A stretch of 36,529 bases of DNA from Synechococcus sp. UW140 (GTDB lineage Bacteria; Cyanobacteriota; Cyanobacteriia; PCC-6307; Cyanobiaceae). A model generated the notes under the pieces. That model was given only the letters and a program-made list of their open reading frames with translations, searched no databases and had not been told where the DNA came from. Shown here in pieces: positions 1-36,529 of the stretch; position 1 is the stretch's first letter; every line of letters begins with the position of its first letter. The DNA lies in NCBI GenBank assembly GCA_945861595.1, contig CAMAVE010000012.1:1-36529 (forward strand), read 5' to 3'. The position numbers and the translations under genes were made by a program.

Positions 1-528
1 CGCCATCGCTACGCCGAGCAACTGGGGCTTTCTATCTATGACGCCCGGGTGCTGACCGATGAGCGGGCCATGGCCGAATACTTCGAGGCCGCAGTGGCGG
101 CCGGCGCCGATGCCAAGGCCGTGTCGAATTGGGTGACGGGTGATATTGCGGCCCATGTGAACGCCAATCGACTGTCGATCGCCGAATTGCCGCTGCAGCC
201 CGAGCAACTGGCTGAGTTGGTGCAACTGATCGATGGGGGCGTGATCAGCGGCAAAATCGCTAAAGACCTGTTGCCCGATTTGTTGGCCCAGGGCGGCTCC
301 CCCAAGGCGATCGTTGAGGACCAGGGTCTGGGCATGATCAGCGATCCGGCTGCGATCACGGCGATCGTGGACCAGCTGCTCGCGGCCCATCCCGCCGAGG
401 TGGAAGCCTTCCGGGGCGGCAAAACCAAATTGCAGGGCTTCTTTGTCGGCCAGCTGATGAAGCAAACAGGTGGCAAAGCGGATCCCAAGCTGGCCAATCA
501 GATTTTGATCGAGAAGCTCAAGGGTTAA
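1..528 (+). CDS. gatB: Asp/Glu-tRNA amidotransferase subunit B, C-terminal part
   Basis: The frame is open from the first base, so this is the last 175 residues of a longer gene whose start lies outside the window. The visible part matches the C-terminal helical (GatB/YqeY tail) region of GatB: an YAEQLGLSIYDARVLT-type stretch, the VSNWVTGDI motif, then a three-helix tail containing GVISGKIAKDLL and a GFFVGQLMKQTGGKADP motif close to the end. In the GatCAB complex, GatB activates and transamidates Glu-tRNA(Gln) or Asp-tRNA(Asn) with ammonia delivered by GatA, and this tail contacts the tRNA. The catalytic cradle is upstream and cannot be checked. The next gene is convergent, 129 bp away. Confidence 0.95.
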   Translation, partial: RHRYAEQLGLSIYDARVLTDERAMAEYFEAAVAAGADAKAVSNWVTGDIAAHVNANRLSIAELPLQPEQLAELVQLIDGGVISGKIAKDLLPDLLAQGGSPKAIVEDQGLGMISDPAAITAIVDQLLAAHPAEVEAFRGGKTKLQGFFVGQLMKQTGGKADPKLANQILIEKLKG

Positions 529-657
529 TCGGCCCCGGGGCCTGCTGGGAACGGATAGTTTGACTCTGGCGGGGGAGTCCTCAAAAATAGAGTTCTCCAT
601 GGTTAGGATGGCTGACGGCCCCACCCCTTGGGCATATCAGATTCCTGTTCATTGGGA
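529..657. other. Convergent intergenic gap with weak hairpins
   Basis: Between gatB and the convergent Fe-S/cNMP gene lie a 12-nt perfect palindrome of G and C at 531-542 and a short inverted repeat GACTC...GAGTC at 562-579. On the minus strand a short T run follows the second candidate region only loosely. They could be terminators for either gene, but neither has a good U-tract. Confidence 0.25.
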
Positions 658-3252
658 CTAGCCGACGGTCTGGACCATTCGGTTGGCGGCCTGGAGCCGC
701 AGGGCCAATTCCCGCAGGAGCTCGCGGCTGAATTGGGAGGAGTGGCTGAACAGGTGGTCAAAGCTCTCCTGGCTGAACCACAGGCCGGACGCTCCGTGAT
801 CGCCGGCCAGCACATCGGCACTGCGGCGGGCACCGGTAAAGAAGGCCATTTCGCCAACGGTTTCGCCGGCAGTAATCGTGGCGAGCACCCTGGGCATGGC
901 TTGGGCGTCGGCCTGGGCTTGCTTGACGACGAGGCAATCCCCGGTCAGCAAGATCAACACTGATTGGCCGCCTTCTCCTTCTTGATAAATGGCCTTGCCT
1001 GGGGCCCAGTGGCGGGGTTCCCCCACCCGGGCCACTTCGAGCAGGCTTGCGGGTTCCAGGCGCAGGAGCAACGGCACGGCGATGAACTGCTCCAGCAATT
1101 TCTCCTGGGGCCAGGGTTCATCGGCCAGCAGCCCATCCAAAAAAGCCGAGGTTGGCCGACCAAGTCGGCTCTGGCGCTGGAGCTGTCCGGCATGGTCAGG
1201 ATTGAGGCGGCGCTGGACCCAGAGAACCCAGCCGGCGGTATCGGGATCAGGGTCTTGCCACAGCAGTTGAAGGGCGGGCTGGGCGTCCTGGCTGCCCCCA
1301 TCCCCGTTGCCTTGCTCAAGGGCATGGATCTCGCTCGGCGGGCAGCCCAGCGCGAGCAGCCAAGAGCGGTTCGCCTCCAGCTGACGGTTGAGCACCGGAA
1401 GCAACGGTTGCAGGAGCGGTTCCCCGCGGGACGCTTCAACCAGGCCCCGATGGGCAGCCGCTTTGGCTTGGAATTGGGCGTACTCTTCGGCAGTCCGCTC
1501 CTGGTGGTAGGGAGAGGATGGGCTGAACCGGGCCACTGTGGCCTGCCACTGGATGTCATCCAGGCCGCAACTGCGACGAATGGTCTCCAGTTGGCTGGCC
1601 TGCTTGGGCGAGAGTCGGTCTGGATCGAGCTCTACCAGGCCCGCCATCTCCATGAAGTCTGTGATCGCTTCATTGGCGGCTTCTTCGCGCAGGTTGCGTC
1701 GCTGACTTTGGCGCTCGTCGAGTGCTAGCAGTTGGGGCTCGGCCAGGGCCAGTTCGTGCACGATTCCATGGTGATCTTGCTCTTCCAATCCGAGGCTGCT
1801 GCGCAATTCCTCAAGCTGCAACAAGGAGGCTGCCCGTTCCAGTCGACCACTCCGATAGAGGTCTTCCACTACATTTTTGTAGAGTTTGCGGTTGTCCTCA
1901 CGGCGATGGGCTGGCAGCACCTTGGCGAGGGTGAAGACCTCGTCAGGACTGAGTTGGTCGAGGGAGCGGCCATCGAGCCATTCGGGTAGCAAAGTTTCCT
2001 GGTCGGCCAACTGCTTGCTGAGTTGCTTGCGCAGGCTGTTGCTGGTGCTTTCGCGGTTGTAATAGCTCTTGTCTCGGTTCCAGTGGCGATACAACGCCAT
2101 CGCCGAAATCACCAGTACCAGGGAGCGGATTATCTGGCTGAAGCCGGGACCGAGCAAGCCCAGGCTTGGGTCTGCAAACCAGAAGAAGAGATTGATGGCA
2201 ACAAAGCTGGCCAGCAGGCGACTGCGCAGCTGGCCCAGGCCCCGCCGTTCGAGGGTGCTGAACAGCCAGATTGAAATGGCAGCGCCACCGACTAGCAGCA
2301 GGGGAATGCTGAGCAGTCTGGGTAGGCCTGCCAGTTGGAAGGGTGCACCTAGGGGGCTGCCGAGATTGTCGACTAGATCGCTGTCATAGGCCCAACGGCC
2401 GCTGCGTAAGTAGTTCAGATCGCCATCACCGACCAGATCAAGGAGCAGAAAAAATGCCAGTACCAATCCTGGATAGGACCACCAGGCCCAAGCTAGTCCG
2501 CGGGTGCCGCTGAAGTTTTGCCAAAATTGGCGCTCTGAATCAATATCGATACAGGGGGATTGGCACGCGACACAGGCGCTCTGTTCCTTTTGGTTGGTGC
2601 CGATGGTGCGGCACATCGACTGGGTGATCTTGGCGTTGGTGCCGATGTGGGCTGGACCGCCAGCCAGGCTGCGGGGTCCGATCAACACGGTTTGCACCGG
2701 TCCCATTGGACAGACGTAATGGCACCAGGCCTTGCCGGCGTAGGCCCAGCCCACCACGAGGGCGGCCACTACGGTGAGGCTCAGAAAGAGGCCCAGCCCC
2801 ATGGGGCTGCTATTGACCACCAGTAGCCTTAGGCAGAGGCCTGCGATGAACAGGCTCCATTGCAGTTGAAGATGGTGGCGTCCAAGCCATGAGTCCGCCC
2901 GAACTTTCACGACTTCTCGCTTACCACCTTTGCCGAGCTGCGTCCGTTGACGTCCGATCGCTCGGAACAGTTGGGAGATGAAGGCTAAGGGGCAGATGCG
3001 TCGCCAGAGTTCATGGCTGAAGCCGACGATGATCAGGATGCCTAGGGGAACGATGCTGCCCCAGAACACCCGGTTTCCGCTGTGATTATGGAGCTGGCCG
3101 CAGTAGCCTGTGCTCGGGCAAGGATCACGCAAGATCGGCCAGCCATGGCCATCGGGCAGGAAAAGGGAGCCAATTAGCAGAAGCCATCCCAGCAAAAGGA
3201 CCCATCGAACCAGGCGGGCCTGACGCTCAGGCCAGGTGCTAAACAGTTGCAT
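658..3252 (-). CDS. Membrane polyferredoxin (NapH/NosR-like) fused to a cyclic nucleotide-binding domain
   Basis: An 864-residue protein. The N-terminal half (about 1-395) is a membrane region with roughly seven hydrophobic helices. It carries cysteine motifs typical of NapH/NosR-type membrane ferredoxins: RRICP around C87, C177xxxC181P (AWCHYVCPMGP), and C214 followed by C227xxC230xxxC234. The middle (about 400-690) is soluble, helical and charged; two stretches look faintly TerB-like, which is tentative. The last 150 residues form a cyclic-nucleotide-binding fold with a phosphate-binding cassette GEMAFFTGARRSADV at about 800-814. Such parts suggest quinone-linked electron transfer gated by, or sensing, a nucleotide; this is inference. 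An in-frame TTG at 3270 is an alternative start; neither start has a well-spaced ribosome site. It lies 94 bp downstream of coaE on the same strand. Confidence 0.8.
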   Translation of the reverse strand: MQLFSTWPERQARLVRWVLLLGWLLLIGSLFLPDGHGWPILRDPCPSTGYCGQLHNHSGNRVFWGSIVPLGILIIVGFSHELWRRICPLAFISQLFRAIGRQRTQLGKGGKREVVKVRADSWLGRHHLQLQWSLFIAGLCLRLLVVNSSPMGLGLFLSLTVVAALVVGWAYAGKAWCHYVCPMGPVQTVLIGPRSLAGGPAHIGTNAKITQSMCRTIGTNQKEQSACVACQSPCIDIDSERQFWQNFSGTRGLAWAWWSYPGLVLAFFLLLDLVGDGDLNYLRSGRWAYDSDLVDNLGSPLGAPFQLAGLPRLLSIPLLLVGGAAISIWLFSTLERRGLGQLRSRLLASFVAINLFFWFADPSLGLLGPGFSQIIRSLVLVISAMALYRHWNRDKSYYNRESTSNSLRKQLSKQLADQETLLPEWLDGRSLDQLSPDEVFTLAKVLPAHRREDNRKLYKNVVEDLYRSGRLERAASLLQLEELRSSLGLEEQDHHGIVHELALAEPQLLALDERQSQRRNLREEAANEAITDFMEMAGLVELDPDRLSPKQASQLETIRRSCGLDDIQWQATVARFSPSSPYHQERTAEEYAQFQAKAAAHRGLVEASRGEPLLQPLLPVLNRQLEANRSWLLALGCPPSEIHALEQGNGDGGSQDAQPALQLLWQDPDPDTAGWVLWVQRRLNPDHAGQLQRQSRLGRPTSAFLDGLLADEPWPQEKLLEQFIAVPLLLRLEPASLLEVARVGEPRHWAPGKAIYQEGEGGQSVLILLTGDCLVVKQAQADAQAMPRVLATITAGETVGEMAFFTGARRSADVLAGDHGASGLWFSQESFDHLFSHSSQFSRELLRELALRLQAANRMVQTVG

Positions 3253-3346
3253 CCTTACAATTAATCTCAATTCATCTAAGCATGGGCTTTGCCCACCAGG
3301 GTTCCCTGTCGTTACTGGTGATGTCGAAATTTTCCTGGAGACGGCT

Positions 3347-4006
3347 TCAAGCGGTCTTGTCAGAATGCATGGCTAGGGCGATTGCAAGCTGACGCACTAG
3401 TTCAACCGGTGAGCCACTGTTATTGAGTAGGCAATCGGCCAAAGGCCGTTTTTGTTCCAGGGGCCATTGGGCCGCGATGCGGGCCCGAGCTTCAGCTTCG
3501 CTGCAGTGGTCGCGGGCGATCAGGCGTTGCAATTGCTGGTCTTCGTCGCAGTCCACCAGCCAAACTTCGCTGCAAAGCCCGGTGAGGCCCGCCTCAAACA
3601 ACAGGGGCACCATCAGCACCAGCACCGGCGCATCGGCCCCGGCGGCCAGCTCCTGGTCGAAGCGGGCACGCACCAGGGGATGGACCAGCTGCTCCAGCCA
3701 GAGGCGCTCGGCGGGGTCGTTGAAGACGATGCGTCCCAGGGCCGAGCGCTTCACCGCAAGGGGGGCTACGCCGGCGCCTGGGATCGCGCCTGGGTGGTCG
3801 AGCACCGCCGCGCCATAGCGCTCCAGCACGGCCTTGGCCCCTAGCGAGCCCGGTGCCAGGGCTTCCCGGGCGTAGAGATCGGCATCCAGCACGGGGAGCC
3901 CCGCCACGGTGGCCAGCCAGTGGCCGGCGCTGCTTTTGCCCGTGGCAATGCCGCCGGTGAGGCCAATGCGCCGTTGGGAGCCCTGCCAGCGGGGCGAGTC
4001 AGCCAT
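3347..4006 (-). CDS. coaE: Dephospho-CoA kinase
   Basis: A 219-residue protein that phosphorylates the ribose 3'-OH of dephospho-CoA, the last step of coenzyme A synthesis, in the cytoplasm. The P-loop GGIATGKS is at residues 18-25, followed by the VLDADLYARE segment that matches the family's conserved DAD substrate motif, and the VPLLFEAGL segment in the middle. The length fits the family (about 200). The frame continues 27 codons upstream, but the ATG at 4004-4006 puts the P-loop at the usual distance from the N terminus, so I use it. It is divergent from argJ with a 59-bp gap that must hold both promoters. Confidence 0.95.
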   Translation of the reverse strand: MADSPRWQGSQRRIGLTGGIATGKSSAGHWLATVAGLPVLDADLYAREALAPGSLGAKAVLERYGAAVLDHPGAIPGAGVAPLAVKRSALGRIVFNDPAERLWLEQLVHPLVRARFDQELAAGADAPVLVLMVPLLFEAGLTGLCSEVWLVDCDEDQQLQRLIARDHCSEAEARARIAAQWPLEQKRPLADCLLNNSGSPVELVRQLAIALAMHSDKTA

Positions 4007-4065
4007 GGGGGGTCTTCGCTGGTGCTGGGTCTGTCCGATGCTCAGGGTCGCAGCAATGGCGCCCC

Positions 4066-5295
4066 GTGACCCATCCCTGGCACCCAATCGATGGCGGCGT
4101 CACCGCCCCCCAGGGTTTCCTGGCCGCCGGGATCACGGCCGGTCTGAAGGCCTCGGGCAAGCCCGACCTGTCCTTGCTAGTGGCGCCGCCCGGGGCGGTC
4201 TGCGCCGGCACCTTCACCACCAGCGTTGTGCGGGCGGCCTGCGTTGATCTTTGCGCCGAGCGGTTGGTCTCCACTGGCGGCAGGGCCCGGGCCGTGCTCA
4301 CGAACTCCGGCCAGGCCAACGCCTGCACGGGTGAGCGGGGCCTGGTCGACAGCCTCGGGGCCACCGGCGCCGTGGCGGAGCGCTTGGGCCTGGCTGCCGA
4401 GGAGGTGCTGATCTGCTCCACCGGGGTGATCGGGGTGCCAATTCCGATGGACATCTTGCTGGTGGGGCTGGACCCCCTAGTGGCCGCCCTCAGCCCCGAA
4501 GGCGGCGACGCCGCCGCCCGGGCGATCCTCACCACAGACTTGATCGACAAACAACTGGCCCTTGAGGCCACCCTGGGCGGCCGGCGGGTGCGCATCGGCG
4601 GCATGGCCAAGGGGTCGGGAATGATCCACCCCAACATGGCGACGATGCTGGCCATGCTCAGCTGCGACGCGGGTGTGCCGGCGCCGGTGTGGCAGGCGAT
4701 GGTGAAGCGGGCAGTGGATCGCTCCTTCAATGCGATCACGGTGGACGGGGATACCAGCACCAACGACTGTTTCCTGGCCTTTGCAGCCGGCGAGCCCCTG
4801 GGCCCCGAGCACTTTGACGCCCTCGAGGCCGGCCTCACGGCGGTGGCGAGTTGGCTGGGCCGGGCAATCGCCCGCGATGGCGAAGGCGCCACCTGCCTGA
4901 TCGAGGTGCAGGTGGCGGGCACGGCCAGCGACGCCGAGGCGATCACGGTCGCTCGCACCGTCTGTGGCTCGTCCCTGGTGAAATGCGCTGTCCATGGCCG
5001 CGACCCCAACTGGGGTCGGATCCTGGCGGCGGCCGGCCGCTCCGGCGTGGCCTTCGATCCCGGCGCCGTAGCCCTCTGGCTGGGGGAGCACCAACTGATG
5101 GCCGCCGGCCAACCCTTGCCCTTCGATCGATCTGCCGCCTCCGCCTACATCCGGGATCGGGCCGCCGCCGCCTATCTGCAAGACGACACCGTGTTGATTC
5201 GTCTTCACGTCGGCGCAGGTCCCGGCCAGGGCCGCGCCTGGGGCTGTGATCTCTCGGATCAATACATCCGCATCAACGCCGATTACACGACTTAA
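4066..5295 (+). CDS. argJ: Bifunctional ornithine acetyltransferase / N-acetylglutamate synthase
   Basis: A 409-residue protein of the ArgJ family. It transfers the acetyl group from N-acetylornithine to glutamate in the cyclic arginine pathway and may also make N-acetylglutamate from acetyl-CoA. The typical N terminus is IDGGVTAPQGFLAAG. The self-cleavage site is in the KGSGMIHPNMAT segment: cleavage is expected between A192 and T193, leaving T193 as the nucleophile of the beta chain. The TNSGQANACTG motif is at about 79-89 and the C-terminal HGRDPNWGRI motif is present. The start is a GTG that gives the usual N terminus. Whether the bifunctional or only the transferase activity is present cannot be read from the sequence. 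Confidence 0.95.
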   Translation: MTHPWHPIDGGVTAPQGFLAAGITAGLKASGKPDLSLLVAPPGAVCAGTFTTSVVRAACVDLCAERLVSTGGRARAVLTNSGQANACTGERGLVDSLGATGAVAERLGLAAEEVLICSTGVIGVPIPMDILLVGLDPLVAALSPEGGDAAARAILTTDLIDKQLALEATLGGRRVRIGGMAKGSGMIHPNMATMLAMLSCDAGVPAPVWQAMVKRAVDRSFNAITVDGDTSTNDCFLAFAAGEPLGPEHFDALEAGLTAVASWLGRAIARDGEGATCLIEVQVAGTASDAEAITVARTVCGSSLVKCAVHGRDPNWGRILAAAGRSGVAFDPGAVALWLGEHQLMAAGQPLPFDRSAASAYIRDRAAAAYLQDDTVLIRLHVGAGPGQGRAWGCDLSDQYIRINADYTT

Positions 5296-5339
5296 GAAAT
5301 GGCTTCAGGGCCTTAATGATGGCCATTGAAGGTGGGTTG

Positions 5340-5381
5340 GGTGCTGTTACTTGCTGCTTAGGTGCTGTTACTTGCCGCTTG
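5340..5381 (+). repeat. Two-copy 21-bp tandem duplication
   Basis: GGTGCTGTTACTTGC recurs at 5340 and 5361 as part of two adjacent 21-nt units that differ at two positions. It lies in the 235-bp gap between argJ and the next gene. I see no other structure in this gap, apart from a GGGACGGG purine stretch just before the start at 5531. Confidence 0.6.
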
Positions 5382-5530
5382 GGGCAGTGCCTTGATCCAG
5401 GCTGCTTGACCAGGGCCCAACCGCTGGATTGGGGCGGTTTGGCGGCTGGTCGGGGCCGGGCGGTCCAGGGCTGGGCAACGCAACACTCCCTACCCCTGGC
5501 AGGATGCCCGGATTGATCGGTAGGGACGGG

Positions 5531-5995
5531 ATGGCCAAGGCCGCACCAGGGCCCCAGCGTCGCCCTCGCCCCTGGGTGGGGCCGCTGGTGGTGGGCGTCT
5601 GCTTTGGTCTGGGCTATGGGGTGAGCCAGCGCCTGTTCAACCTGCAGGTGGGCGAACTGGTGCGTTTCGGTCGCAATTTTGATGTGCAGCCGTTCCCGGG
5701 GTCCAGCCTGGAGAGCCTGAGGTTGCGGTTCGGCTCCAGCAGCGAGTCGATCCTGGCCGATCTGGAATCCCTTGACCAGCAGCGCCTGCAGGACGAGGAG
5801 GCCGCCAGGGCTGGGGCCGAGGCCAAGGAGGCTTTCGTGAGTCCGGATGGGGGCCTTGCTCCCCTGGAGCCTGTGCCTGGCCCGGGGGCGGACCAGGAGC
5901 CCCCGAGCGCACCGGACCTGCCTGCGGCGCCGACGGCCCCCAGCGCCCCCTCCCTGCCAGCGGCTCCGCCTGCGAGCCCCGGCAGCCGGCCCTGA
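5531..5995 (+). CDS. Small membrane-anchored protein with Pro/Ala-rich tail, function unknown
   Basis: A 154-residue protein. I do not recognise a named family. Residues 1-13 are basic (AKAAPGPQRRPRPW), 14-31 form one hydrophobic segment (VGPLVVGVCFGLGYGVS), and a conserved-looking acidic region follows (VGELVRFG, PFPGSSLESLRLRFG, ILADLESLDQQRLQDE). The last 50 residues are Pro, Ala and Ser rich and low in complexity. It is most simply a signal-anchored protein facing the thylakoid lumen or periplasm. The ATG at 5531 follows a GGGACGGG stretch; an upstream extension in the same frame is Gly-rich and unlikely to be coding. It is followed 45 bp later by another small gene and then the ABC1 kinase gene, so the three may be one transcript. 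Confidence 0.65.
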   Translation: MAKAAPGPQRRPRPWVGPLVVGVCFGLGYGVSQRLFNLQVGELVRFGRNFDVQPFPGSSLESLRLRFGSSSESILADLESLDQQRLQDEEAARAGAEAKEAFVSPDGGLAPLEPVPGPGADQEPPSAPDLPAAPTAPSAPSLPAAPPASPGSRP

Positions 5996-6040
5996 TCTGC
6001 CACAGTTTCAGCAGCCTTTTCCCCCGCCTGGCCGGCCCCC

Positions 6041-6397
6041 ATGCCTGCGCCCCAGTCCTTGATTCAGGCAGCCCTCAACCGCCTAGCGGTGCGGCTCGCC
6101 AGCGGCCTGGCCGATGCGGCCGCCGAGCTGTCCCTTTTGGCCCAGGACACCCCAGGACGGCTAAGCCGTGAATGGCAGTTGTTTGTTGAGGAGGTGGAGC
6201 TGGAGGCCGATCGCCTCGATCACGGAGAAGCTGCTGCGCAAACGTCCGGGCCCCCAACCTGGTCAGCCGATGGCCAGGCTGGCTCCTGGGCTCCCAGCCC
6301 CAGGGCAAGCCAGCCCCTAGCCGATCCCCAGGACCAGATCGACCAGCTGCGGGCCCAGGTGGCCGCCTTGGCGCGCCAACTTGAGGACCGCTCTTGA
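6041..6397 (+). CDS. Small conserved-looking protein upstream of an ABC1 kinase, function unknown
   Basis: A 118-residue soluble protein without a signal peptide. The N-terminal half is amphipathic helix (LIQAALNRLAVRLASGLADA, then REWQLFVEEVELEADRL). Residues about 65-95 are Ser/Pro-rich linker, and the C terminus is a short coiled-coil-like helix (DQIDQLRAQVAALARQLED). Its stop codon overlaps the start of the kinase gene (TGATG), so translation of the two is probably coupled and their products may work together. No enzyme motif is visible. Confidence 0.7.
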   Translation: MPAPQSLIQAALNRLAVRLASGLADAAAELSLLAQDTPGRLSREWQLFVEEVELEADRLDHGEAAAQTSGPPTWSADGQAGSWAPSPRASQPLADPQDQIDQLRAQVAALARQLEDRS

Positions 6398-8097
6398 TGG
6401 CGCGCCTGCTGGGGGGGCTGCGCAGCGTCCGGCGCTCCCTGCGCATCTGGCTCTCGATGCTGCGCCTGCTGGCTGGCCTCTGGGCCGATGGCGCCGATTG
6501 GACCTATCGCGGCGGTGTCACCCCGGAGCGCCGGGCCGCCCGCCAGCAACGGCGGGCCCATTGGCTCACCAGTGAGTTGCTGGGCTTGGGATCGGCCTTC
6601 ATCAAGCTCGGGCAACTCCTTTCGGCCAGGCCGGATGTCTTGCCGGCCGGCTATGTGGAGGAACTGGCCCGGCTGCAGGACCAGGTGCCCGCGTTTCCCT
6701 TTGCCGTGGCCCAGCAGTTGCTGGAGCAGGAGCTGGGTGAACGCTGCGTTGAGGTGGTGGATCTCGAGGAGAGCCCCCTGGGTGCCGCCAGCTTGGCCCA
6801 GGTGCACCGGGCCAGCCTGCGCAGCGGTCGCCAGGTGGTGTTCAAGATCCAGCGGCCCGGGCTTGAGCGCCTGTTCCGGCTGGATCTCGAGGTGATGCAG
6901 CAGATTGCCGCCGTATTGCAACGCCATCCCCGGTGGGGCCAGGGCCGCGACTGGGTGTCGATCGCCCAAGAATGCCGCCGGGTGCTGCTGCGGGAGCTGG
7001 ATTTCCGCCTGGAGGCCGAACATGCGGCCCGCTTCCGCCAGCAATTCCTCGAAGACCGCGGCATCCGCATCCCCGGGGTGGTGTGGGAGCTCACCACCCG
7101 GCGGGTGCTCTGCCTCGATTACGTGCCCGGCATCAAGATCACCGACCGCCAGGCCCTGATCGAGGCCGGCATCGACCCGGCGGCCGTGGCGGAAAAGGGG
7201 GCGGCCAGTTACCTGCAACAGCTGGTGCGCTTCGGCTTCTTCCACGCCGATCCCCACCCCGGCAACCTGGCCGTGGCCCGCGATGGGGCGTTGATTTACT
7301 ACGACTTCGGCATGATGGGCCAGATCTCCCAGCGGCTGCGCAGCCGCCTGGGACGCATGGTCACCGCCGCCGCAGCCCGCGATGCCAGCGGCCTGGTGAC
7401 CGAGTTGCAAGCGGCTGGCGTTATCGCCTCGGGCATCGATCCTGGCCCGGTGCGGCGGTTGGTGCGGGTGATGCTCACCGATGCCCTCACGCCCCCGTTT
7501 GATTCCAACGTGCTGGCCAAGTTGTCGGGGGATCTCTACGACCTGGTGTATGGCCAGCCCTTTCGTCTGCCCTCGGAGCTGATCTTCGTGATGCGGGCCC
7601 TCTCCACCTTCGAGGGGGTGGGCCGCAGCCTCGATCCCGGCTTTAGCCTGGTTGCCATCGCCCGCCCCTACCTGCTTCCCCTGATGACCGCAAGCGGCAG
7701 TGGCCCCAACGATCTGATCAACCAGCTCGGTCGCCAGGCGGCCGAGGTGGGCAGCCGCGCCCTCGGCATTCCCCGCCGCCTGGAGGAAAGCCTGGCCCGC
7801 ATCGAGCAGGGCGATCTCCAGGTGCAGATCCGTGCCGGTGAAACCGACCGGTTGCTGCGTCGTCTTGCCGTGGCCCAACAGGTGGCCGGCCAATCCTTCT
7901 TGCTGGGAGCCCTCGCCGTGGCGGCGGCCTTACTCGGCGCCAGTACCCGGCCAGCCTTGGCTGCCATTCCCTTGGTGGCGGGCCTGCCGGTGGGCTTGGG
8001 CTGGCTGAAATTGCAAGGCCGGCTCAAGCGCGATCTGCGCCTGGAAAAACTGCCCGGGACCCAGCCCCCCGCTGGCCCCGATTCTGCGGCGGGCTGA
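6397..8097 (+). CDS. ABC1/UbiB family atypical kinase-like ATPase
   Basis: A 566-residue protein of the UbiB/ADCK/ABC1K family, which supports quinone or prenyl-lipid metabolism. Motifs in order: the KxGQ signature as K70LGQ73 in FIKLGQLLSARPD; the Ala-rich nucleotide loop as LGAASLAQVH at 128-137, with the invariant lysine at about K150 (VVFKIQRPG); the catalytic region HADPHPGN at 283-290; and the metal-binding DFG at 303-305. The C-terminal 60 residues are hydrophobic (two predicted membrane segments). Cyanobacteria have several paralogues linked to plastoquinone or tocopherol metabolism; which one this is cannot be decided. It starts at the ATG overlapping the upstream stop and ends before a strong shared hairpin. 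Confidence 0.9.
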   Translation: MARLLGGLRSVRRSLRIWLSMLRLLAGLWADGADWTYRGGVTPERRAARQQRRAHWLTSELLGLGSAFIKLGQLLSARPDVLPAGYVEELARLQDQVPAFPFAVAQQLLEQELGERCVEVVDLEESPLGAASLAQVHRASLRSGRQVVFKIQRPGLERLFRLDLEVMQQIAAVLQRHPRWGQGRDWVSIAQECRRVLLRELDFRLEAEHAARFRQQFLEDRGIRIPGVVWELTTRRVLCLDYVPGIKITDRQALIEAGIDPAAVAEKGAASYLQQLVRFGFFHADPHPGNLAVARDGALIYYDFGMMGQISQRLRSRLGRMVTAAAARDASGLVTELQAAGVIASGIDPGPVRRLVRVMLTDALTPPFDSNVLAKLSGDLYDLVYGQPFRLPSELIFVMRALSTFEGVGRSLDPGFSLVAIARPYLLPLMTASGSGPNDLINQLGRQAAEVGSRALGIPRRLEESLARIEQGDLQVQIRAGETDRLLRRLAVAQQVAGQSFLLGALAVAAALLGASTRPALAAIPLVAGLPVGLGWLKLQGRLKRDLRLEKLPGTQPPAGPDSAAG

Positions 8098-8174
8098 CAG
8101 GTCAGCCGGATCAGGGCCACTGGATTTTGGGGGGAATGATGGGCGGCCTGGCGCCAGCGCCGCTCCCGGAATGC

Positions 8175-8208
8175 GGTTGATCTCCCGGCTTAGGCCGGGA
8201 GATCAACC
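8175..8208. terminator. Perfect 15-bp hairpin between convergent genes
   Basis: GGTTGATCTCCCGGC at 8175-8189 is perfectly complementary to 8194-8208, with the loop TTAG. It lies 77 bp after the ABC1 kinase stop and 6 bp before the end of eno, which reads toward it. The position and symmetry fit a bidirectional terminator, but no T-run follows on either strand. Confidence 0.75.
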
Positions 8209-8214
8209 GGGGCC

Positions 8215-9540
<1,326 letters not shown>

Positions 9541-9645
9541 CTATGGGCCGCCCCCCTCCGGTCATTTGTGCTGGTTGGCACGGAATGCAGGGTGGCTACA
9601 GGCAGCTGGCTAGAGAGAATGGGGGGACCTGAATTGGCCAGCTCC

Positions 9646-10047
9646 ATGCGTCTGCTCCACACGATGCTGCGGATCACGGATCTGGAGCGATCCCTCAGCT
9701 TCTATACCGAAGTGATGGGCATGGAGTTGTTGCGCCGCCGTGATTACCCCGGCGGCCGTTTCACCTTGGCCTTTGTGGGCTACGGCAAGGAGTCGGATAC
9801 GGCGGTGCTGGAACTCACCCATAACTGGGATACGGACAGCTATGAGCTCGGCAGCGCCTACGGCCACATCGCCATCGGGGTGGACGACATCGTTGCCACC
9901 TGTGAGGCGATCCGCTCCAAGGGGGGCAAGGTGGTGCGCGAACCGGGGCCGATGAGCGAGGGGGGCACGGTGATCGCCTTCGTGGAGGATCCCGATGGCT
10001 ACAAGCTGGAGTTGATCCAGCTCGCCTCCCGTGCCCATGCAACCTGA
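9646..10047 (+). CDS. gloA: Glyoxalase I (lactoylglutathione lyase)
   Basis: A 133-residue protein that isomerises the glutathione hemithioacetal of methylglyoxal to S-lactoylglutathione, detoxifying a by-product of glycolysis. The N terminus [20 protein letters not shown] and the motif [11 protein letters not shown] are typical. The four metal ligands H5, E56, H74 and E122 fall at the same positions as in the E. coli nickel enzyme, and the protein ends soon after [11 protein letters not shown]. An in-frame ATG at 9619 would add nine residues; the 9646 start gives the family N terminus. Confidence 0.95.
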
Positions 10048-10155
10048 TCCCAGCGCGCCCTCAGGGGTGGCAGGGGCCCTGGCCCCGGTTGGGGGTAGGC
10101 CCCTGGCTACGGGACGGGCTCCAGCACAGCAAAGGCTTCAGCAATCGCAGGGCCA

Positions 10156-13287
<3,132 letters not shown>

Positions 13288-13330
13288 TTGTTTGCCGGTG
13301 TGTCAACCCTCACCGGTGTGACCCCCTGCC

Positions 13331-13612
13331 GTGGATCAGCGCTCCCCTTCAACCCAGGCCCCGGACGACTCCCTGCCCCAGGCAGAGGGGGTTGCCGCCG
13401 TGGCCACGGCCAGCGATGGCGACGGGGCCGAGGCGGCTGATGACGGCTTTGTCGCGTCGACCCTGGCCGAGCTGCGCAAGGTCGTGTGGCCCAGTCGCCA
13501 GCAGCTCTTTAGCGAATCGGTTGCGGTGATTTTGATGGTGACGCTCTCCGCCTTTGCCATCGCCGCCGTCAGTCGCTTTTACGGCTGGGCCTCCAGCCAG
13601 ATCTTCCGCTGA
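13331..13612 (+). CDS. secE: Protein translocase subunit SecE
   Basis: A 93-residue protein. The first 40 residues are an acidic, disordered extension. The conserved amphipathic helix is ELRKVVWPSRQQL at 47-59, and a single membrane helix spans about 62-84. SecE clamps SecY in the Sec channel of the plasma and thylakoid membranes. The start is GTG, 43 bp after clpB. It precedes nusG by 20 bp, the classical secE-nusG-rplK order. Confidence 0.93.
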   Translation: MDQRSPSTQAPDDSLPQAEGVAAVATASDGDGAEAADDGFVASTLAELRKVVWPSRQQLFSESVAVILMVTLSAFAIAAVSRFYGWASSQIFR

Positions 13613-13632
13613 TTCCCCCTTTCCCGACTCCC

Positions 13633-14340
13633 GTGTCTGACGTCGATTTCGCCACCGCCGATCCGGCCTTCGCCGCCGCCCCCGGGTTGGGCGAGGATGA
13701 AGGGCTTGCGCCTGCCATACCTGTGGTGCTGGACCTGGGCGCCGCAGCGGATAGCGCCGTTGAGGAGACCCGGCCCCAGGTGGCCCGCTGGTATGCGGTG
13801 CAGGTGGCCTCCAGCTGTGAGAAGAAGGTGAAGGCCACCCTGGAGCAGCGTGCGGTCACCCTGGGCGTCGATAGCCGGATCCTGGAGATCGAGATTCCCC
13901 AGACCCCGGCGGTGAAAGTCAAGAAGGACGGCAGCCGCCAGTCCACCGAGGAAAAGGTCTTTCCGGGCTATGTGCTCGTGCGGATGATCCTCGATGAGGA
14001 CACGATGATGGCGGTGCGCAGCACCCCGAACGTGATCAACTTCGTGGGCCAAGAAGAACGGCGCGCCACCGGCAAGGTGCGCGGCCACATCAAACCGCGG
14101 CCCCTCAGTCGCCAGGAAGTAGATCGCATCTTCCGTCGCGCTGCCGAGAAGAAGCCAGTGGTGAAGGTAGATCTCACCGAAGGCGACCAGATTTTGGTCA
14201 CCGCCGGTCCCTTCAAGGACTTCCAAGGCGAAGTGATCGAAGTGTCGGGGGAACGCAGCAAGCTCAAGGCCCTGCTCTCGATCTTTGGCCGGGAAACCCC
14301 GGTGGAACTCGAGTTTTCCCAGATCAGCAAACAGAGCTGA
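13633..14340 (+). CDS. nusG: Transcription antitermination factor NusG
   Basis: A 235-residue protein that binds RNA polymerase and couples it to Rho or to the ribosome. About 51 acidic, low-complexity residues come before the NGN domain, which begins RWYAVQVASSCEKKVKATLEQ and contains VFPGYVLVRM. The KOW domain is at the C terminus (EGDQILVTAGPFKDFQGEV). The usual length is about 180, so the N-terminal extension is the main oddity; similar extensions occur in picocyanobacteria as far as I recall. The start is GTG. Confidence 0.95.
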   Translation: MSDVDFATADPAFAAAPGLGEDEGLAPAIPVVLDLGAAADSAVEETRPQVARWYAVQVASSCEKKVKATLEQRAVTLGVDSRILEIEIPQTPAVKVKKDGSRQSTEEKVFPGYVLVRMILDEDTMMAVRSTPNVINFVGQEERRATGKVRGHIKPRPLSRQEVDRIFRRAAEKKPVVKVDLTEGDQILVTAGPFKDFQGEVIEVSGERSKLKALLSIFGRETPVELEFSQISKQS

Positions 14341-14348
14341 TCAAAAGC

Positions 14349-14482
14349 GGCCGTCTCCCTGCGGAGGGCGGCCCTTGGCGAGTCACCCCCTCCGGGTGTT
14401 TCGCCCCAGCGCCAGTCCTTCCGGGCTGGCGATCCGCAGCTCCCAGCCCTGGGAGGTCCGATCCGCACTCCCGCTGGGGAGT
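14349..14482 (+). other. Cluster of five short hairpins upstream of rplK
   Basis: Five consecutive inverted repeats fill the 162-bp gap between nusG and rplK: 14349-14373 (GGCCG.CTCC/GGAG..CGGCC), 14384-14398 (CACCC/GGGTG), 14410-14431 (CGCCAG/CTGGCG), 14440-14455 (CTCCCAG/CTGGGAG) and 14467-14482 (ACTCCC/GGGAGT). No T-run follows any of them. They could form a structured leader for the L11-L1 transcript or RNA processing sites. In GC-rich DNA short stems are common, so only the dense array is notable. Confidence 0.4.
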
Positions 14483-14502
14483 CCTGTCCCGTAACACTGC
14501 CG

Positions 14503-14928
14503 ATGGCCAAGAAAGTCGTTGCCATTATCAAGCTGGCGCTCAATGCCGGCAAAGCCAACCCCGCACCACCGGTGGGCCCTGCCCTCGGTCAGCACGGGGT
14601 CAACATCATGGCCTTCTGCAAGGAGTACAACGCCCGTACCCAAGAGAAAGCTGGCTATGTGATCCCGGTTGAGATCTCCGTTTACGAAGATCGCAGCTTC
14701 ACCTTCATCACCAAGACGCCCCCCGCCTCGGTGTTGATTTCCAAGGCCGCTGGGATCGAGAAGGGTGCCCCCACTTCCGCCAAGGGAGCCGTGGGTGCCA
14801 TCAGCCAGGCCCAGCTCGAAGAGATCGCCAAAACCAAGCTGCCCGACCTCAACTGCACCAGCGTTGAAGCGGCCAAGCGCATCATCGCCGGCACCGCCCG
14901 CAATATGGGCGTCGCCGTCAACGACTGA
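14503..14928 (+). CDS. rplK: 50S ribosomal protein L11
   Basis: A 141-residue protein that binds the GTPase-associated region of 23S rRNA. The N terminus ([20 protein letters not shown], then [20 protein letters not shown]) is the diagnostic L11 proline-rich signature, and the C-terminal RNA-binding domain ends TARNMGVAV. Length is exact for the family. The ATG at 14503 has no clear Shine-Dalgarno site. Confidence 0.98.
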
Positions 14929-14984
14929 AGCGCCGGCACCAAAGCTGGGGCCTCCTCAGCCGCAGTGTCGATCCCGTTCCAGTG

Positions 14985-15063
14985 ATCCAGCCGAAAGCTG
15001 CCCAGCCCAAGGCTCTCCAGCCCAAAGCGCGTCAGTCCCAGGCTTGTCAGCCCACCAGCTGAC
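14985..15063 (+). repeat. Imperfect short direct repeats between rplK and rplA
   Basis: The 197-bp gap between the L11 and L1 genes contains four or so imperfect units of about 16 nt built on CAGCCCAAGG or CAGTCCCAGG (near 15003, 15018, 15033 and 15048), ending in a small hairpin GTCAGC/GCTGAC at 15046-15063. The gap is long for this gene pair. No start codon with coding-like sequence is seen in it. Confidence 0.5.
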
Positions 15064-15125
15064 CTGTTCCCCATTCACCCCATTCGGGGGAGACCCCAAC
15101 CGGTCGTCCGCACCCCGTTCCTGCC

Positions 15126-15833
<708 letters not shown>

Positions 15834-15843
15834 GGCCCGAGGT

Positions 15844-15869
15844 GAGGGGCCCCAAGGCCCCTCTTGTAT
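15844..15869 (+). terminator. Short hairpin just after rplA
   Basis: GAGGGGCC (15844-15851) pairs with GGCCCCTC (15856-15863) around the loop CCAA, followed by TTGTATC. It starts 10 bp after the rplA stop. The T content downstream is poor, so it may be a weak or auxiliary terminator. Confidence 0.45.
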
Positions 15870-15893
15870 CCCTTCCCTGGCCAGGTCCAAGCC

Positions 15894-15936
15894 AACCCCT
15901 GGCGAGCGTGGCTTTTGCCCGTTCGCCAGGGGTTTT
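15894..15936 (+). terminator. Strong terminator of the rplK-rplA transcript
   Basis: AACCCCTGGCGAGCG (15894-15908) pairs with CGTTCGCCAGGGGTT (15920-15934) with a single G-U. The stem extends inward by GGC/GCC after a one-base bulge to a TTTT loop, and the 3' arm ends in TTTT (15933-15936). It separates the L11-L1 unit from the L10-L12 unit. Confidence 0.8.
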
Positions 15937-16054
15937 GGCTGGCTGGCCCCCGGGGATGGGGTTGGCTTTGCTCCCTGGCCTAGGCAAGGAGTTCTGCGTA
16001 GCTGCAGGACACCCATGTTGTAAGGTGGTCGACTGGCGAAAGCCAGAGGGCACG

Positions 16055-16240
16055 CGCCCTACCCAAGACAGCAGGTGAGCTGGGTGTCCCTGAATTCAGG
16101 GTTGCCAAGGTCATAAGTCCTGCCGAGGTGCTCGCAAGACTTTTGGACCTGATCGGGGGTTTCCCCCGGAACGGACGGAACGATAGGCGGCCTCGACAAC
16201 GGGTTCCTTGCGGAATGCGTTGTTTTCTGGGGCCGCGTTC
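16055..16240 (+). promoter_or_regulatory. Ribosomal protein L10 leader RNA
   Basis: The sequence ACCCAAGACAGCAGGTGAGC (16061-16080) and, 40 nt on, GTCCTGCCGAGGTGCTCGC (16117-16135) match the paired elements of the bacterial L10 leader. GCAGG (16071-16075) pairs with CCTGC (16119-16123) and is followed by the conserved GAGGTG. L10, in its complex with L12, binds this leader and represses the operon. A 14-nt palindrome (16088-16101) sits inside, and further hairpins at 16154-16168 and 16187-16236 follow before the rplJ start. The match is from memory of the family; a covariance search would settle it. Confidence 0.72.
16196..16226 (+). terminator. Possible attenuator hairpin within the L10 leader
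   Basis: ACAACG (16196-16201) pairs with CGTTGT (16218-16223) and TTCC (16204-16207) with GGAA (16212-16215), followed by TTT. The outer bases GCGGCC (16187-16192) and GGCCGC (16231-16236) can extend the stem. The hairpin with its T-run lies 47 nt upstream of rplJ, a place where an L10-controlled attenuator would act. Confidence 0.4.
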
Positions 16241-16272
16241 CCGGCTTGTTCCCCCGATCCGTTCCACTTCCT

Positions 16273-16800
16273 ATGGGCCGCACGCTGGAGAACAAGCAAC
16301 AGATCGTCGAAGAGCTCAAGGGGCTCCTCGGTGAGGCCGAACTGGCGGTGGTCCTTGATTTCAAGGGTCTCTCCATCAAGGAAATGTCTGATCTGCGGGT
16401 TCGCCTGCAGCCCAGCAACGGCACATGCAAGGTCACCAAAAATACCTTGATGCGCCGGGCCATTGATGGCAACAGCGCCTGGTCGGAACTCGATTCCCTG
16501 CTCACCGGTACCAACGCCTTCGTCCTGGTTAAGGGCGATGTCGGCGGTGCGGTGAAGGCCATTCAGTCCTTCCAGAAGGACACGAAGAAGTCGGATGTGA
16601 AAGGGGGCCTTTTCGAAGGCAAACTCCTTTCTCTCAAAGACATTCAGGCCATCGGGGATCTGCCCTCCAAGGAGGTGCTCATGGCCCAGATCGCCGGTGC
16701 GATCAATGCCGTGGCCACCAAGGTTGCAGTGGGCATCAACGAAGTTCCATCCGGTCTTGCTCGGGCGCTCAAGCAGCACGCCGAAGGCGAAGGCAGCTGA
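16273..16800 (+). CDS. rplJ: 50S ribosomal protein L10
   Basis: A 175-residue protein that anchors the L7/L12 dimers on the ribosomal stalk. The N-terminal rRNA-binding domain begins [19 protein letters not shown], contains [17 protein letters not shown] and [11 protein letters not shown], and the C-terminal helix ([12 protein letters not shown]) binds L12. The ATG at 16273 gives the family N terminus; an in-frame ATG nine codons upstream falls in the leader and is unlikely. It is preceded by the L10 leader. Confidence 0.97.
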
Positions 16801-16890
16801 GATCGCCCTCTGCGTTGACGCAGATTGTGATTCCACTGAGCTCCACCGATCCAACTGTTCACCCAACAGATCTGTTGCTGATTCCCAACC

Positions 16891-17274
16891 ATGTCTACCA
16901 AAACTGACGAGATTCTCGAATCACTGAAAACCCTTTCGCTGCTTGAGGCTTCCGAGCTCGTCAAGCAGATCGAAGAGGCTTTCGGTGTGTCCGCCGCCGC
17001 TTCCGCCGGCGTTGTGATGGCCGCAGCTCCTGCAGCTGCTGCTGAAGCTGTTGAAGAGCAGACCGAATTCGACGCCATCCTCGATGGTTTCGATGCGGCT
17101 GCCAAGATCAAGGTCCTCAAGGCCGTCCGCGAAGTCACCGGCCTCGGCCTGGGCGAAGCCAAGGCCCTGGTGGAAGGCGCTCCTACCCCTATTAAGGAAG
17201 GCGTGTCCAAGGCCGATGCCGAGGCCATCAAGAAGGCCGTCGAAGAAGTCGGCGGCAAAGTCACGATCAAGTGA
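16891..17274 (+). CDS. rplL: 50S ribosomal protein L7/L12
   Basis: A 127-residue acidic stalk protein that recruits translation factors. The N-terminal dimerisation domain ([20 protein letters not shown]) is followed by an Ala-rich hinge at about 35-52, then the C-terminal domain with [20 protein letters not shown] and the end GGKVTIK. Length is normal. It is 90 bp after rplJ and ends before a terminator. Confidence 0.98.
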
Positions 17275-17340
17275 GCTTGGCCAGCTGGTGAATGGCCCTT
17301 CGGGTCCCTCGCCAGCCCCAATCCCACCCTTGTGGCCATG

Positions 17341-17370
17341 GGGGCCAGTCCTATGGGGCTGGCCCTTTTT
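17341..17370 (+). terminator. Terminator of the rplJ-rplL operon
   Basis: GGGCCAG (17342-17348) pairs with CTGGCCC (17359-17365), directly followed by five T (17366-17370). It lies 67 bp after the rplL stop, the classic arrangement of an intrinsic terminator. Confidence 0.85.
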
Positions 17371-17412
17371 GCTGGGCGTTTGTCGGCTGACCTAACCAGC
17401 CCCATTACGGAC

Positions 17413-17444
17413 AAAAAAAAAGCCCCGCCGAAGGCAGGGGCTTT
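17413..17444 (-). terminator. Intrinsic terminator on the minus strand
   Basis: Read on the minus strand, AAAGCCCCTGCC, a short TTC loop and GGCGGGGCT form a stem with one bulged base, followed by a run of T (plus-strand A-run 17413-17421). It is placed to stop transcription of the DUF3747 gene about 150 bp downstream of its stop codon. On the plus strand the hairpin has only TTT after it and could be a weak second stop for rplL. Confidence 0.85.
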
Positions 17445-17451
17445 GAGTTAG

Positions 17452-17541
17452 GAACGGTTTTCGGGAGTCTGTCCTCGTTTCGACCCCGAAAAGTCGTTCT
17501 GCACTCCTCACACCCCGGAACCTTAAGGGCTTGGCATGGGG
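17452..17541 (+). ncRNA. Possible Yfr1-like small RNA (or its complement in a 3' UTR)
   Basis: ACTCCTCACAC at 17503-17513 is identical to the single-stranded core of the cyanobacterial small RNA Yfr1. It comes three bases after a stable hairpin (17452-17499; GAACG.TTTTCGGG with CCCGAAAA..CGTTC), as expected for the 5' stem-loop of Yfr1. Against it: no good 3' terminator follows (only CCCC 17513-17516 with GGGG 17538-17541 and no T-run), the 5' stem is long, and Yfr1 is usually next to guaB or trxA. Alternatively the minus-strand transcript from the DUF3747 gene carries the complement GTGTGAGGAGT in its 3' UTR and would pair with a Yfr1 encoded elsewhere. Confidence 0.3.
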
Positions 17542-17595
17542 AGCAGTGCTGGCCCTAGGCCGCTGTGGCAACTGTCCGCGGGGCCCCCGGTTGCC

Positions 17596-18303
17596 TCACT
17601 CCCTGAACGGAATCACCTGCAGGGCGATCGGACCTGCGCCGACGCTGCGCCCCCCCTGGGCGGCGGGCAGGGAGGCCTGGGCAGGAGACGGGCTGCCTGA
17701 GGCGCCAGCTGGTGCCGAACCCGCCGCCTGGGCAGTGCTGGCGAGCAGGCGGGCCAGGGGGGTGGCGTTGGCGAAATACACGTGGCTTAAGGCCTGCTGG
17801 CCATAGAGGCGGCGCTGCAGTTCCCAGCCTGGTTCCAGTTGCAGGGCGACGAAACCATCGCGGTCGCGCCGGCTGACGCGACCTTTGCCCACCACCAATT
17901 CCGTTGGCTCGTTCGGGTTCATGGCCAGCAGCTGCAGGCTGGTGCCCTGTTGTTGCAGCCGCAGCCGGTAGCTGCCGCCCAGGTCGTTCTGGCCCACCCG
18001 CAGCGAATAGCCATTGCTATCGAGGTAACGGCTGCAGATGCCGGTGTAGTCGAAGCGGTTCAGGGCCGGGTCCACCAGCCCATCGGCGCGGCTGTCCCAG
18101 CAACGGGGCAAGGGCGCCAGCTGCTCAAGCACAAGAAGGTTCCAGTCGCTGCGGCCCACAGGCTTGGCCAGCACGGCAAAGCGGCTTTGATCGAGCGGCT
18201 GGCTGGTGAACAGATCGGCGGCGAGGACCTGGGGCCGCAGGCTGACACTGGCGCCCGCTGCGAGGGCCGTCAGGCCCAGCCATGGGAGGTAGGTTCGCTG
18301 CAT
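17596..18303 (-). CDS. Secreted DUF3747 protein
   Basis: A 235-residue protein with a signal peptide (positive MQRTYLPW, hydrophobic core, probable cleavage near VLAAD at about residue 28-30). The following 140 residues match the cyanobacterial DUF3747 family: [20 protein letters not shown], then [40 protein letters not shown] and GHVYF-type end ([11 protein letters not shown]). The C terminus (about 190-225) is an Ala/Ser/Pro-rich tail. The function is not known; cell-envelope or periplasmic location is inferred. A GAGGAG ribosome site lies 8 nt before the ATG. It is divergent from rnhA, with its terminator at 17413-17444. Confidence 0.85.
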
Positions 18304-18365
18304 GGGGAAGGCTCCTCAACGACGCTCTAGACACGCTTTGTACCAGACCCTGCCGGAGGGGCCCA

Positions 18366-19379
18366 GTGACCCTTGACCAGTCCTCGCCCCGGGTGGTGGC
18401 AGCGGCCTGCGATGGGGCTTGCAGCGGCAACCCCGGCCCGGGGGGCTGGGGCAGCTTGCTGCGTTTTGAGGACGGCAGCGTCCAGGAATTCGGGGCGGCT
18501 GACCCGGCTACCACCAACAACCGCATGGAGCTCAAGGCGGCCCTTGTGCTGCTGGAGTGCCTCAAGGATTTGCCTTGCCACCCCAACCTGACGATCCGCA
18601 CCGATAGCCGCTACGTGATCGATGGCTTCACAAAGTGGATGACGGGCTGGAAACGCAAGGGTTGGCGCACCGCTTCCGGGTCACCGGTGCTCAACCGGGA
18701 GCTCTGGGAGGCCCTCGATCGGGCCCGGTTGCCCGGGGTGTCATTTACCTATGTCAAAGGCCATAGCGGTGATCCCGATAACGATCGCTGTGATGCGATT
18801 GCGGTGGCCTTCGCCAAGGGGGGCCGGCCGGCCCTGGCCCAGGCCAGTCCCCAGGCGGGACCAGCTCAAGGAGGCTCCCCCAGCGCAGGGGCGGCGGCTG
18901 GCTTGGTGACCAAGACACGGGCCCGCCAAACGGTGCTTGCGGTCGAGAGCAGCCCTGGGCAGGCCAAAGCGGTTGGGGCCGGGTCAGCACCGGAGCCAAC
19001 AACCCAGCCAGCAGCCAAAGCCAGGGTCAATCCCCGGACGGGAACGGCTGCGCAGCAGGTCGAGGGGACCGGGCCTGGGGCGGTTCAGTCGGTTCTTCTG
19101 CCCGAGCCCCCTGGCCTGGCCGAACCAGTTCCTGAGCCGGCGCCCTTAGCCCTGGGCCAGCTGCTCAGCCGCCTGGAGCTGGCCGACCGCCTGGCGGCGG
19201 GGGGATACTCCCTCAGCCTGGTGGAACTGGCCCAACTGGTGCAATTGCCGATGAAGCAGCTGGCCGAGAAGGCCAGCGCCTGGTCCTGGCGGGATTGGAC
19301 GGTGCTTCCCGATGCCGATGGTCGTTGGCGCCTGGAGCGTGACGCGGCAGGATCGGAACCGATGCCCCCCGGGACCTGA
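18366..19379 (+). CDS. rnhA: Ribonuclease HI with a long C-terminal extension
   Basis: A 337-residue protein. Residues 8-152 are RNase HI, which cuts the RNA strand of RNA-DNA hybrids: [15 protein letters not shown] with D16, the RMEL motif with E55, TDSRYVIDG with D80, [11 protein letters not shown] with H133, and D143. Residues 155-260 are a low-complexity Ala/Pro/Gln linker. Residues 261-325 form a compact extra domain ([20 protein letters not shown], then [28 protein letters not shown]) with a helix-turn-helix-like feel. Typical RNase HI has about 155 residues. The GTG start has a GGAGGG ribosome site at 18355-18360. pyrD starts 4 bp after the stop, so the two are probably cotranscribed. 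Confidence 0.92.
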
Positions 19380-19383
19380 GGCC

Positions 19384-20583
19384 ATGGCCGCGCCAAACCC
19401 GGCAGGAACTCCTTCAGGACCAACGGCTGCCACCAGCACCGCTGGTCTTTACAGCCAGTGGGTGGGTCCCCTGCTCAGCCGCGATGACGGCGCCGATGCC
19501 GAGCAGCTCAGCCAGCTAACCCTGGCGGCCCTGGGTCAGGCCTCCCTGCGGCGCCATTGGCCCCTCGTGTCCGGCAGTTTGGCCGGCCTGGGGGCCGAGC
19601 TGCAGCGGCGCGACCTGCGCCTGGAGCAGAGCCTGTTTGGCTGCCGCTTTGCCAATCCGGTCGGCCTGGCCGCTGGCTTCGACAAGAACGGCGTGGCCGC
19701 CGGCATCTGGCACCAGTTTGGTTTTGGTTTTGCCGAACTGGGCACGATCACCTGGCAGGCCCAGGCCGGCAATCCCCGGCCGCGCCTATTCCGGCTGGCG
19801 GCAGAACGGGCGGCCCTCAACCGGATGGGCTTCAACAACATCGGCGCTGAGGCGGTGCTGCGCTCGCTGGAACGGCAGGCCCTGGAGCCACCAGGCCAGC
19901 GGCCGGCGGTGTTGGGCCTGAACCTGGGCAAATCCAAGGCCACCCCCTTGGAGTTGGCCGCTGACGACTACGCCTCATCCCTGGAGTTGCTGGCGCCCCT
20001 CGCCGATTACGCCGTGATCAATGTCAGTTCGCCGAACACGCCGGGGCTGCGGGAGCTGCAGGGGGAGGCTCCGTTGCGCCGATTGGTGGAACGGCTGCGG
20101 CGGTTGCCGGCCTGCCCGCCCCTGTTGGTCAAGATCGCCCCCGACCTAGAGGACGAGGCCATTGATGGCATTGCCCGCCTCGCCTACGAGGAGGGCCTGG
20201 CAGGCGTGATTGCGGTGAATACCAGCCTGGATCGCTTTGGCCTCGACGGGCGCCGCCTGGCCCAGACCGGTCGCACCCTGGCGGAGGAAGCCGGCGGTCT
20301 GAGTGGGGCGCCCCTGCGCCACCGGGCCCTGGAGGTGATGCGGCGGCTGCGGGCGACGGCGGGCCCAGCCCTGCCCCTGATCGGAGTGGGTGGCATTGAT
20401 TCGCCCCAGGCGGCCTGGGAGCGGATGACGGCGGGTGCCTGCCTGATCCAGTTGTACACAGGTTGGATCTATGGCGGGCCAGCCCTGGTGCCGGCGATCC
20501 TGGAGGGGTTGCTGACCCAGCTGGATCGCCATGGGTTCCGGTCCATCGGTGAAGCGGTCGGCAGTGGCGTGACTTGGCGTTAA
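19384..20583 (+). CDS. pyrD: Dihydroorotate dehydrogenase, class 2 (quinone-dependent)
   Basis: A 399-residue flavoprotein that oxidises dihydroorotate to orotate in pyrimidine synthesis and passes electrons to a membrane quinone. FMN-barrel motifs: [58 protein letters not shown], and [15 protein letters not shown], in which the class 2 enzymes have a serine base; then LLVKIAPDL and [19 protein letters not shown]. The first 60 residues would hold the membrane-associated N-terminal helices. The ATG at 19384 follows the rnhA stop closely; upstream in-frame starts lie inside rnhA. Confidence 0.95.
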
Positions 20584-20589
20584 ACAGCG

Positions 20590-20595
20590 GATAAT
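20590..20595 (+). promoter_or_regulatory. Candidate -10 element for the pil operon
   Basis: GATAAT at 20590-20595 matches five of six bases of the -10 consensus and lies 20-30 nt before the candidate pilM starts, just after pyrD. I find no good -35 at the usual spacing, so the call is weak. Confidence 0.3.
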
Positions 20596-20624
20596 CTGCG
20601 GCTACTTGCAGGTAGTTGCTCTTG

Positions 20625-21614
20625 GTGCTTGCGGGAATCGTTGATCGCCTGATTCCGCTCCAAGCCTGGTTGTTTCCATCAAGGGTGCTGCTTGAGCTGG
20701 ATGATCACTTTGTGACCCTGTTGGCCTTGGACCATCAGGGCTCCATCCCCACAGTCAAGTGGCTGGAGCGGGTTCCTTTGCCGGCTGGCACCTGTGAGCA
20801 GGGCATTCCGGTGCGGATCGAGGCCCTCGCCGATTTCATCGGCGACTTGCTGGTGGAACGGGGCTTTGCCACAGCCCGGGTGGCGGCGGTGCTGCCCACA
20901 CTGTCGTCCGAATGGCACCTGGTGCAATGGCCTGGGGCTGACTGGCCAGAGGATCCCCGTCGCCTGTTGATCGAGCGGGGCCGGCAGGCCGGTTTCCGCC
21001 TGCCGATCCAGTCGGCTGATCTGCGAGTGATTCACCTGGAGCCGGATGACGGCGCGATCGCGCCCAGCTCCCTGGTGATTGCTGTCCGCAAGGCGTTATT
21101 GCTGGGCTGGATTGAAACCTTTGCCACCGCTGGCCTCAGCCTCGATGGCCTGGAGGCCGGCCAGGTTTGCGTGCTGCGGGCCCTGGAGCCCTTGCTGAAC
21201 GAGACCCCGGACGGTCAGGTGGTGGCCGTGTTCGAACTCTCTAAAGACAGTAGCCATCTCCTTTTATTGCAACGGGGGATTCCGGTCTATGAGCGCCGGT
21301 TGGCTGGCTCCTTGGCCGGAATTGGGGTGCTGGCCGATGAGCTGAGGCGATCGATTGACTTCTGGCGCCAACAGGAGCGGGGCGTGACCTCGGTTCAGCT
21401 CGTGTTGCATGGCTCCCAAGCCGCCTTGCCCGAGGAGGTGGTGGAGCCCCTGAGGCAACGGCTACCGGCTTGGCAGCTAGTGGTGGCCGATCCGATCACC
21501 CTGGGCTGGCTCCAGGGCCCAGCCGAACCCCTGCAAGCCCAGGTGGGGTCGATCCCGGCCAATGTGGAGTTGTTGCGGCTACTGGGGCTGGCCCTGGTGG
21601 AGACCTACCGATGA
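20625..21614 (+). CDS. pilM: Type IV pilus assembly protein PilM
   Basis: About 330 residues. A cytoplasmic actin-fold protein that binds the N terminus of PilN and links the inner-membrane alignment complex to the pilus motor. The sequence is divergent; the call rests mainly on position at the head of pilN-pilO-pilQ, a membrane-less protein of the right length, and the segments RVAAVLPTLSSEWHLVQWPG, VVAVFELSKDSSHLLLLQRG (beta-turn of an actin-like domain) and ELRRSIDFWRQQE. The start is uncertain: GTG 20625, TTG 20622 and TTG 20616 are all possible. There is no internal methionine near the start. The stop overlaps the pilN start (ATGA). Confidence 0.75.
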   Translation: MLAGIVDRLIPLQAWLFPSRVLLELDDHFVTLLALDHQGSIPTVKWLERVPLPAGTCEQGIPVRIEALADFIGDLLVERGFATARVAAVLPTLSSEWHLVQWPGADWPEDPRRLLIERGRQAGFRLPIQSADLRVIHLEPDDGAIAPSSLVIAVRKALLLGWIETFATAGLSLDGLEAGQVCVLRALEPLLNETPDGQVVAVFELSKDSSHLLLLQRGIPVYERRLAGSLAGIGVLADELRRSIDFWRQQERGVTSVQLVLHGSQAALPEEVVEPLRQRLPAWQLVVADPITLGWLQGPAEPLQAQVGSIPANVELLRLLGLALVETYR

Positions 21615-22309
21615 CCAGCCTCTTTCACGGCCCCGTTGATTTGTTGCGGCAGCGCCGCCTTGAGGTCGGCTTGCCCGGCGACCCCTCCAGAACCAAGCCG
21701 GCCTGGCAGTTGATCCTGTCGGGAGGCCTGTTGGGTGCTGCCCTGCTCTTGCCTGCCCTGGGATTGCAACTGGCCCTGGGCTATTGGGATTCCCAGGTCG
21801 CTACGCAACTGCAGACCCTGAATTCTTTGCCCTCCCGGGTTCACGCCATGGAAGATCAACTCAAGGGCGCCCTGGCTGGGGCCAAGACCCTGGAGGCGAG
21901 TAACCGGGGTCTGGCGAATGGACTGGCGACTGTGTCATCCGGTTCCGCCCTAGTCACCAACCTCTTCCAGCTTGCCCCCGGTGGGGTGGAGTTGAAGGAG
22001 GCCTCTGTCGTCGGACCTGTCCTTTCCTTGAAGGGTGCCGTCAATGATCCGGGTGCCTTTCAGCGCATCAATGCCTTGCAGCTGCAGATGGCTTATTCGC
22101 CCATGTTCCAACCGGATTCCGTCAAGGTTCTGAAGGTCAGCCGCGAAGCGAGCAAGGCTGGATTGGCCCCCGGCCAGGTCAGTTTTGAACTGGCCAGCAG
22201 CGTTAAGACCCTGGACCCCGTGGCCACGCTCAGGCAACTGCAACGGCTTGGGGCCAGCGGCATGGCCAGGCGTCTGGAGATCCTCCAGGCCGCTGGGGTG
22301 CTCCAATGA
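21611..22309 (+). CDS. pilN: Type IV pilus assembly protein PilN
   Basis: A 232-residue bitopic membrane protein. A short cytoplasmic tail (1-30) contains VDLLRQRRLEVGLP, in the place where PilN has its PilM-binding motif. A single membrane helix spans about 31-57. A coiled coil (QVATQLQTLNSLPSRVHAME) follows, then a periplasmic ferredoxin-like domain (LFQLAPGGVELKEAS, LSLKGAVNDPGAFQRIN). PilN and PilO form the ring between the inner membrane and the secretin. Both ends overlap the neighbours by ATGA, so the products are made in coupled fashion. Confidence 0.85.
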   Translation: MTSLFHGPVDLLRQRRLEVGLPGDPSRTKPAWQLILSGGLLGAALLLPALGLQLALGYWDSQVATQLQTLNSLPSRVHAMEDQLKGALAGAKTLEASNRGLANGLATVSSGSALVTNLFQLAPGGVELKEASVVGPVLSLKGAVNDPGAFQRINALQLQMAYSPMFQPDSVKVLKVSREASKAGLAPGQVSFELASSVKTLDPVATLRQLQRLGASGMARRLEILQAAGVLQ

Positions 22310-23034
22310 CCAACCTCCAGGCCCAGGAGCCCAAGACAAGGCTTCAGCTGTTATTGACGAGGGAGCGGGTGCTCTGGGGGGTGCCTGCCCTGGTGGGTGG
22401 TTTGGCGGCCCTCAGCACGGGTGTGTTTCTGGCTTTGCCCAGTTGGAACAAGCTTCAGGAGGATCAGGCCCAAGTGGCCCGGCTCACGGCCCTAGCCCAG
22501 AGCGTTCCCCAGTTTCGACGCAAGATCGAGCGGGCCGAGCGGCGCCAGCGCGATGCCCAGCTTCTGCAATCCAAGGTGATGTCGTTGATTGCCGGTAGTG
22601 GCGATATCTCCACTTTTATGGCCCAGATCGGGGCGGAGGCCAGCGACAGCGGCGTGCAATTGGATAGCTATGAGCCCAACCAAACGGCCGCTCCTGCCCC
22701 AGCCACCCCTACCCAGGCCGCGCCACCGCCAGCTGGTCAAAAAGCGCCCGAGGCTCCCGACCCCCTGTTGGCTCCGGGGTTGCAAAAAACCTCCCTACTG
22801 ATCACGGCCCATGGCCCAGCTCCCAACCTGTTGACCTTCCTGCGCCGGCTGGAAGCGCTGAGTTTGTTGGTGGTTCAGAGCGATCTCAGCCTTAAACAGG
22901 CGGTAGGGGCTACCCCAGCCGGCTCGAGCGCTGCTGTCGACCAGAACTCGACAACTCTCAAGCTCAATTTGACCCTTTATTCCAAACAGTCTCCCGTTTC
23001 CCCGCCTGCTTCTGCGAAACCAGCCAGGTCATGA
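22306..23034 (+). CDS. pilO: Type IV pilus assembly protein PilO
   Basis: A 242-residue bitopic protein with one membrane helix (about 24-46), a coiled coil (47-90; KLQEDQAQVARLTALAQSVP, then RRKIERAERRQRDAQLLQ) and a periplasmic domain (ISTFMAQIGAEASDSGVQLD, then LLTFLRRLEALSLLVVQSDL). A Pro/Ala-rich insert of about 30 residues (130-160) interrupts the domain. It pairs with PilN. Start codon overlaps the pilN stop. The next gene, pilQ, begins 71 bp later, and no separate pilP is present. Confidence 0.85.
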   Translation: MTNLQAQEPKTRLQLLLTRERVLWGVPALVGGLAALSTGVFLALPSWNKLQEDQAQVARLTALAQSVPQFRRKIERAERRQRDAQLLQSKVMSLIAGSGDISTFMAQIGAEASDSGVQLDSYEPNQTAAPAPATPTQAAPPPAGQKAPEAPDPLLAPGLQKTSLLITAHGPAPNLLTFLRRLEALSLLVVQSDLSLKQAVGATPAGSSAAVDQNSTTLKLNLTLYSKQSPVSPPASAKPARS

Positions 23035-23105
23035 ACTTGCCCTTGATGCCTGGCCGCCGCGGTTCCTTCCCCATACGCTGAATCTTCGCTGGTGGTGCTG
23101 CACGC

Positions 23106-25523
23106 GTGATTCAACGTCGTTCTGGGCGCTGGCTGAACTGGGTTAGGACAGCTGGCCTGTTTCCCACCCAGGCGCGGGGATCCTTGGCTGGTTTGCTGGT
23201 CACTGCGGTCACCCTGCCAATCACGGTCGTTCCTTTGCAGGCGGCTGGTTTTGGGCCAGGGGCCGCTGGATTAGGGGCTGCTCCCGGGCCCCTGGCCCAG
23301 GCAGCGCCAACCGGCCCCGTGACCGCTAGCCAGCCTGGGCCAGGGGCCCAGCCGGCTCCCCAGGGCGGAGTGTCCCTCGCGCTCACCTTGCGGCGCAGCG
23401 CGGGCGGGGTGGATGTGGTGATCGAGGGCACGGGGGCGACGCCGGTGTTGCAGCAGGGCCGAAATGGCAACAGCTGGGCCGGCCAACTGACCACATCCAG
23501 CCCCGCCGTGTTGCGCTACGGGGCCCAGAACCTCTCCCTGCCAGAGGCGGGGATCCAGTCGATCAGCCTGCAGGGCAGCGGATCGACCTATCAGATTCAG
23601 GTGGTTCCCCTGCCGGGCCTGCCGTTGGCCCGGCCCGTGATCGGCGCCGATGGCCGCAACCTGGTGATCAGCTTCAGCACCGTGCCCCAGCTCAGCAGCC
23701 AGAGCGCCCGGCCCGATCTGCGCACCCCCGGCACGGTGCCCCAGGCCACCTATGCCCCGGCCCTGCAGCCCCGGGCGGTGGCGCCCCCCTTGGGTGACAT
23801 GGCGGTGGGCAGCATGGTGTTGCGCAACCGTGGCTTCATCAATCTCAAGGGCGAGCCGGTGAGCATGACCGTGCGCAATGCGCCGGCTCGGGAAGTGTTG
23901 ATGGCCTTAGCTGAGCGTGGCGGCTATGGCTTTGTCTTTGTCAACGGCACCGATAGGGACGGCAAACCCCTCGATGCAGCCTTAACCCAGGGGGCGCCGG
24001 TTTCGATCTCCTTCCATGGCGAAAAGTTTTCTCGGGCCTTCAATTCCGTGCTGCTCAGTGCCGGGCTCCAGGCCAGGCTTGAAGGCAATCTGATTGTTGT
24101 TGGACCGAATGTGCTGGGTCAGAGCTTCGGCACCCAGCTTTCCAAGGTGTATCGGCTTAACCAGGCCTCAGCCAGCTCCGCCGCTGATTATCTCGCAAGC
24201 ATGGGGGCCTCGATCACGAAAGTCTCTGTGATCACCAACTCCACCCAGACCGGCACGGCCCAGGCCAGCCAGGTGGCCGGCGGCACGACCACCACCCAGA
24301 CTGAGACCCAGCGGATCTCCACCACTGAAACCTATGGGGCCGCCATAGGTCCCCTGAAGGGCCTCACCGGCACCACCGATTCCCGCCTGCAGACGATCAC
24401 CCTGGTCGGTGACCCCCTGGTGATTGCCGTGGCTGAGAATTATCTGCGGCAGCTGGATCTGCGCCAGCGCCAGGTGGCGTTATCGGTGAGGATTCTTGAT
24501 ATTAACTTGCAAAATGATCTTTCCATCAGCAATAGCTTTGCGTTTAGATATGGCAATAATTTTATAGTCAACGACAATGGCAGGTTGATCGGAGCCTGGG
24601 GGGATAGGCTTCCGCCGACAAGTGTTCAACCGGCGGGTCAATTTTCTACGCTTGCCGGTGGAGCCAGTGCTGCGAAACCTGAATACGCCCAGCTCAGCAC
24701 AACCAACCCAATCACTGGGGTCACAACTACAACCCTTGGGGTGCTGCCACCGCTTGCTCCTGCTCCCGTCAATCCAGGATCGGCGTATGATGTGAATTCA
24801 TTTTATAATCTTCTCAATGCTGCGATTACTTCATCGTCTACGAAGCTGCTCGCTTCGCCTACTTTGATATTGACGGATAATCCTGAGAGCATCACTGGAG
24901 GCGCTTCTGCTGGAGTCGGTTCTGTTCAGTCTGGTGGAGCTATTTTGGGTCAGGCTTCGATCGGCCGTGAACGTGCTAATGAATCGTTTGTTACTGTTGG
25001 CAATCAGGTGATTGTCAGCTATAGCGCGTCAAATTCAGGGGGATCTGGCACGGGTTCTAATGTGATAACCTGTACCCCATCTTTCGGAACTTCAGGTTTA
25101 GTATTTGGGGCCAGGGTCTTGAGGATTGATGACAATGGCTATGTAACGTTTAATCTTTCCCCTGCAATTTCGGCCACCACATCTACTCAAAATGTGGTCG
25201 GCTGTGGACCGATCAATATCCTCAGTGTAAGGCGCCTCGATAGTGGCTCGGTGCGGGTGCGCGACGGGCAAACCCTCATTCTAACTGGGGTGATTTCTGA
25301 CCTCAGCGCCCAAGTTTCTACCAAATGGCCAATTCTTGGGGATCTACCCCTTATCGGTCAGTTCTTTCGCAGTTCGGGGAGTACTCGAGAAAAGCGTGAA
25401 TTAGTGATCATGGTTACTCCTCGCATCATCAATGATACTGAAGGGGGTACTTATGGCTACGGTTTCCAGCCTGCCAGCACTGAGTCAAGGCAGATGATGG
25501 GGTCCAGTCAAGGCAGTCTTTGA
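23106..25523 (+). CDS. pilQ: Type IV pilus secretin PilQ
   Basis: An 805-residue outer-membrane secretin that lets the pilus (and DNA during competence) cross the outer membrane. Signal peptide about 1-47; Pro/Gly/Ala linker; AMIN domain about 89-192, which binds peptidoglycan; STN/N0 domain about 245-340 (GFVFVNGTDRDG, then ISFHGEKFSRAFNSVLLSAG); N1-like part; secretin domain about 456-790, with KLLASPTLILTDN, VRVRDGQTLILTGVISDLS, the WPILGDLPLIGQFFRSS motif and RELVIMVTPRII. The start is GTG. From about 24475 the DNA is clearly richer in A and T than the rest of the gene. The secretin domain also carries an unusually long Ser/Thr/Gly-rich section. Confidence 0.92.
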   Translation: MIQRRSGRWLNWVRTAGLFPTQARGSLAGLLVTAVTLPITVVPLQAAGFGPGAAGLGAAPGPLAQAAPTGPVTASQPGPGAQPAPQGGVSLALTLRRSAGGVDVVIEGTGATPVLQQGRNGNSWAGQLTTSSPAVLRYGAQNLSLPEAGIQSISLQGSGSTYQIQVVPLPGLPLARPVIGADGRNLVISFSTVPQLSSQSARPDLRTPGTVPQATYAPALQPRAVAPPLGDMAVGSMVLRNRGFINLKGEPVSMTVRNAPAREVLMALAERGGYGFVFVNGTDRDGKPLDAALTQGAPVSISFHGEKFSRAFNSVLLSAGLQARLEGNLIVVGPNVLGQSFGTQLSKVYRLNQASASSAADYLASMGASITKVSVITNSTQTGTAQASQVAGGTTTTQTETQRISTTETYGAAIGPLKGLTGTTDSRLQTITLVGDPLVIAVAENYLRQLDLRQRQVALSVRILDINLQNDLSISNSFAFRYGNNFIVNDNGRLIGAWGDRLPPTSVQPAGQFSTLAGGASAAKPEYAQLSTTNPITGVTTTTLGVLPPLAPAPVNPGSAYDVNSFYNLLNAAITSSSTKLLASPTLILTDNPESITGGASAGVGSVQSGGAILGQASIGRERANESFVTVGNQVIVSYSASNSGGSGTGSNVITCTPSFGTSGLVFGARVLRIDDNGYVTFNLSPAISATTSTQNVVGCGPINILSVRRLDSGSVRVRDGQTLILTGVISDLSAQVSTKWPILGDLPLIGQFFRSSGSTREKRELVIMVTPRIINDTEGGTYGYGFQPASTESRQMMGSSQGSL
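24475..25460 (+). other. Low-G+C block inside pilQ
   Basis: By hand count 24481-24540 has 21 G/C of 60, 24541-24600 has 26 and 25081-25140 has 28, while 23641-23700 in the first half of the same gene has 41. Third codon positions shift from mostly G/C to mixed. The block starts where the secretin domain starts (VALSVRILDINLQ) and ends near the stop codon. I read it as a transferred or recombined segment; relaxed codon choice is the alternative. Confidence 0.7.
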
Positions 25524-25617
25524 GCCTCGTTAAGTTGCTGCCTTAAGTCTTCGCACCTGGCCTTACCGCTAAGCACATGGACACTGCTTGGGTTTGGGGG
25601 AACTGGTGGGGCCTGGA

Positions 25618-26493
25618 TCAGAGTCCCATCGGCACAAGGGCCTTGGCCGCAAGGGGGGCCAGGAACTGGAAGGCGGCCAACGCGCCCCCCATCAGCTGGG
25701 AACCCATGCCGTTGCCTGATTGTTTCGGTGCTTTGGGATCGTCCAGCAACAGTTGGGATGCTTTCTTGAGTTGCTCGGCCTCAATTGGATCGCCCATGCG
25801 TGCATAAAGGACACTGGCGTAGTTGAAGTCCTGGGCGGCCAGGGAGGTTTTGCCCTGCTCGCTGCGGGCGATGCCGCGGGCGATCCAGCTGATCGCCGCA
25901 TCGGGTAGTTGGCGGATCGCTTCGCCGAAGAATTGTTCGGCCTGGGGATAGCGGCCCTGGTTGGCTTCGGCCACACCGGCGTTATGCAGGGCTGCGTAGC
26001 CCAGTTGGCTGGTGTCGAGGCCCCGGGCCTGCTGCCAGTGGCTCTGGGCCAGGCCCTGGCGATCGAGCAGGGCGCCGGTGAGATCGGACTCGCGTAGGTC
26101 CGTGCCCAGCAGGAGGGCGCCCCGCAGGTCGGCGCCCCGCAGGGAGGCTCCGGCCAGGCTGGTGAAGCTCAGGTCGGCGCCCGTGAGGTTGGCGCCTTCG
26201 AGTTGGGCGCCGCTGAGGTTGGCCCGCTGCAGCTTGGCCTGGCGCAGGTCGGCGTCGCGCAGGTCGGCATGGACCAGATCGGCATCCTGCAGGGCGCAGC
26301 GGGGACAGCCCCGGCGCTCGAGCAGGCGCAGCACCTGGGCAGGTTCGGCTGCTGAGGCAGGGGAGCCCGGCGTGGCGCTTGCCCCCAGCAGGCACCCCAG
26401 CAGGGCCGCCAAGATTTTGGGCCCCAGGGCCAGGGGCGCTTGAGCCAGGGGCTTTTGGCGGGGTGCCTGGTGCAGAAGGCGCGGCAGCGTCAT
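25618..26493 (-). CDS. Exported pentapeptide-repeat protein with TPR-like C terminus
   Basis: A 291-residue protein. Residues 1-48 look like a long signal peptide (hydrophobic ILAALLGCLLGASATPGSPA, then SAAEPAQ). A CPRC pair follows (RRGCPRCALQDADL), then about 16 pentapeptide repeats of the A(D/N)Lxx type at about 64-143, which form a right-handed beta-helix. Residues 165-245 contain TPR-like helices (AALHNAGVAEANQGRYPQAE, then IARGIARSEQGKTSLAAQDF). The C terminus is hydrophobic. The function is unknown; such proteins are frequent in cyanobacteria, some in the thylakoid lumen. The ATG at 26493 is chosen because the upstream 48 codons are Gly/Pro-rich and lack a signal-like feature. Confidence 0.75.
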   Translation of the reverse strand: MTLPRLLHQAPRQKPLAQAPLALGPKILAALLGCLLGASATPGSPASAAEPAQVLRLLERRGCPRCALQDADLVHADLRDADLRQAKLQRANLSGAQLEGANLTGADLSFTSLAGASLRGADLRGALLLGTDLRESDLTGALLDRQGLAQSHWQQARGLDTSQLGYAALHNAGVAEANQGRYPQAEQFFGEAIRQLPDAAISWIARGIARSEQGKTSLAAQDFNYASVLYARMGDPIEAEQLKKASQLLLDDPKAPKQSGNGMGSQLMGGALAAFQFLAPLAAKALVPMGL

Positions 26494-26868
26494 CGGGGCT
26501 CCGGCGGGTGGGGCCGTTGCCGTTCTACCGGCTTGCCCCCCTGGCAGCCCACCACCACCCCGGGCCGGCACTCCCTCATTAGGTCGTGTTGACCCATGAG
26601 GACGCCGTTGATTTGGGTGAAAACCTGGTGCAGGCAACCCATGGCCTGGGGCAATTCATTTCAAGCTAGGCAGGTTGCGGGTGCTGCTCCCCGGTCTTCG
26701 CCTGGGACTGGTCTGCTTCGCTGACTGGTTTGTGCCCATGGCTGGATTGAGTCGTTGACCGGGCTTGGCTCTGGCGCTGGGACTGGCTCCCTGGCCAGCT
26801 CCAAGATGGCGTTAGCAAATCGAGCTGGATCGGGGCCTGGAAGCGGGCCTGGGCCTTTGACTGGGGCG
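26494..26868. other. Divergent intergenic region of 375 bp
   Basis: This lies between the divergent pentapeptide and CobD-like genes. It has a small inverted repeat near 26577-26600 (TCAT..GGTC/GACC.ATGA) and GGTGAAAACC near 26616. In-frame TTG at 26755 and ATG at 26806 could extend the CobD-like protein, but the added residues are Gly/Ser/Pro-rich. I see no clear promoter or riboswitch. Nothing else could be identified. Confidence 0.4.
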
Positions 26869-27999
26869 ATGCAAGGGTTTCTCCCGGGCGCTGGGTCCAG
26901 CGCCGCCCCGCCCGCCCGCCATGGCGGCAACCTGGCCCAGGCGGCCGAGCAACTCAACTGCCGGCCTGGCCAGATCCTTGATGCCAGCGCCTCCCTGGTG
27001 CCCTTCGGCCCGCCCCTGGCCCTGCGGGCGGCCCTGCTGGCGGCGCCCCTGCGCCCCTACCCAGACCGGGACCACAACCGCCTGCGGCGCGCCCTGGCCC
27101 GCCACCACGGCCTCGATTCCGGGCAGGTTCTGCCCGGCAATGGTGCCGCCGAACTCTTTACCTGGGCGGCCCGGGACGCCGCCGCCACCGGCTGCAGCCT
27201 GCTACCCGCTCCGGGCTTCGCCGATTACCAGCGGGCCCTGGCCTGCTGGGGCGGCGCCTGGAGTCATTGGTCCCTGCCTTTGCGGTGGTCTGGCCCCGGC
27301 CCCCAGGCCTTCCCGCCCGGCCACGGGGAGGCTGGCCAGGAGGGCCTGGGGGCTGGGGCCCTCTGGATTACCAACCCCCACAACCCCACCGGCCAGCTCT
27401 GGAGCCGCGCCAGCCTCGAACCCCTGCTGGAGCGCTTCGCCCTCGTGATCTGCGATGAGGCCTTCCTATCCCTGGTGCCCGGCGGTGAGGCCCAATCCCT
27501 GATCCCCCTGGTGGCCCGCCATCCCAACCTGGTGGTGGTCCGCAGCCTCACCAAGCTGTTTGCCATCGCCGGCCTGCGTCTCGGCTACGCCGTGGCCGAT
27601 CCCCAGCGCCTGGCCCGCTGGGCTGCCTGGCGTGACCCCTGGCCCGTCAATAGCTTGGCCGGGGCCGTGGGTGAAATCGCCCTGGAGCAGGGGCGCTGGA
27701 TCCGCCGGGTGCAGACCTGGGTGGGTGCGGAGGGCCCCTGGCTGGGCCAACGGTTGGCCGAACTGCCGGGGCTGGTGCCCCAGCCTTCGGCGGCCAATTT
27801 CCTGCTGGTGCGCGGTGAGCGGGGGGGCCAGCCCTGGTCGTTGGAGCCCCTGCGGCTGGCCCTAGCGCACCGTCACCGGATCCTGCTGCGCGATTGCCGC
27901 TCCTTCAACGGACTCGATGCCAGCTGGCTGCGCCTTGGCCTCCAAGACCGCCGCGGTAACCGGAGGCTGCTGCGGGCCCTGCGGCAGGAACTGGGCTAG
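26869..27999 (+). CDS. PLP-dependent aminotransferase-fold enzyme, CobD (threonine-phosphate decarboxylase)-like
   Basis: A 376-residue fold-type I PLP enzyme. N-terminal ARHGGNLAQAAEQLNCRPGQ then LDASASLVPFGPP matches CobD-type enzymes (HGGN, D.S.N.NP-type substrate segment). PNPHNPTG-type motif is ITNPHNPTGQ, the aspartate pairing with the pyridine nitrogen is in VICDEAFLSL, and the PLP lysine is in RSLTKLFAIAGLRLGY. The final RILLRDCRSFNGLDASWLRL is typical of CobD and HisC. CobD makes aminopropanol phosphate for the cobamide nucleotide loop; picocyanobacteria make pseudocobalamin, so the role fits. A histidinol-phosphate aminotransferase-like activity cannot be excluded. It ends 21 bp from convergent murG. 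Confidence 0.8.
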   Translation: MQGFLPGAGSSAAPPARHGGNLAQAAEQLNCRPGQILDASASLVPFGPPLALRAALLAAPLRPYPDRDHNRLRRALARHHGLDSGQVLPGNGAAELFTWAARDAAATGCSLLPAPGFADYQRALACWGGAWSHWSLPLRWSGPGPQAFPPGHGEAGQEGLGAGALWITNPHNPTGQLWSRASLEPLLERFALVICDEAFLSLVPGGEAQSLIPLVARHPNLVVVRSLTKLFAIAGLRLGYAVADPQRLARWAAWRDPWPVNSLAGAVGEIALEQGRWIRRVQTWVGAEGPWLGQRLAELPGLVPQPSAANFLLVRGERGGQPWSLEPLRLALAHRHRILLRDCRSFNGLDASWLRLGLQDRRGNRRLLRALRQELG

Positions 28000-28020
28000 G
28001 GCCCGATGCCCTGCCTGCGA

Positions 28021-29139
28021 TCAATCCCTGGCCCTAACCAGCCCTTGGAGGAGCTGGGCCAGGTGCCGGTCGGCGTCCCGCTGGGCCAGGCGCCCCATGC
28101 CCCGCCGCAGCTCCAGCAGGGGATCGAGGCTGCGCCCCCCGCCCGCCGGTTCTCCGCCCGCTTCCACCCGCCGTAGCCGGGGACCGAGCAGGCGCCAGAT
28201 CGCCCGCTCCAGGGGCGGCTCGCCCGGGGGATGTTGCAACACAATCACCGCCGCCCCAACCGCAGCGGCCGCGGCGGCGTTGGCCTCCTGGTGGCCGTCG
28301 GCCGCGGCGGGGAAGGGCACCAGGATGGCCGGGGTGCCACCCACGGCCAGTTCGCTGAGGCTGCCGGCCCCGGCGCGGCTGATCACCAGGTCGACGTGTT
28401 GCAGCAGGCCCGCCATGTCATGGCTGAAGGCCAAATCGACGTAGGCCGGATGCTGGACCTGGCCTGAGGCGCCATCGTTGCTGCCCCTGAGGTGCACCAC
28501 CCGGCAGCCGGCCGCCAGGAGGCGGGGCAGCAGGGGACGCACCATGCGGTTGAGTCCGACCGCCCCCTGGCTACCCCCCATCACCAGCAGTAGGGGCCCC
28601 TCGCCGGCGGGTACCCAGGCCGGCAAGGGGGCGGGCTCCAGAAAGGCCTGCCGCACCGGGGTGCCAGTGACGACTGGCTGGCAGCCCCGCAGTTGGCTGG
28701 CGGCCTGGGGCAGGCCCAGGGCCACCTGGCCGCAGAGCCGCCCCAGCAGCCGGGTCACCCGGCCTGGCATGGCGTTGGAGTCGTGCAACACCACGGGAAC
28801 CCCGCACCAGCGGGCCGCCAGGATCGCCGGGGCGGCGATGTAGCCGCCGGTGCTGAACACCAGATCCACCCCTTCACGGCGGATCAGGCGGCGCACCGTG
28901 CCGGTGGCGGCGAGCAGGCGCAGCAGTTGCCACAGTTTTTTCAGACCGCGGCCCTGGAGGCCGCCGGCCCGAATCGTGTGCAGGGGAAAGCGGTTGGGCA
29001 CCAGCTCCCGTTCGAGCCGGTCCGGCACCCCCAGCCAATGGATCGACCAGTCCGTCGGCAGGGCCTCGGCCACGGCCAGGGCGGGGAACAGGTGACCCCC
29101 GGTTCCGCTGGCGGCAATCAGGAGCCGAGTCATGGACAT
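28021..29139 (-). CDS. murG: Undecaprenyl-PP-MurNAc-pentapeptide GlcNAc transferase MurG
   Basis: A 372-residue GT28 glycosyltransferase that makes lipid II on the inner face of the plasma membrane. N-terminal glycine loop [18 protein letters not shown]; second loop [30 protein letters not shown]; inter-domain [12 protein letters not shown]; and the C-terminal UDP-GlcNAc site [20 protein letters not shown] then [14 protein letters not shown]. All are MurG hallmarks. Two in-frame ATG codons (29139 and 29133) could start it. The last 40 residues, after the family core, are Gly/Arg-rich. No other mur gene is next to it. Confidence 0.95.
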
Positions 29140-29204
29140 CTGCAGCGGTGCCTGGCGCCCGAGCTGGGCGGCCCTAACTTAAAAGCTGGCCTGTGTGCTC
29201 GTTC

Positions 29205-29942
29205 ATGTCCCCGCTCCGCCCGCTCCTGCCAGCGTTGATGGCGATGGCTTGCCTGCTGGTTGGGGCACCCCTGCGGGCGGCCCCCTCGCCGGCGGCCCTA
29301 GAGGCCGCCCTCAACGACCCAGGGCCCACCAGCTTGGCCGCAGTGTTTGAGCCCGGTCCTGGTTTCGCCCTGACCGAGCTCGAGGCTCGCCGCGCCGCCC
29401 TGCGCGAGCGCTTCCCCGACCTGCGCTGGCAGGTGGCGAGTGGCACCCCCTTGAACGACGGCAGGCCCACCCTGGAGATCACGGTGCGCGGCAGCCGTCA
29501 GGAGGGACCGACCCGCTATCGCATGGTGGCCAATGAACTCGTGGCGCTGCAGAGCCGTGGCGATCGCTTCAACGGCCAGGACGTCATCCGCGAAAGCTCC
29601 CTGGTGCGCAGCGGCTCCAAGGATCTGGCCGTGACCCTGCTGGTGCCCGATGCGGTGCTGACCGGCCAGCGCTACGACCTCGATGTGGTTGTTGATGAGC
29701 CCCTCGATGGGGCGGTCCTGGCCGGAGCCGTGGCGGCGGTGACCCCACGCCAGCTGGCCCAGTCCGCCATGCCCGAACTTCAGCTCGAGGCCCTCGGTGG
29801 CGGCGGCATCTTTAAGACGGTGCAGGCCCCCAGTGATCCCGGCTCCCAAACCTGGGCGGTGCTGCTGGTCCATCCCGATGGCATCGTCACCGCCACGAAG
29901 CGGGTGAGGGTGGTGGCAGACAAGGCAGCCCTAGCTCCCTGA
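29205..29942 (+). CDS. Exported protein of unknown function
   Basis: A 245-residue protein with a clear signal peptide (MSPLRPLLPALMAMACLLVG, cleavage probably after APLRA). The mature part is a mixed alpha/beta domain: ALTELEARRAALRERFPDLR, then RPTLEITVRGSRQEGPTRYR, GDRFNGQDVIRESSLVRSG and later RYDLDVVVDEPLDGAVLAGA. I do not recognise a named family; it looks like a two-domain periplasmic protein with a beta-sandwich second half. ATG at 29205 is preferred to a GTG four codons upstream because it gives the signal peptide directly. It is divergent from murG with a short gap. Confidence 0.7.
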   Translation: MSPLRPLLPALMAMACLLVGAPLRAAPSPAALEAALNDPGPTSLAAVFEPGPGFALTELEARRAALRERFPDLRWQVASGTPLNDGRPTLEITVRGSRQEGPTRYRMVANELVALQSRGDRFNGQDVIRESSLVRSGSKDLAVTLLVPDAVLTGQRYDLDVVVDEPLDGAVLAGAVAAVTPRQLAQSAMPELQLEALGGGGIFKTVQAPSDPGSQTWAVLLVHPDGIVTATKRVRVVADKAALAP

Positions 29943-29953
29943 GCCGGTCCCCC

Positions 29954-30013
29954 CAGCCGAGCCGAGCCCCAGCCCAACCGAGCCCCAGCCGAGCCCCAGC
30001 CGAGCCTGAGCCC
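29954..30013 (+). repeat. Short direct repeats, CGAGCCCCAGCC
   Basis: Three exact copies of CGAGCCCCAGCC begin at 29963, 29979 and 29990, with partial copies on each side (GAGCCGAGCC and CGAGCCTGAGCC). It lies between the two exported-protein genes. The rest of this 239-bp gap contains GC-rich inverted segments and no coding-like frame. Confidence 0.75.
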
Positions 30014-30181
30014 CCTGGCCCGTGGGGCCCCGGATCCCCAGGCCCGCAGCGGCCGCTGCATCCAGCGCAGCGCTGGCCTGGTGGAGTCCGATTCCGTCAC
30101 AGCTTGGTGGCCGCCCAGTCACATCTGCAGCGGCAGCCGTGGTCAGGATGACGAAGTCTCCCTTGCTTGCCAGCTCCTCCC

Positions 30182-30700
30182 ATGGCTCCCCAATCGTCCC
30201 GTCGTGTCCTGCCCCTGGCCCTGGTCGCCCTGCTCAGTTCGCCCCTGGCGGTGATCGCCCAAACCAGTGGGCCACCCCCGGGCGATGACCCGGGTCGCGG
30301 CGAGCGCCGCCATCTGCCCCAGGGACCATCCAAAGAGGCCCGTGAAGCCAATCTCAAGCGGGAGGCCCAAGCCATGGCCAAGCTCAGCGTGGCCCAGCGC
30401 AAGGCCTATTTCCAGGCCCGTCAAGACGTGCAGCGCCAGCTGTTCAACAAGCGCCTTGTCGACCTGAAGCGTTTTGGCCAGTGCTACGAGCAGGCCACCA
30501 CCTTGACGGCGATTCAGGCCTGCCAGCAGCTGGAGCGCACCATCTGGAAGCAGGACCGCCGCCAGACGATGGAGCAGGTGCTCAAGATCCGCCAGCGCTT
30601 TGGTTTCCCCGCCCTCACCCCGCCGCCAGGACGGGGTCCGGACGGTGGCTGGAAACCCCCTCACAAGGATCTGGAAGGCCCGCCTGCTGGGGTCCTCTGA
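30182..30700 (+). CDS. Small exported basic helical protein of unknown function
   Basis: A 172-residue protein. The first 26 residues are a signal peptide (SSRRVLPLALVALLSSPLAV, cleavage near VIAQ). The mature part begins Pro/Gly/Asp-rich (GPPPGDDPGRGE), then becomes a basic, Gln-rich helical bundle (RKAYFQARQDVQRQLFNKRL, then FGQCYEQATTLTAIQACQQL and RTIWKQDRRQTMEQVLKIRQ) with two cysteines about 15 residues apart, and ends Pro/Gly-rich. I do not recognise it. It is reminiscent of small periplasmic adaptor or Spy-like proteins only in being a helical, exported, basic bundle; I make no functional claim. Confidence 0.7.
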   Translation: MAPQSSRRVLPLALVALLSSPLAVIAQTSGPPPGDDPGRGERRHLPQGPSKEAREANLKREAQAMAKLSVAQRKAYFQARQDVQRQLFNKRLVDLKRFGQCYEQATTLTAIQACQQLERTIWKQDRRQTMEQVLKIRQRFGFPALTPPPGRGPDGGWKPPHKDLEGPPAGVL

Positions 30701-30730
30701 GGTTCGGGGGGGCTGATCTCAAATCAAACG

Positions 30731-30755
30731 TTGGTCGCCCTAAGGAGGCGACCAA
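30731..30755. terminator. 9-bp hairpin between convergent genes
   Basis: TTGGTCGCC (30731-30739) pairs perfectly with GGCGACCAA (30747-30755). It is 30 bp after the exported-protein gene and 36 bp past the end of pgk on the other strand, so it could stop both. On the minus strand CGTTTGATTT follows, which is moderately T-rich. Confidence 0.65.
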
Positions 30756-30790
30756 CCCACTCCAGATCGTTTGGCCAGCCCGCTAAAAAT

Positions 30791-31996
30791 TCAGGCCTCG
30801 TCGAGGGCCGCCACGCCAGGCAGCACCTTGCCTTCCAGCAGCTCCAAGCTGGCGCCGCCGCCGGTGGAGATGTGGCTCATCTTGTCGGCCACGCCCACCT
30901 TTTCCACGGCAGCCACGGAGTCGCCGCCGCCGATGATCGTGCAGCAGCCCTTGCCGCTCAGGTCGGCCAGGGTGTGGGCGATGCCGTTGGTGCCGGCGGC
31001 GAATTTGTCGAACTCGAACACGCCCATGGGGCCGTTCCAGATCACGGTCTTGCAGTCAGCGAGCGCGTCCTGGAAGGCCTTGATCGAGTCGGGGCCGATG
31101 TCGAGGCCCATCCAGCCGTCGGGGATGGCGTCGATCGCCACGGTTTGGCTGTTGGCATCGGGGGAGAAGGCATCGGCCAGCACCACGTCGCTGGGCAGCA
31201 GCAGTTGCACGCCCTTGGCGGCTGCCTTGGCCTCCAACTCCTTAGCCAGTTCGAGCTTGTCCTCTTCCACCAGGCTCTTGCCCACGGCCAGGCCGCGGGC
31301 TTTATAGAAGGTGAAGATCATGCCGCCGCCGATCAGCACCTTGTCGCACTTGTCGATCAGGGCTTCGAGCACGCCGATCTTGCTGCTCACCTTGGAGCCG
31401 CCCACGATCGCCGCCAGGGGACGCTTGGGCTCATCGATGGCGCCCTGGAGATATTGGAGTTCTTTCTCCATCAGGTAGCCGGCCACGCAGGGCTTGAGGT
31501 GGGCGGTCACCCCCTCGGTGGAGGCGTGGGCCCGGTGGGCGGCGCCGAAGGCGTCGTTCACATAGACATCAGCGAGCTTGGCCAGTTCGGCGGCGAAGTC
31601 GCTTTCGTTCTTCTCTTCTTCAGCGAAGAAGCGCACGTTTTCGAGCAGCAGCACGTCGCCATTGGCCATGGCGGCCACCTTGGCTTCGGCGTCGGGGCCG
31701 ATGCAGCTGTCGGTTTTGGGCACGGCCACGCCGAGCAGCTCGCTGAGGCGGGCGGCCACGGGGGTGAGGCGCATGGCCTCATTCACCTGGCCCTTGGGCC
31801 GGCCGAAGTGGGCCGCCAGGATCACCTTGGCGCCTTTGGCGCTGAGGTCGTTGATGGTGGGCAGGGCCGCCTTAATGCGGGTGTCGTCGGTGATGGCACC
31901 GGCGTCATCGAGGGGCACGTTGAAGTCCACCCGCACCAGCACCCGCTTGCCACGGAGCTCATCGGCGGACAAGCTGGCCAGGGAGCGCTTTGCCAC
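30791..31996 (-). CDS. pgk: Phosphoglycerate kinase
   Basis: A 401-residue enzyme that interconverts 1,3-bisphosphoglycerate and 3-phosphoglycerate; in cyanobacteria it serves both the Calvin cycle and glycolysis. N-terminal [16 protein letters not shown], the substrate arginine region [21 protein letters not shown], the nucleotide loop [27 protein letters not shown] and [13 protein letters not shown] are all present in order. The start is GTG ([19 protein letters not shown]), matching the family N terminus; the frame continues upstream but overlaps the divergent usp gene. Confidence 0.97.
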
Positions 31997-32173
31997 GGGT
32001 GCTGGGGGGATAAGGAGCGGTGAGATTAACCTGCGGCCCATCTGTGCCGCCGGCTTGCCCTGGAATCCGCCCTGCATCGGTGGGACCCCAGGCCGCCAGG
32101 ACCGCGCTAAGACAAGGGAGGACGGGACCTGCCGGAGCCTCGCCGGCCGCCCATGCCTGTCCCCGTTGCCCCC

Positions 32174-32548
32174 ATGTTCAACACCGTTCTTTTCCCGATT
32201 GATCGCAGTCGCCAGGCCGCCGAAACCGCGGCCACCGCGTTGAAATTGGCCCAGCAGCACCAAAGCCACCTGGTGCTGCTCTCGGTGGTGGAGCCCCACC
32301 ACGACGACCATGCCGCCGTGGCGACCTTGCTGGAGGATGCCCGCAAGCGCTTTTTGGCTGAGGGGATGGAGTGCCAACTGATCGAGCGGGAGGGCAAGCC
32401 CGCCTTTGTGATCTGCGATGTGGCCGATGAAATCAATGCCGATGTGATCGTGATGGGCACCCGCGGCCTGAGCCTGGAGCCGGATGAAGCCAGCACCGCC
32501 TCGCGGGTGATCCAGCTGGCCCCCTGTCCCGTGTTGGTGGTGCCTTGA
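32174..32548 (+). CDS. Universal stress protein family (UspA-like)
   Basis: A 124-residue single-domain Usp-fold protein: [20 protein letters not shown] at the N terminus, a central helix-strand repeat, and the end [20 protein letters not shown] then [16 protein letters not shown]-binding members have GxxGx9G(S/T); here the first half (GTRG) is present, but the expected GS after nine residues reads TA, so ATP binding is doubtful. The role is unknown. Its stop overlaps the start of rbgA by TTGA. Confidence 0.85.
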
Positions 32549-33645
32549 GCGAGGCCGCCGCCCCAACGGCTGACTCGCCGTTGAACCATGGGGATCAAGC
32601 GGGCGGAGTCCCCCAAGCGAGCAGCGCCGACCAAGCGAGCGACACCGAGCAGATCAGCAGCGCCGCCGAGGAGCCGTCGGATGGCCCGTTGGGTAGCGCT
32701 GCTCTGCAAACCAGTTCGGCTCTGCAGACCAGTGCGGCCCCGCAGACCAGTACGGCCCGGTTGAACACTGCCGCCCAACTGAGCAGCGCCGCCCCGTCGA
32801 TCCAGTGGTATCCCGGCCACATCGCCAAGGCCGAGAAGTCGCTGACCGACAACCTGGCCAAGGTGGACCTGGTGATCGAGGTGCGCGACGCCCGCATCCC
32901 GCTCGCCACCAGCCACCCGCGCCTGCAGCGCTGGATCAAGGGCAAGCAGCACCTGCTCGTGATCAACCGCCGCGACATGGTGAGCGCCGAGGCGCGCCAC
33001 GCCTGGGACCAGTGGTTCCGCGCCGCCGGCCAAACCCCCTGGTGGTGTGATGCCAAGGCCGGTACGGGCGTGAAGCAATTGCAAACGGCGGCGATCCGGG
33101 CCGGCGAGCAGCTCAATGCCCGCCGCGCTGGGCGCGGCATGAAACCCCGGCCCGTGCGGGCCCTGATGCTGGGTTTCCCCAACGTGGGGAAATCGGCCCT
33201 GATCAACCGGCTGGTGCGGCGCAAGGTGGTCGATAGCGCCCGCCGGGCTGGCGTCACCCGCAGCCTGCGCTGGGTGCGCCTCGGCCAGGATCTCGACCTG
33301 CTCGATGCCCCCGGCGTGTTGCCGCCCCGCCTCGACGACCAACTGGCGGCCCTGCGCCTGGCCCTCTGCGATGACATCGGCCAGGCGGCCTACGAGGGCG
33401 AGGCGGTGGCCCTGGCCTTCCTGCGTTTGCTAGCCGTGCTGGAGCCGGTGGCCGGCGCCGGCGTGGCGGCGGGCCTGCTGGAGCGCCGCTACGGCATCGC
33501 CGCCCAGGATCCCAATGCCTGGCTGGAGGCGGCCGCAGCCCGCCACACCAGCGGCGACGAGGGCCGTATGGCCCAACGGCTGCTCGATGATTTCCGCCGC
33601 GCCCAGCTGGGGCCGATCGCCCTGGAGCTGCCCCCCAGCCCATGA
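32545..33645 (+). CDS. rbgA: Ribosome biogenesis GTPase RbgA/YlqF with N-terminal low-complexity extension
   Basis: A 366-residue circularly permuted GTPase that acts late in assembly of the 50S subunit. After an 84-residue Ser/Ala/Gln/Thr-rich segment the family core begins ([19 protein letters not shown]). The G motifs come in permuted order: G4 as N141RRD, G1 as GFPNVGKS (210-217), G3 as DAPG (254-257). The start is a TTG overlapping the usp stop; alternatives are TTG 32581 and TTG 32761. Since the core starts at residue about 87, part of the N-terminal extension may not be translated. The stop overlaps the rluD start (ATGA). Confidence 0.9.
32701..32754 (+). repeat. Three 18-bp tandem repeats within the rbgA N terminus
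   Basis: Units at 32701-32718, 32719-32736 and 32737-32754 (pattern GCTCTGCAGACCAGTGCG with a few substitutions) encode the repeated ALQTS(S/A) hexapeptide. Divergence at several codons suggests an old expansion or selection on the peptide. Confidence 0.8.
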
Positions 33646-34592
33646 GTGCCTTTGGCGAAGGCGAAGGCGAGCTGCTGACGCTCCACTACCCCAAACCCCT
33701 GCCGATGCGGCTGGACCGCTGGCTGGTGGCCCAGCGGCCCGAACAGAGCCGCGCCCGCATCCAGAAGTTCATCGACGCCGGCTATGTGCGCGTCAATGGC
33801 GTCACCGGCCGGGCCAAAACGCCCCTGCGGCTCCACGATGAGGTGCAGCTGTGGATGCCGCCGCCCGAGCCCCTGCCCTACCTGCTGGCCCAGGACATCC
33901 CCCTCGATGTGCTGTTTGAAGACAGCCATCTGATCGTGCTCAACAAGCCCGCCGGCCTCACGGTTCACCCCGCCCCCGGCAACAAGGACGGCACCCTGGT
34001 CAATGGCCTGCTGTTCCACTGCCCCGACCTGCCCGGCATCGGCGGCGAGATGCGCCCGGGCATCGTCCACCGACTCGACAAGGACACCACCGGCTGCATC
34101 GTCGTGGCCAAGAGCCAGGAGGCCCTGGTGAAGCTGCAGGTGCAGATCCAAAAGCGGATCGCCTCGCGCCAGTACCTGGCCGTGGTCCATGGGGTGCCGC
34201 CGGCGGAGCAGGGCACGGTGGTTGGAGCCATCGGCCGCCACCCGGCCGACCGCAAAAAATATGCGGTGGTGGCCGATGAAACGGGCCGCCACGCCTGCAC
34301 CCACTGGCGTCTGATCGAGCGCCTGGGTGATTACTCGCTGATGCGCTTCAAGCTCGATACCGGCCGCACCCACCAGATCCGGGTCCACTGCGCCCACATC
34401 GGCCATCCGATCGTGGGCGATGCCACCTATAGCCGCTGCCGCAAGCTACCGATTGCCCTCAGCGGCCAGGCCCTGCATGCGGTGGCCCTGGGGCTGGATC
34501 ACCCGATCACGGGCGAACGGATGCAGTTTGAGGCGCCGCTGCCGGAGGTGTTTGAGGCCCTGCTGGCGGCGTTGCGGCGGCGGCTGGCCTAG
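33642..34592 (+). CDS. rluD: 23S rRNA pseudouridine synthase, RluD family
   Basis: A 316-residue pseudouridine synthase. S4 RNA-binding domain at about 20-80 (MRLDRWLVAQRPEQSRARIQ then KFIDAGYVRVNG), then the RluA-type catalytic domain with FEDSHLIVLNKPAGLTVHP and the catalytic HRLDKDTTG (D146), and the end TGRTHQIRVHCAHIGHPIVG. RluD makes the pseudouridines of helix 69 in 23S rRNA. Assignment to RluD rather than another RluA-family member is likely from the S4 domain but not proven. It is translationally coupled to rbgA and ends 18 bp from a convergent ABC gene. Confidence 0.92.
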   Translation: MSAFGEGEGELLTLHYPKPLPMRLDRWLVAQRPEQSRARIQKFIDAGYVRVNGVTGRAKTPLRLHDEVQLWMPPPEPLPYLLAQDIPLDVLFEDSHLIVLNKPAGLTVHPAPGNKDGTLVNGLLFHCPDLPGIGGEMRPGIVHRLDKDTTGCIVVAKSQEALVKLQVQIQKRIASRQYLAVVHGVPPAEQGTVVGAIGRHPADRKKYAVVADETGRHACTHWRLIERLGDYSLMRFKLDTGRTHQIRVHCAHIGHPIVGDATYSRCRKLPIALSGQALHAVALGLDHPITGERMQFEAPLPEVFEALLAALRRRLA

Positions 34593-34610
34593 GGCTTCGG
34601 GCCGGCCCCC

Positions 34611-36320
34611 TCAGGCCAGGGCCGGCAGCCGCGGGCAGGCCTCCACCAGGCTGCGGGTGATGGCCGCCTGGGGATGGGCCAGCAGCTGGTCGCCGGGGCC
34701 CTGCTCCACGATCCGGCCGCCCTCAAGCACGATCACCCGCTGGCAGAAGCCACTGGCCACGCCCAGGTCGTGGGTCACAAAGATCAGGGCGAGGCCAAGG
34801 CGGCCCTGGAGATCGCGCAGCAGGGCCAACACCTCCGCCTGCACCTCGGCATCCAACATGCTGACGCTCTCATCGCAGAGCAGCACCTGGGGCTCCAACA
34901 CCAGGGCCCGGGCGATGGCGACGCGCTGTTGCTGGCCGCCCGAGAGCTGGCGGGGCAGGCGCCGCTCAAAGGCTTCGGGTGGATTCAGGCCCACGGCCGC
35001 CAGCAGCTCCCGGGCCTTGGCTCGGGCTTGGGGTTTGCTGGCCAGGCCATGGATCAGGAGGGGATCGGCGATCGCCTCGCCCACCGGCATCAGGGGGTTA
35101 AGGCAGGCCAGGGGGTCCTGGAACACCATCTGGATGCGCCGGCGGGCCCGGCGCAGGGGCCTGCCGCGCAGGCCTAACAGGTCCACTCCCTGCAGGCGCA
35201 CGGCCCCGCCCCGCACCGGCGCTAGGCCGATCAGGGCGCGGCAGAGGGTGCTTTTGCCGCATCCTGAAGCCCCCACCAGGCCGATCGTTTCGCCCTCATG
35301 GAGCTGCAGGCTGACGCCATCCACGGCCTTGAGCCAGCGCTGTTGCCAGGGCAGGGAGGCCAGGGGATGCCAGCAGCGCAGTTCGTCCAGCTCCAGGAGC
35401 AAGGGCGCCTGGTTGGGGGCCGGCGTGGCCTGGCCTTCCCGTGCCCGGGCCGCCGCGACCAGGCGCTGGGCCAGGGCGGAACGGGGGGCCGTGAGCAGCT
35501 CCTGGGCGGGGGCTTCCTCCACCAGCCGGCCCTGGTCGAGCACGGCGATACGGTCGCACCAGCGGCCGGCTAGGGCCAGGTCGTGGCTAATCAGCAGCAG
35601 GGCGCTGCCGCTCTCCTGGCAGAGGGCCGTGAGTTCGGCCATCACCTGGCCGGCCACGGCCACATCGAGGCTGGTGGTGGGTTCATCGGCAATCACCAGG
35701 GGCGGTTGCAAGGCCATGGCCAGGGCGATCGCCAGCCGCTGGCGCATGCCGCCACTGAACTCGTGGGGATAGCTGGCGTAGCGATCGGCGCCAATGCCGA
35801 CCCGGGCTAGCAGGGCCTCCGCTCGCCGCCGGGTCCCCCGGCCCTGGCCTAGGGGCCCTCGGCTGACAAGCCCGGAGCTGGTGTCGCTGCGGCGGTGGGC
35901 GCTGGTGGCTACCCCCTGGTGGGCCGAGAGGGTGTCGGCCAGGTGCTCCCCAATCGTCATCAGCGGGTTGAGCCGGGTCATCGGGTCCTGGAACACCAGG
36001 CCCACCGCCCCACCGCGCAGGCGTCGCAGATCCCGTTGACCCAGCCGCCGCGGATCCTGGCCGGCCAGCTCCAGGCCGCCCTCGCAGCGGCTGCCGGGGG
36101 GAAGCAACTGCAAAACGGCCCGGGCGACCGTGCTCTTGCCACAGCCCGAGGGCCCCACCAGGGCCAGGCGCTCGCCGGGCTGGAGCACCAGATCGAGGCC
36201 GTTGAGGGTGGCAACGGCACTGCCGGGGTAGTGCACCAGCAGCTGCTGCAGGCTCAGGATCGGCCGGGCCGCCCCCTGGGTGGTTGCCGGAGCGACGGCG
36301 GGCGATCCGCTGGCAGGCAT
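34611..36320 (-). CDS. Oligopeptide/nickel-type ABC transporter, fused double ATPase
   Basis: A 569-residue protein of two ABC ATPase domains joined head to tail, as in fused DppD-DppF or YejF-type proteins. First domain: Walker A GPSGCGKST (56-64), Q-loop VFQDP, signature FSGGMRQR (188-195), Walker B VIADEPTTSLD. An Arg/Ser-rich insert of about 30 residues lies at 134-166. Second domain: Walker A GASGCGKST (350-358), VFQDPLACLNPL, signature LSGGQQQR, Walker B VLLCDESVSMLD (E of DE present). Each half ends with a short C-terminal oligopeptide-transport type tail. It powers import of peptides or a metal complex, but no permease or binding protein gene is near. Substrate is unknown. Confidence 0.9.
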   Translation of the reverse strand: MPASGSPAVAPATTQGAARPILSLQQLLVHYPGSAVATLNGLDLVLQPGERLALVGPSGCGKSTVARAVLQLLPPGSRCEGGLELAGQDPRRLGQRDLRRLRGGAVGLVFQDPMTRLNPLMTIGEHLADTLSAHQGVATSAHRRSDTSSGLVSRGPLGQGRGTRRRAEALLARVGIGADRYASYPHEFSGGMRQRLAIALAMALQPPLVIADEPTTSLDVAVAGQVMAELTALCQESGSALLLISHDLALAGRWCDRIAVLDQGRLVEEAPAQELLTAPRSALAQRLVAAARAREGQATPAPNQAPLLLELDELRCWHPLASLPWQQRWLKAVDGVSLQLHEGETIGLVGASGCGKSTLCRALIGLAPVRGGAVRLQGVDLLGLRGRPLRRARRRIQMVFQDPLACLNPLMPVGEAIADPLLIHGLASKPQARAKARELLAAVGLNPPEAFERRLPRQLSGGQQQRVAIARALVLEPQVLLCDESVSMLDAEVQAEVLALLRDLQGRLGLALIFVTHDLGVASGFCQRVIVLEGGRIVEQGPGDQLLAHPQAAITRSLVEACPRLPALA

Positions 36321-36340
36321 GGCGCTTATCCAGGGTCACG

Positions 36341-36358
36341 CCATCCAAGCTTGGATGG
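36341..36358. promoter_or_regulatory. 18-bp perfect palindrome, candidate operator
   Basis: CCATCCAAGCTTGGATGG is self-complementary over all 18 bases. It is 20 bp upstream of the ABC ATPase start and 66 bp before the divergent start at 36424. Its right half GCTTGGATGG recurs at 36418-36427 across that start codon. The layout suits a dimeric repressor that could control both genes. Confidence 0.45.
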
Positions 36359-36423
36359 GCAGCCCCACACAGCGCTGCCAATGTGTCGCGAAATGCATAC
36401 GATGGGTTTCTCCGCGGGCTTGG

Positions 36424-36529
36424 ATGGTCAACGCAGCGGCTGACAAGACGGAAGCAGCCCGGGCGGATCGGGCCCCGGCCATCGCTGATCCCCTTGAGGC
36501 GCCCGTTGTCGCGGACCGTTCTGCTGTAG
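36424..36529 (+). CDS. Start of a gene cut by the window edge
   Basis: From the ATG at 36424 a frame stays open to the last base: 35 residues, Ala/Asp/Pro-rich and without motifs (MVNAAADKTEAARADRAPAI then ADPLEAPVVADRSAV). Charge and composition suit a disordered N-terminal extension. In some picocyanobacterial genomes I recall the (p)ppGpp synthetase (RelA/SpoT) gene beside this ABC ATPase, but the sequence here is too short to decide. Confidence 0.4.
   Translation, partial: MVNAAADKTEAARADRAPAIADPLEAPVVADRSAV

Follow-up and report, generated by a model that had tools for sequence, protein, structure and literature searches.

The gene and its surroundings

The window, that is the whole stretch of 36,529 nucleotides analysed here (Synechococcus sp. 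UW140, assembly GCA_945861595.1, contig CAMAVE010000012.1), carries on its reverse strand a gene whose product combines a membrane part of the Fe-S type with an all-helical middle and a C-terminal cyclic nucleotide-binding domain (CNBD). An in-frame TTG at 3270 is an alternative start that would add six residues. The features of the locus are as follows:

3347 to 4087, reverse strand: coaE-like gene, upstream of the focal gene on the same strand
658 to 3252, reverse strand: focal coding sequence, 864 amino acids, ATG start, stop codon included, conserved across Cyanobiaceae
3157 to 3216, reverse strand: predicted transmembrane helix 1, residues 13-32 (AlphaFold helices, hydropathy)
3100 to 3120, reverse strand: C45-x5-C51 pair, predicted to be extracytoplasmic, invariant in 54 aligned long members
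3013 to 3069, reverse strand: predicted transmembrane helix 2, residues 62-80 (AlphaFold helices, hydropathy)
2989 to 3003, reverse strand: R84-R-I-C87-P88, reduced form of a first CX3CP motif, on the cytoplasmic side
2707 to 2724, reverse strand: C177-x3-C181-P, intact CX3CP motif (Fer4_5), cytoplasmic side after transmembrane helix 4
2551 to 2613, reverse strand: C214-x12-C227-x2-C230-x3-C234, putative [4Fe-4S] ligands in a cytoplasmic loop, invariant in 54 of 54
2083 to 2493, reverse strand: transmembrane helices 5-8, residues 254-390 (AlphaFold, hydropathy)
1093 to 2082, reverse strand: all-helical middle, residues 391-720, no match to a known family or fold
757 to 1014, reverse strand: CNBD, residues 747-832 (Pfam cNMP_binding, PF00027, 38.4 bits against a cut-off of 27.5)
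811 to 855, reverse strand: phosphate-binding cassette GEMAFFTGARRSADV, residues 800-814, canonical G-E...R-S-A

The genome to which the window belongs is 2.18 Mb in size and 86% complete. The coaE-like gene ends 94 bases before the ATG of the focal gene, the end of gatB converges downstream of it, and gatB, coaE, argJ and alaS form the neighbourhood in the clade to which the focal protein belongs (the focal clade). No fixed redox partner was found in the neighbourhoods of this clade, for which gene calls are mechanical and several contigs fragmentary. The coaE-like gene is a housekeeping neighbour and no functional partner, and a conserved operon at the window copy was rejected, since housekeeping genes surround it and its chromosomal site is stable. 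Two other associations were likewise set aside. Flavodiiron genes adjoin the family loci L077 and L078, but L072 has them close to the same block of housekeeping genes as well, which makes synteny the probable reason. The clustering of CHASE2-type cyclases (named by eye from sequence), FecR-like proteins and MscS-CNBD channels at several Cyanobiaceae loci was not counted as specific, because MscS-CNBD/cyclase pairs also occur in family-negative genomes (e.g. G014, G051, G055 and G114).

Membrane core and its relation to NapH-type proteins

Only two Pfam models, Fer4_5 (PF12801, residues 156-190, 23.6 bits against a cut-off of 22) and cNMP_binding, score above threshold in the focal protein, and no NCBIfam model reaches its cut-off there. 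The two matches bear out the proposal of an earlier note on this DNA that a membrane Fe-S-type half is fused to a CNBD. Fer4_5 is matched at E≤0.01 in all 52 members scanned, and some other relatives fall below the cut-off. The RRICP, CxxxCP and CxxCxxxC motifs listed in that note are present (at 84-88, in WCHYVCP at 176-182 and in ACVACQSPC at 226-234, respectively), but its inventory of cysteines was incomplete, and a fourth cysteine, C214, and the invariant pair C45/C51 are added here. Nine cysteines (C45, C51, C87, C177, C181, C214, C227, C230 and C234) are thus invariant in 54 of 54 aligned members, and H80, W83-R84-R85, Q211-S212, D236-I237-D238 and E240 are kept together with them.

Eight transmembrane segments are predicted from the AlphaFold helices and the charge distribution. 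C87, C177/C181 and C214-C234 lie in inner loops that are long or rich in positive charge, and the positive-inside rule predicts a cytoplasmic location for the seven core cysteines and an outer one for C45/C51. The AlphaFold model (52 sequences) has a mean pLDDT of 85 and a pTM of 0.60, and is unreliable in the CxxCxxxC loop (residues 201-214 and 226-237), where pLDDT drops below 50.

The gene is naturally split in L080 (7001-9731) and L060 (10001-11182), where the first half is a separate gene of 397 and 393 amino acids, respectively; in L080 the second half (500 amino acids) follows directly and shows no CNBD. The split lies near residue 305-320 in L080, apparently equally so in L060, from Vulcanococcus, and separates the cysteine-bearing part of the membrane region from its second part.

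PF12801 has been applied to NapH-like transmembrane electron transfer proteins (PMC8238504), the module of NapH, NosR and RdhC being defined by two CX3CP motifs (PMC5928378), and elsewhere PF12801-type modules act as generic transmembrane electron conduits (PMC5928378, PMC8238504). With NapH, NosR and RdhC (PceC) the focal core shares several transmembrane helices, CX3CP at the cytoplasmic face, Fe-S cysteines and the Fer4_5 match. However, all members of the focal family have only one intact CX3CP motif (C177/C181), the other being reduced to xxxCP (C87), and in place of the two C-terminal CxxCxxCxxxCP ferredoxin motifs of NapH and NosR there is a single Cx12Cx2Cx3C set. Eight transmembrane helices and C-terminal sensor modules further set the focal protein apart from this group. 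The extracytoplasmic FMN-binding domain of NosR and RdhC is also missing: Pfam gives no match to it in the focal protein, and the longest predicted outer loops are shorter than 40 residues. Flavinylation is strikingly underrepresented in cyanobacteria (PMC8238504).

Profile alignment superposed both CP motifs of the core on those of a NosR/NapH-type protein of the same genome over 119 columns, with a probability of 83 in a comparison against that single sequence; with Escherichia coli NapH, 32 columns were aligned (probability 45). The CcoG/RdxA/FixG model TIGR02745 gives the focal protein 12.7 bits against a cut-off of 316.7. Strict membership of NapH/NosR is not supported: with one intact CX3CP, a non-standard cysteine set and no FMN domain, the core is, as judged from its sequence, a distant and distinct branch and neither a NapH nor a NosR.

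A second fusion to a NapH/NosR-type membrane Fe-S half was seen in the window genome itself (L001, 718-2997; G000, contig C1, ~21.5-23.8 kb), in which an AAA+/sigma54-activator domain (PF00158, 34.5 bits) is joined to a NosR/NapH-like half with two Fer4_5 matches. Like the focal protein it combines such a half with a regulatory domain, and the cores align; it differs in that the regulatory domain is another one and N-terminal, and in that its cysteine motifs are of the standard NosR type.

C-terminal modules, distribution and partner genes

Residues 391-720 fold as helices in the predicted structure (pLDDT 90), and the invariant positions of this middle part lie in its first ~110 residues. The suggestion that it is TerB-like is not supported by the searches: Pfam gives it no TerB match, PDB sequences nothing noteworthy and Foldseek no match with a better E than 0.58. 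Weak matches of the middle to ENT, with a best value of 7e-5 and, where the curated cut-off was shown, scores below it, were left unused.

The CNBD is borne out both by sequence comparison with solved CNBDs and by fold, and Foldseek with the full model gives only CNBD-driven matches, with CNBD-containing folds on top. The cassette of the window protein is canonical, with the arginine and small residues kept as first noticed, and agrees with the pattern expected of cNMP binders, G-E...R-[SAT]-[AS]. Few relatives agree with it (L064, L074, L087, L124 and L132, with L063 borderline) in a count made by regular expression, from which one match, L078, was judged spurious by eye. Within the focal clade, G-E and the arginine are kept in 13 of 20 CNBD-type members, the usual small residues as well only in L064, L074 and the window protein (L063 again borderline), and the cassette is lost in the remaining 7. 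In the wider clade the canonical form is found in L087, L124 and L132, and 33 of 42 relatives (e.g. L081, L088, L101 and L104) have a conserved cassette without the phosphate arginine, LDELEVL.HS..NTI.A, a type that may bind another ligand or none. Second-messenger binding is thus not a general rule; cNMP binding seems plausible in the window protein, given its motif, and is likely for some members only, rather than a common property of the family. The window genome encodes a class III cyclase, and among 200 genomes of the order such cyclases are present in 55 of 59 family-positive against 37 of 141 family-negative genomes, a strong co-occurrence in which genome size and ancestry are confounding factors.

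Across cyanobacteria, relatives were recovered from at least 59 of the 200 genomes searched in the order and from at least 50 of 386 in the phylum; the true counts may be higher, as only a few candidates were scored in each genome. G182, the single further genome sampled from this genus, has no copy, so the family is patchy. In Synechocystis PCC 6714 a copy is carried by plasmid pSYLB (L144). On a quick tree of the core, 23 rows including the window protein form a Cyanobiaceae clade (SH-aLRT 100), and a long branch divides it from the wider clade of cyanobacteria. No paper describing the architecture was found in the open-access literature. The family is real, widespread and undescribed, a variant of NapH-type membrane Fe-S proteins.

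The C-terminus of the family is a site of module exchange, occupied by a CNBD in most members and otherwise by EF-hand pairs, by FHA plus CNBD, by a fused ferredoxin or by nothing. Among 52 members scanned, 41 have a cNMP_binding match at E≤0.01 and 8 are matched by EF-hand models; in individual scans L042, L046, L040 and L095 have EF-hand pairs, and L043, L096, L126 and L124 have an FHA domain ahead of the CNBD. In L140 (9998-11863), a member of 622 amino acids, the core is fused directly to a plant-type [2Fe-2S] ferredoxin domain (Fer2, 47.9 bits). Short members stop after the core, and some of these may be truncated genes. On the core tree the module states change 18 times, against a minimum of 6 for seven labels, some of the labels coming from local HMMs and not from Pfam. 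CNBD, EF-hand and FHA plus CNBD are all input modules, which the fused ferredoxin and the bare end are not, and this argues for a regulated redox core. As a separate case, L045 (the same as L127 693-2975) is a 760-residue member without a detectable CNBD that lies beside a separate CNBD-like ORF of 188 amino acids, possibly by gene fission of the sensor.

In seven loci, the family gene is followed on the same strand by a gene whose product combines FHA, FAD-binding, NAD-binding and [2Fe-2S] domains. This reductase occurs in 14 of the 386 phylum genomes, spanning 13 genera, and the family is found in all 14, against 50 of 386 overall (hypergeometric p ~6e-14, a figure inflated by shared ancestry), although G444 has just a fragment of the family gene, interrupted by an in-frame stop. 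The two genes adjoin in 9 of the 14. Beyond cyanobacteria, plasmid pAt3 of Agrobacterium fabrum encodes a 1060-residue homologue with FHA, followed by an FAD/NAD/Fer2 oxidoreductase. On a plasmid of Leptolyngbya boryana (L145, 3857-8973) a Ser/Thr kinase-WD40 gene, the core gene and the FHA-FAD/NAD-Fer2 gene stand in a row, which suggests signalling from phosphorylation through FHA to the redox pair. The pairing in these three settings is the strongest functional evidence available, and makes a [2Fe-2S] centre the probable electron partner of the core. In the window genome this FHA-FAD-Fd reductase is missing, and ordinary ferredoxins and a distant reductase match are all that there is, so the donor proposed below is deduced from relatives of another clade.

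A second recurrent neighbour is nrtABCD, which immediately precedes the family gene in the same orientation in L085, L091, L115, L121 and L127 and is divergent in L092. The relatives so linked span five families, and have the cassette without arginine or, in L127, no CNBD.

Possible function and significance

We lean towards the focal protein being a signal-gated membrane electron carrier, for which we infer the clusters, direction, acceptor, ligand and gating. C214, C227, C230 and C234 would hold one [4Fe-4S] cluster, and C87, C177 and C181, as in NapH-type CX3CP motifs, would form a further redox site at the face of the membrane. Electrons would be exchanged at the cytoplasmic face with a [2Fe-2S] ferredoxin, which would be soluble in the window genome and part of a dedicated NAD(P)H-FAD-[2Fe-2S] reductase in others. 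The four-cysteine cluster and the CP-motif site would connect this ferredoxin, in either direction, with an acceptor in the membrane, for which the quinone pool is the likeliest candidate; in some members the outer C45/C51 pair may accept the electrons instead. The C-terminal module, here a CNBD that would bind cAMP or cGMP, would shift the conformation of the helical linker and so switch transfer on or off. The coupling of electron transfer to a signal, as originally envisaged, gains indirect support from the exchange of CNBD, EF-hand and FHA modules on one core and from the genomic tie to the reductase; second-messenger binding as a rule is not supported, given the 33 arginine-less cassettes mentioned above. 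It is possible, although we hold this more tentatively, that cyanobacteria and some Alphaproteobacteria share a family of second-messenger-gated membrane oxidoreductases, with one Fe-S core, sensors of cAMP, Ca2+ or phospho-proteins and a dedicated NAD(P)H-[2Fe-2S] reductase.

Rather unlikely, in our estimation, is a redox sensor without enzymatic activity, in which the Fe-S core would sense the state of quinone or ferredoxin, the C-terminal part would report it, and the CNBD would be a degenerate module for protein-protein contact or dimerisation. The strong conservation of the non-canonical cassette (DELEVL.HS..NTI) outside the focal clade suggests a role other than cNMP binding and would agree with such a sensor, as would the position of some copies 3' of nrtABCD on the same strand and the focal clade being without a fixed redox partner; however, none of CNBD, EF-hand and FHA is an output module, all three serving for input or binding, and a dedicated NAD(P)H reductase and a ferredoxin fusion better fit an enzyme that carries electrons.

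It is less probable still that the protein supplies reductant across the membrane, passing electrons through the outer C45/C51 pair to an extracytoplasmic thiol, copper or haem-maturation substrate, by analogy with DsbD/CcdA and CcoG. The pair is invariant in the aligned long members and predicted to lie outside, but a structural disulfide would explain this too, no extracytoplasmic partner recurs nearby, and L138 lacks the pair, as does the Agrobacterium homologue, in which the other seven cysteines and a reductase partner are retained. A component of nitrate assimilation, acting as membrane electron donor or regulator coupled to nitrate uptake, is the least probable of all, for despite the nrtABCD linkage across five families and the NtrB and NtrC/D models above cut-off for L091, most copies, including that of the window, have no nitrate gene nearby.

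The signal-gated electron carrier that we favour has a parallel in the NADPH oxidases of the NOX5/RBOH type, in which a membrane redox core is fed from FAD/NAD(P)H and gated by EF-hands (PMC3591440). The likeness is one of logic, in the FAD/NAD(P)H feed (with Fer2 in some members) and the EF-hand gating; the focal core is of the Fe-S type, its reductase is mostly a separate gene, and the ferric reductase haem domain (PF01794) has no match in the focal protein or the scanned members. If the proposal is true, the family would be an Fe-S counterpart of these oxidases, in which signals directly set electron flow between ferredoxin or NAD(P)H and the membrane. In a review of cyanobacterial second messengers, the cAMP targets are CRP-type regulators, of which few functions are known, and SbtB (PMC10117731); the family would add a direct post-translational link from cAMP, Ca2+ and protein phosphorylation to membrane electron flow. 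With one core and varied sensors, it is a comparative system for the gating of membrane redox enzymes. Its members are now annotated only as 'cyclic nucleotide-binding domain-containing protein' or '4Fe-4S binding protein', and these uncurated proteins would, if the proposal holds, become approachable by experiment. The MscS-CNBD channels of the same genomes, sometimes encoded close by, are also membrane proteins with a C-terminal CNBD, there with a canonical cassette, and differ from the family in having an ion channel core.
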